Shown here: in pieces, positions 1 to 64,000 of the stretch | How the letters are laid out: every line of letters starts with the position of its first letter | Position numbering within the stretch: position 1 is the first letter of the stretch | The notes under the pieces: model-generated | Database searches by the model: none | The model's input: the letters and a program-made list of their open reading frames with translations, nothing else | Told to the model about the DNA's origin: nothing | NCBI GenBank assembly: GCA_024244705.1 | Contig: JAAEOK010000064.1 | Coordinates: 62,001 to 126,000 of the forward strand | From: Alphaproteobacteria bacterium | GTDB taxonomy: Bacteria > Pseudomonadota > Alphaproteobacteria > JAAEOK01 | DNA: 64,000 nucleotides | Reading direction: 5' to 3' | Program-made: the position numbers and the translations under genes

Positions 1-527
1 TCACCGTCGACGACGAAGGCACGCCAACGCAGAATACGACATTGATCGAGGACGGCATCCTCGTCGGATTCATGCAGGACCGGCAGAACGCGCGGCTAAT
101 GGGCATGGCGCCGACCGGCAACGGCCGCCGCGAGAGCCACGCCCACCACCCGATGCCGCGTATGACCAATACCTATATGCTGGCCGGCAATCATGCGCCG
201 GACGAGATCATCGGCGCCGTCGACCGCGGCCTCTATGCGGTCAATTTCGGCGGCGGCTCGGTCGATATCACATCGGGCAAATTCGTGTTCTCGGCGGCCG
301 AGGCCTATCTCATCGAGGATGGGCGGATCGGCGCGCCGGTCAAGGGCGCGACGCTGGTCGGCAATGGGCCCGACGCCTTGACCAAGATCAGCATGGTCGG
401 CAACGACATGGCTCTCGATCCGGGCGTCGGCACCTGCGGCAAGGATGGCCAAGGCGTCCCGGTGGGCGTCGGCCAGCCGACCCTGTTGCTCGACGCAATG
501 ACCGTCGGCGGCACCGAAGCAGCGTAG
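1..527 (+). CDS. tldD: Metalloprotease TldD, C-terminal part
   Basis: Only the last ~174 residues are in the window, so the N-terminal domain and the HExxxH zinc motif cannot be checked. The visible part has the conserved TldD C-terminal features: the [16 protein letters not shown] stretch, NFGGGSVD, and an ending that runs through GTCGKDGQG to a Gly/Thr-rich tail. TldD forms a heterodimer with PmbA (TldE) and degrades unfolded or modified peptides in the cytosol; a full-length pmbA lies about 12 kb downstream on the same strand. The reading frame is open from the first base and ends at a TAG. The next gene starts about 30 bases on. Confidence 0.92.
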
Positions 528-558
528 CTCTCTCCACCCAACCGATGGATTGCTGAGC

Positions 559-1722
559 GTGGAACTTCTCGGCATCGGATGGCAGCCGTCGACGGTATCC
601 GGGTGGGGGATCTTCGGCGTCAATTTCGCCTACGAAGCGTTCAAGGCGGGCCGGGCGATGCCGTGTTTTCTGGTACAACCGAGCCGCTCCATCAACGATC
701 TGGCCGATGAGCAACGCCAGGTACTCGCCACGATTCACGCGGCCACCGGTCAGGTTCTTACCAATATCAGGGGCCATTCCGAGACCGCCAAGGTCAGCTT
801 CCCCATCATCGCCGCAGCCAACCATGATTTCGTCTCCCTCACGCCTCGCTCGACCACGGCCAACCACGCAGTCACATTCCAGGAACACAACATTCTGAGC
901 GACGAAGGGCGCGTGCGTGCGCGGTCTTTCGATACCATCGTCGCGGGATCGACCTGGGTCGGTGACTGGCTGCGCGCGGAAGGTCTGGATAACGTCCGGG
1001 TCATATTGCAAGGGATCGACCACGCGCGCTTTCGACCGCGGCCCGAAATGAGCAACGAGCCCGGTCCGTTCCGGGTGTTCTCCGGCGGCAAGCTGGAATA
1101 CCGCAAGGGGCAGGACATCGTCATCGCCGCCTTCCGCGCCTTCCATGCGCGGCACCCAGATGCGAAGCTCTGCTTCTGCTGGGACAATCTCTACCCGCGC
1201 TGGAGCGCACTGATCGAACACGGCGGGCTGGTGACGCGGCCGCCGGAAATCAACAGCAACACCAAGGACGAGATCGCGCGGTGGCTGGTCGATAATGGCC
1301 TGCCCTCGGGATCCTTCGACAATATCGGCATGGTCGCCAACAAGGAAATGCCCCAGATTCTGCAGGGCATGGACGCGGCCGTCTTTCCCAACCGCTGCGA
1401 AGGCGGTACCAACCTTGTCGCCATGGAAGCGATGGCCTGCGGCGTGCCGACGATCCTGTCGGCGAACACCGGGCATCTGGATCTGATCGGCGACGACAAT
1501 TGTTATGTGTTGACCGACAAGGGCTCGGTGCCGTGGTGCCCCTCGCAAGGCAATGTCGAACACTGGGGCGAATCTTCGGTCGATCAGATTGTGGAAGCGC
1601 TCGACGCTATCTACAGCGACCGTGACGAGGCCCGGCGCCGCGCCGGGCGTGGTGCCGCGACATTGGCCGAATTATCCTGGCAGCGCCAGTCGGCTCTACT
1701 GCTCGACGCGATCGGATTCTGA
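559..1722 (+). CDS. Glycosyltransferase, family 4/GT-B fold
   Basis: A ~387-residue protein with the two-domain GT-B pattern. The C-terminal half has a donor-binding region beginning FSGGKLEYRKGQD and the E-x7-E signature in CEGGTNLVAME, followed by ACGVPTI, as in retaining GT4 enzymes that transfer sugars from nucleotide donors. The acceptor is unknown. Start choice: TTG at 550 and GTG at 559 are both in frame and neither has a strong ribosome binding site; GTG is preferred as the commoner start. The gene follows tldD with a short gap and is not part of a visible polysaccharide cluster, so its product cannot be named. Confidence 0.8.
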   Translation: MELLGIGWQPSTVSGWGIFGVNFAYEAFKAGRAMPCFLVQPSRSINDLADEQRQVLATIHAATGQVLTNIRGHSETAKVSFPIIAAANHDFVSLTPRSTTANHAVTFQEHNILSDEGRVRARSFDTIVAGSTWVGDWLRAEGLDNVRVILQGIDHARFRPRPEMSNEPGPFRVFSGGKLEYRKGQDIVIAAFRAFHARHPDAKLCFCWDNLYPRWSALIEHGGLVTRPPEINSNTKDEIARWLVDNGLPSGSFDNIGMVANKEMPQILQGMDAAVFPNRCEGGTNLVAMEAMACGVPTILSANTGHLDLIGDDNCYVLTDKGSVPWCPSQGNVEHWGESSVDQIVEALDAIYSDRDEARRRAGRGAATLAELSWQRQSALLLDAIGF

Positions 1723-1747
1723 GCTCGGGGGTCAGAACGCCAACCGT

Positions 1748-3112
1748 CTAATACGCGCATTCGGCATAGATGCGGTCGATGTCGCCGTTCCAGCGCTGGT
1801 GGTAGTCGTCGAGCAGGTAGTCGGCGGGCGTCATTCCGCTGTCCGCGTTTTCCTGCAGCGTGGCGAGGAAGCCCTCCTCGTTGTGGCCGATACGGTCTGG
1901 CACCGCACGGTGGCGCAGGCCTTGGCGGGCGATGGCAAGCACTTCGAGCGACAGGTCGCGCACCGTGCCGTCGCGGAACGGCGTCGCGAAACCGCTCTTC
2001 GGCACGTCGTCGCGGAGCGCGGCGTATTCCTCCATCGACCAGTCCTTGACCAAATCCCAGGCGGCGTCCAGCGCCCCCTGGTCGTAGAGCAGCCCGACCC
2101 ACAGCGCGGGCAAGGCGCACAGGCTACGCCACGGACCGCCGTCGGTACCGCGCATTTCGAGGAACCGCTTGAGCCGGACCTCGGGGAAGATCGTGGTCAG
2201 GTGGTCGTTCCAATCGCCGGCGCTCGGAACCTCGCCTGGGCAGGCGGCCAGTTTACCGGCCATAAAATCACGGAACGACTGGCCGCTGGCGTCGATATAG
2301 GTGCCGTCGCGGTAGACGAAATACATCGGCACGTCGAGGGCATAATCGACATAGCGTTCGAAGCCCATGCCGTCCTCGAACACCCAAGGCAGGATGCCGG
2401 AACGGTCGGGATCGGTATCGGTCCAGATATGGCTGCGATAGCTGACGAAGCCGTTGGGCTTGCCCTCGGTGAAAGGGGAGTTGGCGAACAGCGCCGTCGC
2501 CACCGGTTGCAGCGCCAGGCTGACGCGGAACTTCTTGACCATGTCGGCTTCCGACGAGAAGTCGAGATTGACCTGGACGGTGCAGGTCCGCAGCATCATG
2601 TCGAGGCCGAGCGAGCCGCGCGTCGGCATGTAGGCGCGCATGATCTTGTAGCGCCCTTTCGGCATCCACGGGATGTCCTCGCGCCGCCATTTCGGATTGA
2701 AGCCGAGCCCGATCAAACCGACACCGAGTTCCTCGGTCACCGCCTTGACCTCGGTGAGGTGGACGTTGACCTCGTCGCAGGTCTGATGAATGGTCTCGAC
2801 CGGTGCGCCGGACAATTCGAGTTGACCGCCCGGCTCGAGGCTGACCGAGGCGCCGCCCTTGGTCAATCCGATCAGCGTCTCGCCTTCATAGACCCCGTCC
2901 CAGCCGAATTGTTCGAGCCCCTGAAGAACCGCGCAGATGCCGTCGGGCCCGTCATAGGGCAGCGGACGATAGTCGGACCAGCGGAAGGCGAATTTCTCGT
3001 GTTCGGTGCCGATGCGCCATTGGTCCGGCGTCTTGCGCCCCTGTTCGAGGTATTCGACGAGATCGGCCTTGCCGCCGATCGGCTCGCCTTTGAATTGTGG
3101 AGGACCGGACAT
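1748..3112 (-). CDS. gshA: Glutamate-cysteine ligase
   Basis: A 454-residue enzyme of the plant/proteobacterial GCS2 type, the first step of glutathione synthesis: ATP-dependent joining of L-glutamate and L-cysteine into gamma-glutamylcysteine. The early motif IGTEHEKF (residues 34-41) is the family's glutamate/metal-binding signature, and [11 protein letters not shown] lies further on, as expected. Length fits the alphaproteobacterial form, which is unrelated in layout to E. coli GshA. It is read leftward, 31 bases after rsmE, so the two may form an rsmE-gshA operon. gshB is not in the window. Confidence 0.93.
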
Positions 3113-3143
3113 GGGCAGAGTTCGTTGATGTGGATGGCGCGGT

Positions 3144-3905
3144 TCAGCTGACGAAAGACGGCGAGGTTTGGCGCCAATCTCCCGCCACCGCCTGCAGGCA
3201 AGCCAGCGCCGCGATCGCCGCCGTATCGGCCCTCAAGATGCGTCCCCCTAAGCTGACCGCCGTAACAAACGGCAGTTTTCGCAAGGCGTCAAGCTCCGAC
3301 GACGCATAGCCGCCCTCCGGCCCGGTCATGACCGCCCACGGGCCCGGACCGGCGGCGGCCAGAGCGGCGGCGATGGGATCGCCGCCACCGCTCTCGTCGC
3401 ACCACAGCAACCGCCGTCCATCGGGCCAATCCCGCACTACATCGACGAGCGGTTGTAGGGCCGAAATCACCGGAACCGTCAGCCGACCGCATTGCTCGGC
3501 CGCTTCGATCGTCCGCACCCGCAGCCGGCGCTGGTTGATCCGGGTCACGACCGTGCGTTGTGTGACCACCGGCAGCAGCCGGGAGACGCCAAGCTCGGTC
3601 GCCTTTTCCACCATGTTTTCGACACGCCCGCCTTTGACCGGCGCGAACACCAGCCACAAATCGGGCTCACTTTCCTGGGTGCGGACGCGGCGTTCGACGG
3701 TCGCCGTCGTGCCGCGCTTGCCGTGTCCCTCGATCCGCGCGCGCCACTCGCCGTCGCGGCCGTTGAACAGGTGAACCGAATCGCCCGCCTGTTGCCGCAT
3801 GACGTCTTTCAAATAGTGGGTCTGGCCGGCATCGAGGACGATGGCGGCACCATCGCCGAGGTCGTCGTCGACATGGAGCCTTTGATATCGATTGTCGCCG
3901 GCCAT
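3144..3905 (-). CDS. rsmE: 16S rRNA (uracil-1498-N3)-methyltransferase
   Basis: About 253 residues from the chosen ATG at 3905 (an upstream ATG at 3929 adds eight poorly conserved residues). RsmE uses SAM to methylate U1498 of 16S rRNA in the assembled 30S subunit. An N-terminal PUA-like part ([17 protein letters not shown]) is followed by the SPOUT fold: [20 protein letters not shown] and the C-terminal trefoil-knot signature [12 protein letters not shown] ... [13 protein letters not shown]. It sits directly upstream of gshA on the same strand, and its 5' end is divergent from ubiA, with the ubiA start about 125 bases away. Confidence 0.93.
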
Positions 3906-4030
3906 GGTCCCTCCGCTCGCCCTTGCCAAGCGCCGTCGCGTGGCGCAGTCTTTCCGAGACCGATCTTGCCTCGCGTCGTTGCCGGGTCAAGCACGCAGCG
4001 GCCGGGCCGACCAAGAAATTACCGGCGACG

Positions 4031-4954
4031 ATGGCGCAATCGACTCCACGAGCACAGACCGACATCGCCGAAGACGGCTGGATCGACCGCTGGGTCCCGC
4101 GCCCGGCCCGTCCTTATCTGCGCCTGATGCGGCTCGACCGGCCGATCGGCACCTGGCTGTTGCTGCTGCCGTGCTGGTGGGGAATTTCACTGGCGCGCAC
4201 CGGCACATGGCCGGACTTTTGGCTGATCCTTTTGTTCGGCATTGGCGCGGTGATCATGCGCGGCGCCGGTTGCACCTTCAACGACATCGTCGACCGCGAT
4301 TTCGACGGCCGCGTGGCGCGCACCCGAACCCGGCCGATTCCAAGTGGAGATGTCAGCGTCCGCCGCGCGGTGTTGTTCCTCGGCGCGCAACTGGTGGCCG
4401 GCCTGATCATCCTGCTGCAGCTCGACGGCTATGCGATCGGGCTGGGCATCGCGTCGCTGGTGCTGGTCTTCACCTATCCGCTGATGAAGCGGGTCACCTA
4501 CTGGCCCCAGATATTCCTCGGCCTGGCCTTCAACTGGGGCGCCCTCATGGGCTGGGCGGCGGTTCAGGGCGGTCTCGGCGCGGCGCCGGTGGTGCTCTAT
4601 GTCGCCGGCATTTTCTGGACCCTCGGCTACGACACCATCTATGCCCACCAGGACAAGGATGACGACGCCCTGATCGGCGTCAAATCGACGGCGCTGAAGC
4701 TCGGCGCGGCGACACGTCCGTGGTTGTTCGGCTTTTACATCGCCGCCGCCGCCTTGATCGCGGCGGCCGCCGTGTTGGCGGGACTGGGCTGGGCGTTCTG
4801 GCCTTTATGGCTGGCGGCGGCGCTTCACATGATGCGGCAGGCGGCGTCTGTCGACATCGACGATCCGGCCGTCTGCCTCGCCACGTTCCGCAGCAATCGC
4901 GACGCCGGGCTGATCGTCCTCGCCGCCATTATCGCCGGTCAGCTGACAATGTGA
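4031..4954 (+). CDS. ubiA: 4-hydroxybenzoate polyprenyltransferase
   Basis: A 307-residue integral membrane prenyltransferase that attaches the polyprenyl tail to 4-hydroxybenzoate in ubiquinone synthesis. Both Asp-rich, Mg-diphosphate-binding motifs are present: NDIVDRDFD near residue 84, and YDTIYAHQDKDDD in the second half. About seven to nine hydrophobic segments are visible. The frame is open upstream of 4031, but the ATG at 4031 matches the usual family start before the WIDRWVPRPARPYLRLMRLD segment. It ends 16 bases inside the convergent DUF1289 gene. ubiD lies 4.3 kb downstream, so two ubiquinone genes are in the window but not in one operon. Confidence 0.93.
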   Translation: MAQSTPRAQTDIAEDGWIDRWVPRPARPYLRLMRLDRPIGTWLLLLPCWWGISLARTGTWPDFWLILLFGIGAVIMRGAGCTFNDIVDRDFDGRVARTRTRPIPSGDVSVRRAVLFLGAQLVAGLIILLQLDGYAIGLGIASLVLVFTYPLMKRVTYWPQIFLGLAFNWGALMGWAAVQGGLGAAPVVLYVAGIFWTLGYDTIYAHQDKDDDALIGVKSTALKLGAATRPWLFGFYIAAAALIAAAAVLAGLGWAFWPLWLAAALHMMRQAASVDIDDPAVCLATFRSNRDAGLIVLAAIIAGQLTM

Positions 4955-5178
4955 TCGCGGCGGCGGCGGCGCGGTCGGCTGTCCGCGGCGCTGGTCCGGC
5001 CGGCAGCGCGGCGGCGTGCCTTGAGCTGCTCGACGATCGCCAGGCGTTCTTCGTTTTCGGCGACCGGCCAGCGGCCGATCTCGTGGGCCGTCCGCATGCA
5101 ACCGCGGCAATACCCGGTCACCGGGTCGAGGGTACAGACCGCGATACAAGGCGACGGGATGTCGGGCAGCTTGGCCAT
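4939..5178 (-). CDS. DUF1289 domain protein
   Basis: A 79-residue protein. The N-terminus has the four-cysteine DUF1289 signature, PCIAVCTLDP...YCRGCMRT, followed by the typical HEIGRW, and an Arg-rich C-terminus. The cysteine spacing suggests metal or Fe-S binding, which is an inference; the function is not established. It overlaps the 3' end of ubiA tail to tail by 16 bases. Its start codon lies only about 15 bases from the edge of an inverted-repeat element (5193-5458), so any promoter must be within or beyond that element. Confidence 0.85.
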   Translation of the reverse strand: MAKLPDIPSPCIAVCTLDPVTGYCRGCMRTAHEIGRWPVAENEERLAIVEQLKARRRAAGRTSAADSRPRRRRRDHIVS

Positions 5179-5192
5179 GGCCGCCGATAGCT

Positions 5193-5458
5193 ATACCAAG
5201 GCTCGATGATAGGGACACATCTCATGGGTGCAAATCGGGTCATCCGGGCAGGCGCGGTGCGAAGCGCGATGCCGAGACATCGGGCGAGCGCCGCAACGCA
5301 CCCGGGGGGCCGATTTGCCCCACCGAAGGCCGCGGCCTTTGGTCCGCTCACGGCGTTGCGGGCCGCTTGTGGTGGATCGGCACCACGGCGCGACCCGCGC
5401 CTGGTGAGCGGACAAAATCCCCGCGGTGAGATGGGTTCCTATCATCGAGCCTTGGTAT
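5193..5458. repeat. MITE-like element with ~33-bp terminal inverted repeats
   Basis: The left end (5193-5225) and the reverse complement of the right end (5458-5426) both begin ATACCAAGGCTCGATGATAGG, and agree over about 31 of 33 bases with two scattered mismatches. Inside are smaller inverted pairs: GCAAATCGG near 5230 with CCGATTTGC near 5313, and GTCCGCTCAC near 5341 with GTGAGCGGAC near 5404. The whole 266 bp is thus a nested palindrome. There is no transposase gene, and the open frames on both strands are products of the symmetry. It could be a non-autonomous mobile element or a structured palindromic repeat. No clear target duplication was found. Confidence 0.75.
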
Positions 5459-5473
5459 TAGGACCTTACCCGG

Positions 5474-5971
5474 TCAAACGCAATCGGGCGGCGGGCGGCC
5501 GGAAAAGGCATAGGCGAATTGGGCATAGAAGCGCAGCCCCTCGCCGCCGCCGCACACCATCGATTGCGCGTCGTCGCCACTTCCCGGTGTCACGCTCAGC
5601 ACCAGGACGAACAGCACCGTCACCGCCATGACGATGGCGACATAGACCGCGCCCGGCCACGGCGTGGCCGGCTCGGGCCGGCGCTGGATGACGCCGTGGG
5701 GCTGCGGTTGCAGGCGTCCGCGTTCGGCGTCGGCGACGACCGCGCGAGCGAAATGGCGCACCCATGGCGGCACCACGCCATGGAACATGTAGCGGACGAA
5801 GGCGCGCTCGATGGCCCGGTCGTCGCCACGCGCGCCGTGCCATTTGAACCAGGCGAGCCGGAACAGGTCGACCTCGCGCACGCACAGGATCTCCGCCGCA
5901 TCCATCACGCGGCGCCGGTCGTCCGGCGCGCTGTTGCGAGTTGCTTTAGCGGAACCAAAGGGCGGCAGCAT
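5474..5971 (-). CDS. Hypothetical protein with one membrane helix
   Basis: A 165-residue frame, not recognised. The first ~95 residues are soluble and rich in Arg, Trp and Phe (LFRLAWFKWHG; RAFVRYMFHGVVPPWVRHFAR). One clear transmembrane segment follows (AVYVAIVMAVTVLFVLVLSV), then a short tail with two Cys and FYAQFAYAFSG. This suggests a small inner-membrane protein with a cytoplasmic N-terminus. The start is uncertain: an internal ATG at 5905 (MDAAEILCV) is equally possible and would remove 22 low-complexity residues. It lies between the inverted-repeat element and the cyclotransferase-like gene, on the same strand as both neighbours. Confidence 0.6.
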   Translation of the reverse strand: MLPPFGSAKATRNSAPDDRRRVMDAAEILCVREVDLFRLAWFKWHGARGDDRAIERAFVRYMFHGVVPPWVRHFARAVVADAERGRLQPQPHGVIQRRPEPATPWPGAVYVAIVMAVTVLFVLVLSVTPGSGDDAQSMVCGGGEGLRFYAQFAYAFSGRPPPDCV

Positions 5972-6029
5972 GGGGCTAGACCTCCGCCGCTATTCTATCC
6001 CCGTCGGCGCCGCGAACAAAGGCGCGAGA

Positions 6030-6767
6030 TCAGATCTCGTGGAAGGCCCGGGCCCAGCCGAAGGGCGCCGCGTCGGCCCGCAACGCGCCGATGCGCCGAC
6101 GCCGGATATGGCGATCGCCGATATTTTCGAGGACGAAGTCCTCGAACGCGATCTCCGGCGCCAATCGCCGGTGCACCGCGCCAAGCATTTCTTGCTGCTC
6201 GAGCGCCGGTCGCGACCTGTTCTCGGCCGGCATGGCGGCGAGCGGCACCATATCGCCGTCGTGGTTGAGGCAGCCGTGCAGGCTGGTATAGGCCCAGGCG
6301 GTTTCAAGAACGCCGCCGCCGTCGACCTCGATCCGCACCCCTTCCAACCGCGTATAGGCATAGTTCTCGCCCGGCGCCTCGGTGGTGTGCATCAGCGCCA
6401 GTTGGTCGCCGTCGAGCCACAGCACCGATAGGGCAACGGTCGTCCCCGGAATATGTTGCAGGGTCGAGGCGACCGAGCCGTAGGTGGTGATATGGGCCGA
6501 ATAGACGGCGTCGAAATCGCGCAGCCGGGCCCGCAATACGGGAAACACGTCGCCACGGCCCGCATATTTGCGGGCCAATTGATCCGGCGACTGGTTGGAT
6601 CCGCAGGCGATCACGGGCATGCGGCCGCGGGTCAGCGACGGCAGGTCCGCGAAATCCAAGGATGTCGCCGCGCCATCGCGGAAAACGAAGGATCCGGGCG
6701 GGATCGCAAAGGGATAGGCCATCGCCCGCGCCAGCCGGCCGGCCCGGTCCGGCGGAACCATGGTCAT
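6030..6767 (-). CDS. Gamma-glutamylcyclotransferase-fold protein
   Basis: About 245 residues from the ATG at 6767; the frame stays open to 6854, but the extra N-terminus is Arg-rich and unlike a domain. The core resembles the GGCT fold: ACGSNQSPDQL in place of the classic YGSN loop, GSVASTLQHIPG, then LWLDGDQLALMHTTEAPGENYAYTR, where the Glu of HTTEAP aligns with the catalytic acid and ENYAYTR with the usual YxR. GGCT-like enzymes act on gamma-glutamyl amines or glutathione. The substrate here is unknown, and the assignment rests on motif order rather than a database match. Confidence 0.5.
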   Translation of the reverse strand: MTMVPPDRAGRLARAMAYPFAIPPGSFVFRDGAATSLDFADLPSLTRGRMPVIACGSNQSPDQLARKYAGRGDVFPVLRARLRDFDAVYSAHITTYGSVASTLQHIPGTTVALSVLWLDGDQLALMHTTEAPGENYAYTRLEGVRIEVDGGGVLETAWAYTSLHGCLNHDGDMVPLAAMPAENRSRPALEQQEMLGAVHRRLAPEIAFEDFVLENIGDRHIRRRRIGALRADAAPFGWARAFHEI

Positions 6768-6980
6768 CGCCTTTCGATCTCCGGGAAACCGTTCCCCGAT
6801 CGCGCGCCTGTTCGGCCCATCTCGCCGCCTCGGCTGATTGTTACCGGCATTCATTTAGCGTCACCCCCGGACGGAGACAACCAGCGCCGCCGCCACCGGC
6901 GCGCGAAGGGTGCCCTTCCGATACGATTCGGCTACACTCGGGCAAGCCGAAAAAACGGCAATGGGGTTGGGGAACTCCGC

Positions 6981-8003
6981 ATGAGGGTGTTGCATTCGCT
7001 CGCGCATACGGCGGTGCCGTTGCCAATGATGGCGTCGGCGATCGCCCGCTATGGCATGCCGCGGCGTGCCAGGCGGGGCATCGAGGAGGCGTTGGTTGGG
7101 CGTGTCCTCAAGCCGCGCTACCGGGCGATGGAGGCCCGGCTCGATAACGGCGACGGCTTCTTCTTCCGGGTCTATGTGCCGTCACGGTTCTATCTCGCGC
7201 GGGCCAATCTCCATGCCCACAACGTCTTGCAGGCGACCGGCATCGGCGTCGCCGAGCGCCTCGGCTGCGGCTTCCTGCGCCATCACGGCCAAACCTATTT
7301 TATCATCGCGGACAAGGCCTGCGCCGGCACCTTGTGGCGGGACCGCGCCGGAAGTAAGGCGCTGGCGGCGACCATCGGCACGGAAATGGCACACCTGCAT
7401 CGGTCGCCGGTTTCGTCGTTCAACGGATCCTCCCTGGTCGCCCATCCCCCGGTTCAAGACATCCTCGAACAGAAACTGGCGCAGGTTGCGGAATTTCCTG
7501 ACGATCTCAGGGATCGGATGCGCGCCGACATCGCGGTGTTCCGGGACGCCGAGATTGCTGGCCCGTGGGCGCTCTGCCAGACCGATCCGACGGCACGAAA
7601 TTTCATTGCCCGAATCGACCGAAAACCGATTTGGATTGACCTCGATACGATTCGCGTCGCCCAAATCTGGAACGCCCTGTGCGGGCTCCTGATGACCGGC
7701 AAGCCGTATGAGAGCGGCGTTATCGATGCCCTGTTCACTTCCTATTTCGCGGTTCTCCCCGACCAGGCGGAACCGTGGCGGCGGGCGCGTCTGCCCTGGC
7801 TGCGTCTGCGCCTCGGTACGCGTCTCACCCGGGCGGTCATCGGACCCGAGGTGCCCGAGAACAACCGCTGGGATTCGCCGGAATTTTGCCGCGCTCTCTA
7901 TGACGCCGCCAGTGCGCTATCGGACGACGGCGGCCCTGAATCCCGCTTGGTGACGGCGCTGCATGCCCGCGCCGGCACCGTCACCCGCAAGCGCGCTTCG
8001 TGA
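6981..8003 (+). CDS. Kinase-fold protein (APH/InaA-like), possibly degenerate
   Basis: A 340-residue protein; the frame extends upstream to 6453, but that part is antisense to the previous gene, so the ATG at 6981 is used. The second half has a kinase-like layout: IGTEMAHLHRS, then CQTDPTARNF, in which Asp and Asn match the HxDxxxxN catalytic loop while the His is Gln, and WIDLDTIR, matching the metal-binding DxD/DFG Asp of aminoglycoside-phosphotransferase and lipopolysaccharide-kinase families. No clear ATP-loop Lys is seen. It may phosphorylate a sugar or lipid, or be a pseudokinase. It is transcribed divergently from the cyclotransferase-like gene, 213 bases away. Confidence 0.5.
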   Translation: MRVLHSLAHTAVPLPMMASAIARYGMPRRARRGIEEALVGRVLKPRYRAMEARLDNGDGFFFRVYVPSRFYLARANLHAHNVLQATGIGVAERLGCGFLRHHGQTYFIIADKACAGTLWRDRAGSKALAATIGTEMAHLHRSPVSSFNGSSLVAHPPVQDILEQKLAQVAEFPDDLRDRMRADIAVFRDAEIAGPWALCQTDPTARNFIARIDRKPIWIDLDTIRVAQIWNALCGLLMTGKPYESGVIDALFTSYFAVLPDQAEPWRRARLPWLRLRLGTRLTRAVIGPEVPENNRWDSPEFCRALYDAASALSDDGGPESRLVTALHARAGTVTRKRAS

Positions 8004-8120
8004 AGTCGCGGTTGCGGCCGCCCACCCCGACACGCATTGCGAACGCGCATCGCCAAATCGGAGCTTGACGGATAGCCGTTCACCGCGTCGTTATGGCACC
8101 CGACCAGAGAGACCGGTGCG

Positions 8121-8855
8121 ATGGCCGTTAAAAAAGCCGACTACGCCAAGATCTACCGCAATTTCGAAGCGCCCGTGTTGCGCTTCGACTGTGGCCGGAT
8201 GTGCGCCCCTTTGAACGACGGCGAACCGGTCTGCTGTACCGCCGACAATGCGGTGCCGGTGGTCAACAAGGCGGAATGGAAGCTGCTCAAGAAGCGCACC
8301 GATCTGTGGCACCGCTTCGTGCCCACTGACGCCGCCGGCCGCGAGATCGTCGACGGTCTCGCCAAGAGCTGCCTGGCTATCGAATGCAAGGGCGCGCGCA
8401 GTTGCGAACGCGAGAATCGCAGCCTGTCGTGCCGCACCTTTCCGTTTTTCCCGTACATCACCAAGGAACGGGAATTCGTCGGCCTGGCGGTCTATTGGAC
8501 CTTCGAGGACCGCTGCTGGGTGATTTCGAACCTGGCCAAGGTCGACCGCAAATTCGTCGACGAGTTCGTCGCCGCCTACGAGGCGGTGTTCCGCAAGGAC
8601 CCGGAAGAATTCGACGTCATGCGCGACTGGACCGCGACCATGCGCCGCGTGTTCTCGCGCTGGGACCGGCCGATACCGGTGATCGCCCGCGACGGCGGCT
8701 GGGTGCGCGTGCTGCCCCATGGCGGCGGCATCAAGAAGGCGAAGAAAAAGCATCTCGGCAAGCACTGGCCGTTCACCTCGGAGAAGGCCTATCGTCGCGC
8801 GGTCAAGGAGGCCGGCGGCAAGGTGCCGAAGATCGACGGCGGGCTGCCTCTGTGA
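8121..8855 (+). CDS. Cysteine-rich cytosolic protein, function unknown
   Basis: A 244-residue protein with clustered cysteines in its first 110 residues: FDCGRMCAPL, EPVCCTADN, SCLAIECKGARSCER and LSCRTFPFF. The spacing recalls proteins that bind zinc, iron or an Fe-S cluster (YkgJ-like cysteine clusters), but a family match cannot be proven by eye. The C-terminal part is Lys/Arg-rich with no membrane segment. The ATG at 8121 directly follows a 117-base intergenic stretch. A small Cys-containing frame follows at 8955. Confidence 0.65.
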   Translation: MAVKKADYAKIYRNFEAPVLRFDCGRMCAPLNDGEPVCCTADNAVPVVNKAEWKLLKKRTDLWHRFVPTDAAGREIVDGLAKSCLAIECKGARSCERENRSLSCRTFPFFPYITKEREFVGLAVYWTFEDRCWVISNLAKVDRKFVDEFVAAYEAVFRKDPEEFDVMRDWTATMRRVFSRWDRPIPVIARDGGWVRVLPHGGGIKKAKKKHLGKHWPFTSEKAYRRAVKEAGGKVPKIDGGLPL

Positions 8856-8954
8856 CGCTGGCCGGCTGCGACGAGGGTCGGCGAAGGCGTCAGCGCATGC
8901 GGCGGCACAGTCGCTGAACAGCCGCCTTGCCGATCGAGTGGGACGAAAAAAGCC

Positions 8955-9155
8955 ATGCCCCGAAACAGCTTCGAAAAATTCTACCTCGAAAAGGCCGCGC
9001 TTGGCGAAGGCTGCCGCTGCGCCGAGATGGTGGTCACCCAGCACGAACTCGAAGAAAACGCATCTCGGCGGGACATCGGTGAGCGACTGCCGCCGGTCCG
9101 GGTCGGACCGTGGCGGCGTTTTCGCCGCTGGCTGGCGGCGCGGTTGACCGGCTGA
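8955..9155 (+). CDS. Small hypothetical protein
   Basis: A 66-residue frame in the gap between the Cys-rich gene and ubiD. It starts at ATG 8955 with a weak A-rich region upstream. It contains CRCAEM near residue 20 and an Arg/Trp-rich amphipathic C-terminus (RRFRRWLAARLTG). Nothing is recognised. It could be a real small protein or a chance frame in GC-rich DNA; the absence of an overlapping gene on either strand is the main argument for keeping it. Confidence 0.35.
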   Translation: MPRNSFEKFYLEKAALGEGCRCAEMVVTQHELEENASRRDIGERLPPVRVGPWRRFRRWLAARLTG

Positions 9156-9260
9156 CGCCGAATCGTTCCCGCCGCGTTCGGCCGAACCGGCCGCACATTT
9201 GCGATTTTCTTTACTTCATTTGCCGTTGGCCGGACCGCGACCCATCGCTAATGTGCCGCC

Positions 9261-10769
9261 ATGCCGTACGCATCGCTCAGAGATTTCATCGACCGGCTCG
9301 ACCGCGAGGGACGCCTGGTCCGAGTCGCCCACCCGGTGTCGACCGTGCTCGAAATGACCGAGATCCAGACCCGGCTGCTCGCCGAGGGCGGGCCGGCGGT
9401 GCTGTTCGAAAACCCGGTCGATGGCGACGGCGCGCCGGCGCAAATGCCGGTGCTGGTCAATCTGTTCGGCACCGTCGAGCGGGTCGCCTGGGGCATGGAC
9501 CGCGTGCCCGGCCAATTGCGCGAGGTCGGCGAGACCCTCGCCTTCCTGCGCCAGCCCGAGCCGCCCGGCGGCTGGCGCGAGGCGGTCGAGATGCTGCCGC
9601 TGTTGAAGACCGTGATGACGATGAAGCCCAAGACCACGGGCGACGCCCCCTGCCACGAGGTGGTGCTGACCGGCGACGACGTCGATCTCGCCCAATTGCC
9701 GGTGCAGACCTGCTGGCCGGGCGAGCCGGCGCCGTTGATCACCTGGCCGCTGGTCGTCACCAAGGGCCCGGGCGATCGGCGCGAGGACGATTTCAACCTC
9801 GGCATCTATCGCATGCAGGTGACGGGACGGAACACGACGCTGATGCGCTGGCTGCGCCATCGCGGCGGTGCCCAGCACCACGCCCGGTGGAAGGCGGAGA
9901 AACCCGAACCGCTGCCCGCCGCCGTCGTCATCGGCGCCGACCCGGGAACCATCCTGGCCGCCGTCACGCCGGTCCCCGACACCCTTTCCGAGTACCAGTT
10001 CGCCGGCCTGCTGCGCGGGCGTAAGGTCGACTTGGTCGACTGCAAGACGGTGCCGCTCAAGGTGCCGGCGCAGGCCGAAATCGTCCTCGAAGGCCATGTC
10101 TCGCTGACCGAGTACGGCGACGAGGGGCCCTACGGCGACCACACCGGCTACTACAACGCGGTCGAGCGTTTTCCCGTGTTCACGATCAGCGCGATCACCC
10201 GGCGGCGCGAGCCGATCTACCTCTCGACCTTCACCGGGCGGCCGCCCGACGAGCCGTCGGTGCTGGGCGAGGCGCTCAACGAAGTGTTCGTCCCGCTGCT
10301 GCGCCAGCAATTCCCCGAAATCGTCGACTTTTGGCTGCCGCCCGAGGGCTGTTCCTACCGCATCGCCGTGGTGTCGATGAAGAAGGCTTACCCGGGCCAC
10401 GCCAAGCGGGTGATGATGGGGGTGTGGTCGTACCTGCGCCAGTTCATGTACACCAAGTGGGTGATCGTGGTCGATGACGACATCGACGCGCGCGACTGGA
10501 AGGACGTGATATGGGCGATCACGACGCGGATGGACCCGGCACGCGACATCACATTGGTCGAGAACACGCCGATCGACTACCTCGACTTCGCCGCGCCCGA
10601 ATCGGGGCTCGGCTCCAAGATCGGCCTCGACGCCACCGACAAGTGGCCGCCCGAGACCAAGCGCGACTGGGGCACGCGGATCCGCATGTCGGACGACATC
10701 ATCGACAAGGTCGATGCCATGTGGACCGACCTCGGCCTGCCCGGCAGCGGCAAGCGGATCTGGAGTTAG
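9261..10769 (+). CDS. ubiD: UbiD family decarboxylase
   Basis: A 502-residue protein of full UbiD length. UbiD enzymes decarboxylate 3-polyprenyl-4-hydroxybenzoate (or related aromatic acids) using prenylated FMN supplied by UbiX. Visible family segments include the start [16 protein letters not shown], the central [12 protein letters not shown] with its catalytic Glu context, [19 protein letters not shown], and [16 protein letters not shown] near the C-terminus, where metal and cofactor residues lie. ubiX is not in the window. With ubiA 4.3 kb away, ubiquinone synthesis is the likely role, but other aromatic substrates cannot be excluded. Confidence 0.9.
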
Positions 10770-10912
10770 CGCGACGTCGGGTCACTTGATCGGCGACGCA
10801 CAAGGCGGCCGGCCTGTGGTAGGATTGGAACAGCGATGTCGGCGCGGACTGCGCGCCGGCCGGGGTTGGGGTCTCCGAACCAACGATCCGCACGCGGGTC
10901 GGGAGCAAACCC

Positions 10913-11953
10913 ATGGCCTTTTGGTACGACTTCGAAAATGCACCCGAGCAGGTCCGCGCTAACAAGGCGCGGGTCGCCGACAATCTGATCCGGCTCCGCG
11001 CCCGCCTCGACGAAGAGGTGCCGCCCAAGACGGTTTTCGAATCGCTGCTGGTGGCGACGTGGAACATCAAGTGGCTGGGCCATTACGACCGGCTCGACGA
11101 GAGCCTGTGGTACATCGCCGAGATCCTGTCGCGGTTCGACGTCGTCGCAATCCAGGAGGTGCGCGCCGACCTGACCGACTTCAAGCGCATCGTCGAGCTG
11201 CTCGGCCCGTGGTGGCACTATATCCTGTCCGACGTCACCGAAGGCGATTCGGGGAACGACGAGCGGCTCGCCTTTCTTTATGATTCGCGCAAGGTCCGTT
11301 TCGGCGGTCTCGCCGGCGAGTTGGTGCTGCCGCCGATCGAGGGCGAGAACGGCGACGACACGCCCAACTGGCAGTTCGACCGCACGCCGTTCGTGACCGG
11401 TTTCAAATGCAGTTGGTTCGAGTTCATGGTCGCGACCGTCCATCTGCACTGGGGGCCCGGCGACCGCGAGAACCCGCGGCGAGTGCAAGAGGCCGACGCC
11501 CTCGGCCGCTTCCTCAAGGAGCGCCTCGAGAGCGGTAAGACGTGGGCGCCGCACCTCATCCTGCTCGGCGATTTCAATATCTTCGACACCGACAGCGCGG
11601 TCTACCGCGCGCTGATCGACCACGGCTTCAGCTTTCCCCACGAAGATCGGGGCCTGCCCGATACCGGCGCCGGCGTGGAAGACCGGTTCTACGACCATAT
11701 CGGGTATCTGTTCGCGCCGGAGGCTCACATCGCCACGCCGGAGGCCGGCGTCCTAAAGATCTACGACACGGTCTATCGCGACGATCAGCAGGAAACCTAT
11801 GAAGGCGAGCGCGGCATCGCCACGCGCGCCGATCCGCGCCGCTACTACCGGACCACCTTCCGCCGCAACGAGATGTCGGATCACTTGCCGTTGTGGGTGC
11901 AGTTGCGGATCGAGTTCCCCGACCGCTACCTCGAGCGCGTTGCCCGGTCCTAG
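10913..11953 (+). CDS. Endonuclease/exonuclease/phosphatase-fold protein
   Basis: A 346-residue protein with the full EEP catalytic set in order: ATWNIKWLG (metal-coordinating Asn), IQEVRADL (catalytic Glu), TVHLHWG, LLGDFNIFD (Asp/Asn) and MSDHLPLWV (Asp-His). The fold covers DNase I-like nucleases, phosphodiesterases and sphingomyelinases. There is no signal peptide, so it should act in the cytosol. The substrate is not predictable. It stands alone after ubiD, with a 143-base gap that may hold its promoter, and is convergent with the universal stress protein gene. Confidence 0.78.
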   Translation: MAFWYDFENAPEQVRANKARVADNLIRLRARLDEEVPPKTVFESLLVATWNIKWLGHYDRLDESLWYIAEILSRFDVVAIQEVRADLTDFKRIVELLGPWWHYILSDVTEGDSGNDERLAFLYDSRKVRFGGLAGELVLPPIEGENGDDTPNWQFDRTPFVTGFKCSWFEFMVATVHLHWGPGDRENPRRVQEADALGRFLKERLESGKTWAPHLILLGDFNIFDTDSAVYRALIDHGFSFPHEDRGLPDTGAGVEDRFYDHIGYLFAPEAHIATPEAGVLKIYDTVYRDDQQETYEGERGIATRADPRRYYRTTFRRNEMSDHLPLWVQLRIEFPDRYLERVARS

Positions 11954-11973
11954 AGTCTCATCGGCAGACGGAC

Positions 11974-12423
11974 TCACTGCGTGACCAGGCAAGGACACGG
12001 GGCGAGGGCAATGACCTTTTGCGACACGCTACCGAGGAGCAGGCCTTCCAGCCGCCCCCGGCCACGCGTGCCCAGGACGATCAGGTCGGCCTTCTGGCGC
12101 TTGGCGGTTTGGATCAGTTGCCTTGCCTGGTCGCCATCGGTCGTCAGCGTCGTCATCTTGCCTTCCTGCGCGCCCGCCTCGAGGGCCTGGTTCCGGGCTT
12201 GATCGAGGACCGTTTGGCTCAGTTTTTCCATGATGCTCTTCGGGTTCTCTTTCAGATGCTCGGTTGCACTAATCTTCAGGACCTGATCGGCGATGGCCGA
12301 AAGCTGTACGACGTGCACGAGAACCAATTCGGCATCGTGATCCTTGCTTAGGCCGGCAGCGATCGAAACCGCCTTCAAAGCGGAATCGGAACCGTCGACG
12401 CCGACCAGAATCTTCCGGAACAT
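11974..12423 (-). CDS. Universal stress protein (UspA family)
   Basis: A single-domain Usp of 149 residues. The N-terminus FRKILVGVDGSDSA and the C-terminal nucleotide-binding signature (GTRGRGR, ..LGSVSQKVI) match the ATP-binding subfamily pattern G-x2-G-x9-G-S. The ATG at 12423 is chosen over upstream in-frame codons because GAAGGAGGT lies just upstream of it. Usp proteins are cytosolic stress-response dimers. The gene ends about 20 bases from the convergent EEP-fold gene. Confidence 0.9.
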   Translation of the reverse strand: MFRKILVGVDGSDSALKAVSIAAGLSKDHDAELVLVHVVQLSAIADQVLKISATEHLKENPKSIMEKLSQTVLDQARNQALEAGAQEGKMTTLTTDGDQARQLIQTAKRQKADLIVLGTRGRGRLEGLLLGSVSQKVIALAPCPCLVTQ

Positions 12424-12733
12424 GCTCGACCTCCTTCGCGGCGGCCCACGCCGAACCGATCGAGACGCGCGAGCCAAATGCGCACGGCGATTACCCGCCG
12501 CGCCGATTCACCTGTCGACGGCGCGGGTCGCGTGAATGGCCGACCCGCCCCACGACAGGGACCATGCCCCAGTTTAGACCAGCGGCGCGGTTTGACGAGC
12601 GGAGAATCGCGGCGCGCCCGCCGGCGACAAAAGGGTTGACGGAGCGGCGGGAAGCCCCGACATCTGAGCCGGCAACGACGGGTCACTACGAGAAATCGCG
12701 TCGCGGCCCACCGTATCAGGGAGCCTCACCGAC
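12424..12733. other. Intergenic region between usp and pmbA
   Basis: This 310-base divergent gap has no convincing coding frame; those present are short and Arg/Pro-rich. It should hold the promoters of both neighbours, but no strong -35/-10 pair stands out (a lone TTGACG near 12635 has no good partner). Its one clear structure is the nested inverted repeat at 12511-12557, listed separately. Confidence 0.5.
12511..12557. repeat. Nested inverted repeat (hairpin)
   Basis: Outer arms CTGTCG (12511-12516) and CGACAG (12552-12557) enclose perfect inner arms GCGGGTCG (12522-12529) and CGACCCGC (12540-12547) with a 10-base loop. No T-run follows on either strand, so it is not a typical terminator. 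It could be a transcription-factor operator or a leader structure for either divergent gene. Confidence 0.6.
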
Positions 12734-14089
12734 ATGCCGACATCCGCCGCCAGCCCAGACATCAAACGTGGACTCCTCGACGACCTGCTGACCAAGGCGC
12801 GGACGCTCGGCGCCGACGCCGCCGACGCGTTGCTGGTCGACGGTGTGGCGATTTCCCATGCCCAGCGGATGGGCAAGATCGACAAGCTCGAACGGTCGGA
12901 GGGCCAGGATTTGGGGCTCCGCGTTTTCGTCGGCCATCGCCAGGCCATCGTATCGACGACCGACCTATCGGCGGACAGCCTCGATGAGTTGACCGAACGC
13001 GCGCTGGCGATGGCGCGCGCGGTGCCAGAGGACGAATTCGCCGGGATCGCCGATCCAGACCAGCTGGCGACGGACCTCCCCGACCTCGACCTCTCCGCCG
13101 ATGACGAGCCGACGCCCGAAGCTTTGATCGAGCGCGCCAGGGCGGCCGAGGAGGCGGCGTTGGCGGTGCCCGGCATTACCAATTCCGAAGGCGCCGAATC
13201 GGACTGGAGCCGGACGTCGGTGCTGCTGGCGGCGAGCAACGGCTTCATGGACGGTTACGACGTCTCGCGCCACAGCGTCAGCGTCGTGCCGCTGGCCGGC
13301 CAAGGCACGGCGATGGAACGCGACTACGACTACGACACCGCGGTCTACGCCGACGATTTGGACGATGCGGCGGAGATCGGCCGCCGTGCCGCCGAGCGCA
13401 CCCTGGCCCGGCTTGGCGCGCGCAAGCCATCGACCGCGCGCGTGCCGATCGTGTTCGAGCAACGCGTCGCCGGCAGTCTGATCGGCCACCTCGGCAGTGC
13501 GATCAACGGCGCCGCGGTGGCGCGCGGGACCAGTTTCCTCAAGGACCGGCTCGGCGAGCAGGTTCTCGGTGCGGGGCTCATGGTGATCGACGATCCGCAC
13601 CGCCGGCGCGGCTTGGCCTCCAAGCCCTTCGACGGCGAAGGGGTGGCCAACCGCCGGCGCGAAATCGTCGCCGACGGGCACCTCACCACCTGGGTGCTCG
13701 ATCTGCGCTCGGCACGGCAGCTCGGCCTGGAAACCACGGGTCATGCCGCGCGCGGCACCTCGGCACCGCCGGGCCCGGCGTCGACCAACCTTTATCTGGA
13801 GGCCGGGGAGACCGGCCCCGAAGAGCTGATCCGGGCGATGGGGACCGGGTTCCTGGTCCGCGAGCTGATCGGTTTCGGCATCAACATGGTGACCGGCGAT
13901 TACAGCCGCGGCGCGTCCGGCCACTGGGTCGAGAACGGCGAGATCGCCTATCCGGTCAGCGAGGTCACCATCGCCGGCAACCTCAAGGACATGTTCTTCA
14001 ACATGGCCCCGGCCAGCGACCTCGAGTTCCGCCGCGGCACCAACGCGCCGACCGTGCGCGTCGACGGCATGACCGTCGCCGGCGCGTGA
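12734..14089 (+). CDS. pmbA: Metalloprotease PmbA (TldE)
   Basis: A 451-residue PmbA, the partner of TldD in a cytosolic metalloprotease that matures or degrades small peptides. The family's N-terminal layout is seen (LERSEGQDLGLRVFVGHRQA), with RVPIVFEQRVAGSLIGHL, then DDPHRRRGLASKPFDGEG and a C-terminal ASDLEFRRGTNAPTVRVDGM. PmbA lacks the HExxxH site that TldD carries. It is followed tail to tail by a lipid kinase gene four bases away. Finding tldD and pmbA 12 kb apart on one strand is consistent with joint function but not an operon. Confidence 0.93.
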   Translation: MPTSAASPDIKRGLLDDLLTKARTLGADAADALLVDGVAISHAQRMGKIDKLERSEGQDLGLRVFVGHRQAIVSTTDLSADSLDELTERALAMARAVPEDEFAGIADPDQLATDLPDLDLSADDEPTPEALIERARAAEEAALAVPGITNSEGAESDWSRTSVLLAASNGFMDGYDVSRHSVSVVPLAGQGTAMERDYDYDTAVYADDLDDAAEIGRRAAERTLARLGARKPSTARVPIVFEQRVAGSLIGHLGSAINGAAVARGTSFLKDRLGEQVLGAGLMVIDDPHRRRGLASKPFDGEGVANRRREIVADGHLTTWVLDLRSARQLGLETTGHAARGTSAPPGPASTNLYLEAGETGPEELIRAMGTGFLVRELIGFGINMVTGDYSRGASGHWVENGEIAYPVSEVTIAGNLKDMFFNMAPASDLEFRRGTNAPTVRVDGMTVAGA

Positions 14090-14093
14090 ATCC

Positions 14094-15008
14094 TCAACCC
14101 TTCGGCACGATCAGCGACAACGGCGTCGGGTCCAGGGTCACCGTCAGCGGCAGGGTGGTCGCATCGTCGCCGTCGCACTGGACCGGATCGCCGGCCGGGC
14201 CGCGCACGACGACACGCCTGCCGGTCACGATGCGATAGCCGGCGAGCCTGGGTAAGAACCCGAGCAGCAGCCCGGCGCCGTAGCGCAGCATGTTCCAGCG
14301 CCCCGGCCGCTCGACCAGGCAGACCTCGAAACTGGCATTACCGAGGCGCGCGTCGGGGGCGAAGACGAAGCGCCCGCCGTAGTAGCGCCCGTTGGCGATG
14401 ACCACGGCGGCCGCCCGGAACGGCCGGCCGTCGATGTCGATCTCATAGAGACCGCCGCCACCGCGGACGAAGACCGTGATCGCGCTCCAACCATAGGCGG
14501 CCTTGCCGATCCACCGCTTCAGGCCGAGGTCGATGCCGTGGACGACATGGGCGTTGAAACCCACTTCGGCCATCATGGCGAAGGCGCGGCCGTTGGCGCG
14601 CCCGATATAGGCAGAACGCAACGCGCCCTCGATGAGCGCCGCCGCCACCGATTCGGGCCGACGGGGTAGTCCGATCTCGGCGGCCAAGACGTTCGCGGTA
14701 CCGAGCGGAATCAGGCCAAGCGGCATCGGGGCGCCGGCGAGCCCATTGACCACCTCGTTGATGGTCCCGTCCCCGCCGGCGGCGACGACCGCCTCGAAGG
14801 GCTCGGCGGCGGCGGCACGCGCCAATTCCGTGGCGCTCTCCGGCCCGCTGGTCTCGCGCACCGTGAGGCGGCATCCACGCTCCTCGAGCGCGGCGGCGAC
14901 GGCATCATAGAATCGTGTCCGCCGCCGTCCCGCGGTCGGATTGTGGATGATGCAGAGATCGCGTCGCGGTTTCACGTGTACTGGTCCGAGTGGCGACGAT
15001 GCTTCCAT
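14094..15008 (-). CDS. Diacylglycerol/lipid kinase family protein
   Basis: A 304-residue member of the DAGK catalytic family (YegS/DgkB type). The ATP-binding signature AAGGDGTINEVVNGLAG lies about a third of the way in, preceded by IIHNPTAGRRR; GLIPLGTANVLA follows and VQCDGDD is near the end. Such enzymes phosphorylate diacylglycerol or related lipids at the inner membrane. The lipid cannot be named. It is divergent from the cysQ-like gene. Confidence 0.85.
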   Translation of the reverse strand: MEASSPLGPVHVKPRRDLCIIHNPTAGRRRTRFYDAVAAALEERGCRLTVRETSGPESATELARAAAAEPFEAVVAAGGDGTINEVVNGLAGAPMPLGLIPLGTANVLAAEIGLPRRPESVAAALIEGALRSAYIGRANGRAFAMMAEVGFNAHVVHGIDLGLKRWIGKAAYGWSAITVFVRGGGGLYEIDIDGRPFRAAAVVIANGRYYGGRFVFAPDARLGNASFEVCLVERPGRWNMLRYGAGLLLGFLPRLAGYRIVTGRRVVVRGPAGDPVQCDGDDATTLPLTVTLDPTPLSLIVPKG

Positions 15009-15175
15009 GATCCGCGCAAGGATAAAGAGGACGTTCTTAGGGCACCAACAATAACCATTCGACTATTCTACGTGGCGCCACTCGGGAACCGCATCGAGCG
15101 ACCAATTTCTCCGCAATCTGGTGCCGATGGCTTAGCCCGCTGGCATATCCGCCACTCGACACCTATTCTCCGCTC

Positions 15176-15967
15176 ATGTCGGGACCCCACCCCTACCAAG
15201 ACGATTTGGATCTGCTCACGGCGGCCGTGCGCGCGGCGGGTGCCATCGCCATGGGCCATTTCGGCGGCAATATTCGAAGTTGGGAGAAGGGTCCGAACGA
15301 CCCGGTCAGCGAAGCCGACATCGAAGTCAACGATCACCTCGAAGCCGTGCTCCGCGCCGCGCGTCCGGCCTATGGCTGGCTGTCGGAGGAGAGCGCCGAC
15401 GAGGCGGGACGGCTGGACGCAGACCGCGTCTGGGTCATCGACCCGATCGACGGCACCCGCGCCTTTCTTGGCGGACGTCGCGAATTTTCCGTATCCGCAG
15501 CGCTGTTGGCGGGAAACAGGCCGGTCATTGGAATCGTCTACAGCCCATCGACCGACGAATTCTACGAGGCGATCGAGGACGGCGGCGCCCGTCTTAACGG
15601 TAGCCCGATTTCGGTGTCCGCGCAGACACAGATTGGCGGCGCGCGCATCCTCACCAGCCGCAGCGAAACGAAAAAGCGGCGCTGGGATATTGCCCTCGCC
15701 GAGTGCGAGGTCAGCGCCATCAGCTCGGTGGCGCTCAAGCTGGCGCGAGTCGCCGCCGGCCTCGTCGACGCCACGATCAGCCGGTGGCCGAAGCGCGATT
15801 GGGATATCGCCGCGGGCGACGTATTGGTCCGCGAAGGCGGCGGCAGCGTGATCGAGCCGGACGGCGCGCCCCTCCACTACAATAGCGTGGGCGCGCGCCA
15901 CCCGGGCATCATCGCCGGCGGCAGCGCGCTGGTCGAGGCCTTGCGCCGTCGTGCCGCCGATCTTTGA
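15176..15967 (+). CDS. Inositol monophosphatase/3'(2'),5'-bisphosphate nucleotidase family
   Basis: A 263-residue Li-sensitive-type phosphatase. Metal and catalytic motifs are in order: DPVSEADIEVN, SEES, WVIDPIDGTRAF, and the C-terminal WDIAAGDVLVREGGG. In alphaproteobacteria this gene near lipid A genes is usually called CysQ and hydrolyses 3'-phosphoadenosine 5'-phosphate, a by-product of sulfate activation; inositol phosphate activity cannot be excluded. It is followed by the MsbA-like exporter on the same strand, with a 128-base gap. Confidence 0.85.
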   Translation: MSGPHPYQDDLDLLTAAVRAAGAIAMGHFGGNIRSWEKGPNDPVSEADIEVNDHLEAVLRAARPAYGWLSEESADEAGRLDADRVWVIDPIDGTRAFLGGRREFSVSAALLAGNRPVIGIVYSPSTDEFYEAIEDGGARLNGSPISVSAQTQIGGARILTSRSETKKRRWDIALAECEVSAISSVALKLARVAAGLVDATISRWPKRDWDIAAGDVLVREGGGSVIEPDGAPLHYNSVGARHPGIIAGGSALVEALRRRAADL

Positions 15968-16095
15968 CAACAAACTCCTGGCGCCGGCCTTCGATGTCGG
16001 TTCTGGCCCCCCACCCGAACGCGTGATATTTTCCGGCATCACGGATTCCGGCGGTCACCGGGCTTAATCCTGGGTTTTAGAGGACTCCGCAGAGC

Positions 16096-17901
16096 TTGCA
16101 AATCGACTATCTCAGTCCGGTGGCGCTCGATGCGCCGACCCGAGTGCTGCTATCGCGGCTCTACCGCGATTACATACGCCGCCGCTTGCGGCCGATCCTG
16201 GTCGCCATCGTATGCATGCTGATGGCCTCCGGCGCGACGATCCTCCTGGCCAAGATGATCGAGCCGATGCTCGATCGCATCTTCGATCGCCAGGACAGCA
16301 CCTTCGTCCTGCCGATCGCCGGCGCCTTGATCGCGATCGGGATCATGCGCGGAATCGGCGTCTATGGCCAAACGATGCTAATGGCCCAGGTCTCGAATGC
16401 GATCATTCGGGACATCCGATCCAAGCTTTTCGGACACCTCATGCGCGCCGACCTGGCGCTCTTTCAGAGCGTGTCGACCGGCCATCTGATGTCACGCATT
16501 TCCGGCGATACCGACGCCATCAAGGCGGCGCTGGCGGGGACCTTCGTCGCTGCCGGCAGGGACTTCTTCACTGCATTCGGCCTGGTCGTCTTGATGTTCT
16601 ATCAGGATTGGCAGCTGGCCTTGTTCGCGGTCGTCGGCATCCCCATCGTGATCTACGTGGTCGTCCGATTGGGCCAGCGCATGCGCCGATTGTCGCGCGC
16701 GACCCACGAAAAGCGGGCTGCCCTGATGACTCTTTTCGACGAGGCGTTTCGCGGCGCCCGCAACGTAAAATCCTATGCCATGGAAGAAATCGAGACGCGG
16801 CGCGCGGCCGCCGATATCGGCGAAATCTATCGCCTCCAAATGAAACAGGAAAAAACCCGGGCGATCATCAATCCGTTTATCGAACTGATCTTCGGCGTCG
16901 CCATCGCCTGCGTCGTCACGTATGGCGGCTATCAGGTCATCGCCGGCGCCATGACCGGTGGCGAGTTCTTTTCATTCCTGGCCGCCTTGATGCTGTGCCT
17001 TGGCCCGAGCCGGCGGCTGACGCAGGTCAATCTCCTGCTGCAGAACGGGTTGGCCGCCACGCAACGCGTTTTCGACCTGATGGATGTCGAGCCGACGATC
17101 GTCGACCGACCGGGAGCGGTGCCGCTACGCGTCGATCACGGTGAGATCAAACTGGACAACGTCAGGTTCTCCTACGTCAACGAGCAGGCCGCGCTCGAAG
17201 GCGTGTCGCTGACCGTCCCGGCCGGCAAGACGGCCGCCCTGGTCGGACCCTCGGGTGCCGGCAAATCGACCGTCCTCAATGTCATTCCGAGGTTCTACGA
17301 TATCGACGCCGGCGCCGTCACGATCGACGGTCAGGACGTCCGCGGGGTAACTATGAAATCGCTGCGCGCCGCCATCGGGCTGGTCAGCCAGGAGGTCACC
17401 CTGTTCGACGATACGGTGCGGGCCAACATTGCCTATGGCCGCCCCGATGCGAGCGACGCCGAGATCGTCGCGGCGGCGCGGCGCGCCGGCGCCCACGAGT
17501 TCATCTCGGCCCTGCCCGATCAATACGATACGGTGGTCGGCGGCCGCGGCGAGCGGCTCTCGGGCGGACAACGCCAGCGGATCGCGATCGCCCGCGCCAT
17601 GATCAAGAACGCGCCCATCTTGCTGCTCGACGAGGCAACCTCGTCCCTCGACACCACGTCGGAGCGCCAGATCCAGGCAGCTCTGGCTGAGTTGATGCGC
17701 GGCCGCACCACCCTGGTCGTCGCCCATCGCCTGTCGACCATCATCCACGCCGACATCATCTATGTCATCGACGGCGGCCGTATTATCGAATCCGGAAGCC
17801 ATCATGAGCTGCTTGCCCGCGGCAACCTCTATGCCCGGCTTCAAGCCGCGCAATCCGTGTCCGAGACGAAGGAGCCGCTCGAAAGGCGTGCCCGCGCCTG
17901 A
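16096..17901 (+). CDS. Lipid A/lipid ABC exporter, MsbA-like
   Basis: A 601-residue half transporter: an N-terminal six-helix exporter domain (about residues 20-320) fused to a nucleotide-binding domain with Walker A GPSGAGKST, signature LSGGQRQR, Walker B ILLLDEATSSLD and the VAHRLSTI His switch. It works as a homodimer in the inner membrane. The adjacent waaA and lpxK point to flipping of lipid A-core. Start: TTG at 16096 gives the normal N-terminal length and follows a GAGG element; no closer ATG fits. It begins the envelope run and is 34 bases from waaA. Confidence 0.88.
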   Translation: MQIDYLSPVALDAPTRVLLSRLYRDYIRRRLRPILVAIVCMLMASGATILLAKMIEPMLDRIFDRQDSTFVLPIAGALIAIGIMRGIGVYGQTMLMAQVSNAIIRDIRSKLFGHLMRADLALFQSVSTGHLMSRISGDTDAIKAALAGTFVAAGRDFFTAFGLVVLMFYQDWQLALFAVVGIPIVIYVVVRLGQRMRRLSRATHEKRAALMTLFDEAFRGARNVKSYAMEEIETRRAAADIGEIYRLQMKQEKTRAIINPFIELIFGVAIACVVTYGGYQVIAGAMTGGEFFSFLAALMLCLGPSRRLTQVNLLLQNGLAATQRVFDLMDVEPTIVDRPGAVPLRVDHGEIKLDNVRFSYVNEQAALEGVSLTVPAGKTAALVGPSGAGKSTVLNVIPRFYDIDAGAVTIDGQDVRGVTMKSLRAAIGLVSQEVTLFDDTVRANIAYGRPDASDAEIVAAARRAGAHEFISALPDQYDTVVGGRGERLSGGQRQRIAIARAMIKNAPILLLDEATSSLDTTSERQIQAALAELMRGRTTLVVAHRLSTIIHADIIYVIDGGRIIESGSHHELLARGNLYARLQAAQSVSETKEPLERRARA

Positions 17902-17935
17902 GCGCGGTCGAGCACCGTCGCGAACCGCCGCCGTG

Positions 17936-19231
17936 ATGACCCCATCGATCTACCGCTGCCTTAGCGCCGCCGCCGCGCCATTGTTCAAGGCCAAGTTGCG
18001 CCGCCGCGCGGCCATCGGCAAGGAAGACGCCGGTCGGCTCGAAGAGAGGCTCGGCACCGCCAGCTTGGCGCGGCCCGACGGATCGCTGGTCTGGGTTCAC
18101 GCGATCAGCGTCGGTGAGACCATCAACGTCTTGCCGCTGATCGCCAAGCTGATTGATACTTACCCGCGCATATCCGTCTTATTGACCACCGGCACGACGA
18201 CCTCGGCGAGTCTCGCCGCCGACCTCTTGCCGCCCCGCTGCCGGCACCAATTCGTGCCGATCGACCTGCCCGGCGCGGTGCGCCGGTTTCTCGACCACTG
18301 GCGCCCCGATCTCGGCCTGTTCGTCGAATCCGAACTGTGGCCCAATCTGCTGCTCGGCGCCGCCGCCCGCGATGTGCCGCTGGCGCTGGTCGGCGGCCGC
18401 ATGTCGGAGCGAACATGGCGCCGATGGCAGCGGATGCCGCGTCTGATCGCGCCGACATTGGCGACGTTCGACCTCGTGCTGGCGCGCAGCATAACCGACG
18501 CCGATAGGTTCACCGACCTCGGCGCGGCCGACGTGCGTTGCGTCGGCGACCTCAAATCCGCGGCCCCGCCGCTGCCCGTCGACGACGCCGCGGCCGCCAC
18601 GATGCGGGGCTGGATCGGCGCGCGTCCGCTGTGGCTCGCCGCCAGCACCCACGCCGGCGAGGAGGAGGCCGTGGCCGAGGTTCATGCGCGGCTCAAACCC
18701 GCGCGACCCGACCTTCTGACCGTCATCGTCCCGCGTCATCCGGAGCGCGGCAGCGAAATCGCGCAATCGCTGGAGGGCCGCGGCTGGCGGACGGCCAGGC
18801 GCTCGCAATCGGCGCCGATCGGCGCGGCGACGGATATCTATCTCGCCGACACCCTGGGCGAACTCGGTCTTTTCTACCGGCTGACCGAGATCGCCTTCAT
18901 TGGCGGCTCGCTGGTCCCGCAAGGCGGCCACAACCTGCTCGAGGCGGCGCGGCTCGATTGCGCAATCCTGCATGGTCCGCTGATGACGAATTTCCACGAC
19001 ATGGCCGAAGAGTTTCGCCGGGAAGTGGCCGCCATCGAGGTCGCGGACGCGGACGCGCTGTCGGTCGCGGTCGAAGAACTACTGACCGACGCGGCGGAGC
19101 GCCGGCGCCTGGCTTCCGCCGCCAGGCATGTCGCGGCAAACGAGGCCGGAATCCTCGAGGCGACGTTCGCGGCGCTGAGCCCCCTCCTCGACCGCGCGGT
19201 CGATGAAAGTGACCGGCATGCGCGCGCCTGA
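17936..19231 (+). CDS. waaA: 3-deoxy-D-manno-octulosonic acid transferase
   Basis: A 431-residue Kdo transferase (KdtA), which moves Kdo from CMP-Kdo to lipid IVA at the inner membrane. Typical segments are WVHAISVGETINVLPLI, FVESELWPNLLL and the donor-site GGSLVPQGGHNLLEAARL. The frame is open upstream into msbA, but the ATG at 17936 starts just before the hydrophobic N-terminal segment expected for the family. It overlaps the lpxK start by 29 bases, so translation is probably coupled. Confidence 0.93.
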   Translation: MTPSIYRCLSAAAAPLFKAKLRRRAAIGKEDAGRLEERLGTASLARPDGSLVWVHAISVGETINVLPLIAKLIDTYPRISVLLTTGTTTSASLAADLLPPRCRHQFVPIDLPGAVRRFLDHWRPDLGLFVESELWPNLLLGAAARDVPLALVGGRMSERTWRRWQRMPRLIAPTLATFDLVLARSITDADRFTDLGAADVRCVGDLKSAAPPLPVDDAAAATMRGWIGARPLWLAASTHAGEEEAVAEVHARLKPARPDLLTVIVPRHPERGSEIAQSLEGRGWRTARRSQSAPIGAATDIYLADTLGELGLFYRLTEIAFIGGSLVPQGGHNLLEAARLDCAILHGPLMTNFHDMAEEFRREVAAIEVADADALSVAVEELLTDAAERRRLASAARHVAANEAGILEATFAALSPLLDRAVDESDRHARA

Positions 19232-20198
19232 GTTTTGGCAGCAAGACGGATTGGTGCCCCTGCTGGCGACGCCCGCGTCATGGCTCTACCAGGGTATCGA
19301 GGCGGTCAAACGAGCGATGACCACGCCCTGGCGGGCACCGATTCCGGTCATCTGTATCGGAAACGTCAACCTTGGCGGCGCCGGCAAGACGCCGACCGCG
19401 CTGGCCGTCGGCGCGCGGCTGATCGAACGCGGCCATCGCGTCCATTTTCTGATCCGCGGCTATGGCGGCCGGACGCGGGGGCCGCTGCGGGTCGACCTCG
19501 ACCTCCACGACGCGCGCACGGTCGGCGATGAAGCCTTGCTGCTGGCGCGCCTGGCGCCGACCTGGGTCGGCGCGGACAGGCGGCGCAGCGCCGCCCGCGC
19601 CGCCGAAAGCGGCGCCGAGATCTTGGTCATGGACGACGGCTTTCAAAACCCATCCCTGGTCAAGGACCTGTCATTGGTCGTCATCGATCTCGATCAAGGG
19701 TTCGGCAACCGGCGGGTTTTTCCCGCCGGTCCCCTGCGCGAACCGTTGGCCCAAGCGCTCTCCCGAGCCGACGCCTTGGTCTTGATCGGCGGCGACGCCA
19801 CGGCATCGGCGACGGTTTCAGGCGCCGGACTGCCGGTGCTGCGCGCGCGCATCGTCCCTCACGAAAGTGCGCTCCAGCTACGCCGCCAACGGGTGGCCGC
19901 GTTCGCCGGCATCGCGCGCCCGGCCAAGTTTTTCGACACCCTCGACGCGATCGGCGTCGATGTCGCGGTGCGCCGCGCGTTTTCGGATCACTACCGCTAC
20001 AGCGCCGAGGACATCATGGCGATTTGCGAGGAGGCCGCCGCGCTGGGCGCCGAACCGGTCACCACCGAAAAGGACTATGCCCGCCTCGACGCCGCGATGC
20101 GGCCGATGGTCCGCGCGGTCGCCGTTTCCCTGGTCTTCGACAGCCCCGCGCGCCTCGACGCGCTGTTGGACCGCGCCCGCCATGCGGGGTCCGGCTAG
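19203..20198 (+). CDS. lpxK: Tetraacyldisaccharide 4'-kinase
   Basis: A 331-residue LpxK, the kinase that phosphorylates the 4' position of the lipid A disaccharide at the inner membrane. It has the modified Walker A in NLGGAGKTPTALAV, the DDGFQN motif (catalytic Asp pair region), and VFPAGPLREPL. An alternative ATG at 19218 would shorten it by five residues. It overlaps waaA and ends two bases inside the convergent M23 gene. Confidence 0.93.
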   Translation: MKVTGMRAPEFWQQDGLVPLLATPASWLYQGIEAVKRAMTTPWRAPIPVICIGNVNLGGAGKTPTALAVGARLIERGHRVHFLIRGYGGRTRGPLRVDLDLHDARTVGDEALLLARLAPTWVGADRRRSAARAAESGAEILVMDDGFQNPSLVKDLSLVVIDLDQGFGNRRVFPAGPLREPLAQALSRADALVLIGGDATASATVSGAGLPVLRARIVPHESALQLRRQRVAAFAGIARPAKFFDTLDAIGVDVAVRRAFSDHYRYSAEDIMAICEEAAALGAEPVTTEKDYARLDAAMRPMVRAVAVSLVFDSPARLDALLDRARHAGSG

Positions 20199-21031
20199 TC
20201 GGCTTTCGCTTCGGCCTCCGGCATTGGCCCGGCGAGGAGTTCGGGATCGAGCCGCGCCGACAACAAATTGACCCGCCAATCGAGATGGGGGCCGGTCGAC
20301 CGGCCGGTCGAGCCGACCGCTCCGATGAGTTCGCCCTGAGTCACCGCCTGGCCCTCGGCGACGGCGATGGAGCTGAGATGGAGGAACGTCGAATTGAGCC
20401 CGCGGCCGTGGTCGACGATGATCGTCTTACCGGTGAAGAACATGTCCGGGTGAACCATGGTGACGATACCGGCGGCCGGCGCCACGACCGGTGTTCCCGC
20501 GGGCGCCGCGATGTCGATCCCGTAATGGGGCTGGCGCGGCTCGCCGTTGAGAAAGCGCGCGGTGCCGTAAACCCCGGTGATCACGCCGCTCGTCGGCCAC
20601 ACGAACCCGCTGTCGAACAGCGGCGTCGCCGAATAGACCGCGCGCGCCGCGCTGATGATCTTTTGCTCGTCGCGGATGCGCCTGAGATCGTCGTCGTTGG
20701 GCGTTACCTTGCGGCTCGGCAGCCCGTTGATGCGCTGCTCGCCATAGGTGCGTTGGGCGATCGAGAGGGACCGCGACATTACGGTTCCGTCCGGCAGACG
20801 AACCTCGAGCGTCGCGGCGGGCGCGGCGGTGCGGCTGAAACCGAGCAGGAAGCGGCCATCGGCGGCGACCGCCGTCGCCTCGTCGTCGAGCCGAACTTGG
20901 GCTCCCGGAACCGTCTGTCCCTGCACCAGCCCGCCCTGGATGAACGCTCCGCTCAACCCGAGCGGCGTCTCGGCCCTGGCGATGCCCACCGCGACCCACA
21001 GGGCGAGGACGATCAGAAATAGGCGTTTCAC
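20195..21031 (-). CDS. M23 family metallopeptidase-like protein
   Basis: A 278-residue secreted protein: a signal peptide (KRLFLIVLALWVAVGIARA), a beta-rich middle region, then a LytM/M23 domain with HYGIDIAAPAGTPV (His and Asp zinc ligands) and GPHLDWRVN at the end. The last motif is HLD where the classic zinc site is HxH, so the third ligand is Asp instead of His; a similar variant may occur in other proteobacterial M23 proteins. It should act on periplasmic peptidoglycan or activate an amidase. Its GTG start overlaps the xseA stop (GTGA), indicating coupled translation; the frame's upstream extension is antisense-like and rejected. Confidence 0.85.
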   Translation of the reverse strand: MKRLFLIVLALWVAVGIARAETPLGLSGAFIQGGLVQGQTVPGAQVRLDDEATAVAADGRFLLGFSRTAAPAATLEVRLPDGTVMSRSLSIAQRTYGEQRINGLPSRKVTPNDDDLRRIRDEQKIISAARAVYSATPLFDSGFVWPTSGVITGVYGTARFLNGEPRQPHYGIDIAAPAGTPVVAPAAGIVTMVHPDMFFTGKTIIVDHGRGLNSTFLHLSSIAVAEGQAVTQGELIGAVGSTGRSTGPHLDWRVNLLSARLDPELLAGPMPEAEAKAD

Positions 21032-22527
21032 AGCAGGGAGCCCTGGTCGGCTTTGCGTGGCGAGCGTTTGCGGCTCGGCTTGGTCGGGCCGCCGGCGATC
21101 ACGGCGGGCGCGGCGCCGTCGTGGAAGCGGAGGTCGACCGCCATTCCCGGTCTGGCGCTCGCGGCCGACAGCACGGGCCGGCCGGTATCGTCGCGGACCA
21201 GAACAAAGCCGCGCTCGAGCACCCGCTGGTAGGAATAGCTGTTGAGCAATTCGGTCGCCGCCGCGAGGCGGTTGCGACCCGCATCGACCGCCGCCTTGGC
21301 GCCGCGATCGGCGCGCGCCGACAGCTCGCTCAAGCGGACCCCGCCACGGTTTATCTCCTGGCGCAACGGTCCGTCGCGATGGCGCCCGGCGGCGGCGCCG
21401 AATGCGGCACGCTTGGCCGCGACCAGAACGCCGAGGGTGTGCCCAAGTTGGGGCAGGCGCTCGAGACGATGGCCGCGGTCGGCGAGCACGCCGGATAGGG
21501 CGCGGCCGAGGCGTTCGCCACGGTCGTCGAGGCCTTGCCGCGCGGTGTCGAGCAGAACGTCGGGTCGCGGCAGCCCGCGCGCCAATCCGGCGACCCGCAG
21601 ACGGCGATCCTCGAGCAGGCGCGCCACGGCGCCGACCATGCGGCGGGCGTCGTCGAGTACTTGGGCGCTCAGTTCGGCACGCACCGGAACCGCAATTTCC
21701 GCCGCCGCGGTCGGCGTCGGCGCCCGCCGGTCGGCGGCGAAATCGATCAGCGTGGTATCGGTCTCGTGGCCGACCGCGGAGATCAATGGGATCGTGGAGG
21801 CCGCGGCGGCGCGAACCACGACTTCCTCGTTGAACGCCCACAAATCCTCGAGGCTGCCGCCGCCGCGGGCGACGATCAGCACGTCGGGCCGCCGAACCGC
21901 ACCGTCATCGGGAAGCGCGTTGAAGCCGCTGATGGCAGCGGCGATCTGTTCGGCCGCGCCGTCGCCTTGGACCAGCACCGGCCAGAGCAGGACGTGGCGC
22001 GGGAACCGGTCGGCCAGACGATGCAGGATGTCACGAATGACGGCACCGGTCGGCGACGTGACGACACCCACGATTTCGGGCAGAAACGGGAGCGACTGTT
22101 TGCGCGCCTCATCGAACAGCCCTTCGGCGGCGAGCTTCTTGCGCCGGTCCTCCAACAGCTTGAGCAGCGCCCCCTCGCCCGCCACCTCGAGCGCTTCGAC
22201 GATGACCTGATAGCGCGAACGTCCCGGATAGGACGATATCCGCCCGGTGGCGATAACCTCGAGCCCGTCCTCGGGCGTGACGGACAGGCGTCCGGCGGTG
22301 CCGCGCCAGCAGACGGCGTCGAGCACCGCCTGTTCGTCCTTGAGCGCGAAATACATGTGACCGGAGGCGGCACGCTTGAAGCCGGAGATTTCACCGCGGA
22401 TTCGAACATTGCCGTAGCTGTCCTCGAGCGTGCGCTTGATGGCGCGCGAAATCTCGCTGACCGTGTATTCGGGCAGATTGTGGGCGGCGACGGAATCGAT
22501 CGGGTTTTCGGCCATCGGCGGTGCCAA
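21028..22527 (-). CDS. xseA: Exodeoxyribonuclease VII large subunit
   Basis: A 499-residue XseA. The N-terminal OB-fold (EYTVSEISRAIKRTLEDSYG ... GEISGFKRAASGHMYF) is followed by the catalytic domain with VGVVTSPTGAVIRDIL, VARGGGSLEDLWAFN and SAVGHETDTTLIDF, then a long alpha-helical region. ExoVII degrades single-stranded DNA from both ends together with the small subunit XseB, which is not in the window. It is divergent from purD, with a 49-base gap that must hold both promoters. A second Met (22515) is a possible start. Confidence 0.93.
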   Translation of the reverse strand: MAPPMAENPIDSVAAHNLPEYTVSEISRAIKRTLEDSYGNVRIRGEISGFKRAASGHMYFALKDEQAVLDAVCWRGTAGRLSVTPEDGLEVIATGRISSYPGRSRYQVIVEALEVAGEGALLKLLEDRRKKLAAEGLFDEARKQSLPFLPEIVGVVTSPTGAVIRDILHRLADRFPRHVLLWPVLVQGDGAAEQIAAAISGFNALPDDGAVRRPDVLIVARGGGSLEDLWAFNEEVVVRAAAASTIPLISAVGHETDTTLIDFAADRRAPTPTAAAEIAVPVRAELSAQVLDDARRMVGAVARLLEDRRLRVAGLARGLPRPDVLLDTARQGLDDRGERLGRALSGVLADRGHRLERLPQLGHTLGVLVAAKRAAFGAAAGRHRDGPLRQEINRGGVRLSELSARADRGAKAAVDAGRNRLAAATELLNSYSYQRVLERGFVLVRDDTGRPVLSAASARPGMAVDLRFHDGAAPAVIAGGPTKPSRKRSPRKADQGSLL

Positions 22528-22576
22528 TTATGGTACAAAACAGACCTCGGCGAATGCTAGGGGATAAGGTGGGGGA

Positions 22577-23857
22577 ATGGAAGTTCTGGTCGTCGGCTCG
22601 GGCGGACGGGAGCACGCGTTGTGCTGGAAATTGGCGGCTTCGCCGCTGTGCACCAAACTCTATTGCGCCCCCGGCAATGCCGGCATCGCCGATGAGGCCG
22701 AATGCGTCGCCATCGGCGCCGCGGATGTCGACGCGCTGGTCGATTTCGCCAAGGCCAATACCATCGACCTCGTCGTCGTCGGTCCCGAAGCGCCGTTGGT
22801 CGGGGGCTTGGTCGACCGCCTCGATGCGGAGGGAATCCTCGCCTTCGGACCGACCGCCGACGCCGCCATTCTCGAAGGCTCGAAGGGGTTCATGAAGGAC
22901 CTCTGCGCCAATTACGGCATCCCGACGGCGGATTACGGCCGATTCACCGATGCCGGCGCGGCCAAGGCATTCGTCCGCCAGCGCGGCGCACCGATCGTGG
23001 TCAAGGCCGACGGCCTCGCCACCGGCAAGGGCGTGATCCTGTGCGACAGCATCGACGAGGCGGAGACCGCGATCGATCAGATGATGGGCGAGCGCATGTT
23101 CGGCGCCGCCGGCGACGAAGTCGTCATCGAGGAATTGCTGGTCGGCGAAGAGGTGAGCTTTATCGCCCTGGTCGACGGCGAAACCGTCTTGCCGCTGGCG
23201 TCGTCGCAAGACCACAAGGCGGTCGGCGACGGCGACACCGGACGCAATACCGGCGGCATGGGCGCCTATTCGCCGGCGCCCGTGGTCGACGATGCCCTCG
23301 CCGACGAGATCATGGCCCGCGTCATGCGCCCCACCGTCGAAGCCATGAAGGCCGAAGGGCGGCGGTTCAAGGGCGTGCTCTATGCCGGGCTGATGATTAC
23401 CGCCGACGGTCCCCGGGTGCTGGAGTTCAACGTCCGCTTCGGCGACCCCGAATGCCAGCCGCTGATGATGCGGATGATGTCCGACCTGTTGCCGGCGCTG
23501 GTGGCGTCCGCGGAGGGCGTCTTGGATCGTTTCGATCTGCGCTGGTATCCGGATGCGGCGCTGTGCGTCGTGATGGCGACCAGGGGCTATCCGGGGGCTT
23601 ACGACAAAGGCAGCGAGATCAGGGGCCTCGACCGGCTTTCCGGGCGCGACGACGTCGCCGTCTTCCACGCCGGCACCACGGCGAAGGACGGCCGCATCTT
23701 GGCCGCCGGCGGCCGCGTCCTCGGTGTCACCGCGCTCGGCGCCGACGTCGCCGAAGCGCAGCGACAGGCCTATGCCGCAATCGACATGATCGACTGGCCG
23801 CAAGGTTTCTGCCGCCGCGACATCGGCTGGCGCGCGATCGGGCGGCAGACGCCGTGA
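22577..23857 (+). CDS. purD: Phosphoribosylamine-glycine ligase
   Basis: A 426-residue ATP-grasp enzyme for the second step of purine synthesis, joining glycine to phosphoribosylamine. The start [34 protein letters not shown], the ATP-grasp [18 protein letters not shown], and [12 protein letters not shown] followed by [12 protein letters not shown] are all diagnostic. A purine-rich GGTGGGGGA stretch precedes the ATG. It ends four bases from the convergent TlpA-like gene. Confidence 0.95.
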
Positions 23858-23861
23858 CCGA

Positions 23862-24395
23862 TCACAGCGCGGCCTCGATGGCGGCGCGCAGATCGGTCAT
23901 ATCCGGATTGGTCACCGTTGCCCCCGCGGCGTGGATGAAGTGCAGCGCCGCCCGGCCGGCGCGGTCGAACACGAAGACGGTCGGAATGCGGTCGATGCCG
24001 CCGAAAATGTGCTCGGTTTCGTCGTCCGAGGCGACGATCGAGAATGTCGGCCCGGTGCGCGCGAGGAAACGGTCGAGCCGGCCGCCGTCGTCCTTGAAGC
24101 TGCTCCAATCCTCGAACAAATTGATCGCGATAATGGTCACATCGTCGGCGTCGTAGTCCGCGCGCAGCTCATTCAGGTGGGCGAACTCGATCACGCATGG
24201 CGGGCACCAGGAGGCGAAGAAGCTGACCACGACGACGGTGCCGTCGAGGCGGTCCCGGTTGACCGCGGGACCCTGGATAAGAGGCCGTTCGACGACATGT
24301 TTCTTGAGCATGGCGTCGAGATCCACGCTTTCGCCGGAGCGCGCGGGCGCGGCGACAACGCAGATGACGAAAAGCGAGACTAGCAACCGGCTCAT
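23862..24395 (-). CDS. TlpA-like periplasmic thioredoxin-fold protein
   Basis: A 177-residue protein with a signal peptide (about residues 1-20) and a thioredoxin-fold domain carrying FFASWCPPCVIEF, the CPPC redox site of the TlpA/ResA group, and RIPTVFVF with its cis-Pro context. It likely reduces disulfides in the periplasm, for example in cytochrome c or metallochaperone maturation; the partner is not visible. It stands alone between purD and tadA. Confidence 0.85.
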   Translation of the reverse strand: MSRLLVSLFVICVVAAPARSGESVDLDAMLKKHVVERPLIQGPAVNRDRLDGTVVVVSFFASWCPPCVIEFAHLNELRADYDADDVTIIAINLFEDWSSFKDDGGRLDRFLARTGPTFSIVASDDETEHIFGGIDRIPTVFVFDRAGRAALHFIHAAGATVTNPDMTDLRAAIEAAL

Positions 24396-24509
24396 CGCCT
24401 TTATCTGGCGCCGGCAATTGCAAAACGCCAGGCCTCAAACTCGGCTACACGGAGATGTGACCGCCGCGAACCGGCGACCGAGGAACGACCTATTTGCCGC
24501 TCGGAACGG

Positions 24510-24980
24510 TCACCGCGGCAGTTCGCGCCGTAGCGCGAAGAAATCGCGCAGCAGGTCGCCGCAGCGGGTCTCGTCGATGCCGCCGACCACTTCCGGACTG
24601 TGGTGGCAGGTCGGCTGGGTAAAGAACCGCGGGCCGTGGTCGACCGCGCCGCCCTTGGGATCGTAGGCGCCGAAATGGAGGCGGCGTAGGCGGGCGAAGG
24701 AAATCGCCGCGGCGCACATGGCGCAGGGTTCGAGGGTCACATAAAGATCGCATTCGGGCAGACGGGCCGCCCCCTCGGCGGCGGCGGCGGCGCGAATCGC
24801 CAGCATCTCGGCGTGCGCCGTCGGGTCTCCCATCTCCTCGGTGCGGTTGCCGTCGCGGGCGAGGATGGTCCCGGTCTCGGCCTCGACGATGACCGCGCCG
24901 ACGGGAACTTCGCCGCGTTCGGCGGCGGCGCGGGCGGCGGCCAGGGCGAGATCCATGAAGGTGGTGGGACTGCCACTCAT
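24510..24980 (-). CDS. tadA: tRNA-specific adenosine deaminase
   Basis: About 156 residues from the ATG at 24980 (24956 is also possible; the longer frame to 25016 is unlikely). TadA converts A34 to inosine in tRNA-Arg(ACG). The zinc deaminase motifs are DPTAHAEMLAIR (His and proton-shuttling Glu) and TLEPCAMCAAAI (two Cys), followed by FGAYDPKGGAVDH. In many alphaproteobacteria tadA sits next to divergent rluB-rsmD; here that pair is 1.4 kb away because the MarR/membrane-protein module lies between. Confidence 0.92.
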   Translation of the reverse strand: MSGSPTTFMDLALAAARAAAERGEVPVGAVIVEAETGTILARDGNRTEEMGDPTAHAEMLAIRAAAAAEGAARLPECDLYVTLEPCAMCAAAISFARLRRLHFGAYDPKGGAVDHGPRFFTQPTCHHSPEVVGGIDETRCGDLLRDFFALRRELPR

Positions 24981-25037
24981 GCTCTTCACCCTGACCCGAG
25001 CCCGCGATGCGGTCAAGACGGTGGGGCGTAACCGGCG

Positions 25038-25727
25038 CTAACCGCGACGCGCCACAACCACCGGATCCGCCGCCGCCGACGGTTGCCGCAACTGAAGCAG
25101 CGCGACGGCGTGCATCAGGATGAAGACCGGGACCGCTAATCCCGGGATCAACACCAGGGGCAAGAGGTTCAACGGCGCGGTCGTAACCTCACCGGCGAGG
25201 ACACCGGCCGCGGATCCCGACACCAACAACCCGGTCGCGAAGGCGACGACGAAATCGGCCAATCCAAGCCAGTTCCACAGGACGAACGACCGTCGTGAGG
25301 CACCGCCATTGTAAAGCGCGGCGACGAAGAAGGGCGCCGCGAGGCCGACCGCGAGGTCGCCCAATCCGGCCGGAAAAGCGAAGAATCCGGGCAGCACGTC
25401 CCACGCATAGAGGAACAGAAACCCGGTGCCGACCACGCGCCAGGCCTGAAACGCGGTGATCAGGCCGAGGTCGAGTCCGAGGACGAAGGCACGGAAGCGG
25501 GACGAAAAACGGTAGGCGGCGCCGAAGACGCCGACCGGCAGGGCGACGCCGGCGATCAAGCCGAGCGGCAGCTCGCCGGGGTCATCGGCGAAGGCGCCCG
25601 CCGCGACCGCGACCAACACGGCGGCAAGCCACAGCGTCAGCACGACGAAGGTGATCGGACCTGGTGCGGTAGCGGCGATGGGAACTGCCGGTGCCGCGGC
25701 GGCGAAATCTTGTGATGTGGTGGTCAT
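25038..25727 (-). CDS. Multi-pass membrane protein of a MarR-controlled module
   Basis: A 229-residue hydrophobic protein with about six transmembrane segments, including TFVVLTLWLAAVLVAVAAGA and LLPLVLIPGLAVPVFIL. No transporter signature is recognised; the function is unknown. GAGGAG (25736-25741) is a good ribosome binding site for the ATG at 25727. A perfect 12-bp palindrome (25748-25759) just upstream matches the one before the adjacent marR gene, so it is probably repressed by that regulator. Confidence 0.75.
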   Translation of the reverse strand: MTTTSQDFAAAAPAVPIAATAPGPITFVVLTLWLAAVLVAVAAGAFADDPGELPLGLIAGVALPVGVFGAAYRFSSRFRAFVLGLDLGLITAFQAWRVVGTGFLFLYAWDVLPGFFAFPAGLGDLAVGLAAPFFVAALYNGGASRRSFVLWNWLGLADFVVAFATGLLVSGSAAGVLAGEVTTAPLNLLPLVLIPGLAVPVFILMHAVALLQLRQPSAAADPVVVARRG

Positions 25728-25747
25728 AGTCGATACTCCTCAAGAAT

Positions 25748-25759
25748 GTGTAATTACAC
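25748..25759. promoter_or_regulatory. Predicted MarR operator upstream of the membrane-protein gene
   Basis: The perfect palindrome GTGTAATTACAC, 20 bases upstream of the ATG. On the minus strand it directly follows TATAAG, a possible -10 box, so a bound repressor would block the start of transcription. It matches the marR-side palindrome at 26242-26253 as GTGTAWWTACAC. Confidence 0.7.
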
Positions 25760-25782
25760 TTATATTTCCAAAAAAAGGGACC

Positions 25783-26235
25783 TCAGCCACGCCGGGTAAC
25801 ATCGACCGCGGCGTTCAAGTCTGCAATCAAACGGTCCAATCTCGCACTGCCGAGTTTGGTTTCGACCTTCTTCTGAGCCGATCGCCACAACGGCAGTGCC
25901 TCGGCCTGCGTCCGACGCCCGGACTCGGTCAGGTCGAGGATACGCTGGCGGCGGTCCGTGCCACCCACTTCCCGAACCAGGCCGCGGTCGATCAGCGGCC
26001 GCAGGTTGCGGGTCAGCGTCGTCCGATCCATGACCAAGGCGTCGGCGAACGCCGACAGCGGCAGCGGACCTTCGACCACCAATACCGTCAACAAGCTGAA
26101 CTGCGTCGCCTTCAGCCCGGCCGGGCGCAGCACCGAATCGTAGTACTGGGTCACGGCGCGGCTCGCCTTGCGCAGGTTGAAGTTGGCGCACCTCACAGCC
26201 TCACGGCCAGATTGAGTGGATTTCGACGTGTTCAT
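25783..26235 (-). CDS. MarR family transcriptional regulator
   Basis: A 150-residue winged-helix protein with the MarR layout: GLKATQFSLLTVL, then LPLSAFADALVMDRTTLTRNL as helix-turn-helix with recognition helix, then RGLVREVGGTDRRQRILDLTESG as the wing with its Asp-Arg signature. It should bind DNA as a dimer and release it on binding a ligand, often a phenolic compound, though the ligand is unknown here. Its own start is six bases from a 12-bp palindrome repeated before the membrane-protein gene, pointing to autoregulation and control of that gene. Confidence 0.88.
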   Translation of the reverse strand: MNTSKSTQSGREAVRCANFNLRKASRAVTQYYDSVLRPAGLKATQFSLLTVLVVEGPLPLSAFADALVMDRTTLTRNLRPLIDRGLVREVGGTDRRQRILDLTESGRRTQAEALPLWRSAQKKVETKLGSARLDRLIADLNAAVDVTRRG

Positions 26236-26241
26236 AAGTTA

Positions 26242-26253
26242 GTGTATATACAC
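26242..26253. promoter_or_regulatory. Predicted MarR operator upstream of marR
   Basis: The perfect palindrome GTGTATATACAC lies six bases upstream of the marR start and next to an AT-rich ATATATAATT tract that could be a -10 region. It is the same motif as at 25748-25759, differing only in the two central base pairs, as expected for one dimeric regulator binding both sites. Confidence 0.7.
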
Positions 26254-26395
26254 ATATATAATTCATGTCAAGAGCAGCGGCGGCGATTGGCGGGGAACAA
26301 CCGAAACCGCTTTCCTTGGCCGGGACCAGGCGTAGACTGCGCGCCATGATCAGGCACCACAGCGATTCCCCGCAGCGCCGACGACGCGCCGATCG

Positions 26396-27145
26396 ATGAC
26401 CGAGCCAAAACGCGACCGTTTGGCCAAGGCGATGGCCCGCGCCGGCTTGTGCTCGCGCCGCGAAGCGGAGACCTGGATCACGGCCGGGCGGGTCCGCGTG
26501 GACGACGTGCTCGTGACCACGCCGGCCTTTGGCGTCGGACCGGAAAACCGGATCGAGGTCGATGGCAAACCACTGCCGGCGCCGGAACCGACGCGGCTGT
26601 GGCGCTACCACAAGCCGGCCGGACTGGTCACCACCAACCGCGACCCCGAAGGCCGCAAGACCGTTTTCGAGGCGCTTCCGCCATCGATGCCGCGCGTCGT
26701 CTCGATCGGCCGTCTCGATCTCACCTCCGAGGGCGTGCTCCTGCTCACCAACGACGGCGCCCTGGCCCGCTATCTCGAACTGCCGTCGACCGGCTGGACC
26801 CGGCGCTATCGCGTGCGCGTCCATGGGCGGGTCGACCCGGCGCAATTGGCCAAACTCGGCCGCGGGGTGACCATTGACGGGGTTCGCTACGGTCCCATCG
26901 CCGCCGCGCTCGACCGTCAACAGGGCGCCAACGCCTGGCTCACGCTGTCGCTGCGCGAAGGCAAGAACCGCGAGGTGCGCCGCGTCCTCGAGCAATTCGG
27001 CTGGCCGGTCAACCGGCTCATTCGAACCGCCTACGGACCGTTCCAGCTTGGCAATCTGAAGCCCGGTGATATCGCCGAGGTGCGCCCCCGCGCCCTCCGC
27101 GACCAGCTCGGTTCGGCGGCAAAGCAGTTCCTCACGCCGACATGA
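26396..27145 (+). CDS. rluB: 23S rRNA pseudouridine synthase RluB-type
   Basis: A 249-residue pseudouridine synthase of the RsuA/RluB/E/F family. An N-terminal S4 RNA-binding domain (RLAKAMARAGLCSRREAETW) is followed by the catalytic core: KPAGLVTTNRDPEGRKTVFE, and GRLDLTSEGVLLLTNDG with the catalytic Asp. EGKNREVRRVLEQFG is the usual late motif. The exact uridine (RluB rather than RluE or RluF) is inferred from S4-domain presence and context. The rsmD start overlaps its stop by four bases (ATGA). Confidence 0.88.
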   Translation: MTEPKRDRLAKAMARAGLCSRREAETWITAGRVRVDDVLVTTPAFGVGPENRIEVDGKPLPAPEPTRLWRYHKPAGLVTTNRDPEGRKTVFEALPPSMPRVVSIGRLDLTSEGVLLLTNDGALARYLELPSTGWTRRYRVRVHGRVDPAQLAKLGRGVTIDGVRYGPIAAALDRQQGANAWLTLSLREGKNREVRRVLEQFGWPVNRLIRTAYGPFQLGNLKPGDIAEVRPRALRDQLGSAAKQFLTPT

Positions 27146-27705
27146 GGGTCGTCGCCGGCCGCTTCCGGGGCCGTGTCCTGCTCGCCCCCAAGGGCCGCGC
27201 GTTGAGGCCGACCGCCGACCGCGTGCGCGAAGCCCTGTTCAACCGGCTGGCCCACGCCGGCTGGGGAGACGACAACGGCGGCGTAGTGCCCGGCGCCCAT
27301 GTACTCGACGCCTTCGCCGGCACCGGCGCGCTCGGCATCGAAGCGCTGTCGCGAGGCGCCGCCGATATCGCCTTCATCGACAACGATCCGGCGGCGCGGG
27401 CGATTGTCGCGCGCAACCTCAAGGGAATGAATGCGGAACGGCAAGCCCGGATCGTTAACGCCGACGTTTTGGAACCGCCACCGGCGCCGGTCGCCTGCGG
27501 CCTCATCCTGATGGACCCGCCCTATGGCACCGACCTCGCGGCAGCGGCCCTGATCGCCCTAAGGCATCGCGGCTGGGTCGCGCCCGGCGCCATCGCTGCG
27601 CTCGAGGTGGCGGCCAAGCAAGCCTTCGACCCGCCCGCAGGCTTTACCGTCATCGACTCCCGGCGTTACGGCGCTGCGCGGCTCATCTTCCTGACAGCCG
27701 CGTGA
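27142..27705 (+). CDS. rsmD: 16S rRNA (guanine-966-N2)-methyltransferase
   Basis: A 187-residue RsmD, which uses SAM to methylate G966 in the 30S subunit. It shows RVVAGRFRGRVLLAPKG, RPTADRVREALFN, the SAM site DAFAGTGALGIEALSRGA and the catalytic MDPPYG. Translation is coupled to rluB by an ATGA overlap. Its last ~147 bases are overlapped on the opposite strand by the tail of the SGNH hydrolase frame. Confidence 0.93.
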   Translation: MRVVAGRFRGRVLLAPKGRALRPTADRVREALFNRLAHAGWGDDNGGVVPGAHVLDAFAGTGALGIEALSRGAADIAFIDNDPAARAIVARNLKGMNAERQARIVNADVLEPPPAPVACGLILMDPPYGTDLAAAALIALRHRGWVAPGAIAALEVAAKQAFDPPAGFTVIDSRRYGAARLIFLTAA

Positions 27706-28788
27706 GAGGAGTGCATCTCGTCGATCGGCGAGAATTCGCGCCGCGACCAGATCAGCCAGCAGTCTGTTGCCGCTCTCGTTGAAGTGTCGGTCGCCGAGCG
27801 CGTTGCGATCGACAGCGTCGTCGAAAAAGATATCGTCCGCGACCGCCTCGGAGCGTGAGTCCGCGGATCCGCAACCGTCGACCGGCGGTAACCCCGACCC
27901 GCCGAACCAGGCGTCGATAAGATCGGGACGACGACCGATGGCACGGCGAAGTGCGGCATAGTCACGAACCATCCAGTCGCACATGTTCCGGTCCGACGAT
28001 GCGACATAGAAGGCCTGGGGCGGGATCAAGACATAGTAGGTCTCGAATCCGTGTTGTTCGGCCAATTGCTCAAGTCTTGCGATTGCCAATTCGATCTTTC
28101 GTGCCGTCCGCAACGTGCCGCCTGTGGGGTCGCCCTCGTGGTCTTCCCGCCAAACCGTCTCCGCTGCCTTGAGGATCAGTCTCATGACCGGGCTCCTCAA
28201 TTTCACCGATCCTCCGAACGGCAGGGACTTGAACAGCCGTCCGCGTTTGGCAATCCAATGCTCGTCGCCATTCAGCGGAACCAAGGTGTCGTTTTCCACG
28301 TCGTAGACGGCCCAACGCTGGTTGTCGCCGATATCGTTGACGTAGAGGGTCCAGACGACGATGGAGGGTCGCAATTGCGGCAGCACGCGGCTCTCAAACA
28401 CTCTGAGATGCTGATCCGGGCCGCTATCGGACAGACCCATATTGACGACGTCGACGGCTAAACCGGCGTCCTGCAATCGACTCACCATCGCTTCCGGGTA
28501 TTGAAATCGGCGTTGGACGTATGGCGCCTCGGTGAATGAATCGCCCAGCGTCACGATGATTTCCGACCCCGGTGTGACACGGTAATGGTCGGCGTCCAGC
28601 AAATTCGACCGGATCACGACGACCTCGTCGTCGAGCACCCGCGCCGGGCTACGCAACAGCCACTCGCTTGTGAGGTGCGGCGAATAGCCGATGGCCCGCA
28701 AGGCCTGATCGATAGCGATGAGGGCGACAATCAAGCTGCAAACCACGAGAAGAGCGTTCGTCACGACGCGCAGGAGGGATCGAGTCAT
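27559..28788 (-). CDS. SGNH/GDSL hydrolase-like protein, membrane-anchored
   Basis: About 409 residues from ATG 28788. An N-terminal membrane helix (LLRVVTNALLVVCSLIVALI) is followed by an SGNH domain: block I TLGDSFTEAPY (nucleophile Ser), VVNMGLSDSG, block III WTLYVNDIGD (Asn) and block V near DRHFNESGNRL (Asp-His). It may remove or transfer acyl groups on the periplasmic side; the substrate is unknown. The last ~45 residues lie antisense to rsmD and look unlike a domain, so the original stop may have been lost and the tail added by read-through. Confidence 0.75.
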   Translation of the reverse strand: MTRSLLRVVTNALLVVCSLIVALIAIDQALRAIGYSPHLTSEWLLRSPARVLDDEVVVIRSNLLDADHYRVTPGSEIIVTLGDSFTEAPYVQRRFQYPEAMVSRLQDAGLAVDVVNMGLSDSGPDQHLRVFESRVLPQLRPSIVVWTLYVNDIGDNQRWAVYDVENDTLVPLNGDEHWIAKRGRLFKSLPFGGSVKLRSPVMRLILKAAETVWREDHEGDPTGGTLRTARKIELAIARLEQLAEQHGFETYYVLIPPQAFYVASSDRNMCDWMVRDYAALRRAIGRRPDLIDAWFGGSGLPPVDGCGSADSRSEAVADDIFFDDAVDRNALGDRHFNESGNRLLADLVAARILADRRDALLSRGCQEDEPRSAVTPGVDDGKACGRVEGLLGRHLERSDGAGRDPAAMP

Positions 28789-28862
28789 CCGCATCCCGAC
28801 CCACAACGATCATTGGTTGCCGCGTGCCGCATTCGCCATTGTCCTTGCCGGCGCGTGGGCAC

Positions 28863-30668
28863 CTACCGTCGGCCGAACAGTTTCTCGATGTCGTCGAGGC
28901 GGAGTTCGACGTAGGTCGGGCGGCCGTGGTTGCATTGACCGGAATGGGGCGTCGCCTCCATCTGCCGCAGCAGGGCGTCCATTTCCTGGCCGTTGAGGCG
29001 GCGGCCGGCGCGGACCGAGCCGTGGCAGGCCAGGGTGCCGCAGACCTCTTCGAGGCGTTCCCTGAGCTTGAAGGCGTCGCCGAGTTCGGACAGTTCGTCG
29101 GCGAGATCGCGGACCAGGCCGGGCACGTTGGTCGGTCCCAGCAAGGCCGGAACCTCGCGGACGACGACGGCCCCGGGACCGAACCGCTCGAGCACCAGGC
29201 CGAGCTCGGCCAATTCCTCGGCGCGCGCCACCAAGCGATCGACCGTGGCTTCGTCGAGATCGACGACCTCGGGTATCAACAGACCCTGCCGCCGGACCCC
29301 GCTTTCAGCCAAGGCTTCCTTCATGCGCTCGTAGACGAGCCGCTCATGGGCGGCATGCTGGTCGACGATGACGATCCCGGCGCGGGTCTGGGCGACGATA
29401 TAGGTGTCGTGGATCTGCGCCCGCGCCGCGCCCAGCGGATGGTCGACGGTGCCTTCGTTGGGATCCGTTTCGGCGCCCGGCGGGGCGGTCGGGCGATCGA
29501 CCGCCGCCAGCATGCCTTGGCCGGCCGGCGCCGCCTGAAATGCCGCCGCCGTTTCGGCAAGCCCGCGCGCCGGCATCCGCCCCGCGCCGATGGGCGGCAG
29601 CGGACCGCCCCCGCCATGGGGCCGCATGGCGCCGAGCGCCGCCGTGGCCACCGTCGTCGAGGCACGGTGCCCGGCGGCAGCCAGGGCGTGCTTCAAGGCG
29701 CCGACGATCAAGCCGCGCACCATCCCCGGATCGCGGAAACGGACCTCGGCCTTGGCCGGATGGACGTTGATGTCGACGGCGTCGGGCGGGCATTCGAGGA
29801 ACAGCGCGACCAGCGGGTGGCGGTCGCGGGCGAGAAAATCCTGATAGGCGCCGCGAATCGCGCCATAGAGCAGCTTGTCGCGCACCGGGCGCCCGTTGAC
29901 GAACAAATATTGCTGGCTGGCGTTGCCGCGATTGAGTGTCGGCACGGCGGCGAAGCCCGAGAGCCGCAACCCTTCCCGCTCGGCCTCGATGGGCAGGGCG
30001 TTGTCACGAAAATCACGGCCCATCACCGCCGACAGGCGATCGAGGCGGGCGGCGAACAGGTCTCCCGTCGCCACCGGCAGCTTGATCTTCGCCGTGTCGC
30101 CGTCCTTTAGCGTGAGGGCGATATCCGGGTGGGCCATGGCCAGCCGGTTGACCGCGTCCACGGCCTGAAACAGTTCGGTGCGCTCGGTCTTGAGGAATTT
30201 GAGCCGCGCCGGCGTGGCATAGAACAGGTCGCGGACCTCGATCCGCGTGCCCACCGTCAGCGCCGCCGGTTCGGCGCGCCCCTTGACCCCGCCTTCAATC
30301 GCCACCCGCCATGCCGATTCCGCCCCCGCCGCCCGGCTGGTCAGGGTCATCCGGCTGACGGCGGCGATCGACGGCAGCGCCTCGCCGCGGAACCCCAGCG
30401 TCGCGATATGAGCGAGATCGTCATCGGGGAGCTTGGACGTCGCATGCCGTTCAACAGCGAGCTCGAGCTCCTCGGGCGCCATGCCGACACCGTCGTCGCT
30501 GACCACGATCTCGCTGCGGCCGCCGTCGCGCATCATGACGTCGACGTGCCTGGCGCCGGCGTCGATCGCGTTCTCGACCAATTCCTTGACCACCGAAGAT
30601 GGTCGTTCGATGACTTCGCCGGCGGCGATCCGGTTGACCAGATTCGACGGCAACAGACGTATCGTCAT
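28863..30668 (-). CDS. mutL: DNA mismatch repair protein MutL
   Basis: A 601-residue MutL from the ATG at 30668; the longer frame to 31190 is antisense to pgi's coding frame and rejected. The GHKL ATPase motifs are clear: [23 protein letters not shown] and [13 protein letters not shown]. The C-terminal domain has the endonuclease motif [12 protein letters not shown] and the zinc-associated [12 protein letters not shown], so it should nick DNA itself and need no MutH. It overlaps pgi by four bases (ATGA). Confidence 0.95.
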
Positions 30669-31963
30669 TGTCCCGCTCCTGCGGCCAATTGGGCTCGTGC
30701 CCGAAGCTTGCCGTCTTCGACCGCCGGTTGGTCGAAGGGATCCACATTCAAAAGATGTGCGGCGATCACGGTTTCTATCATAAAATGCATCATCAGCGCA
30801 CCCATCGTCGCCTCGTCGAGGCGGGTCATACGAATCTCGCGCACCGGCCGGTCGTGGGCGCACAACGTTTCCGTCGTCGCGCGGCACATAGCCGATAGGA
30901 TGTCGCTCAAGCTGCGTCCGGAAAGATAACCGAGATCCGGCTGGTTGGTAAGGTCCTCGGGCACCGTCAGGTCCGCATCCCGATCCTCGACCGACAATAG
31001 GGTGAACATCTTGTCCGCCGGGCCGTCGAGATAGAGCTGCAATTGGCTGTGCTGATCGGCCGGGCCGAGGGCATCGATCGGGGTCGACCCCTGCCCGTCC
31101 TTGCCTACGCTTTCCGCCCACAATTGCCGCCACCACGCGGCCAGCGGGCGCAGCCGGTCGGCATAGGGCATCAGCACGGTCTGTGTGCAACCCCGGTGGC
31201 GGAGCAGTGCCACGGAAACGGCGGCGCCGAGCGCAGGCGCAAATTCCCGCGGCGGATCGGTCATCAGCGCGTCCGTCACATGCGCCGCACCGCGCCGCAG
31301 CGCCCCGCCGTCGAGCCCGGCGATCAGGGCCGGCAACAGGCCGCTCACGGTCAATGCGGAAAAGCGACCGCCGACGTCGGGCGGATGATCGAGGACGACC
31401 AGTCCGAAACTGGCCGCGATGCGACGCAGCGGATTATCGCCCGGCGCGGTGACGATCGTGAGCGGCAGGTTCCCGGCCGCCGCCGCATCGTCGTCGCGAA
31501 ACGCGTCGATCACCAACAGCAACTGCGCGACGGTCTCCGTCGTCGCGCCTGATTTGGAAATCGCGACGAACGCCCGATCCGACAGCCCCGCCCCGGCGAG
31601 CAACGAGACCAGCCGATCCGGATCGACCGTATCGACAAAGACCAGCCGCGGGACGGACGCGTGCACATCGTCGGCTGCCTGGGCCAACCGCACCAGCGCC
31701 TGGCCGCCGAGGCACGATCCGCCGGTCCCCAATATGACGACTTCGCGAAAGCGTGCGCGCAAATCGCCGGCTACGGCCGCGATGGCGCTCAGATCGTCTT
31801 GGTCCGAAAGATGTGACAGGAAACCGATCCGCCCCGCCACGGCCGCCGCCCGGAGATCTCCTACGGCGATCTCGGCGGCATCGAGGAAGGGCGCGTAAGA
31901 GGCGTCCGAAAGGCCGCCGGAGCTTGGCGAAAAGCAGCTCTGAATGGTCTGTCGATACACCAT
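30665..31963 (-). CDS. pgi: Glucose-6-phosphate isomerase
   Basis: A 432-residue enzyme of the shorter PGI form, interconverting glucose 6-phosphate and fructose 6-phosphate. Family segments: [34 protein letters not shown] (sugar-phosphate site), [16 protein letters not shown] and [13 protein letters not shown]. The ATG at 31963 is used; the open frame upstream lacks PGI sequence. Its stop overlaps the mutL start. It is preceded on the same strand by the M16 pair, so it may belong to the same long transcript. Confidence 0.88.
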
Positions 31964-31997
31964 GCGGGGGTTATAGCAAGGCCGCCGCCCCCGGTCT

Positions 31998-33335
31998 TCA
32001 CCCCTGTTCCTCGATGGTGCCTTGGAGGCCCGCGGGATCGCCGATGACAACCACCGCCAGCTTGCCGTCATCGAGAAAACGTTGGGCGACACGTTGGATA
32101 TCGGCGACCGTAACCGCGCGCAACAGCGACTCGCGCCGGTCGACATAATCAATGCCGAGCTCGCCGAGCTGTATTCCGATCAGGGTGCCGGAAATCCCGC
32201 CGGTGCTGGTCAGCCGCAGCGGATATGAGCCGATAACCGCATTCTTGGCGCCCTCGAGCTCTTGTTCGGTGACGCCCCCATCAGCCATGCGTCGCCATTC
32301 GGCACGTATCAATTCGAGCGATTCGGCCAGTCTCTGGTTCGCCGTACCGACCGATCCCATGACCAGCGATCCGTAGCGACTCGGGTCGAGGTAGGCGCCC
32401 ACCGAATAGGCAAGCCCGCGTTTTTCGCGAACCTCCTCGGTGAGACGCGCGTTGAAGCCGCCGCCGCCGAGGACATAGGCCATCAGATAGGCGGCATAAT
32501 AGTCGGGGTCTTTGCGGTCGATCGCGTCGTGGCCGAAGACCGCCACGCTTTGCGGAATCTCGCGCCGGATGACGACGACGTCACCGCTGCCGCCGGCCGG
32601 TGCAGAGGTAATGTCGACCGTGCCCGAGCGCGCCGGCAACGCGCCAAAGGTCCGATCGAGGAGCGGTGCAAGCTGCTCCGCCGTGATGTCGCCGGCGACC
32701 GCGACGAGCATATTGTCACGGCCGAGGCGGTCGGCGACGAAATGGCGCAGATCGTCCTTGGCCAGCGCGACGATAGATCCGGCCGTGCCGTTCACCGGGC
32801 GCGAATAGGGGTGCTCGCCGTAGACCAGTTCACGCCACCGCTTGCGCGCCACGCGGCCCGGGTTTTCCTGTTCGATTGCCAGTGAAACCAGAATCTGCTG
32901 CCGGATCCGCTCGACCGGCTCGTCGTCGAAGCGGGGCGCGGAGATCGCCATCGAAAACAGGTCGAAGGCCAAATCCCGGTTCGCGCTCAAGGTTTTCACG
33001 TCGCCAACAAAATTGTCGTAACCGACGCCGAAACTGAGGGAAATGGCATGATCCTCGAGCTGGCGCTGGAAAGCCTGGGAATCGAGGTCACCCGCACCCT
33101 CGTCCAACAGCCCCGAGACCAGTTTGGCGAGGCCTTCTTTGCCCACAGGATCGGTGATCGAGCCACCGCGCCAGGCCACATCCATCGATATGACCGGCAC
33201 CGACGAATCGCTGACCAGCCACGCCTCGATGCCGCCGGGGCTGACCACGCGCTCGACTTCCAATGCCTTCAGCGGAATGGCGACGCCGACGGTGAACAGG
33301 AATAGTGCGCCTATGAGAAGCCGTTCGATCTTCAT
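31998..33335 (-). CDS. M16 peptidase-family protein, non-catalytic type
   Basis: A 445-residue M16 protein with a signal-anchor N-terminus (ERLLIGALFLFTVGVAIPL). The zinc motif HxxEH is absent: the matching position reads GLAKLVSGLLDEGAGD. It keeps the substrate-binding Arg/Tyr segment EKRGLAYSVGAYLDP. Such proteins pair with a catalytic M16 partner to make an active heterodimer, here the gene three bases upstream. It likely acts in the periplasm on peptides. Confidence 0.88.
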   Translation of the reverse strand: MKIERLLIGALFLFTVGVAIPLKALEVERVVSPGGIEAWLVSDSSVPVISMDVAWRGGSITDPVGKEGLAKLVSGLLDEGAGDLDSQAFQRQLEDHAISLSFGVGYDNFVGDVKTLSANRDLAFDLFSMAISAPRFDDEPVERIRQQILVSLAIEQENPGRVARKRWRELVYGEHPYSRPVNGTAGSIVALAKDDLRHFVADRLGRDNMLVAVAGDITAEQLAPLLDRTFGALPARSGTVDITSAPAGGSGDVVVIRREIPQSVAVFGHDAIDRKDPDYYAAYLMAYVLGGGGFNARLTEEVREKRGLAYSVGAYLDPSRYGSLVMGSVGTANQRLAESLELIRAEWRRMADGGVTEQELEGAKNAVIGSYPLRLTSTGGISGTLIGIQLGELGIDYVDRRESLLRAVTVADIQRVAQRFLDDGKLAVVVIGDPAGLQGTIEEQG

Positions 33336-33338
33336 CGT

Positions 33339-34715
33339 CTAGCTCTCCTTTTCATCATCGGCGGGCAGGAGGATGCCGGTGACCGAATTGTCATCGACGA
33401 AGACGGCCCGCGCCGCCGCGTCGACCTGCGCCTTCGTCACCTCGCCGATTCGATCGGGCCACGCCTCGACGTCGTCGACCGTTTGCCCCGAGGTCAAGGC
33501 GGTGCCGATGACGCGAACCCCGGCCGACAGACTGTCGCGAGCATAAATTGCGGCCGCCTGCAGGCGATCCTTGGCGCGCTCGACTTCTTCCGCGCCGACG
33601 CCTTCGGCAACAACGCGGTCGATCTCTGCCATGAAGCCAGCGGCAGCCTCGTCCAATGTGACCGTTTCACGCGGCAGCGCGAACAGGTTGAATTCGCTGG
33701 GCCCAAGGTTGAGCGCGTCGTAGCTGACCCCGACCGATGTCACCAATTGGTTTTCGACGACGAGCTTCTGATACAGTCGACTCGTTGGGCCGCCCCCCAA
33801 CACCTCGGCGAGCACTTGAAGCGCGTAGGCGTGCTCCGTGTCGCCGACCACGTAGCTCGGCGCCAAATACTCACGCGTCCACCGCGGCTGCCCAACGCGT
33901 TCGTCCTCCAACACGACGGTCCGCGCCCCGCCATGATCCGGTTCCTGCGGTCGTACCCGGTTGTTCGCCACCCCGGCCGGGATGGCGCCGTAGTATTTTT
34001 CCGCCATCGGCTTCAGCTCGGCTGCCGTAATGTCGCCCGCGACCAGGAGGATCGCGTTGGCCGGGCGGTAGAACCGGTCATAGAATTCGAGTGCATCTTC
34101 ACGGCTCAGGGCGGCAATTTCGTGCTCCCATCCGATGATGGGAATGCCATAGGGATGGTTCTGGTACATCGCCGCCCGCATCTGTTCGCCGAGGACCGCG
34201 GCCGGACGGTTGTCGATGACCTGATGGCGTTCCTCGAGGATGACGTCGCGTTCGGGCAGGACGACGTCTTCGGTCAGAATCAGACCGGTCATCCGGTCGG
34301 CTTCCATTTCCATGACCAGTTCGAGCTTGTCGCGGGCCACGTTCTGGAAGTAGCCGGTGTAGTCCCACGACGTGAAGGCATTATCGCGGCCGCCGTTGCG
34401 GGCGACGATTTTGGAGAATTCGCCCGGCGGTATGGTGTCGGTTCCCTTGAACATCAAGTGTTCCAGGAAATGGGCGATGCCGGACTTTCCAGGCGGCTCA
34501 TCCGCCGCACCGACGCGGTAGTACACCATATGCGAGACGACCGGAGCCCGATGGTTGGGTATGACCACCACCTCCATGCCGTTGTCGAGGGTGAATGTCT
34601 CGGGGTTGAAGACCCCCGATTGAGCCGAAGCCGAAAACCCGACCGCCACGGCCACCGCCGTCGCCAGGCCGAGCGCCCGGCCGCGCAGGCCTTCACCCGA
34701 AAGTAGCTTCACCAT
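33339..34715 (-). CDS. M16 zinc peptidase, catalytic subunit
   Basis: A 458-residue M16B peptidase. A signal peptide (ALGLATAVAVAVGFSASAQS) is followed by the inverted zinc motif HFLEHLMFKGT, with the third ligand Glu downstream in LVMEMEADRM, and YYRVGAADEPPGKSG before it. It should cleave peptides in the periplasm together with the next gene's Arg/Tyr-bearing subunit. It is separated from the DUF3035 gene upstream by 147 bases with no gene. Confidence 0.9.
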   Translation of the reverse strand: MVKLLSGEGLRGRALGLATAVAVAVGFSASAQSGVFNPETFTLDNGMEVVVIPNHRAPVVSHMVYYRVGAADEPPGKSGIAHFLEHLMFKGTDTIPPGEFSKIVARNGGRDNAFTSWDYTGYFQNVARDKLELVMEMEADRMTGLILTEDVVLPERDVILEERHQVIDNRPAAVLGEQMRAAMYQNHPYGIPIIGWEHEIAALSREDALEFYDRFYRPANAILLVAGDITAAELKPMAEKYYGAIPAGVANNRVRPQEPDHGGARTVVLEDERVGQPRWTREYLAPSYVVGDTEHAYALQVLAEVLGGGPTSRLYQKLVVENQLVTSVGVSYDALNLGPSEFNLFALPRETVTLDEAAAGFMAEIDRVVAEGVGAEEVERAKDRLQAAAIYARDSLSAGVRVIGTALTSGQTVDDVEAWPDRIGEVTKAQVDAAARAVFVDDNSVTGILLPADDEKES

Positions 34716-34862
34716 GAGCGTCCCTCGTATCGTTGTACGTCGCCGTGCCCCGGAACATTCCGCCCGCGGCCGCCGCGTTCGACAGGTTGTCCGTGCCGGT
34801 CTCGGCCGACGCGTCGATGGTTGTTCTTTTGTCTCGGGAATCAGGCGATTTCGGGGCGAGCT

Positions 34863-35414
34863 CTAATCGAAAAGGCCGCCTTTACGTTTGATCACGGGCT
34901 TTTGTTCGCCGGCAATGATCGATTTGAGGCCGTCTTCCTCTTGCGGGTTCTCACCTTCGCCGCCGTCTTCTTCCCATTTCAGGATCTTGTCGACGAAGCC
35001 GGCTTCCGATTCCTTGATCTCTTCGGTTTCTTCGTCGACCTCGCTCCGAATGCCTTGGTCCGCTTTGGTCGAAGCGTTGGCTTTGCTCAGCAGCGCCGAT
35101 TCACCCGCACTCCGCTGGTTAGTGTTGAGGGCGGTCCCGGCGCCGGCGCCCGAATTGACCACGCCAGGCTCGTTGATACCGAAAACCGATTGCCGGGCCT
35201 GATCGACATTCTGCCGATTGGGCGAACCGCGCCCGCCCGGATCCGGCGGCCGCAGGTTGTAATCCGGCGGCAACGACAATGGCGGCGATTTGATGCCGGT
35301 AAGATCGCTGTTGCCTTCGAGACTCCCGATGGCCTTGGTGAGATCGCCGCAGCCGGCCAATACGAGGCCGATGAGTACGACCCAACCAGAATGGACATAT
35401 CGCAAATTCTTCAT
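34863..35414 (-). CDS. DUF3035 lipoprotein, BamF/BamC-like N-terminus
   Basis: A 183-residue lipoprotein: signal peptide and lipobox LAGC (Cys at residue 22), then SPPLSLPPDYNLRPPDPGG, a motif shared with the unfolded N-terminus of BamC. In Caulobacter a related lipoprotein (BamF) is part of the outer-membrane barrel assembly complex; assigning that role here is inference. The rest is acidic, low-complexity and probably disordered. The ATG overlaps the lspA stop by four bases, which fits its being a substrate of the LspA pathway. Confidence 0.82.
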   Translation of the reverse strand: MKNLRYVHSGWVVLIGLVLAGCGDLTKAIGSLEGNSDLTGIKSPPLSLPPDYNLRPPDPGGRGSPNRQNVDQARQSVFGINEPGVVNSGAGAGTALNTNQRSAGESALLSKANASTKADQGIRSEVDEETEEIKESEAGFVDKILKWEEDGGEGENPQEEDGLKSIIAGEQKPVIKRKGGLFD

Positions 35415-35902
35415 GCTTCCCGTCCGTCACCTGTGGGATTCCCCTTGCGCCGCCCCCGGTCAAGAAAGGAATCGATGATCAGAATGCCGACGCCGATTGT
35501 AATCGCGGAATCTGCTAAGTTAAAGGCCGGCCAGTAAAAATTTCCAGCATGAAGATACAGGAAATCGACCACCGCGCCAAATCGCAATCGATCGATGACG
35601 TTACCGATGGCGCCGCCGATGATAAGACCAATGCCGACAGCCACCCATCGATTGTCGACGCGGCGCAGCCAAAACAGCAGACCGACGACGATCGCGACCG
35701 CCACTCCGGCGAAAATATAGGGTGACGCCTGGCCGCTGAACAGGCTGAAACTGACCCCCCGGTTCCACGCCAGAACCAGCGCAAAAAAGCTGGTGACGGA
35801 TATGACCCGCGGCGGATCCATCAATTCCGCAAGGATCCACCATTTGCTGAGCTGATCCAAAACCGCGATCAGGCCGGCAGCGGCGAGAGCGGTACGATAC
35901 AT
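35411..35902 (-). CDS. lspA: Lipoprotein signal peptidase
   Basis: A 163-residue signal peptidase II with four membrane helices; it removes signal peptides from prolipoproteins in the inner membrane. The aspartate dyad is in GNVIDRLRFGAVVDF and FNLADSAITIG, and NRGVSFSLFS is the usual conserved loop. The ATG at 35902 is used (the frame extends to 36025 inside ileS). It begins eight bases after the ileS stop. Confidence 0.94.
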   Translation of the reverse strand: MYRTALAAAGLIAVLDQLSKWWILAELMDPPRVISVTSFFALVLAWNRGVSFSLFSGQASPYIFAGVAVAIVVGLLFWLRRVDNRWVAVGIGLIIGGAIGNVIDRLRFGAVVDFLYLHAGNFYWPAFNLADSAITIGVGILIIDSFLDRGRRKGNPTGDGREA

Positions 35903-35910
35903 CGGCGGCC

Positions 35911-38757
35911 CTACGACGCCTGCCGGGCGTCGATCACGCGAACCGCGTCGTCGCAACGATGGCACAAGTCGTCGGCACGGGTTCCGTTGCCGACTTCCGG
36001 CAACACCCGCCAGCAACGACCGCAACGGTCGCCCTCGGCACGCGCCGGTACGACCGCCACGCCCGGAACGTCGTCGAGGCGGAACGCATCGTCGGGACCG
36101 GCGCCGCTCTCAAGGTGGGCCGCCGAGGTGATCGCGATTTCCGCCAGGTCGACACCGGCAAGCGCGTCGATATGGTCGGCCGGCGCATAGACCAGTGGCG
36201 CCGCTTGCAGGCTGGAGCCGATACGCTTTTCCGCGCGCTCGACCTCCAACGCACCGGTGACGACGCGGCGCAACGCCCGAATCTTGTTCCATTTCGCCGC
36301 CAGCGCGTCGTCCCGCCACGAATCCGGGACATCGGGAAAGACGCGCAAATGGACGCTGTCCGCCGCTTCGGCGTCGTCGCCAAACCGTTTCAACCACGCC
36401 TCTTCGGCGGTGAAACAAAGAACCGGCGCGAGCCAAGCGGTTAGGTGGTCGAACAGGATATCGAGGATCGTCCGCGCCGCCCGCCGCCGCGGGTCGTCGG
36501 GCCGATCGCAATAGAGCGAATCCTTGCGGATATCGAAATAGAAAGCGGACAGTCCGACCGCGCAAAAGTTGTGCAGCGCGGTATAGAAGCCGTGAAACTC
36601 GAATCCATCGCAGCTCCGCCGCAACGCGGCATCGAGCTCGAAAATGCGGTGCAGAACGTAGCGCTCAAGCTCCGGGAGTTCCGAGTGGGGCAGCCGTTCG
36701 CTGGGCGAAAACCCCGCCAGATTGCCGAGGATGTAGCGCAACGTGTTGCGCAGCCGCCGATACATGTCGACCTGATGCTTGAGAATCTCAGGACCGATGC
36801 GGAGATCCTCCGAATAGTCCGACGCCACCACCCACAGCCGCAGGATGTCGGCACCGCTTTGGTCGACCACCTTCTGCGGCGCGACCACGTTGCCGAGCGA
36901 CTTGGACATCTTTCGCCCCTGCTCGTCGAGGACGAAGCCATGGGTCAGCACGGCATCATAGGGCGCGCGTCCCCGGGTCCCGCACGATTCGAGCAAGGAC
37001 GAGTGGAACCAGCCGCGATGTTGGTCCGACCCCTCGAGGTACAACGAGGCCGGCCATTCGAGGTTCTCCCATGACGGCAGAGTCTTGTTCTCGAGCACGA
37101 AGGCATGGGTCGAGCCGCTGTCGAACCAGACGTCGACGATGTCCATGACCTGTTCGAAGCGGTCGGCCGGGTAGTCGTTGCCGAGGAAGCGCTCAGGATC
37201 GCCACGGAACCACGCATCGGCGCCTTCGTCCTCGAAGGCGGCCGCCACCCGATCGACCACGTTCTGGTCGCGCAGCGGCTCACCGCTCTCTTTGTCGAAG
37301 AAGACCGCGATCGGAACGCCCCACGCACGCTGTCGGGAAATGCACCAGTCGGGGCGGGTTTCGATCATCGCCGCGATGCGATTTTCGCCGGCCGCCGGCA
37401 CCCATCGCGTCTGCTTGATCGCATCGAGCGCGGTCCGCCGCAACTCATTGGTCTCCATCGAGATGAACCATTGCGGCGTATTGCGGAAAATAAGCGGCGC
37501 CTTCGAGCGCCAGGAATGGGGATAGGAATGGACCAGTGTCCCGGATGCAAGCAGCGCCCCGGTATCGCGCAACGCGGCCGCAATGTCGCCATCGACTTTG
37601 TAGACGTGCTTGCCGGCGAACAGCGGCACATGATCGTAGAACGTGCCGTCATCGCCGACTGTGTAGGGTATCTCGAGCCCGTAACGGACGCCGATCTCGT
37701 AGTCTTCGGCACCGTGCCCGGGCGCGGTGTGGACGAACCCTGTCCCCTGGTCCACGGTGACGTGATCACCCGGTAGAAGCGGGACCTCGAATTCATAGCC
37801 CTGGCCGTGGAGCGGGTGCCAGCACTTGGTCCCGGCGATCGCGTCGCCCTTGAAGGCGCGCAGCACACGATGCCCAGTGATCTTGCCCGCCGCCAAAACC
37901 TCGTCGAGCAGGTCGGTCGCGACGGCGAAGCGGTCGCCCGCCATATCCAGGCCCTCGTCGGCGATCTCGGTGGCCTCGATCACGACATAATCGAGCTCGG
38001 GGTTGTAGCAGATCGCCCGGTTGCCCGGGATGGTCCACGGCGTCGTCGTCCAGATCGCAATCGCCGCCCCGTCGAGTTCCTGGAACGACGCTTCGACGAC
38101 CGGGAACAGCGCGTAGACGGCATTCGACTTGTGATCGTGATACTCGATCTCGGCTTCGGCGAGCGCCGTCTTCTCGACCACCGACCACATCACCGGCTTG
38201 GCGCCGCGATAGAGACTCCCGTTCATCAGGAATTTGCCGATCTCGCGCACGATCTGCGCCTCGGCCGCATAGGACATCGTCGTGTACGGCGATTCCCAAT
38301 CACCGACGACGCCGAGGCGCTGAAACTCGATCCGTTGAATATCGATCCACTTTTCCGCAAAGTCGCGGCATTCGCGGCGAAATTCGACAATCGGCACGGC
38401 GTCCTTGTCCTTGCCGTCGGCGCGGTATTGCTCTTCGATCTTCCACTCGATGGGCAGCCCATGGCAATCCCAGCCGGGGACATAATGGGCGTCCTTGCCG
38501 AGCATCTGCTGTCCGCGGTTTACGACGTCCTTCAAAATCTTGTTGAGCGCGTGGCCGATATGCAGATGGCCGTTCGCGTAGGGCGGCCCGTCGTGGAGGA
38601 TGAATTTCTCGCGCCCTTTCGATCGCGCCCGCAAGCGACCGAAGAGGTCGATCTCGGCCCACCGCTCGAGATGACGCGGTTCCTGCTCGGGCAACCCCGC
38701 CCGCATCGGAAAATCTGTCTTCGGCAGGAAGACCGTCGATTTATAGTCGGTGCTCAT
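35911..38757 (-). CDS. ileS: Isoleucyl-tRNA synthetase
   Basis: A 948-residue class I synthetase. HIGH motif in YANGHLHIGHALNK, KMSKSLGN loop about two-thirds along, an editing (CP1) domain between them, and a C-terminal zinc site CGRCWRVL...CHRCDDAV as in the bacterial, mupirocin-sensitive IleS type. It charges tRNA-Ile in the cytosol. The start overlaps the ribF stop by four bases; ribF-ileS-lspA is a widespread proteobacterial order. Confidence 0.96.
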   Translation of the reverse strand: MSTDYKSTVFLPKTDFPMRAGLPEQEPRHLERWAEIDLFGRLRARSKGREKFILHDGPPYANGHLHIGHALNKILKDVVNRGQQMLGKDAHYVPGWDCHGLPIEWKIEEQYRADGKDKDAVPIVEFRRECRDFAEKWIDIQRIEFQRLGVVGDWESPYTTMSYAAEAQIVREIGKFLMNGSLYRGAKPVMWSVVEKTALAEAEIEYHDHKSNAVYALFPVVEASFQELDGAAIAIWTTTPWTIPGNRAICYNPELDYVVIEATEIADEGLDMAGDRFAVATDLLDEVLAAGKITGHRVLRAFKGDAIAGTKCWHPLHGQGYEFEVPLLPGDHVTVDQGTGFVHTAPGHGAEDYEIGVRYGLEIPYTVGDDGTFYDHVPLFAGKHVYKVDGDIAAALRDTGALLASGTLVHSYPHSWRSKAPLIFRNTPQWFISMETNELRRTALDAIKQTRWVPAAGENRIAAMIETRPDWCISRQRAWGVPIAVFFDKESGEPLRDQNVVDRVAAAFEDEGADAWFRGDPERFLGNDYPADRFEQVMDIVDVWFDSGSTHAFVLENKTLPSWENLEWPASLYLEGSDQHRGWFHSSLLESCGTRGRAPYDAVLTHGFVLDEQGRKMSKSLGNVVAPQKVVDQSGADILRLWVVASDYSEDLRIGPEILKHQVDMYRRLRNTLRYILGNLAGFSPSERLPHSELPELERYVLHRIFELDAALRRSCDGFEFHGFYTALHNFCAVGLSAFYFDIRKDSLYCDRPDDPRRRAARTILDILFDHLTAWLAPVLCFTAEEAWLKRFGDDAEAADSVHLRVFPDVPDSWRDDALAAKWNKIRALRRVVTGALEVERAEKRIGSSLQAAPLVYAPADHIDALAGVDLAEIAITSAAHLESGAGPDDAFRLDDVPGVAVVPARAEGDRCGRCWRVLPEVGNGTRADDLCHRCDDAVRVIDARQAS

Positions 38758-39758
38758 AAGGCGATCCGTTTGGCGGCGACCGACGGCGGCCGGGTGACAC
38801 CGATCTCGAGCGCGGTCTTGTCCGTCGCCAATATCGTGCGCGCCCGGTCGGCGTCGCGAGCGATTTGTGCCCTCAATTGATCGATGCCGTCAAATTTCTT
38901 TTCCGCCCTGAGGTGATCTATGACGGCGACCCGCAGATACTTGCCGTAGAGATCGTCGTCGAAATCGAAGAGATGAACCTCGAGCAGAACGCCATCGCCA
39001 CCGACCGTCGGGCGGCGACCCGCATTGGCGACTCCATCGCGCCAGGCGACCCCCGTCTCGCCCACGATTCCGACCCGCACCGCATAGACCCCCTCGGCCG
39101 GAACGAGAAACTCGCCGAGCGCGATATTGGCGGTCGGAAAGCCGATCGTGCGGCCGCGTTTGTCGCCGGCCTCGACACGGCCCTCGATCGCCCAGGCGCG
39201 CCCCAACTGGGTCGCCGCCAGACGCGGCTGGCCTGCGGTCAGGTACTGGCGAACCTTGGTCGAGGAATAGGGCAGCGCATCGGCGTCGGTGATTTTTTCG
39301 AGGATGGACAGGCCGAATCCCGTTTGCCTGGCCAGTTTGGCCATCAAATCGGCGTCGCCGCCACGATGGCGTCCAAAGACGAAATCCGCGCCGATGACGA
39401 GATGCGAAATACCGAGACCGGCGACCAGAACCTCGGTCACGAAATCGGTCGCCGACTTGCGGTAGAGCGCGGCGTCGAACGGCAGCACGAAGGCGGTGTC
39501 CAAGCCGAGCTCGTCGAGCAGCGACACCTTGATCCGAAACGGAGTCAGGCGAAACGTCGCGGTCCCGGGATGGAACACGTCGTAGGGGTGCGGCTCGAAG
39601 CTGATCACCGACCACGACGATCCGGTTTCCTGCGCTACGCTCCGCGCCGCGCCGAACACCGCTTGGTGGCCAAGGTGAAGGCCATCGAAATTGCCGATCG
39701 CCGCCACGCTGCCGCGAGCGGAATCGGGCACATTTTCGTAGTGACGCAATACGCGCAT
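38754..39758 (-). CDS. ribF: Bifunctional riboflavin kinase/FAD synthetase
   Basis: A 334-residue RibF making FMN then FAD. The N-terminal FAD synthetase domain has AAIGNFDGLHLGHQAV and SFEPHPYDVF, then GADFVFGRHRGGD and SSTKVRQYL. The C-terminal kinase domain has GRTIGFPTANIAL and the late LRAEKKFDGIDQL. ATG 39758 is the normal start; the 16 upstream residues in the open frame are not conserved. It is the first gene of the ribF-ileS-lspA run. Confidence 0.95.
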   Translation of the reverse strand: MRVLRHYENVPDSARGSVAAIGNFDGLHLGHQAVFGAARSVAQETGSSWSVISFEPHPYDVFHPGTATFRLTPFRIKVSLLDELGLDTAFVLPFDAALYRKSATDFVTEVLVAGLGISHLVIGADFVFGRHRGGDADLMAKLARQTGFGLSILEKITDADALPYSSTKVRQYLTAGQPRLAATQLGRAWAIEGRVEAGDKRGRTIGFPTANIALGEFLVPAEGVYAVRVGIVGETGVAWRDGVANAGRRPTVGGDGVLLEVHLFDFDDDLYGKYLRVAVIDHLRAEKKFDGIDQLRAQIARDADRARTILATDKTALEIGVTRPPSVAAKRIAL

Positions 39759-39861
39759 GGATGCGTTCCCCCAAGTCGAGCGCTGCCGGCCGCTGCCGGA
39801 CCACACATTTACCTGGGATTGATCAGGATTTCAGCGTCGAATTGCGATTCGTCCGCGCCGG

Positions 39862-40350
39862 TCAGGCGGCGCGCGATGGCACGATCGCCACGCATTCCCC
39901 GTCGAGCACGACCCGATCGGCGACGCGGCACTCGGTCCACAGGGTGACCCGGTTGCGCTTGACATCGATGGCGGTAACGGTGCCGCGGGCGGTTACCGTG
40001 TCGCCGGCCCGCACCGGCGCCTTGAAGTTCAGGTCCTGGCGCACGTAAATGCAGCCGGGCCCGGGCAGCTTGGTGCCGAGGACCGTGGAAATGAAACTCG
40101 CGGTCAGCATGCCGTGGGCGATCCGGCCCTTGAACATCGTTTCGCTGGCGAATTCATGGTTGAGGTGCAGCGGATTGATGTCACCGGATATCCCGGCGAA
40201 CAGGATGATATCCGATTCGGTCACCGTTTTCGCGAAGGTCGAGGTCATGCCGACCGCAAGATCCTCGAGATAACAACCATGGAGGTCATCAATCGGCTGC
40301 GATTTAGCTGCGCTGGTGCCTTCCGGTGCCATGGTCGATGCATCCCCCAT
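39862..40350 (-). CDS. MaoC family dehydratase
   Basis: About 162 residues from ATG 40350 (40332 also possible). It has the hot-dog fold of MaoC-type (R)-specific enoyl-CoA hydratases: TESDIILFAGISGDINPLHL (catalytic Asp-His pair) and RIAHGMLTASFIS. It would hydrate trans-2-enoyl-CoA, for example toward polyhydroxyalkanoate or in fatty acid breakdown. It is divergent from the CRP-like gene, with a 176-base gap containing both promoters. Confidence 0.87.
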   Translation of the reverse strand: MGDASTMAPEGTSAAKSQPIDDLHGCYLEDLAVGMTSTFAKTVTESDIILFAGISGDINPLHLNHEFASETMFKGRIAHGMLTASFISTVLGTKLPGPGCIYVRQDLNFKAPVRAGDTVTARGTVTAIDVKRNRVTLWTECRVADRVVLDGECVAIVPSRAA

Positions 40351-40526
40351 TATTTTGCGCCGCACAAGATTGTTGCAGCGCACTATAGTTGACGGTATTT
40401 GGCGCCGCAAGACACAAAATTCTCTCAGTTGCACCGCCAAAGAATGATAATTTCAAGGAATCGTGTGATAATTGGAAATCCGCTCACGCGTGACGCCGCT
40501 GTTGTGGCGCCAATGGGAAGAATATC

Positions 40527-41225
40527 GTGGCCAAAAACAACACAGAAAACTTGGACGGCATCAAGCTGCTGGCAAATTTGCCCCAAGTCACCCGCGACAA
40601 GCTCACCAAGCAATGCACTTGGCGCCGCTTCGCCGCGCACGAACAGATTATCGACCGTGACAGCGATTCGCGTGACATCTATTTCGTCACCAAGGGGCGG
40701 GTCCGGGTGGTGAATTTCTCCCTCTCGGGCCGCGAGGTCAGTTTCGATGATCTCGATGCCGGCGGTTTTTTCGGCGAATTGTCGGCGGTCGACGGACAAC
40801 CGCGATCGGCCTCGGTCGTGGCCCTGTCGGACACCGTCGTGGCGGCGCTTTCACCCAATGTTTTCAAGCAGATACTGAAAGACAATCCGGACGTGTCGCT
40901 GGCCATCGTGGAGCGGCTGGCCGAGGTAATTCGGCAAGCGACGGACCGAATCATGGACCTTAGCACCCTGGGCGCGCATAACCGGGTCCACGCCGAATTG
41001 CTCCGTTTGTCGCGCCATGGCAAGCACGACGACAACAAGGCCGTGATCGATCCGGCGCCGATTCATGCCGATATCGCCAGCCGGGTCAGCACAACCCGCG
41101 AAACGGTCGCCCGCGTGCTTGGCGATCTTTCCCGTAATGGCTTGGTATCACGAGAGAAAAGCGCACTCATCGTGCATGACGTCGAGCGCCTGGAAAGCCT
41201 GGTCGAGCATTTCAAACACGAATGA
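40527..41225 (+). CDS. CRP-like transcriptional regulator
   Basis: A 232-residue CRP/FNR-family protein. The cyclic-nucleotide domain has FFGELSAVDGQPRSASVVA, keeping the Glu, Arg and Ser that hold cAMP's ribose-phosphate in CRP. The helix-turn-helix has TTRETVARVLGDL, close to CRP's RETVGR recognition helix, predicting a TGTGA-N6-TCACA site. Only one Cys is present, so it is not an FNR-type Fe-S sensor. GTG start at 40527 follows GGAAG. A matching CRP box and a candidate small RNA lie just downstream. Confidence 0.85.
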   Translation: MAKNNTENLDGIKLLANLPQVTRDKLTKQCTWRRFAAHEQIIDRDSDSRDIYFVTKGRVRVVNFSLSGREVSFDDLDAGGFFGELSAVDGQPRSASVVALSDTVVAALSPNVFKQILKDNPDVSLAIVERLAEVIRQATDRIMDLSTLGAHNRVHAELLRLSRHGKHDDNKAVIDPAPIHADIASRVSTTRETVARVLGDLSRNGLVSREKSALIVHDVERLESLVEHFKHE

Positions 41226-41299
41226 TGTGAACGCGGCGACGATTTTTGCCACAAAATTGCCTAATAGTCTGGCATAATAGAGGACGATATCATGTGAAA

Positions 41300-41315
41300 T
41301 GTGATATCAATCACT
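41300..41315. promoter_or_regulatory. CRP-type binding site
   Basis: TGTGATATCAATCACT: a TGTGA-N6-TCACx palindrome with nine of ten consensus half-site bases, 75 bases after the CRP-like gene. Its centre (41307.5) is 41.5 bases upstream of the start site expected from a TATATA -10 box at 41337-41342, the usual class II activator position. A 7-bp inverted repeat, AGGTTCG/CGAACCT (41319-41337), lies between box and -10. Another TGTGA half-site is at 41293. Confidence 0.65.
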
Positions 41316-41348
41316 TTAAGGTTCGGCGTGCGAACCTATATAAGTGAT

Positions 41349-41495
41349 ATGTCGGCTCATCCCCTTGGCCGACATAGACGGGGTTACGGCTTCTCCCCTG
41401 GTCGGACCCCGTGCCAGGAAGGCTCCTTCGTCCCCTTGGGAGCCTCCCCTCCAAACGCAGGGACTTGGGGCCGGGCATTGCCCGGCCCCTTTTTT
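41349..41495 (+). ncRNA. Candidate small RNA with C-rich loops
   Basis: About 147 nt between a predicted promoter and a strong terminator, with no plausible reading frame. Three hairpins are predicted: GTCGGC (41351-41356)/GCCGAC (41368-41373); ACGGGGT (41378-41384)/ACCCCGT (41406-41412); AGGCTCC (41420-41426)/GGAGCCT (41439-41445). The loops carry ATCCCCTTG, CTCCCCTGG and GTCCCCTTG, repeated C-rich motifs able to pair with Shine-Dalgarno sequences. It does not look like 6S, 4.5S or tmRNA. The CRP box upstream suggests cAMP-CRP control. Start site and function are inferences. Confidence 0.6.
41467..41495 (+). terminator. Rho-independent terminator of the candidate small RNA
   Basis: GGGGCCGGGC (41467-41476) pairs with the following CCCGGCCCC across an ATTG loop and is followed by six T. 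This is a strong intrinsic terminator on the plus strand, and one of only two seen in the window. Confidence 0.85.
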
Positions 41496-41523
41496 CGTCC
41501 GCCCCGGTCGAAGCTTCGATACT

Positions 41524-41574
41524 CAATCCTCGCGAATTGACGTATGGTCGGCCCGACCGACAGCACGAGGATTG
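41524..41574. repeat. Nested inverted repeat before the 41584 gene
   Basis: Outer arms CAATCCTCG (41524-41532) and CGAGGATTG (41566-41574) are perfect 9-bp complements; inside, GGTCGG (41546-41551) and CCGACC (41553-41558) form a second pair around one base. It ends nine bases before the ATG of the downstream gene, so it could be an operator or a leader hairpin that controls ribosome access. Confidence 0.6.
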
Positions 41575-41583
41575 CTGCCCATC

Positions 41584-42108
41584 ATGTCCAACGGATTGAG
41601 CCAAATCTCCGTCGCCTTCGTCACCGCCGAAGACCGCATACTGTTTCGCTTCAGTACGCGCGATGACAAAGTCTATCAATTCCACTTGACGCGACGGTTC
41701 GTGTTGCAGGGGATGTGGCCGGCGATCGAAAAATTGTTGATGACCAATCCCGAGGTGCGAAAGGTCGAGGACGAGGAGCACAAAAAGGCAATGATGTCGT
41801 TCCAGCACGAAGGCATGGTCGACGAGAAGTCGTTCACCAAAGAATTCCATGTCGAGGGTAAAGAGTCGCCGTTGGGTGACGAACCGGTTCTCGTGACGGG
41901 CCTTGAGGCGACGCGCAAAGATGACGACCTGTTTGTCCTCAAGTTCAAATTCCGCAAACGCGGCGAGGCGACACTGCGGCTCGACAACCGCTTGATGCAC
42001 AATGTCTGCAAATTGCTGATCGATGCCGTCGAGTCGGCGGACTGGGACGCCAAGATCGGCTTTGCCGATGCGGTCCTGGAATCGGCGCCCGAACAGCGGG
42101 TGCACTGA
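41584..42108 (+). CDS. Hypothetical protein
   Basis: A 174-residue soluble protein, not recognised. It is mixed alpha/beta, rich in charged residues, with no signal peptide or membrane segment; notable stretches are DRILFRFSTRDDKVYQFHLT and DDLFVLKFKFRKRGEATL. The frame is open to 41344, but the upstream part covers the candidate small RNA and reads as low-complexity, so the ATG at 41584 is chosen. It follows the small RNA terminator and is convergent with metZ. Confidence 0.7.
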   Translation: MSNGLSQISVAFVTAEDRILFRFSTRDDKVYQFHLTRRFVLQGMWPAIEKLLMTNPEVRKVEDEEHKKAMMSFQHEGMVDEKSFTKEFHVEGKESPLGDEPVLVTGLEATRKDDDLFVLKFKFRKRGEATLRLDNRLMHNVCKLLIDAVESADWDAKIGFADAVLESAPEQRVH

Positions 42109-42136
42109 CGCCGACAAAACCGATTGACGAGGCCGA

Positions 42137-43354
42137 TCAGGCGGCGTGACGTTTGGCGGCGGCGTCGAGTGCCAGCAATAGGTCTTCCGCCAAATCGTCG
42201 ATGTCCTCGAGCCCGGCCGAAACCCGGACCAGTCCGTCACCGACACCGATCCGCGCCCTGCCCTCTTCGCCCATGGCCCGATGGGTCGTCGTTGCCGGGT
42301 GCGTGATCAGGCTCTTGGTGTCGCCGAGATTGTTGGAAATATCGATGATTTCGAGGCTGTCGAGGACCGCGAACGCCTCCTCCTTACCGCCGCTGACGTC
42401 GAAGCTGACCACCGACCCGCCAGCCGCCATCTGGGCCATCGCCAACTCGTGCTGCGGGTGGCTGGCAAGTTCCGGATAATAGACCCGCGAGACGAACGGA
42501 TGGGCCTCGAGCAAGGCAGCGAGGTGGGCCGCGTTGCGGCACATGCGGTCGAGCCTGAGCTCGAGCGTTTCCAAGCCCTTGAGCATGACCCACGCATTGA
42601 ACGGGCTGAGCGCCGGGCCGGTATGGCGCACGAACGGCAACAATGTCTCCTGGCGGAACTCGGCGGTCGAAAGAATGGCGCCGCCGAGGCATCGCCCCTG
42701 GCCGTCGATATGCTTGGTGCCCGAATAGACCACGATGTCGGCGCCATATTCGAGCGGCTGCTGCTGCAGCGGCGTCGAGAAGACATTGTCGACGATGACC
42801 GAGGCGCCGACCGCATGGGCAAGGTCGATGACCGCGCCCATGTCGATGATTTCCAGGGTCGGATTCGACGGCGTCTCGAAAAACACCGCCTTGGTGCCGG
42901 GGCGCATGGCCGCGCGCCACTGGCCGAGGTCGGGCCCGTCGACAAGGGTGGTTTCGATGCCGTAGCGCGGCAACAGCTCGGTGACGATGAAAAAGCAGGA
43001 GCCGAACAAGGCCCGCGACGAGACCACATGATCGCCCGCTTTGAGTTGGCACATCAGCGCGGCGAAGACCGCGGCCATCCCGCTGGCGGTTCCAAAACAG
43101 GCCTCGGCCCCTTCGAGCAACGCCATGCGCTGCTCGAACATGGTCACCGTCGGGTTCCCGTAGCGGGTATAGACGTAGCCCTCGGCCTCGCCCTTGAAAC
43201 GGGCCTCGGCTTCGGCCGCGCTGTCGTAGACGAAACCGGAGTTAAGAAACAGCGCCTCGCTGGTCTCGCCGAATTCGCTGCGGGTCAGGCCGCCACGCAC
43301 GAGATTTGTCGCCCGCCGTCGGCGGCGTTGACGATGGATACTGCTCTTGCTCAT
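42137..43354 (-). CDS. metZ: O-succinylhomoserine sulfhydrylase
   Basis: A 405-residue PLP enzyme of the Cys/Met metabolism family. The cofactor Lys is in YSGTKHIDGQGRCLGG, preceded by VIVDNVFSTPLQQQPLEYGAD; YTRYGNPTVTMFE and ITHPATTTHR are also typical. MetZ makes homocysteine directly from O-succinylhomoserine and sulfide, fitting its place as last gene of the sulfide-producing operon. Cystathionine gamma-synthase is the main alternative. The ATG at 43354 is eight bases from the rhodanese stop. Confidence 0.9.
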   Translation of the reverse strand: MSKSSIHRQRRRRRATNLVRGGLTRSEFGETSEALFLNSGFVYDSAAEAEARFKGEAEGYVYTRYGNPTVTMFEQRMALLEGAEACFGTASGMAAVFAALMCQLKAGDHVVSSRALFGSCFFIVTELLPRYGIETTLVDGPDLGQWRAAMRPGTKAVFFETPSNPTLEIIDMGAVIDLAHAVGASVIVDNVFSTPLQQQPLEYGADIVVYSGTKHIDGQGRCLGGAILSTAEFRQETLLPFVRHTGPALSPFNAWVMLKGLETLELRLDRMCRNAAHLAALLEAHPFVSRVYYPELASHPQHELAMAQMAAGGSVVSFDVSGGKEEAFAVLDSLEIIDISNNLGDTKSLITHPATTTHRAMGEEGRARIGVGDGLVRVSAGLEDIDDLAEDLLLALDAAAKRHAA

Positions 43355-43361
43355 GGCTTTG

Positions 43362-43787
43362 TCATCCTTGCACCCACGGCAAGCCCAAGGCCTTCCAGCC
43401 GGTAATCGTGCCGCGATGATAGGTGTCGTCTGGCGGGCCCTCGAACCCGTCGGCGATATTAAAGCATTTCTCATAGCCGTGCGCCGTCAGCAGCTGCGCG
43501 GCCGACCGAGAGCGCTGGCCGGAACGACACAGCAGGAGCACGGACTTGTCCGGCGATACGCCGTGGGCGGACAACTCTTCGGTAAAGCCGGAATTCAGCG
43601 CCATGTCGGGGTAGGTCTGCCACGAGACACAGACCGGCGACCGGCCAAGCTGCTCGAGATTGGGCAGCCCGACGAAACTCCATTCGGCGTCCGAACGCAC
43701 ATCGACCAACACCGCATCGGCATCGGCAACGAGCAAATCCCAAGCCTCGCGCGACGTGATGTCGCCGGCATATCCGGCGGCCGTCAT
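43362..43787 (-). CDS. Rhodanese-like domain protein
   Basis: A 141-residue single-domain rhodanese with the active-site loop LLLCRSGQRSRSAA (catalytic Cys) and the earlier DVRSDAEW. It probably moves sulfane sulfur. Its location between cysH and metZ suggests a role in handling sulfide or persulfide made by the operon; this is inference. The ATG overlaps the cysH stop by four bases, so the two are co-translated. Confidence 0.88.
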   Translation of the reverse strand: MTAAGYAGDITSREAWDLLVADADAVLVDVRSDAEWSFVGLPNLEQLGRSPVCVSWQTYPDMALNSGFTEELSAHGVSPDKSVLLLCRSGQRSRSAAQLLTAHGYEKCFNIADGFEGPPDDTYHRGTITGWKALGLPWVQG

Positions 43788-44545
43788 ACGATGTCCTCCG
43801 CCGGTTCGAACCACCGCGCGCAATGGATGCCACATTCCGTCTTGGCGCTGCCCGCCCATCGTCCCGACCGCGCCGGGTCGCCATCCTGCACTCTGCCGGT
43901 GCACGGCTGGCACCCGATCGAGGCATAGCCGTGACCGACCAGGGGGTGATAGGGAAGGTCGCGTTCGACGAAGCGGGCGGTGATTTCGACCCGGCTCGAT
44001 CCGGCCAGGGGGTTGATCTTGAAACGCCCCTCTTCGACTTCGACCATGGTCAGCCGGTCGCGATCAAAGCCTTGGAACCGCTTGCGCCCGGTGATCCAGG
44101 CGTCGAATCCGGCCAGCGCATCGTCGAGCGGCAGAACCTTGCGGATTTGACAGCACAGATCCGGATCGGAGCGATGCAGGGTACCGTCGGGATCGTATTT
44201 GGCGAGATGATACCACGACGGCTCGACCGATCGGACGTCGGTCAGACCGAGGCGGGCAACCAGGATGTCGCGATAGTTCCGGGTTTCCCAGAACAGCTTT
44301 CCGGTATCGAGGAAGATGACCGGCGTCGTCGGATCGACCTGTGCCACGAGGTCGAGGAGGACGGCGGAATCGGCGCCGAATGACGATACGACCGCGATCC
44401 GCCCGGCGAAGTCCCGGCGGATCGCACGCTCGACGACGTCACCGGCGTCGATCGCGGTATAGTCGCCATCGAGCATTGCCGCGCGGTCCGACAATGATTC
44501 CTTACACGGAGTGCTGTACCCGACCGGTTTTGGCAACGCCGTCAT
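43784..44545 (-). CDS. cysH: Phosphoadenylyl/adenylyl-sulfate reductase
   Basis: A 253-residue CysH. SSFGADSAVLLDL is the PP-loop-like nucleotide site, DTGKLFWETRNY follows, and the four cysteines CC (in DPDLCCQIRK) and CxxC (in GCQPCTGR) are those that bind a [4Fe-4S] cluster. The C-terminal ECGIHC carries the redox Cys. The cluster cysteines indicate the APS-using assimilatory type, so PAPS may not be needed. The enzyme gives sulfite for the sulfite reductase encoded upstream. Confidence 0.92.
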   Translation of the reverse strand: MTALPKPVGYSTPCKESLSDRAAMLDGDYTAIDAGDVVERAIRRDFAGRIAVVSSFGADSAVLLDLVAQVDPTTPVIFLDTGKLFWETRNYRDILVARLGLTDVRSVEPSWYHLAKYDPDGTLHRSDPDLCCQIRKVLPLDDALAGFDAWITGRKRFQGFDRDRLTMVEVEEGRFKINPLAGSSRVEITARFVERDLPYHPLVGHGYASIGCQPCTGRVQDGDPARSGRWAGSAKTECGIHCARWFEPAEDIV

Positions 44546-44559
44546 CGCGCGTCGACCTC

Positions 44560-45066
44560 CTATTCCGCCGCCGCTTGGTGAGCCTGCCGCAGGGCCAACA
44601 CTGGGGTCCGCGAATCGGTCGCCGGTTGATACCACACGCTAAACTCCGAGATGCTCTGCAGCCACGCCCCGGCGTGGCGATCGTCGGCCACCTCGAAGGC
44701 ATCGAAACCACAGCGGTGGAGGAACAGGAACTGGTCGCGCAACACGTTGCCGACGGCGCGCAGCTCGCCGTCGAACCCGAGGCGCTCGCGCAGCAGCCGT
44801 GCGTAGGAATAGGCGCGGCCGTCGCGGAAAACCGGGAACTCGAGCGCCACCAAATCGAAACGATCGAGCTCGTCGGCGATCTCCACCGGCGGTTCATCGG
44901 CGGCCAGCCGGATGCCGAGCGGTCCGCTCCGGGCACGCAGGGATTCCTTCTGTTCCCGCCACCGGGTCAGCGACACGATGACCGGGCCGTGCGGAATGAT
45001 GTCATCGGCGTCGTCCACATATCGCCACTGATCGACGACAGTATTTCCACCTTTAATGAGGGGCAT
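44560..45066 (-). CDS. DUF934 protein of the sulfite reductase operon
   Basis: A 168-residue DUF934 protein. Conserved segments are RWREQKESLRAR, GPLGIRLAADE, LEFPVFRDGRAYSYARLLRERL and GNVLRDQFLFLHRCGFDAF. The family occurs almost always beside sulfite reductase genes and is thought to help that enzyme, possibly in electron delivery or assembly; the mechanism is not known. The start ATG lies inside the 3' end of the reductase gene (14-base overlap). Confidence 0.87.
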   Translation of the reverse strand: MPLIKGGNTVVDQWRYVDDADDIIPHGPVIVSLTRWREQKESLRARSGPLGIRLAADEPPVEIADELDRFDLVALEFPVFRDGRAYSYARLLRERLGFDGELRAVGNVLRDQFLFLHRCGFDAFEVADDRHAGAWLQSISEFSVWYQPATDSRTPVLALRQAHQAAAE

Positions 45067-46708
45067 AGAGCTTCTCCTTGAAGGGTTCCGCGCCAATCCG
45101 ACGGTAGGTGTCGAGAAAGCGCTCGCCGTTGTGTCGAAGGCCGACATAGGTTTCGACGATGGTTTCGACCGCATCGCCGACTTGATCGGCGGCAAAGGCG
45201 GGACCCACGATTGCCCCCAGCGAGGCATTCTGGTCGGCGCTGCCGCCAAGCGTGATCTGATAGAATTCCTCGCCTTTCTTATCGACGCCGAGGATGCCGA
45301 TATGGCCGACGTGATGGTGGCCGCAGGCGTTGATGCAACCCGAGATCTTGATCTTGAGTTCGCCGATGCCGTGCTGCCGGCTGAGATCGGAAAACCGCTC
45401 GCTGATCTCCTGTGCCACCGGAATCGAGCGGGCATTGGCAAGATTGCAATAGTCGAGGCCCGGACAGGCGATGATATCGCTGACCTGGCCGATGTTGGGG
45501 GTCGCCAGCTCGATCGCCGACAGCTCGCGCCAGAGTTCGGCGAGATCCTTCTGGCGCACATGGGCCAGCACCAGGTTTTGCTCATGGGTGACGCGAATCT
45601 CGCCGAAACTGTAACGGTCGGCGAGGTCGGCGACGGCATCCATTTGACGGTCGCTGGCATCGCCCGGCACGCCGCCGATCGGCTTCAATGACAGATTGAC
45701 GATGGCGTAGCCGGGCTGGCGGTGGGCGACGACATTGGTCTGGTTCCAATCATCGAACGCCTCGTCGGCGCGACGCGCCGCGGCAAGCGCGGCATCCGCG
45801 GCCGCCAGCGTCTCGAACGGCGGCGGCGCGAAGAAGGTCTCGATGCGGGCGATTTCGTCGGCCGGCAGCGCCAGCGCACCGTCCTTCATGTGCTGCCATT
45901 CCTCCTCGACCAGGCGGGCGAATTCCTCGGCACCGACGCTGGCGACCAGGATCTTGATCCGTGCCTTGAACATGTTGTCGCGGCGGCCGAGCTGGTTATA
46001 GGTGCGCAGGATCGCCTCGAGGTAACTGAGCAGGTAGCGCTTGGGCAGGAACTCGCGGATCGTCGGGCCGACCATCGGGGTGCGGCCGAGGCCGCCGCCG
46101 ACGATGACCTCGAACCCGACCTCGCCATCGGCGTTGCGGTGCATGCGGAGGCCGATGTCATGAACGCGCACGGCGGCGCGGTCGTTCGGCGAGCCGGTTA
46201 TGGCGATCTTGAATTTGCGCGGCAGGAACGAGAATTCCGGATGCAGGGTCGACCACTGCCGGATGATCTCGCTATAAACCCGCGGGTCCTCGATCTCATC
46301 CGCCGCGGCGCCGGCATATTGGTCGGCGGTCACGTTGCGGATGCAATTGCCGCTGGTCTGGATGGCGTGCATCTCGACCTCGGCGAGATCGTCGAGGATG
46401 TCGGGAACGTCGACCAGCCGCGGCCAGTTGTACTGGATGTTCTGACGGGTGGTGAAGTGACCGTACCCGCGGTCGTACTTGCGCGCGATGTGGGCCAACT
46501 GCCGCAACTGGCGGGACGACAGCGTGCCATAGGGGATCGCGACGCGCAGCATGTAAGCGTGGAGTTGGAGGTAAAGACCGTTCATCAGCCTGAGCGGCCG
46601 GAATTCTTCCTCCGTCAGCTCGCCGCACAGGCGGCGCGCGACCTGGCCGCGGAACTGGGCCACGCGTTCGCGCACCAGGGTGGTGTCATATCGGTCGTAC
46701 TGGTACAT
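45053..46708 (-). CDS. Ferredoxin-type sulfite reductase (nitrite/sulfite reductase family)
   Basis: A 551-residue siroheme enzyme with two ferredoxin-like and two catalytic repeats. The [4Fe-4S]/siroheme cysteines are in CPGLDYC (C-x5-C) and GCINACG (C-x3-C). TSGNCIRNVTADQ and GHFTTRQNIQYNW are family motifs. It reduces sulfite to sulfide by six electrons; nitrite use cannot be excluded but the sulfur genes on both sides decide the call. Siroheme is provided by cysG in the same operon. Confidence 0.92.
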   Translation of the reverse strand: MYQYDRYDTTLVRERVAQFRGQVARRLCGELTEEEFRPLRLMNGLYLQLHAYMLRVAIPYGTLSSRQLRQLAHIARKYDRGYGHFTTRQNIQYNWPRLVDVPDILDDLAEVEMHAIQTSGNCIRNVTADQYAGAAADEIEDPRVYSEIIRQWSTLHPEFSFLPRKFKIAITGSPNDRAAVRVHDIGLRMHRNADGEVGFEVIVGGGLGRTPMVGPTIREFLPKRYLLSYLEAILRTYNQLGRRDNMFKARIKILVASVGAEEFARLVEEEWQHMKDGALALPADEIARIETFFAPPPFETLAAADAALAAARRADEAFDDWNQTNVVAHRQPGYAIVNLSLKPIGGVPGDASDRQMDAVADLADRYSFGEIRVTHEQNLVLAHVRQKDLAELWRELSAIELATPNIGQVSDIIACPGLDYCNLANARSIPVAQEISERFSDLSRQHGIGELKIKISGCINACGHHHVGHIGILGVDKKGEEFYQITLGGSADQNASLGAIVGPAFAADQVGDAVETIVETYVGLRHNGERFLDTYRRIGAEPFKEKLYAPH

Positions 46709-46715
46709 CGCGCGA

Positions 46716-47006
46716 TTAGCTCCCGTAGGCCTGCTTGCCGAGGTCCAACCGCACCGACGGGCCCTTGCTGCGTATCGTTTCGCGGCACCCCTGCGGGTGC
46801 CATCCGTCGCCGAGCTTGATCAGGTAGGACTCGACGACGATACCGTCGCGCTGGGCGGCCTCCCCGGTGGCCAGCAACTCCTGGGCAAACTCCGCGTCCT
46901 CGGCGATGCGGGCCTCGTCGATCCTTTCGGTCCAGGTGCCGTCCTCGGCGAGATAGACAACCGCTCCGTCGCGCAAGCGGTTGGCAGTAACGACCTGTTG
47001 GCTCAT
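46716..47006 (-). CDS. DUF2849 protein of the cys operon
   Basis: A 96-residue DUF2849 protein with TANRLRDGAVVYL, TWTERIDEARIA and ESYLIKLGDG. The family is short and found between cysG and the sulfite reductase in alphaproteobacteria. Its role is unknown; the position suggests a partner of one of the two enzymes. It starts 10 bases after the cysG stop and ends seven bases before the reductase start. Confidence 0.88.
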   Translation of the reverse strand: MSQQVVTANRLRDGAVVYLAEDGTWTERIDEARIAEDAEFAQELLATGEAAQRDGIVVESYLIKLGDGWHPQGCRETIRSKGPSVRLDLGKQAYGS

Positions 47007-47016
47007 GGCAAACTCC

Positions 47017-48423
47017 TCAGTTGGCGCCGACGGCGCGCGCGAATTCAGGCAACGTCTCGACAGTAGCCGCGGTGACGACGTCGCCGATGACGATCACCGC
47101 CGGTCCCGTGATATCGCCGGCGACGATCAAGCGCGCGGTCTCGCTGACCCTGCCGATGGCGACCTTTTGACTGGGCAAGGTGCCGTTCTCGATCACGGCG
47201 ACCGGCGTCGCCGCGTCCAATCCGCTTTCGATCAGCCGCGCGGCAATCCGGGCCGCCGCCGAAACGCCCATGTAAATCACCAATGTCCGGCCGCGCCCGG
47301 CGAGCGTCGACCAATCGAGGTCCGACGCACCGTCCTTGACGTGACCGGTCAGCAAGGTGACAGCCTGGGCGTGATCGCGATGGGTGAGCGGAATACCGGT
47401 CGCCGCCGCGCAACCGCTGGCCGCGGTGATACCGGGCACGACTTCGGCGGTGACGCCGTGGCGGTGCAAATACGCGACTTCCTCACCCCCGCGTCCGAAG
47501 ACGAAGGGGTCGCCGCCCTTGAGCCGGACGACCCGGCGCCCGGCGCGGGCGTGGGCCAGGATCGAGTCGTTGATCTCGGCCTGGGTTTTGGTGTGGCGGG
47601 ACTTGCTCTTGCCGACAAAGATCCGCTCCGCATCACGCCGAACAAGGTCGAGAATGCCGGCACCGACGAGTTTGTCGTAAATGACCACGTCGGCATTTTC
47701 GAGCAACCGCAGCGCCTTGAGCGTCAGCAGCTCAGGGTCGCCGGGACCGGCGCCGACGATGTGAACCGATCCGGCGTCTCCGCTATCCGATTGTGGCCGA
47801 TTGATCAGCGATAGCATCTGCTCGCGGGCACCGGCGATATCGCCGTCGAGGACCCGCGCCGCGACCGGCCCGTCGAAAAACGATTCCCAGAACCGTCGCC
47901 GCTCGGTATCGCTGGTCGTCGTCGCCTTGACCGCGGTACGAAAGGATTCGGCGAAACGCGCCAGCGCGCCCAACCGCTGCGGCAGCAGGCGCTCGATAGC
48001 GGCGCGCAGGCGACGGGCCAGCACCGGCGCCGCGCCACCGGAACCGATGGCGACCACGACCGGGTCGCGATCGACGACCGCCGGCGTGACGAAAGTGGAG
48101 AGGTCGGCGCGATCGACGACATTTACCGGAATGCCTGCGTCTTGCGCCGCTTCGCCGACCCGCGCATCGACCGCCTCCCGGCCGGTGGCGGCGATGGCAA
48201 GAACCTTGTCCCGCAGGTCACCGGCGACGAAGCCGCGGCGCACCCAAGCAACCGTACCGTCATTCACCAGCGCGTCGATTTCGGCAACGACATCGAAGGC
48301 GACGACCGTGACCAAGGCGTCCGCCTTACGCAGCAGCCGGATCTTGCGGGCGGCCGGTTCGCCGCCGCCGACAACCACCACCGGACGCGCCTGGAGAGAG
48401 AGAAAGAGAGGGAAATATTGCAC
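47017..48423 (-). CDS. cysG: Siroheme synthase (precorrin-2 dehydrogenase + uroporphyrinogen-III methyltransferase)
   Basis: A 468-residue fusion. The N-terminal ~210 residues are the dehydrogenase/ferrochelatase part (FPLFLSLQARPVVVVGGGEPA, NVVDRADLSTF). The C-terminal methyltransferase has VHIVGAGPGDPELLTLKAL, RLKGGDPFVFGRGGEE and TGHVKDG. It makes siroheme for the sulfite reductase. The GTG at 48423 is chosen because AAGGAG (48437-48432) lies at the right distance and PLFLSL begins the domain; the open frame further up covers the riboswitch region. First gene of the cys operon. Confidence 0.94.
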   Translation of the reverse strand: MQYFPLFLSLQARPVVVVGGGEPAARKIRLLRKADALVTVVAFDVVAEIDALVNDGTVAWVRRGFVAGDLRDKVLAIAATGREAVDARVGEAAQDAGIPVNVVDRADLSTFVTPAVVDRDPVVVAIGSGGAAPVLARRLRAAIERLLPQRLGALARFAESFRTAVKATTTSDTERRRFWESFFDGPVAARVLDGDIAGAREQMLSLINRPQSDSGDAGSVHIVGAGPGDPELLTLKALRLLENADVVIYDKLVGAGILDLVRRDAERIFVGKSKSRHTKTQAEINDSILAHARAGRRVVRLKGGDPFVFGRGGEEVAYLHRHGVTAEVVPGITAASGCAAATGIPLTHRDHAQAVTLLTGHVKDGASDLDWSTLAGRGRTLVIYMGVSAAARIAARLIESGLDAATPVAVIENGTLPSQKVAIGRVSETARLIVAGDITGPAVIVIGDVVTAATVETLPEFARAVGAN

Positions 48424-48431
48424 CGGGTACG

Positions 48432-48474
48432 CTCCTTGCCACTCAACAAAGGGCCCACGGAGCACTCCCCGTGG
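48432..48474 (-). promoter_or_regulatory. cysG: cysG ribosome binding site with overlapping hairpin
   Basis: AAGGAG (48437-48432) is eight bases from the GTG. Just upstream, CCACGG (48474-48469) and CCGTGG (48460-48455) form a hairpin. Its CTCC (48462-48459) can pair either with the local GGAG (48468-48465) or with the GGAG of the ribosome binding site, so alternative folds could hide or free the site. The alternative pairing is an inference. Confidence 0.5.
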
Positions 48475-48476
48475 CG

Positions 48477-48522
48477 CTTTAGCTTTGATGTCGCGGTGCA
48501 AGCTGCCCTATCAAATCCCGCG
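48477..48522 (-). promoter_or_regulatory. Second SAM-II/SAM-V-like aptamer
   Basis: Helix P1 CGCGG (48522-48518)/CCGCG (48496-48492) encloses a 21-nt loop beginning GATTTGA and containing CTTGC, followed 8 nt later by GCTAAAG (48483-48477). These are the conserved elements of the SAM-II core, in the same order and with the same loop length as the first aptamer. A shorter linker before GCTAAAG is the main difference, as might be expected of a SAM-V-type or degenerate copy. It lies after the terminator and before the cysG ribosome binding site. Confidence 0.6.
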
Positions 48523-48545
48523 GGTCCGTCAGGGAGGACCAGGCC

Positions 48546-48578
48546 AAAAAAAATCCGCCGCAGCAGAGGCTGGGCGGA
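48546..48578 (-). terminator. Riboswitch-controlled intrinsic terminator
   Basis: TCCGCCCAGC (48578-48569) pairs with the following GCTG-C-GGCGGA around CTCT, then eight T. The antiterminator is visible: AGAGGC (48592-48587) and GCAG (48600-48597), both from the end of the SAM-II aptamer, can pair with GCCTCT (48570-48565) and CTGC (48563-48560) in the terminator's 5' arm and loop. SAM binding should hold the aptamer and let the terminator form. Confidence 0.85.
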
Positions 48579-48587
48579 ATCCGAGGG

Positions 48588-48642
48588 CCTCTTTAGCTGC
48601 ATTTGTAAAGCGCCCAGCAATCTGACAATCAAATCGGCGCTA
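48588..48642 (-). promoter_or_regulatory. SAM-II riboswitch aptamer
   Basis: Read on the minus strand: AGCGCC (48641-48636), GATTTGA, ATTGC, GGCGCT (48614-48609) closing helix P1, then ACAAATGCAGCTAAAGAGG. Every conserved SAM-II block is present in order and spacing (GAUUU, UUGC, AAAUG, AGCUAAA), as in the crystallised metX example. It begins at the predicted transcription start. Binding of S-adenosylmethionine is expected to turn the cys operon off. Confidence 0.9.
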
Positions 48643-48650
48643 CGCCACCC

Positions 48651-48679
48651 TAAGTAAGTCGAAGCAAAAAAAACGTCAA
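48651..48679 (-). promoter_or_regulatory. Promoter of the cys operon
   Basis: TTGACG (48679-48674) and TACTTA (48656-48651) are separated by exactly 17 bases, a good sigma-70-like pair. Transcription from about 48644 would start the message at the first base of the SAM-II aptamer. Confidence 0.7.
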
Positions 48680-48905
48680 CTGGAATCTTCGATTTTTTTT
48701 CGGCGGCCGATCAAGAGGCCGTGAAGACGCGTGGCGTGGCGTTCATTGCGCCGTCTGGCGAGCGCCAAAAAACCGCGGGCCGGCACCTGCCCACATCCAG
48801 AAAATGTGCGCCATACGAAGACGCCCCCTTGCAACCAAGCCGTATCGGCCCCATTCTAGGAGGCCGTCGGCGCGCAGCGCGCAATGTTTCCCCGAGATCG
48901 CCGCG

Positions 48906-49523
48906 ATGGACAACGCCAGTATCATCAAATCGTACAACCGCTGGGCGCCCGGTTACGACGTAGTCTTTTCCGGCATCGTCCAGAACGGGCGCAAACTGGC
49001 GGTCGAATTGATGAAATGCCGGCCCGGAGACCGCGTCCTCGAGGTCGGCGTGGGAACCGGACTTTCGCTTTCCTTCTATCCGCGTGAAACCGAGGTCGTC
49101 GGCATCGACCTCACGCCCAGCATGTTGGAAAAGGCGAAGAAGAGGGCCGAACGGAAGGATATCGACAATGTCGACCTGACGGTCATGGACGCGCAATCGA
49201 TGACGTTCCCCGACGCCAGCTTCGACAAGATCGTCGCCATGTATGTCGCGTCCGTGGTGCCGGATCCGAAGAAGATGGTGGAAGAAATGCGCCGGGTCTG
49301 CAAACCGGGCGGTGACATATTTATCGTCAACCATTTCGAAAACGAGTTTTGGCTGGTGCGGGGTTTCGAGACATTGCTCGCGCCGCTGTCGAAATTTCTC
49401 GGCTTCCGGCCCGATTTCCCGCTCGCCGACTTCGTTGCCGAGACCGGCCTCGACGTCATCGAAACCCAGCCCGTCAATCTGTTCGGTTATTGGACCCTGA
49501 TCCGCGCCCGCAACGAAATCTGA
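48906..49523 (+). CDS. Phospholipid/small-molecule N-methyltransferase, PmtA-like
   Basis: A 205-residue class I SAM methyltransferase. RWAPGYDVVFSGIVQNGRK, SAM motif I VLEVGVGTGLSL, VVGIDLTPSMLEKAKKRAE and VCKPGGDIFIVNHF resemble the Rhodobacter-type PmtA that converts phosphatidylethanolamine to phosphatidylcholine. The PmtA call is made from the short length and motif order. It is divergent from cysG; the gap (48680-48905) holds its own promoter, not clearly recognisable. The ATG at 48906 is used. Confidence 0.72.
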   Translation: MDNASIIKSYNRWAPGYDVVFSGIVQNGRKLAVELMKCRPGDRVLEVGVGTGLSLSFYPRETEVVGIDLTPSMLEKAKKRAERKDIDNVDLTVMDAQSMTFPDASFDKIVAMYVASVVPDPKKMVEEMRRVCKPGGDIFIVNHFENEFWLVRGFETLLAPLSKFLGFRPDFPLADFVAETGLDVIETQPVNLFGYWTLIRARNEI

Positions 49524-49623
49524 TCCCGCGCCTGCCGTATTGACATCACGCTCACCCCGCCCAAAGGTGCACGCGACGAGCCGCGATAAAGGCTCGGCGC
49601 CACACGACTAACGGGAGGATCCG

Positions 49624-49974
49624 ATGCCGGAGATCAAACGCCAACGGGTTGCCACGCGAATGAGTCAGATCGTCGAATACGGCGATCTGGTGTTTCTGGC
49701 CGGGCAGGTCGGCGACGACGCCTCGGCCGACGCCGCCGGCCAGACCCAGCAAATTCTCGACAAGATCGATGCCTATCTCGGCGAGGCCGGCACCGATAAG
49801 ACCAAGATCCTGTCGGCCACGATCTGGCTGTCGGATATTCGCTATTACGCGCCGATGAACGAGGTCTGGGACGCCTGGGTGCCGGACGGACATGCCCCGG
49901 CTCGGACCTGCGTCGAGACACTCCTCGCCGCTCCCCAGTTCCTCGTCGAAATCACCGTCGTCGCCGGCCGGTAG
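49624..49974 (+). CDS. RidA family protein
   Basis: A 116-residue YjgF/RidA-fold protein, with VFLAGQVGDDA, WLSDIRYYAPMNEVW and the C-terminal PARTCVETLLAAPQFLVEI, whose Arg is at the active-site position. RidA enzymes hydrolyse reactive enamines and imines such as 2-aminoacrylate, protecting PLP enzymes. It lies seven bases upstream of dadA in the same direction; the imino acids released by the dehydrogenase are natural substrates, so the pair makes chemical sense. GGGAGG is a good ribosome binding site. Confidence 0.88.
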   Translation: MPEIKRQRVATRMSQIVEYGDLVFLAGQVGDDASADAAGQTQQILDKIDAYLGEAGTDKTKILSATIWLSDIRYYAPMNEVWDAWVPDGHAPARTCVETLLAAPQFLVEITVVAGR

Positions 49975-49981
49975 AACGACC

Positions 49982-51232
49982 ATGAAGGTCGCCATACTCG
50001 GCGGCGGGGTCATGGGCGTGACCACCGCCTGGTACCTGGCCAAGGACGGCCACGAAGTCGTCGTCCTCGACCGCCACGGCTCGGTCGCGCAAGAGACCAG
50101 CTTCGCCAATGCCGGTTATATCGCCCCGGGCCACTGTTATGCCTGGGCATCGCCGCGGGCGCCGATAATCCTGCTGCAATCCCTGACCCGGGACGACGCG
50201 GCAATACGCTGGCGGCTCAAGGCGGATCCGCGGATGTGGGCCTGGGGTTTGCGCTTCCTGGCCAATTGCACCGCCGCCAGGAACCGGACCAACACGTTGG
50301 TCAAGTTGCGGCTTTGCCTCCACAGCCAACACGAACTGAAGGCGCTGCGCGAAGAGCTTGGCATCTCCTACGACGAAACGGTGCGCGGCGTACTCTACCT
50401 CTATCGCGATGCCGCCCACCTCGAAACGGCGGCCGCCAACGCGGCGTTGCTGCGCGACAACGGGCTCGCCATGGAGACCATCGAGCCGGCCAAATGTGCC
50501 GAGATCGAACCCGTCCTGGCGTCGAGCCAGGACCGCTTCGCCGGCGCCATTTTCTGTCCCAGCGATGAAAGCGGCGACTGCCGGCTGTTTACCGAACGGA
50601 TGATGGAGCAGGCGCAGGCGCTGGGCGCGGTGTTTCAGGCGGATACCGATATCAGCGGCCTCCGCGCCGAGGGCGACCGCGTGACCGCCGCCGAGACCAG
50701 CGCCGGTCCGGTGACCGCCGACGCCTTCGTCCTGGCGCTCGGCAGCTACAGCCCGTTCGTCTCCGGGACGGTTGGCGTCAAGCTGCCGATCTATCCGGCC
50801 AAGGGCTATTCAATGACGATCCCGGTCGCCGGCCGCAACGGCGCGCCCGCGGTGCCGGTCCTGGACGAGCACAGCCTGATTGCCTTCAGCCGATTCGGCG
50901 ATCGTTTTCGGGCCACCGCGACCGCCGAGTTCAGCGGTTATGACCAGAGCTTCCAGCCGCGAGATTTCGCGCCCATGCGCCGCGTCGCGCAGAATTTGTT
51001 TCCGGAAGCGGGCGACTACGAGCGGCCGGACTATTGGGCCTGCCTGCGACCGATGACGCCCGACGGGCCGCCGGTGCTCGGCCGCGGCCGGCACGACAAT
51101 CTTTGGTACAACACCGGCCACGGTCATATCGGCTGGACCATGGCCTGCGGTTCGGCGCGGATCACCGCCGACCTGATCGCCGGCCGCGATGCGGGTTATG
51201 ATCTTGCGGGCACGGAGGTGGGACGGTTCTAG
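49982..51232 (+). CDS. dadA: D-amino acid dehydrogenase
   Basis: A 416-residue FAD-linked enzyme that oxidises D-amino acids to 2-oxo acids, feeding the respiratory chain at the inner membrane. The FAD Rossmann start KVAILGGGVMGVTTAWYLAK, then QETSFANAGYIAPGH and the C-terminal RPMTPDGPPVLGRGRHDNLWYNTGHGHIGW region are typical DadA features. ATG 49982 gives the correct start before the dinucleotide motif. Pairs with the upstream RidA gene. Confidence 0.9.
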   Translation: MKVAILGGGVMGVTTAWYLAKDGHEVVVLDRHGSVAQETSFANAGYIAPGHCYAWASPRAPIILLQSLTRDDAAIRWRLKADPRMWAWGLRFLANCTAARNRTNTLVKLRLCLHSQHELKALREELGISYDETVRGVLYLYRDAAHLETAAANAALLRDNGLAMETIEPAKCAEIEPVLASSQDRFAGAIFCPSDESGDCRLFTERMMEQAQALGAVFQADTDISGLRAEGDRVTAAETSAGPVTADAFVLALGSYSPFVSGTVGVKLPIYPAKGYSMTIPVAGRNGAPAVPVLDEHSLIAFSRFGDRFRATATAEFSGYDQSFQPRDFAPMRRVAQNLFPEAGDYERPDYWACLRPMTPDGPPVLGRGRHDNLWYNTGHGHIGWTMACGSARITADLIAGRDAGYDLAGTEVGRF

Positions 51233-51243
51233 AGGGCCTCGCT

Positions 51244-51630
51244 TTATGACTTGTGCACGGCGACCGTAATTCGATCGCCATCGGCGAGGGCGCCGGCGTC
51301 TTCGGGAAATATGCCGAGGCCGGTCATTTGCTTCTGAAGGGTGACCGGCTGCGCGTTGATCGTGACCTGCCACGGTCCGCCGACACCATCGATCTCGGTG
51401 ATCGCCAGCGGCACCAGGCCGGCGCGATTCGTCGACCCCTCGTTACCGCCGAGCCACTGCTCCTCGATCGAGAAATCGAGGCCCGGCGCGACGGCCGCCG
51501 CATGGTGGAGGGCATCGTGGACATGAACCGCGCCATTGGGCTGCGGCGGCAGGGTGGTCACTTTGAAAGGCAGTTCGGCAAAGATTTTCTGAGCCCCATT
51601 GCCATACTCGATGGTCAACGTCACGCTCAT
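51244..51630 (-). CDS. Hypothetical protein, possible DUF4430-like fold
   Basis: A 128-residue protein, not firmly recognised. It is beta-rich: VTLTIEYGNGAQKIF, then GPWQVTINAQPVTLQKQM and a final GDRITVAVHKS. The pattern of W...INAQ with a late GDRI resembles DUF4430/transcobalamin C-terminal-like domains, but this is weak. No signal peptide. It is convergent with dadA, 12 bases apart. Confidence 0.6.
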   Translation of the reverse strand: MSVTLTIEYGNGAQKIFAELPFKVTTLPPQPNGAVHVHDALHHAAAVAPGLDFSIEEQWLGGNEGSTNRAGLVPLAITEIDGVGGPWQVTINAQPVTLQKQMTGLGIFPEDAGALADGDRITVAVHKS

Positions 51631-51825
51631 CGCACGTCCTCCAGGGACGCATCCAACCGGGCTCGATCATAGCCGGCCCTTCCTCACGCTCCGGTGACAA
51701 ATATCGGGCTTGTCCCCGTTCCGAGGTCTGTGTTTCCCTGCGCGGACCTCGCTTCGGCGGTGATTGAGAGTGTCGCAGGCGCAAGACCAGCAGCCCGGCC
51801 AGCCAACGATTTTCGGAAACCAGCC

Positions 51826-52290
51826 ATGCGCGACCATAAGAATTCATCGCCACGCGTGATCATCTTCGACATCGACGGCACGCTCGCCAATGTCGACCAC
51901 CGCCTGCATCACCTCGAGCAGCGAAAAAAGAACTGGGATGCCTTCTTCGCCGAATCGTCGAAGGACCTGCCGCATGACGAAATCGTCTATCTCAACCGGC
52001 TGCTATGGGACGACGGCGGCAACCATATCGTCATCGTTACCGGCCGCGCCGACGATCAAAGATCGGGCACGATCGCCTGGCTCGAGCGGCACGAGATCAG
52101 GTACCACGACATCTACTTTCGACGGCATGACGATCATCGCGAGGATTCCGTCGTCAAGGCGGGGATCCTGCGGGCGATCCGGCAGCGTCATGGCGAACCC
52201 TACATGGTGTTCGAAGACCGCAGCCGGGTGGTCAAGATGTGGCGCGACAGCGGCATCAAATGCCTACAGGTGGCGCCCGGCGACTTTTGA
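51826..52290 (+). CDS. HAD-family phosphatase, polynucleotide-kinase-3'-phosphatase-like
   Basis: A 154-residue HAD hydrolase: motif I VIIFDIDGTLAN (nucleophile and general acid Asp), motif II VIVTGRADD, motif III SVVKAGIL (Lys) and motif IV VFEDRSRVVKMW (Asp). The end DRSRVVKMWRDSGIKCLQV closely recalls the phosphatase domain of T4 polynucleotide kinase. The kinase domain is absent. ATG 51826 is used; the frame further up is non-conserved. The substrate, possibly a 3'-phosphate nucleic acid end, is unproven. Confidence 0.75.
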   Translation: MRDHKNSSPRVIIFDIDGTLANVDHRLHHLEQRKKNWDAFFAESSKDLPHDEIVYLNRLLWDDGGNHIVIVTGRADDQRSGTIAWLERHEIRYHDIYFRRHDDHREDSVVKAGILRAIRQRHGEPYMVFEDRSRVVKMWRDSGIKCLQVAPGDF

Positions 52291-52465
52291 CGGTGGACGG
52301 TGAAACCCGGCCACGGCCGCCACGAGGAACCCTGAAACAACAGCGTTCATCACCACGACCGAACCGGCCCGGCGGCCGGGCGATCCTGATGTTCGCGCCG
52401 CGGAGACGTGGGATGGATTCCGCCATTGCCAATCGATACACTCCCGGCCGGAAGGGGGGACCGCC

Positions 52466-54217
52466 ATGATCCGTCGCCTGGCGGCGATACTTGCGGCCGA
52501 CGTCGTCGGCTACAGCCGTCTCGTCGGTGCCGACGAGGAGGGCACGCTGGCGCGCTTCAAGGCGCTTCGCGAAGAGCTGATCGACCCCGCGATCGCCCGC
52601 CACGACGGGCGAATCGTCAAGACCATGGGCGACGGCGTCCTCGTCGAGTTTCCCAGCGTGGTCGACGCGGTCCGCAACGCGGTCGAGGTCCAGCGGGCGG
52701 TCACCGTCCGCGAGGCGGACATGCCCGAGGACCGACGCATCGCCTTTCGCGTCGGCATCAACCTGGGCGATATCGTCATCGACGGCGACGATATTCTGGG
52801 CGACGGGGTGAACGTCGCCGCCCGTCTCGAAGGGCTGGCCGAGCCCGGGGGCATCTGCATATCCGCCGCGGTCTTCGAACAGATCAAGGGCAAAGCCGAG
52901 ATCGACTGCGAGGACCAGGGCGAACAGCGCCTCAAGAACATCGCCGAGCCGGTCCGTGTCTTTCGCATCATTCTCGACAGCGGCCCGACAGCCGCCAAGG
53001 CGGCAAAAGCAAATGCGCCGGATACCGATTCGCGCAGCAAACCCTCGATCGCCGTGCTGCCATTCGACAACATGAGCGACGATCCGGAACAGGCGTTCCT
53101 CGCCGACGGGCTGGCTGAAGACATCATCACAGCGCTCTCCAAGCTGTCGGAGCTGTTCGTAATCGCCCGCAATTCGTCCTTCGCCTACAAGGGCCAGTCA
53201 CCCGATATCCGTCAGGTCGCCGAGGAGCTCGGCGTCCAAACCGTGCTCGAGGGCAGCGTCCGTAAGGCCGGCAACCGGCTGCGCATCACGGCCCAGCTGA
53301 TCGAGGCGGCGACCGGCCACCACCTGTGGGCCGAGCGCTACGACCGCGACCTGGCCGATATCTTCGACCTCCAGGACGAGATCACCGGCGAGGTCGTCAC
53401 CGCGTTGCAGGTGCAGCTCACTGAAGGCGAACAGGTGGCGATCCGACGGCGGCAGACGAAGAACATGGCCGCCTGGGAGTCATATTCCCGCGGCCTGAAC
53501 CTGCTCCGGCGTTTCAACCGGCAGGACAACGCGCGGGCGCGGGACTTGCTCGAACGCGCCGTCGAACTCGATCCGGATTTCGCCGTCGCCTGGAGCCTTC
53601 TCGGCTGGTCGCACTACAACGACGTGCGGTTCGGCTGGACCAAGGAGGCCGACGTCCTCGAGACAGCCGACGTATTCGCCAAGCGCAGCCTGTCCCTCGA
53701 CGACGCGCAACCTGACGCCCATGCGGTGGTCGGCCTGATCGCCCTGATCAGGCGGCAATTCGAGGAGGCGCTGTCATACGGCGAGCGGGCGGTCGAACTG
53801 GGCCCCAATATTGCCGATTGCTATACGACGCTGGCGATGACGCTGGTCTATTGCGGGCGGCCGGAAGAAGCGCTCGGTCGGATCGAACAGGCGATGCGGC
53901 TGTCGCCGTTCTATTCCGGCTGGTATCTCGGTATCGCCGGCCTGGTGTACCGGGCGCTGGGGCGGTTCGACGAGGCCATCGCCGGCGAGAAGGAGCGGAT
54001 GCGGCGCAACCCCGACAACATCTTTTCCGATTTCAGGCTCGCCGCTATTTACGAGGAGACCGGCCGCAACGACGAGGCCCGCGCCCACGTCGCCCAGGCG
54101 CTGCTCAAACATCCCCACCTGACGCTCCGGCAGATCCGCATCTCGGAGGTCTACCGCGACGATGCCCAGCTCGACGCCTATCTCGACCTGCTCCGTTCCG
54201 CCGGGATGCCTGAATAG
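52466..54217 (+). CDS. Class III adenylate/guanylate cyclase with TolB-like and TPR regions
   Basis: A 583-residue cytosolic protein. Residues ~1-175 are a class III cyclase domain: ILAADVVGYSRL (metal Asp12), KTMGDGVLVEF (Lys52, metal Asp56) and NVAARLEGL (transition-state Asn/Arg), so it should be active. Residues ~195-310 (SIAVLPFDNMSDDPEQAF ... HLWAERYDRDL) resemble the TolB N-terminal/FlgO-like domain, and the remainder is tetratricopeptide repeats. It would make cAMP on a signal sensed by the C-terminus. A CRP-like regulator is also in the window. GGAAGGGGG precedes the ATG. Confidence 0.88.
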   Translation: MIRRLAAILAADVVGYSRLVGADEEGTLARFKALREELIDPAIARHDGRIVKTMGDGVLVEFPSVVDAVRNAVEVQRAVTVREADMPEDRRIAFRVGINLGDIVIDGDDILGDGVNVAARLEGLAEPGGICISAAVFEQIKGKAEIDCEDQGEQRLKNIAEPVRVFRIILDSGPTAAKAAKANAPDTDSRSKPSIAVLPFDNMSDDPEQAFLADGLAEDIITALSKLSELFVIARNSSFAYKGQSPDIRQVAEELGVQTVLEGSVRKAGNRLRITAQLIEAATGHHLWAERYDRDLADIFDLQDEITGEVVTALQVQLTEGEQVAIRRRQTKNMAAWESYSRGLNLLRRFNRQDNARARDLLERAVELDPDFAVAWSLLGWSHYNDVRFGWTKEADVLETADVFAKRSLSLDDAQPDAHAVVGLIALIRRQFEEALSYGERAVELGPNIADCYTTLAMTLVYCGRPEEALGRIEQAMRLSPFYSGWYLGIAGLVYRALGRFDEAIAGEKERMRRNPDNIFSDFRLAAIYEETGRNDEARAHVAQALLKHPHLTLRQIRISEVYRDDAQLDAYLDLLRSAGMPE

Positions 54218-54261
54218 GTCTTTGACGTCAGCGAATTCCGCCAGGCGGCAAAGCGACCGCC

Positions 54262-55254
54262 CTAGTCGAATGGCTTGAGGACCGTTGAACCGGTGGTGCG
54301 CCGTTCCTCGATCGCGCGATGGGCCTCGGCCACCTCGCGCAACGGCAGCACGCGATTGACGGCGATCTTCACCGCGCCCGAGCCGACGACGTCGAACAAC
54401 TCTGCGGCCGCCGCCGTCATGTCCTCTCGTTTCGCCATGTAGTGCATGATCGCAGGGCGGGTCACGAACAGCGACCCGCGTGCGCCCAACTCGATGACAT
54501 CGACCGGGTCGGGGGCGCCCGAAGCATGGCCAAAGCAGGCCAGGACGCCGAGCGGACGCAGGCAATCGAGCGATCCGTCAAAAGTATCCTTGCCGATCGA
54601 TTCATAAACCACCGGAACCCCCTCGCCGTCGGTGACTTGCTTGACCTTGGCAGCGAAATCGTCACGCGTATAAACGACCGGATAGTCGCAGCCGGCGGCG
54701 CGGGCGACTTCAGCCTTTTCGTCGCTGGACACGGTGCCGACGATCGTGGCGCCGAGGTGTTTGGCCCACTGACACAGAATGAGGCCCATACCGCCGGCGG
54801 CGGCGTGGACGACGATGGTGTCACCCGGCTCGACGACATAGGTCCGGCGCAACAGATACTGTGCGGTCAAGCCTTTGAGCATCATGCCGGCGACGGTCTC
54901 GTCGTCGATATTTTCCGGCACCTTGAGCAGATGCTCGGCCGGCATAATACGACTTTGACTATACGCGCCGAGCGGCGGCATGGCGTAGGCGGCGCGATCG
55001 CCTGCGCCGAGTTCCGTGACGCCGTCGCCGACCGCCTCGACGGTGCCGACACCTTCGAGCCCGAGCACGACCGGCGGTGGCGGCACCGGCCACGGATGAG
55101 GCATGCCGCGACGATGGTAAGTGTCGACATAGTTGACACCGATCGCCGCGTGCCTCAACCGCACCTCTCCCGGTCCTGGATCGCCGACCGGCCATTCCTG
55201 CCAGCGGAATACCTCGGGGCCGCCCTTTTCATGGATCACCGCCGCCATGTTCAT
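54262..55254 (-). CDS. NADPH:quinone oxidoreductase family
   Basis: A 330-residue zinc-independent medium-chain dehydrogenase/reductase of the QOR type. GINYVDTY-like segment GVNYVDTYHRRG, VLGLEGVGTVEAVGDGV, and the NADPH-binding VHAAAGGMGLILCQWAKHLG are typical; catalytic and structural zinc cysteines are absent. It reduces quinones or enones in the cytosol. Substrate unknown. It is minus-strand, 55 bases downstream of the racemase-family gene, possibly co-transcribed. Confidence 0.88.
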   Translation of the reverse strand: MNMAAVIHEKGGPEVFRWQEWPVGDPGPGEVRLRHAAIGVNYVDTYHRRGMPHPWPVPPPPVVLGLEGVGTVEAVGDGVTELGAGDRAAYAMPPLGAYSQSRIMPAEHLLKVPENIDDETVAGMMLKGLTAQYLLRRTYVVEPGDTIVVHAAAGGMGLILCQWAKHLGATIVGTVSSDEKAEVARAAGCDYPVVYTRDDFAAKVKQVTDGEGVPVVYESIGKDTFDGSLDCLRPLGVLACFGHASGAPDPVDVIELGARGSLFVTRPAIMHYMAKREDMTAAAAELFDVVGSGAVKIAVNRVLPLREVAEAHRAIEERRTTGSTVLKPFD

Positions 55255-55309
55255 GGTCGCGCCTCCCTAAGCCGGGGATACCACGAAACCGAAGGGCCGC
55301 ACGCGGGAG

Positions 55310-56098
55310 TTAGTGCGTGAACAGCCGGCCATAGCCGGGAATGACGTCGTCGACCCCGCCCAGCCGCAGCGCATGCCAAGCCATGGCCAGATTGCTCGAC
55401 AGCACGGGTTTGCCGAGTGCCTCTTCCGCCGGCCCTGCGACCGCATTGACCTGCAGGCTGGTGCACGACACGAATACGGCATCGACGTCGTCGTAGGCGC
55501 CGAGTTCCAGCGCCGCATCGTGGATCGAACGCTGGGATATACGCGCCGCGACGTTGTCGCTTTCCTCGCTGAACGAGCCCGAGACCGGCACTGCAATGCC
55601 CCGCGCCTCGAGATACGCTCGCATCATTTCGTTGACCGATTCGGCATAGGGCGTGAGCAGCGCGATACGCTCGATGCCAAGCGTCTTGAACCCGGCCTGG
55701 GCGGCGGTGATCGGGGTCGTACAGGCGACGCCGGGACGCTCGGCGCGGATCAGCTCGAAGACCCGGTCCTCGCCTATGGTCATGGCGCCTGAAGTGCAGC
55801 CGTAGGCGACCACGTCGAGGTCGACGCCGGGCAGGATCAGGCTGGTCGCCTTGCCGATTTCGTTGGCCATCGCGGCCAGCGTTTCGGGGTTTATCGTCGG
55901 CGAGTTGTAAAGCCTGGCGCCATAGACGGCGACACCGTCGCGGTTCATCACCAAACGCCATTCGTGCTCGACCGTGTGATCCGATGCGAGCACCAGCAAT
56001 CCGATCTTGGCGCAGTGGCCGATCGGCGGGTCGAGCTCATGAGCCATATGAGTGCGGATGATGCGCTCGTCGCTTTGCGGCTTGAGGGCTTCATTCAT
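55310..56098 (-). CDS. Asp/Glu racemase superfamily, maleate isomerase-like
   Basis: A 262-residue protein of the group containing maleate cis-trans isomerase and arylmalonate decarboxylase. Two Cys motifs stand at the matching active-site positions: AYGCTSGAMT in the first half and VSCTSLQVNA in the second. Either isomerisation of a dicarboxylic acid or decarboxylation is possible. The ATG at 56098 gives normal length. The gene is on the minus strand just before the quinone oxidoreductase. Confidence 0.8.
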   Translation of the reverse strand: MNEALKPQSDERIIRTHMAHELDPPIGHCAKIGLLVLASDHTVEHEWRLVMNRDGVAVYGARLYNSPTINPETLAAMANEIGKATSLILPGVDLDVVAYGCTSGAMTIGEDRVFELIRAERPGVACTTPITAAQAGFKTLGIERIALLTPYAESVNEMMRAYLEARGIAVPVSGSFSEESDNVAARISQRSIHDAALELGAYDDVDAVFVSCTSLQVNAVAGPAEEALGKPVLSSNLAMAWHALRLGGVDDVIPGYGRLFTH

Positions 56099-56303
56099 TG
56101 CCTGACCTCCCCACTGCGAACGTTTCAGTATAACTCGATTCCGATGCCCACGGCGACAGCTACCGCGACCCGCCGTTTCCGGCCTTCGGCCGCACGGTAG
56201 AGTCGCGCGAAATCGCATGCTAGGGTCGCCGCCGTCGCGCCAATTTCCGTTCTCGTCCGATCGCCATCACGTTTTTCGCCCGTATTGTGGCCAAGGAGGT
56301 TCC

Positions 56304-56732
56304 ATGTCGCACGCCAAAGCTGGAGACACCGTTAAAGTCCATTATGCCGGCAGCCTCGCCGACGGTACCGAGTTCGATTCTTCGAACGGCCGCGAACCTT
56401 TGCAATTCACCATCGGGGCCGGACAGGTGATCCCGGGGTTCGACGCCGCTGCGACAGGCATGGCGGTGGGCGACAAGAAAACGGTCGAGATCCCCTGCGC
56501 CGATGCCTACGGCGAACACGATTCGAACCAGGTCCAGGAAGTCGACCGTGCCCAGATTCCGGCCGAGATCGATATCAGTCCCGGCGCGCGCCTCCAGGCC
56601 TCGGCCCCGGACGGCGCCCAATTGGTGCTGACGGTGGTCGCGGCGGACGACGACAAGGTCACGCTCGATGCCAATCATCCGCTCGCCGGCAAGGACCTGA
56701 CCTTCGAGATCGAAATGGTGGCAATCAGTTAA
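56304..56732 (+). CDS. FKBP-type peptidyl-prolyl isomerase, SlyD/SlpA-like
   Basis: A 142-residue FKBP with an inserted IF domain: DTVKVHYAGSLADGTEFDSS, GAGQVIPGFDAAATGM, then EIPCADAYGEHDSNQVQEV, and the late NHPLAGKDLTFEIEM. It catalyses prolyl isomerisation and acts as a folding chaperone in the cytosol. It lacks the His-rich SlyD tail, so SlpA-like is the nearer call. AAGGAGG lies just upstream of ATG 56304. Confidence 0.92.
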   Translation: MSHAKAGDTVKVHYAGSLADGTEFDSSNGREPLQFTIGAGQVIPGFDAAATGMAVGDKKTVEIPCADAYGEHDSNQVQEVDRAQIPAEIDISPGARLQASAPDGAQLVLTVVAADDDKVTLDANHPLAGKDLTFEIEMVAIS

Positions 56733-56810
56733 GTTATTGCGTTTGAAAGCGTTTCTCGAGATCGAGGTATGAGGTTCGGCGAATAACGCCGCGCCGACCG
56801 GCCCGCGTCG

Positions 56811-57851
56811 ATGACGATGCGTGCCATCGGCCAGGTAATTCTCGCGCATTCGTCGGCGGTCATGATAACAAGCTTCCGGTTGGCCGGCCGACGACCCCGC
56901 CGGCGCAGGGAGGTATTCATCGATCCGGCGACCGCCCAATCTCAGCCTAGCCAAAACTACCGCGCCGGCGTCTTGTTGGTGTTGCTGGGCGGCACCGCAT
57001 CGTCGAGCATCGGCGTCTTCGTTCGCCTCATCGAGGACGCCACCGCATGGCAGCTGCTGTTCTACCGCTCGATCAGCCTGACCCTGTTCCTGATATTGGT
57101 GGTCGCGGTGCGAAATCGGGGACGGGTATTGGCGGTGTTCGACGGGTTCGGTCCGGCGACCATGATCGGCGGGGTCGGCCTCGCCCTGGCCTTCTGCGGC
57201 ATCGTTGTTTCCATCCAGGTGGCGCCCGTCGCCAACGCCATGTTCCTGCTCGCCGCGGCGCCTTTCCTCGCCGCAATCCTGGGCTGGCTGATCCTCCGCG
57301 AACGCGTCGCCCCGGCGACCTGGATCGCCATCTTCACCGCCTTCGCCGGCGTCGGCGTCATGGTCGCCGAAGGCCTGTCACTGGGCTATCTGTGGGGCAA
57401 CGTCGCCGGCTTCGTGGCCGCCCTCGGTTATGCGCTGTTCGCGATCGGGCTGCGCTGGGGCCGGGTCGGCGACATGCTGCCCTGCGCCGTGTTGGCCGGG
57501 TTCATCGGAATCGTCGTCGCCGGCGGCCTTTGCCTGATCGACGGGTCGGGTATCGCCCTCGACTTCCGCGACATGCTGCTCGCGCTGACCATGGGAGTCG
57601 CCCAGCTTGGCCTGGCGTTGGTGTTCATCACCACCGGCTCGCGTTCGGTGCCGGCCGCTGAAATTCCATTGATCGGCTTGGGCGAGGCGGTCTTGGCGCC
57701 GCTCTGGGTATGGCTCCTTCTCGGCGAGACCGCTGGGATCTTTACGCTGCTCGGCGGCGCCTTGGTCTTGGCGGCGATCGGCGGCGACGCCCTCGCCGGC
57801 ATCCGCCGCAGCCGCGCCCGCGGGGTCGTGCGGGAACCGCAAGTGTCATAA
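56811..57851 (+). CDS. DMT/EamA family transporter
   Basis: A 10-helix drug/metabolite exporter-type protein with two EamA repeats (about residues 50-185 and 190-330). Segments such as GTASSSIGVFVRLIEDATAWQLLFYR and AEIPLIGLGEAVLAPLWVWLLLGE are typical. Probably exports an amino acid or metabolite; the substrate is unknown. Start uncertain: the first 40 residues from 56811 are Arg-rich and a GGAGG near 56909 lacks a following ATG, so the true N-terminus could be shorter. Confidence 0.82.
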   Translation: MTMRAIGQVILAHSSAVMITSFRLAGRRPRRRREVFIDPATAQSQPSQNYRAGVLLVLLGGTASSSIGVFVRLIEDATAWQLLFYRSISLTLFLILVVAVRNRGRVLAVFDGFGPATMIGGVGLALAFCGIVVSIQVAPVANAMFLLAAAPFLAAILGWLILRERVAPATWIAIFTAFAGVGVMVAEGLSLGYLWGNVAGFVAALGYALFAIGLRWGRVGDMLPCAVLAGFIGIVVAGGLCLIDGSGIALDFRDMLLALTMGVAQLGLALVFITTGSRSVPAAEIPLIGLGEAVLAPLWVWLLLGETAGIFTLLGGALVLAAIGGDALAGIRRSRARGVVREPQVS

Positions 57852-57863
57852 AACGCGATTCGT

Positions 57864-58634
57864 TCAACGACGGGCGAAGCGTTCGAGGGTTGCGGTGAAT
57901 TCCGGGCTCTCGAAGGTGAGCGCGCCCTGGTCGCCGTCCATGTGCTCGGCGAGCGGCGCCAGCGCCAAAGCGAAGGCATCGACGGTCTTTTTCGTCATCC
58001 GTGCCGGGGTGACGGGCATCGATGCCGCCCGCTCGGCCAACGCGACCGCTCGATCGGCCGCTTCGCCGTCGTCCGCCGCGTCGTCGATCAGACCCCATCG
58101 CAGGGCCTCGTCGGCGGCGATGCGCTGGCACAGGATCGCCGCCCGCTTGGCCCGCGCCGGTCCGACCAGCGCGGTGAGCCTTGGGATGGCGCCCCAACCG
58201 AGGTTGAGGCCGATTTCGATTTCCGGCAACGTGACGAACGCGCTACGGCCCATGACCCGCCAGTCGAGCGCCAACGCCAACGCCAGTCCGCCGCCGACGG
58301 CGTAGCCTTCGATCGCCGCCACCGTGCATTGCGGCACAGCGGCCCACGCCGCGCACAGCCGATTGCCGGCGCGGATCGTCGTCCGCCATGCCTCGAGCGT
58401 TTGCCCGTCGGCGCGGCGCCAGCCTGGGTCGCGAAGGTCGAGGCCGGCGGTGAAGACCCCGCCGCCGCCGGTCAGCACGACACCGCCACAATCCCGGTCA
58501 CCGGCGACGGTATCGGCCGCTTCGGTGAGTTCCTCGATGAGCGCCAAGCTGAACGCATTGCGGCAATCGGCGCGTTCGAAGCGGACGATCGCGACCGCGC
58601 CCGCGCGTTCGACCGTGACGTGCTTCGTAGCCAT
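57864..58634 (-). CDS. Enoyl-CoA hydratase/isomerase family protein
   Basis: A 256-residue crotonase. The oxyanion-hole stretches are GGGGVFTAGLDLRD and GYAVGGGLALALALDWR; the ALPEIEIGL-like FVTLPEIEIGLNLGWGA carries the usual acidic residue. It acts on an acyl-CoA, with substrate unknown. The ATG at 58634 is the family start; upstream frame is antisense-type sequence. It lies 35 bases downstream of the aminotransferase gene, so both are likely in one transcript. Confidence 0.87.
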   Translation of the reverse strand: MATKHVTVERAGAVAIVRFERADCRNAFSLALIEELTEAADTVAGDRDCGGVVLTGGGGVFTAGLDLRDPGWRRADGQTLEAWRTTIRAGNRLCAAWAAVPQCTVAAIEGYAVGGGLALALALDWRVMGRSAFVTLPEIEIGLNLGWGAIPRLTALVGPARAKRAAILCQRIAADEALRWGLIDDAADDGEAADRAVALAERAASMPVTPARMTKKTVDAFALALAPLAEHMDGDQGALTFESPEFTATLERFARR

Positions 58635-58669
58635 TGTTTCCTCCCTGATCGCCGATTGGGCTTCGAGCA

Positions 58670-59905
58670 CTACGCGCCATAGACCTTGTAGGCGGCATCG
58701 GCGCCGGCGCCGGCGGGCGGCGCGTAGCCGTTGCGGCGCAACACCACTTCGAGCGCCGACAGGCAGCGCAGGATGTTGGCCTTGCGGCAGACGTGGCCCA
58801 TGGTGCCGATACGCCAGATCTTGCCGTGCAACGGCCCGAACGAGGTGCCGATCTCGATGCCGAAATCGGTCAGCATCTCGGCCCGTGCCTTGTCGCCGTC
58901 GACGGCGCCCGGGATATGGACGCCGGTCACGTTGGCCATACGGTGGGCCGATTCGCCGTAGAGTTCCAGGCCCATCGCTTCGAGCCCGGCACGGATGGCG
59001 TCGCTGGCCAAGCGGTGACGGGCGAACCCGTCCTCCAGCCCCTCGCGCAGGACGATGCGCGCGCATTCCCGCGCCGCATAGAGCATGGTCGTCGATTCGG
59101 TATGGTGGTTGAGCCGTTGCGGGCTCCAATAATCCATCAGCATCGGCAGGTCGAAATAGTTCGATTGGATGCGCGGCCCGCCGCCCTCGTCCTGACCGCT
59201 GGCGCGGATACCCTCCTCGACATGCTTGCGTGCATTGACCGCGTCGACGACGCGCTGGTTGATCGTCGTCGGCGCCGAGCCGGGCGGACCGGACATGCAT
59301 TTCTGCAATCCTGCGGTGACCGCGTCGAGCTGCCAGCCGTCGACCTCGACGGGGTTGCCGCCGAGGGTCGCGGTGGCGTCGACATAAAGCAGGGCGTCGA
59401 ACTCGCGGCAGATGGCGCCGGCCTCGGCCAAAGGCTGGGCCATGGTCGTCGAGGTGTCGCCGTGAACCAGCGCCACCACCCGCGGCCGGTGCGCGCGGAC
59501 GGCGTCGCGGATCGCGTCGCCATCGAACACCGTGCCCCAATCGGTCTCGATGGTCGCCACTTCGGCGCCGCAACGCTCCGAGATCTCCTTCAGCAGATGA
59601 CCGAAACGGCCGAAGATCGGCACCAGCACCTTTTCGCCGGGCGTGATCATCGAGGTCAGGCAGGCCTCGATACCGGCGCGGGCGGTGCCGTTGACCAGAA
59701 ATGTCCAATGGTTGCCAGTCCGGAAGACCTGGCGGTAGAGCGCCATGACCTCGTTCATGTAGTCGCAGAACTGGGGATCGAACTGGCCCAGCATCGGCGC
59801 CGACATCGCCCGCAACACGGCCGGGTAGACATCGACCGGGCCCGGCCCCATCAGCAGCCGTGGCTCCGGTTCGAGTTCGCCGAAAATTTCCACGCTATCG
59901 CTCAT
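58670..59905 (-). CDS. Class V PLP aminotransferase, pyridoxamine-pyruvate/alanine-glyoxylate type
   Basis: A 411-residue fold-type I enzyme. LMGPGPVDVYPAVLRAMSAPMLGQFDPQF, LVNGTARAGIEA, the cofactor Asp region DATATLGGNPVEVDGW, and the PLP Lys in GLQKCMSGPPG are typical. Closest in pattern are pyridoxamine-pyruvate, alanine-glyoxylate and ureidoglycine-glyoxylate aminotransferases; these cannot be separated by eye. Its location between a crotonase and a peptide transporter hints at catabolism of an imported compound. Confidence 0.85.
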   Translation of the reverse strand: MSDSVEIFGELEPEPRLLMGPGPVDVYPAVLRAMSAPMLGQFDPQFCDYMNEVMALYRQVFRTGNHWTFLVNGTARAGIEACLTSMITPGEKVLVPIFGRFGHLLKEISERCGAEVATIETDWGTVFDGDAIRDAVRAHRPRVVALVHGDTSTTMAQPLAEAGAICREFDALLYVDATATLGGNPVEVDGWQLDAVTAGLQKCMSGPPGSAPTTINQRVVDAVNARKHVEEGIRASGQDEGGGPRIQSNYFDLPMLMDYWSPQRLNHHTESTTMLYAARECARIVLREGLEDGFARHRLASDAIRAGLEAMGLELYGESAHRMANVTGVHIPGAVDGDKARAEMLTDFGIEIGTSFGPLHGKIWRIGTMGHVCRKANILRCLSALEVVLRRNGYAPPAGAGADAAYKVYGA

Positions 59906-59959
59906 TCCTTGTACCCCTTTGTCCGGCCCGGCAGCTTGGGTCAGAAATATCGGCGTAAT

Positions 59960-60946
59960 CTACGCTTTGGTGGCGGACTCTTCGAGCCCCGCCAGAACCG
60001 TCTCGGCGTGGTGACAGGCGACTTCGCGCCCGGCGATTTCGCGCATGTCCGGACGCTCGGTGCGGCAACGGTCGGTGGCGTGGCCGCACCGGGTATGGAA
60101 GGCGCATCCCGAAGGCGGGTCGAGCGGCGACGGAATTTCACCGTGGAGCGCCTGGCTGCGGCCGCGCCGCGTCGGATCGGTGGACGGCGTACTGGCCAAC
60201 AGCGCCCGCGTATAAGGATGGGCCGGCCGCGCGAGAATCATCTTCGCCGGCCCCTGCTCCGCCGGCCGGCCGAGATAAAGCACCAGCAATTCGTCGGCCA
60301 TGTGCCGTACCACGGCGATGTCGTGAGAGATGAACAGATAGGCCAGATCATAAGCGTCCTGGAGATCCTTCAACAGATTCAGAACCTGGGCCTGAATCGA
60401 CACATCGAGGGCCGACACCGGCTCGTCGGCGACGACGATACGCGGGCGCAGCATCAGCGCACGGGCGATGGCGATGCGCTGCCGCTGGCCGCCGGAAAAC
60501 ATATGGGGGTAGCGGTTGAGGTGCTCGGGGCGGAGCCCGACCTGGGCGATCATCTCCTCCGCCCGGCGCCCCCGCTCTGCGGCGTTCAAGGCGCCGTCGA
60601 TGACGAGAGGTTCGAGCACGATGGCGCGCACCTTCTTGCGCGGATTGAGCGACCCGTAGGGATCCTGAAACACCATCTGGACCTCGCGCCGCAAGGCCCG
60701 ACGCGCCGACCGGTCGGCGGCCACGACGTCGCTGCCGGCGATCTCGAGGCGGCCCGCGGACGGCGGTTCGATCATCGTCACCAACCGCGCCAGGGTCGAC
60801 TTGCCGCTGCCTGATTCGCCGACCACCGCATAGGTGCGGCCCGGTGTCAGCGACAAGCTGACGCCGTCGACCGCGCGCAGCGGGCGCCGCTTGATCATAT
60901 AATCGCGGCCGAGATCCGCCGCGCGCAACAACGCGCCACCGTTCAT
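59960..60946 (-). CDS. Oligo/dipeptide ABC transporter ATP-binding protein, DppF-like
   Basis: A 328-residue ATPase with Walker [13 protein letters not shown], signature [15 protein letters not shown], Walker [11 protein letters not shown], and the oligopeptide-specific C-terminal cysteine region ([15 protein letters not shown]) that can hold an Fe-S cluster. Together with the next three genes it powers import of a peptide-like substrate. Its ATG overlaps the DppD-like stop by four bases. Confidence 0.92.
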
Positions 60947-61923
60947 GGCGCCTCCTCGCCGTCGGCGGCGAGCGGAAAAAAGCAGCGGACGGCGTCATCG
61001 GCATTGTACTCGAGCCCGGGTTGGACCGTACGGCACCGTTCCTCGGCGAGCTTGCAGCGGGGATTGAACAGGCATCCCTCCGGGCGGTCGCCGGCCCCCG
61101 GCACGACGCCCGGAATGGTCGGCAGACGTTCGGCGCCGGCACTCTGTTCGGGCAGGGCATCGAGCAGGGCTCGGGTATAGGGATGGCGGGGGCGATCGAA
61201 CAGGTCGCCGACGCTGCGCGCTTCGACCGGCTGGCCGGCATACATCACCGTCACCCGCTGAGCGGTTTCGGCGATCACGCCCATGTCGTGGGTGATCAGT
61301 ACCAAGGCCATGCCGGTATCGCGCTGGAGGTCGGTCAGCAGGTCGAGGATCTGGGCCTGGATGGTCACGTCGAGCGCGGTCGTCGGTTCGTCGGCGATCA
61401 GCAGGCGGGGATTGCAGGCGATCGCCATCGCGATCATCACGCGCTGGCTCATGCCGCCGGAAAGCTGATGGGGAAAGGCACGGAGGCGCTGTTCGGGAGA
61501 CGGGATGCCGACCTGCGCGAGCAGGTCGATGGTGCGCGCGCGGCACGCCGCCCGGGTGCCGCCAAGATGGGCGCGGAGCGCTTCGACGATTTGGAAGCCG
61601 ACGGTGAAACAGGGATTGAGGCTGCTCATCGGCTCCTGGAAGATCATCGCCATGTCCTTGCCGATGATGCGCCGCCGCGCCGCGGCGGGGAGGCCGAGCA
61701 GGTCCTGGCCGTCGAAGACCATGCGGTCGGCGCGAATACGGGCCGTCGATTGCAGCAAACCCATTGCCGCCAGCATGGTGACCGACTTGCCGGAGCCGGA
61801 TTCGCCGACGACGCCGAGAACGTCGCCGGGGTCGACACTCATATCGACACCGTCGACGGCGCGAAAACTTCCGGCGAGGGTCGGAAACTCGACCGACAGG
61901 TTGCGGATTTCGAGCAGCGCCAT
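60943..61923 (-). CDS. Oligo/dipeptide ABC transporter ATP-binding protein, DppD-like
   Basis: A 326-residue ATPase: Walker [12 protein letters not shown], signature [15 protein letters not shown], Walker [11 protein letters not shown], and the C-terminal [15 protein letters not shown] motif. It pairs with the DppF-like protein to form the heterodimeric ATPase of the importer. ATG 61923 lies four bases after the permease stop. Confidence 0.92.
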
Positions 61924-61927
61924 CGTT

Positions 61928-62845
61928 TCAGCTTCGCTTGAGCTTGGGGTCGAGCGCATCGCGCAGCCCGTCGCCCATGAGATTGAACGCCAGCACGGTG
62001 ACCAGTATGGCCAAGCCGGGGAAGGTGACCACCCACCACGCCCGCAGGATGAATTCGCGGGCGTCCGCCAGCATGGTTCCCCATTCCGGGGTCGGCGGCT
62101 GGGCGCCCATGCCAAGGAAGCCGAGCGCCGCGGCGTCCAGGACCGCCGATGAGAAGCTGAGCGTCGCCTGGACGATCAACGGCGGCATGCAGTTGGGCAG
62201 CACCGTACTGAACATCAGGCGCAGGGTCCCGGCGCCGGCGACCCGGCTCGCCGTGACATAGGTCTTTTGCATTTCGGTGAGCGCCGACGCGCGGGCCAGC
62301 CGGGTGAAGTGCGGGACGAAGACGACGGCGATGGCGAACATCGCGTTGATCAGACCGGGGCCGAGGATGGCAACGATGACCAAGGCCAGCAGCAAGCTCG
62401 GGACGGACAGGATGACGTCCATCACCCGCATGGTGACGAACTCGGTGACCGGCCGGAAGAAGGCGGCGGTCAGGCCGAGGACAATGCCCAACGACAGCGA
62501 CAAGGTGACGACGACGCAGCCGATCATCAACGAGAACCGCGCGCCATAGATCAGCCGCGACAGGATGTCCCGGCCGGTGGCGTCGGTGCCGAGGAGAAAC
62601 GTCCAGCTCCCGCCCGCCTCCCAGACCGGTGGCTGGAGGAGCGCGTCGCGATACTGCTCGTTGGGCGGATGGGGCGCGACCAACGGCGCGAAGATCGCCA
62701 GCAGCGTTATGATCGCCACCGTGACCAGGCCGGCGACCGCGCCGCGATTGTCGCTGAAATAGTACCAGAACTCGCGCAGCCACGAAGGTGGCGCGGAATC
62801 GGCGCGGCCGGTCTGCGCGGACGATTTCAGGGCGTCGTCAGCCAC
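61928..62845 (-). CDS. Oligo/dipeptide ABC transporter permease, DppC-like
   Basis: About 305 residues, six predicted membrane helices and the binding-protein-dependent permease loop near [40 protein letters not shown] is the conserved DppC-type segment. The GTG at 62845 overlaps the DppB-like stop by eight bases and gives the normal N-terminus; an ATG at 62887 would also be in frame. Confidence 0.9.
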
Positions 62846-63845
62846 GACGGATCCGCGGGTTGATGAGGCCATAGAGCAAGTCGACAATCAGATTGACGAT
62901 CATCACCAGGCTGGCGATCAACAGCAAGCCGCCCTGGACCGAGGGATAATCGCGGCGGAAGATCGAATCGACCAGCCATTTGCCGACCCCGGGCCAGGCG
63001 AAGATCGTTTCGGTCAGGATGGCGCCGGCGAGCAGCACGCCGACCTGTAGGCCGATGACGGTGACGACGGGTATCAGCGCATTGCGCAGCGCATGCAGCC
63101 CGACCACGCGAGCCGGCCGCAGCCCCTTGGCGCGCGCCGTCCGCACGTAGTCCTCGCCGAGCACTTCGAGCATCGCCGAACGGGTCTGCCGCGCGATCAC
63201 GGCCAGCGGTATGGTGCCGAGCACGATGGCCGGTAGGATGAGATGATGGAGGGCGGACAGAAACGCGCCCTTCTGATCGGACAGCAGGGTGTCGATAAGC
63301 AGGAACCCGGTCACCGGCTCGATATAGTAGAGAACGGCGATACGGCCGGAGACCGGGGTCCAGCCGAGATAGCCGGAGAAAAAGATGATGAGCAACAGCC
63401 CCCACCAGAAGATGGGCATCGAATAGCCGGTCAGCGCCACCCCCATGACCGTGTGGTCGGCCACCGAGCCACGGCGAACGGCGGCGAGCAGGCCGGCCGG
63501 CAGGCCAATCCCGATGGCGAATATGATCGCCGTGACGGAGAGCTCGAAGGTCGCCGGGAACAGGGTCAGGAATTCGTCGAGGACCGGCCTCCGCGTGACC
63601 AGGGATTTGCCCAGATCGCCGTGCAGCAGGTTCCACAGATAGCCGAGATATTGTTCCGACAACGGCTTGTCGAGGCCGAGCCGGGCCATCAACTCGGCGT
63701 GGTGTTCGGGGGACAGCCCGCGCTCGCCGGCCATGACCTCGATCGGATCGCCGGGTATCAGATGGATGAAGGCGAATCCGATCAGCGTGACGCCGATGAA
63801 GGTCGGCAAAATCAACAGTGACCGGGCCGCAAGATAGCGCAGCAT
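62838..63845 (-). CDS. Oligo/dipeptide ABC transporter permease, DppB-like
   Basis: A 335-residue permease. It starts LRYLAARSLLILPTFIGVT, has HLIPGDPIEVMAGERG, the EAA-type loop EDYVRTARAKGLRPARVVG, and ILTETIFAWPGVGKWLVDSI. About six membrane helices form the transport channel with the DppC-like subunit. It follows the binding-protein gene on the same strand, with a 71-base gap. Confidence 0.92.
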   Translation of the reverse strand: MLRYLAARSLLILPTFIGVTLIGFAFIHLIPGDPIEVMAGERGLSPEHHAELMARLGLDKPLSEQYLGYLWNLLHGDLGKSLVTRRPVLDEFLTLFPATFELSVTAIIFAIGIGLPAGLLAAVRRGSVADHTVMGVALTGYSMPIFWWGLLLIIFFSGYLGWTPVSGRIAVLYYIEPVTGFLLIDTLLSDQKGAFLSALHHLILPAIVLGTIPLAVIARQTRSAMLEVLGEDYVRTARAKGLRPARVVGLHALRNALIPVVTVIGLQVGVLLAGAILTETIFAWPGVGKWLVDSIFRRDYPSVQGGLLLIASLVMIVNLIVDLLYGLINPRIRRG

Positions 63846-63916
63846 GGCGGGGCGCCGGCGCCGCGGCCCCAGCGAAACAGATCAGGCGTTTCGTCGGGGC
63901 CGCGCTACCTGGGCGC

Positions 63917-64000
63917 TTATTCCTTCAGGTCGACCCCGTAGAAGACGTGCCCGCCGAGGGGATCGATGCGGAAGTCGACGACGTCGTCGCTGACCGGCTT
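63917..64000 (-). CDS. Peptide ABC transporter substrate-binding protein, C-terminal end
   Basis: Only the last 27 residues are present. They read KPVSDDVVDFRID, then GGHVFYGVDLKE before a TAA, the usual C-terminus of DppA/OppA-type solute-binding proteins. The rest lies beyond the window. It is the first gene of the transporter operon on the minus strand. Confidence 0.8.
   Translation of the reverse strand, partial: KPVSDDVVDFRIDPLGGHVFYGVDLKE

Follow-up and report, generated by a model that had tools for sequence, protein, structure and literature searches.

Does a CRP-like regulator of an alphaproteobacterium control a small RNA encoded directly behind its own gene? Control of small RNAs by CRP is familiar from gammaproteobacteria, where examples include the CRP-repressed Spot 42 and AzuCR, the latter of dual function. 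No report of a CRP-controlled sRNA in alphaproteobacteria was found in the open-access full texts searched. The question is raised by a stretch of 64,000 nucleotides (hereafter the window) on contig C64 of a 4.5 Mb genome (G000), in which an earlier note had described a compact unit of a CRP-like regulator and a CRP-regulated sRNA. Positions given below are those of the window, and the features of the unit all lie on its + strand.

The regulator gene (40527..41225) begins with GTG and encodes 232 amino acids, in which the Pfam domains cNMP_binding (71 bits) and HTH_Crp_2 (50 bits) are both found above cut-off. Against the NCBIfam CRP equivalog NF008732 the protein scores 90.5 bits, where the cut-off is 266; judged by these family scores, it is a relative of, and not the same as, enterobacterial CRP. 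In an alignment with solved CRP chains it retains the GEL...RSA phosphate-binding cassette (G, E, R and S) and the recognition helix RETV.R, in agreement with the CRP-like RETVAR helix noted earlier. In the C-helix, the T127-S128 pair of E. coli CRP reads A-T, and because of this pair the ligand might be cAMP or cGMP alike. Class III nucleotide cyclase domains number about 30 in the genome; such a domain lies in the window at 52484-52939 (+), 11 kb from crp, in a 637-aa open frame (40.6 bits).

Behind the gene lies a predicted CRP box, TGTGATATCAATCACT (41300..41315), and exactly 21 nt 3' of it a -10-like hexamer, TATATA (41337..41342), which lacks the final T of TATAAT. The hexamer places the inferred +1 at 41349 and the centre of the box at -41.5, just where the earlier note had put it. 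Class II CRP promoters have this geometry, with the box centred at -41.5 and 21 nt between its 16 bp and the -10 hexamer; in the window this predicted promoter has an imperfect hexamer, and in relatives its spacing is kept. The box is the sole match to TGTGAN6TCACW with at most one mismatch within the 64-kb window, where about 2.6 one-mismatch boxes are expected from the composition, and since this count is not above chance the weight of the box argument rests on the relatives. A generic sigma-70 scan of the window did not list the candidate promoter, as would be expected of a promoter without a -35 element.

A genome scan for TGTGAN6TCAC followed at class II spacing by TANNNT likewise missed the site, owing to the final A of its hexamer. 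That scan found one other site (L045; G000:C1:9494-9536), which lies outside the window and is the genome's only exact site of the class II type. It precedes a metallo-beta-lactamase-like ORF, and about 1.8 kb further on there is a class III cyclase domain (C1:11334-11780). By analogy with CgrA-gcyBC, the CRP-like protein could possibly exert feedback on nucleotide synthesis there. Within the window, an inverted repeat, GATATCA-N9-TGATATC (41286-41308), overlaps the left part of the CRP box and is possibly a second operator, or else a chance repeat. Control of the box by FNR was considered, as GTGAT..ATCAC in the window is one base per half off the half-site of FNR, and was set aside on the grounds that most relatives have GTGAC..GTCAC and that the recognition helix is of the CRP type.

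From the predicted start, a candidate small RNA of 147 nt (41349..41495) would extend to an intrinsic terminator (41467..41495) made up of 10 GC pairs (41467-41489) followed by U6. The computed fold (MFE -77.8; z -4.3 to -4.6 against shuffles) bears out the earlier description of some 147 nt with three hairpins and a strong terminator. The 5' hairpin 1 (41349..41375) exposes UCCCCU (41360-41365) in its loop; hairpin 2 (41378..41412) has the loop UCUCCCCU, with UCCCCU at 41394-41399; and hairpin 3 (41420..41445), with GGCUCC/GGAGCC as its stem and UCCCCU again in the loop (41431-41436), marks the beginning of a 3' module conserved in relatives. There follows a conserved, anti-Shine-Dalgarno-like GCCUCCCCUCCAAACGC stretch (41442..41459), recognized by comparison with relatives, whose CCUCC is partly paired in the window fold. 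UCCCCU occurs four times in the RNA, three times in hairpin loops, a count matched by none of 500 shuffles; compared with relatives, this multiplication of loops is largely confined to the window RNA.

A search for known RNA families, as the earlier note had proposed, gave no gathering-level Rfam match within the window. Several sub-threshold Rfam hits (ar7, BjrC80, SorY, anti-hemB and sX13) were rejected as memberships and are read as shared anti-SD loops plus a terminator; among them, ar7 (RF02342) aligns end to end at 34.9 bits against a gathering score of 60. The idea of equating ar7 with EcpR1 was dropped in view of the different loop motif in the EcpR1 paper (PMC4414408). Next downstream of the terminator, at 41584-42108 (+), is a conserved-looking protein of 174 aa, for which Pfam and NCBIfam gave no match.

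When 58 related genomes were searched at the DNA level, the element turned up nowhere beyond its own genome, and relatives were therefore reached through the CRP protein: its homologues were gathered from 385 genomes of the class, and from further ones, and the DNA behind each was read. Nineteen of the 30 closer orthologues, drawn from about ten families, show a TGTGA-N6-TCACT-like box at short distance behind crp. The box is mostly absent behind the more distant ones, and it is absent also downstream of the paralogue (L003, 46%). With a uniform, looser one-mismatch scan the box was found at 20 of 30 closer and 5 of 42 distant homologues (Fisher p 2.5e-6, indicative only, as the rows are related, a sample of the class and not independent). 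Boxes upstream of the gene are rare in the closer group (3/30, one of them explained by a contig end). On a tree of the CRP proteins the box carriers fall in one half only (19/41 vs 0/31), a clustering equalled in none of 500 label shuffles, and about 8 changes are needed to account for gain and loss of the box.

The spacing within the promoter is also kept: TANNNT is found exactly 21 nt after the box at 11 of 21 loci, and at no more than one locus for any other distance from 0 to 59, with L016, L030, L031, L035 and L037 having a weak hexamer or none at 21 nt. Moreover, local RNA stability across 19 loci peaks at the promoter-predicted start, where a stable 5' hairpin is found, and this peak is independent support for a start site that is inferred in every genome. 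Both observations bear on whether the crp 3' UTR with its terminator might account for the RNA, either as a processing product or as the plain 3' end of the crp mRNA, with the box contributing little. The predicted start follows the crp stop by only some 120 nt, and as the scan places no terminator on the + strand in this interval, transcription of crp could continue as far as 41495; but base-exact spacing from box to -10 in relatives, and a structure peak that coincides with the start predicted by the promoter, make this origin distinctly unlikely. The notion that the element serves the next gene (from about 41584) as attenuator or leader draws on the conserved-looking ORF on the same strand, but is extremely improbable: a strong terminator precedes that ORF by about 90 nt, nothing points to an antiterminator, and downstream content differs between relatives. 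The variation in what follows the element is readily visible, as in family f105, where tRNA genes take that place. The compact regulator-plus-sRNA unit of the earlier note is supported by the comparison: behind crp in distant families there recur the box, its 21-nt spacing, a 5' hairpin where transcription is predicted to begin, and the terminator-bearing 3' module.

The 3' module, shared by the RNA-only and the RNA-plus-ORF forms described below, consists of a hairpin whose last bases are GAGCC, followed by CUCCUCUCCAAACGC and by terminators of the ACUCGGGCCGG type; hairpin, CCUCC/UCUCC stretch and terminator are conserved across the RNA forms. Its representative in the window (41424..41503) resembles the alphaR8 (suhB/MmgR) family, with 29.3 bits against RF00519, where the cut-off is 41, and the other crp-adjacent loci score 24.8-29.3 bits by the same model and cut-off. 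Genome-wide the window ranks third, after the canonical alphaR8 of this genome (L086, 47.7 bits), which lies beside an ORF reading as N-formylglutamate amidohydrolase, and a locus at 31.4 bits. The latter (L087; G000:C88:12958-13037) is an alphaR8-like module, also below the cut-off, behind the ORF of a LysR-type regulator. The single-stranded alphaR8 10-mer UUUCCUCCCU does not occur in the window, which has CCUCCCCUCC instead, partly paired.

The relation was also found from the opposite direction. A search with model R1, built from nine crp-adjacent modules only and run against the 385 genomes of the class, gave 56-81 bits on those modules, and among the next-tier loci 14 of 20 tested proved to be alphaR8 above the Rfam cut-off. 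On these scores the 3' module is akin to alphaR8 but falls short of formal inclusion in RF00519, and common descent of the two is likely, the alternative being convergence. Four second-tier R1 matches (L100, L103, L107 and L116) lie among tRNA genes in family f5 and are not alphaR8 by Rfam. Hairpins 1 and 2 of the window RNA have no close homologues, because the window genome stands alone in its order among the genomes compared.

The predicted transcripts behind the common promoter take three forms. RNA-only loci are the window, L020, L024, L038, L023, L033, L030, L031 (whose sequence runs off its contig) and L035; RNA accompanied by a short ORF is found at L015, L044, L016, L022, L027 and L032; and an ORF in which the 3' module is not evident is found at L018, L037 and L040. 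L039 could not be assigned to any of the three, and within one family, f114, both the RNA-only and the RNA-plus-ORF forms occur. The ORFs, previously unannotated, are present at eight sampled loci (L015, L016, L018, L022, L027, L032, L037 and L040) and at L044, which makes nine and comes from another genome of the same genus as L015. They encode 29-32 residues with one strongly hydrophobic, one-helix stretch. Pfam and NCBIfam searches of the relatives' peptides returned no family above cut-off, and confident matches to the PSELWIG-type peptide adjoin crp only. Between L015 and L044 the ORF differs with pS 0.36 and pN 0.04, which indicates that it is under protein-level selection in this pair. 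The window transcript has no short ORF and so does not itself qualify as dual-function, that is, coding plus base-pairing.

A promoter serving mainly a small membrane peptide would account for the recurrence of the hydrophobic 29-32 codon ORF after the same promoter at the eight sampled loci and L044, for the low pN of the L015/L044 pair, and for the one family with the ORF in which the alphaR8-like module is not evident; the ORF of the window would then have decayed, and its RNA would be a leftover leader and terminator of no regulatory function. Such a history is unlikely, as RNA-only forms with the same 3' module exist in several families and fold with unusual stability (z -2.6 to -7.6), and the UCCCCU loops of the window are highly non-random, unlike the products of decay. 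The earlier idea is extended by the kinship of the 3' module with alphaR8 and by the short ORF that several relatives carry in the predicted transcript. Comparison supports a conserved, crp-adjacent small transcript with a putative class II CRP promoter, an anti-SD module of alphaR8-like type and a micro-ORF that may be present or absent. More tentatively, and with somewhat less than even confidence, it may be proposed that the ancestor was an alphaproteobacterial crp-linked, CRP-activated dual-function transcript, combining a membrane peptide of about 30 aa with an alphaR8-derived anti-SD module, from which some lineages became RNA-only (the window among them, with multiplied UCCCCU loops) and others peptide-only.

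For the window, the element is probably an anti-Shine-Dalgarno sRNA of alphaR8-like type, activated by CRP and encoded next to the gene of that activator. It would be transcribed from a class II promoter, a geometry that predicts activation by the CRP-like protein. As cyclic nucleotide rises, the CRP-like protein would bind the -41.5 box and recruit RNA polymerase to the -10 of the promoter behind its own gene. A stand-alone RNA of about 147 nt would be made, ending at the intrinsic terminator; it would expose its UCCCCU loops, and the RNAs of relatives would also present a CCUCC/UCUCC stretch in unpaired form. With Hfq, whose gene (hfq) is present in the genome, the RNA most likely would pair with the Shine-Dalgarno regions of several mRNAs, its presumed targets, and so repress their translation, the mode of action of the alphaR8 sRNAs SisA and MmgR and, by analogy, of VcdR and CyaR. 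The C-rich loops might instead act as a sponge, pairing with a G-rich sRNA rather than mainly with mRNAs. In Caulobacter, alphaR8 sRNAs are paired with, and are the targets of, such a sponge, CrfA (PMC12559287), and their 3' module is shared here; since this module is better documented as acting by repression of mRNAs, a sponge is very unlikely.

A CRP-activated, anti-SD sRNA finds parallels in several known systems. CgrA of Rhodospirillum centenum is, like the regulator here, an alphaproteobacterial CRP homologue; it binds TGTGA-N6-TCACA, the same kind of site as the window box, and differs in being cGMP-responsive and in that no adjacent sRNA appears in the part of its description available (PMC4681086). 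CyaR of enterobacteria is cited as a CRP-activated sRNA (PMC8672173). Like CyaR, the window RNA would be CRP-activated and is expected to act at ribosome binding sites, in line with the comparison to CRP-controlled sRNAs of enterobacteria in the earlier note. Rfam detects no sequence relation between the two, and the window RNA differs too in its place immediately after the gene of the regulator. In Vibrio cholerae, VcdRP is a CRP-repressed dual-function RNA that encodes 29 aa, and its VcdR uses four consecutive C (PMC8672173). With Spot 42 and AzuCR it shares the character of a CRP-controlled small transcript, and its 29 aa are comparable to the ORF form of the relatives; all three are CRP-repressed and gammaproteobacterial, whereas the geometry in the window predicts activation and the window form has no ORF. 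A regulator with its own adjacent riboregulator, which distant families retain as RNA-only, RNA-plus-peptide or peptide-only forms, lets one study directly how coding and non-coding outputs come to substitute for one another behind a single promoter.

A close likeness is to alphaR8 (RF00519, suhB/mmgR), represented by MmgR of Sinorhizobium meliloti and SisA-D of Caulobacter, with which the window RNA has in common a hairpin, a CU-rich anti-SD stretch and a GC-rich terminator. SisA represses through an anti-SD 10-mer, and the Caulobacter alphaR8 sRNAs take part in the control of carbon starvation (PMC12559287). The window RNA differs in its score (29.3 vs 41), in having no exact UUUCCUCCCU and in its two extra 5' hairpins, as well as in its predicted class II CRP promoter beside crp, where the canonical L086 lies beside the amidohydrolase-like ORF. 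Through the crp-adjacent unit, these widespread sRNAs would be tied to cyclic-nucleotide signalling.

Follow-up and report, generated by a model that had tools for sequence, protein, structure and literature searches.

The window analysed here, a stretch of 64,000 nucleotides, carries on its minus strand an operon encoding CysG, a sulfite-reductase-like protein and CysH (Table 1). In its leader, read from 48641 to 48432, a SAM-II aptamer comes first, followed by a strong terminator; a second pseudoknot of SAM-II type then precedes the ribosome binding site of cysG. Both motifs, in the minus-strand reading, comprise a P1 helix, a 21-nt loop that starts with GATTTGA and holds TTGC, and a 3' strand GCTAAAG, and they differ in the length of the linker between P1 and GCTAA (motif 1, 11 nt; motif 2, 8 nt). 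The two-sensor arrangement at the cysG leader is real, and the repeated elements and shorter second linker listed in the preliminary description were all found. The promoter proposed in Table 1 was absent from the list of a consensus scan with stricter rules; TTGACA-like boxes occur at the equivalent place in relatives. The divergent neighbour (48804-49523, plus strand) is similar to a PmtA-like, SAM-dependent phospholipid N-methyltransferase (198 bits, under its cut-off).

Table 1. Features of the cysG leader and operon in the window (all on the minus strand).
Feature	Position	Strand	Details and basis
Possible sigma-70-like promoter	48651..48679	-	TTGACG 48679-48674, 17-nt spacer, TACTTA 48656-48651; immediately before aptamer 1; by eye
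Aptamer 1 (SAM-II)	48591..48641	-	P1 AGCGCC 48641-48636 with GGCGCT 48614-48609; 11-nt linker; RF00521, alignment A5, pair counts
Aptamer 1 P2	48620-48617 with 48597-48593	-	UUGC with GC-U-AA; alignment A5 and pair counts
Antiterminator (predicted)	48559..48601	-	UGCAGC 48601-48596 with GCUGCG 48564-48559; compensatory change and stepwise folding
Antiterminator extension in the window (predicted)	48592-48587 with 48570-48565	-	AGAGGC with GCCUCU; folding
Intrinsic terminator	48546..48578	-	Outer stem UCCGCC/GGCGGA, inner stem CAGC/GCUG, then U8
Aptamer 2 (short-linker SAM-II)	48473..48522	-	P1 CGCGG 48522-48518 with CCGCG 48496-48492; 8-nt linker
Aptamer 2 P2	48506-48498 with 48483-48474	-	GC-A-GCUUGC with GCUAAAGCGC; C48473 may pair additionally with G48507
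Hairpin CCACGG/CCGTGG	48455..48474	-	5' CC overlaps the end of aptamer 2 P2; 3' side holds anti-Shine-Dalgarno UGCUCC 48464-48459
Shine-Dalgarno	48430..48437	-	AAGGAG 48437-48432; anti-Shine-Dalgarno partner GGAGCG 48435-48430
cysG, siroheme synthase	47017..48423	-	468 aa; GTG start 48423-48421; NCBIfam NF007922, 589.6 bits
Small ORF between cysG and the reductase gene	46716..47006	-	DUF2849-like, judged from its position and similarity to L126/L128; NCBIfam search without match
Nitrite/sulfite-reductase family protein	45053..46708	-	Score under curated cut-offs; likely the operon's sulfite reductase
cysH, phosphoadenylyl-sulfate reductase	43784..44635	-	NF002537, 246 bits

A cmscan search with RF00521 returned aptamer 1 at 48650-48572 (35.1 bits, E 2e-6) and aptamer 2 at 48531-48459 (23.3 bits, E 0.0035). 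The structural features of SAM-II are present, namely P1 with the GATTTGA loop and a P2 pseudoknot of TTGC with GC-U-AA; the two core-adjacent pairs of P2 in aptamer 1 are mismatched (A.G and G.A). RF00521 also scored a third genomic site (L003, 21.2 bits); this falls within what appears by eye to be a xanthine-dehydrogenase-type coding region, and was taken as chance. Since the organism's is the only genome in its genus, family and order, relatives for comparison were taken from the class, with CysG relatives fetched from public genomes.

The terminator following aptamer 1 has a folding energy of -17.4 kcal/mol (z -5.2). We found that, at the tandem loci, the terminator has a complement in the bases around the beginning of the P2 3' strand, and the letters on the two sides change together, with GCAGC/GCTGC in the window, L004 and L072, GCGGC/GCCGC in L123, L129 and L161, and CCAGC/GCTGG in L125. 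Each locus's own two strands pair at -10.7 kcal/mol on average, as compared with -8.9 kcal/mol for permuted partners (n=16 tandem loci); none of 20,000 permutations was as low, and removal of near-duplicates left n=14 and P=5e-5. The predicted antiterminator joining the aptamer 1 3' strand to the terminator is therefore backed by locus-specific compensatory change (P<=5e-5). It is mutually exclusive with both aptamer 1 P2 and the terminator, and in the window it extends to a helix of GCAGC-UAA-AGAGGC with GCCUCU-GCUGC. The antiterminator came out best when the window was folded stepwise to 3' ends 48559 and 48556, in a calculation that leaves out pseudoknot and tertiary energies, and the terminator was favoured from 48554; with the full stretch folded, the terminator was 2.5 kcal/mol ahead of a forced antiterminator, and locking aptamer 1 in the folding let the terminator form. 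As modelled, stage one has the layout of a SAM-OFF attenuator.

The first-aptamer subtype (P1 AGCGCC, AAATGCRGCTAA) is common across the class, often without a second aptamer. Genome G162 carries two aptamer-1-type SAM-II elements separated by about 1.35 kb on the same strand (L123:9-85 and L123:1363-1439), the second of which stands in tandem with aptamer 2.

For the second motif, the preliminary description had allowed for a SAM-V aptamer, which would make the leader an instance of the known SAM-II/SAM-V tandem. The identical order of platforms and the short linker as a hint of SAM-V speak for this reading, as do the nearly identical pseudoknot cores of SAM-II and SAM-V (PMC6061858). However, the SAM-V model RF01826 gave no match at E<=10 in either the leader or the whole genome. 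SAM-V carries a P3 hairpin after P1 and has the Shine-Dalgarno inside P2a (PMC6061858), whereas aptamer 2 is devoid of a P3 hairpin, for which its 8-nt linker is too small, and its Shine-Dalgarno is found about 35 nt beyond P2 and outside P2a. Because both of these SAM-V hallmarks fail here, we assign motif 2 to a short-linker form of SAM-II and regard the SAM-V assignment as very improbable. The likeness to the SAM-II/SAM-V tandem holds for the proposed order of transcription and then translation, and does not extend to the class of the second aptamer.

A model built from 38 relative loci with the window left out (R3) gave motif 2 a score of 93.7 bits (E 1.7e-17), its sole credible match in the 4.5-Mb genome, the next place having an E value of 2.5. 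The linker of this subtype measures 7-10 nt over 72 loci and 9 nt in 55 of them, in comparison with 11 nt in all 15 parsable canonical RF00521 loci. Aptamer 2 has seven P2 pairs, all invariant in 69/69 distinct relatives, and the letters of the binding core are kept. Both sides changed in three pairs of P1 and four of the hairpin, a total of seven that none of 500 shuffles equalled (69 distinct sequences), and 99.6% of cells pair in the aligned relatives (n=69) as against 28-53% in slid versions; since P1 and the hairpin, but not P2, formed the model to which the sequences were aligned, these pair counts lean towards the two fitted helices. A helix between the P1 5' strand GGACCCGCGG and CCGTGGGCCC, considered as a SAM-free state, was rejected, as folding populated it in few relatives and not in the window. 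The low RF00521 score of 23.3 bits could be read as the mark of a functionless, degenerate copy of aptamer 1, an idea to which we give practically no credence in view of a subtype that is conserved in 79 of 385 genomes, often stands without aptamer 1, keeps P2 invariant and compensates changes in P1.

Downstream of aptamer 2 lies the hairpin whose CTCC was proposed to face the ribosome binding site, and this proposal is borne out, as its pairing with the Shine-Dalgarno co-varies in relatives. Four of its six pairs change on both sides across relatives. Among the relatives closest to the window (n=19), anti-Shine-Dalgarno and Shine-Dalgarno sequences pair with their own partners at -16.0, as compared with -13.7 for permuted ones (P=1e-4); the same test in a more distant subset was not significant (P=0.12, n=25). 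In a pattern scan, CCACGGGGAGTGCTCCGTGG with GCCCTTTGTT behind it came up as terminator-like, so that the hairpin might be a second terminator and both platforms transcriptional. We consider this quite improbable, because close relatives have the same hairpin without a T-rich tail and the pairing of the hairpin with the Shine-Dalgarno co-varies.

The putative control of translation by the second aptamer is well supported by comparison. Aptamer 2 P2 ends in GCGCC, whose CC doubles as the foot of the hairpin. When GCGCC was withheld, as if P2 were locked, the predicted opening of the Shine-Dalgarno fell in 14 and rose in 1 of 25 closer relatives (Wilcoxon 4e-5), in a test that is biased towards lower opening, as the removed sequence can itself hold the anti-Shine-Dalgarno. 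The window's own sequence showed no change on P2 locking (opening 0.33 vs 0.33 in the secondary-structure energy model, with which a fuller model agrees), and the OFF direction of stage two at this locus is for that reason graded only as likely. The opposite direction, an ON switch in which SAM-bound P1 and P2 let the hairpin keep the anti-Shine-Dalgarno while the ribosome binding site opens, appears unlikely: the hairpin could form despite P2 at a loss of only two pairs, and the window's own energies do not decide, but the average behaviour of the relatives indicates OFF, and an ON switch would work against stage one and against the role of the genes in biosynthesis. Incoherent SAM-II control has been reported for metA (PMC9373788).

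We propose a two-stage SAM-OFF leader that controls transcription first and translation second, and put the probability of this reading at roughly 80%. Comparison among relatives establishes both aptamers, the terminator and the hairpin as conserved predicted structures, together with the predicted antiterminator and anti-Shine-Dalgarno:Shine-Dalgarno pairings. Without SAM, the linker and 3' strand of aptamer 1 (UGCAGCUAAAGAGGC) would pair with the loop and 3' side of the terminator (GCCUCUGCUGCG), so that the polymerase continues. With SAM, P2 would capture the aptamer 1 3' strand, the terminator would form and transcription would end. Transcripts that escape would encounter aptamer 2, whose P2 would, with SAM, capture GCGCC, the foot of the CCACGG/CCGTGG hairpin; the freed CUCC would then pair with the Shine-Dalgarno, blocking cysG translation. 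SAM is presumably the ligand, with both stages presumably responding to it in the OFF direction.

To describe the distribution, we scanned 385 alphaproteobacterial genomes. The second-motif model R1 matches 79 and the first-aptamer model R2 matches 146 of them, and by intersection of listed positions about 22 hold an R1 and R2 tandem within 300 nt. In a phylum-level sample, 12/12 matching genomes fall in the class Alphaproteobacteria. The tandem precedes cysG at five loci, namely the window, L004 (a Kiloniellaceae MAG; CysG 64% identical), L072 (a Hwanghaeella MAG; CysG 49% identical), L130 and L132. The test that the preliminary description had set for its own refutation gave a split answer, as neither window aptamer reaches the RF00521 gathering score of 36 bits and the tandem is strongly conserved. 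The second aptamer also occurs alone before cysG, in L015, L020 and L021 (labelled Minwuia or Kordiimonadales). There, an ORF of 24-31 codons follows the single aptamer and ends at cysG as TGAxxATG, a junction that suggests translational coupling. Genes 3' of the aptamer-2 subtype are mostly Met, Cys or SAM genes. Rfam scanning of 20 loci with an aptamer-2 relative gave one such aptamer at 36 bits or above (L126, 37.9); this common subtype, being mostly below threshold, would be missed by annotation pipelines at the Rfam cut-off.

At many loci of the more distant set, the ORF that comes first after the subtype encodes a short Cys-rich peptide, ahead of Met or sulfate transport and sulfur genes. 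The 36 short ORFs contain 74 Cys in 816 residues (9%), and 23 of them have at least two. Such first ORFs after an R1 match were seen at L173, L183, L160, L157, L159, L163, L150, L152, L143, L177, L178 and others, with peptides such as MTCCCP, MTTCCP and ..LCCGGTCC. Cys-rich leader ORFs under a short-linker SAM-II aptamer suggest combined sensing of SAM and Cys-tRNA. At cysS, attenuation by Cys codons is known to occur without a SAM riboswitch (PMC8632094); the combination of a SAM riboswitch with a Cys-codon leader was not found in the open-licence papers searched. A broader hypothesis, which we hold tentatively and at somewhat less than even odds, is that this is a distinct short-linker SAM-II subtype with its own three-way anti-Shine-Dalgarno hairpin platform, present in about one-fifth of the sampled alphaproteobacterial genomes, largely unannotated at the Rfam threshold, and gating the translation of Cys-rich leader peptides in many genomes. 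If this is true, one leader would sense both SAM and charged tRNA-Cys.

The double SAM-II arrangement is of an already known kind, since a 2022 review of tandem riboswitches counted 44 tandem SAM-II pairs and 149 SAM-II/SAM-V pairs, some of the former with a terminator after the first aptamer and ribosome-binding-site control by the second (PMC9481103). The present leader shares with these mixed-platform doublets two SAM-II aptamers, the first before a terminator and the second apparently acting on the ribosome binding site; cysG is unmentioned for them, and the present locus or subtype may be among the 44. It resembles the SAM-II/SAM-V tandem of Pelagibacter and marine bacteria in its proposed transcription-then-translation control and in the expected ligand (PMC9481103, PMC11508383), although here the second aptamer is not SAM-V and masking would proceed via a released anti-Shine-Dalgarno instead of inside P2a. 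With the SAM-II metA motif (RF00521; PMC1273637) it has in common P1, the pseudoknot P2, GATTTGA, TTGC, GCTAAAG, promoter-like boxes before P1 and a terminator, whereas aptamer 2 has a linker of 7-10 rather than 11 nt and a fixed hairpin platform, and both window aptamers score under the Rfam cut-off. The Sinorhizobium metA riboswitch is, as proposed here for aptamer 2, a SAM-II element acting on translation, but it is a single aptamer with the start site at a distance (PMC9373788). Nothing relevant on SAM-II with cysG was found in open-licence papers. What look new are the deployment of such a pair at cysG and the compact subtype of the second sensor, which is widespread in Alphaproteobacteria, mostly under the Rfam cut-off, and may be under-described.

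Taken together, tandem SAM-II aptamers with a terminator and then putative ribosome-binding-site control stand at the cysG operon, as first described. The comparative set supplies the exact partners of the predicted antiterminator and anti-Shine-Dalgarno pairings. The CysG step consumes SAM, and the proposed leader would add siroheme and sulfite-reduction genes to the targets of the bi-mechanism tandem, placing the sulfate-assimilation branch under SAM feedback.
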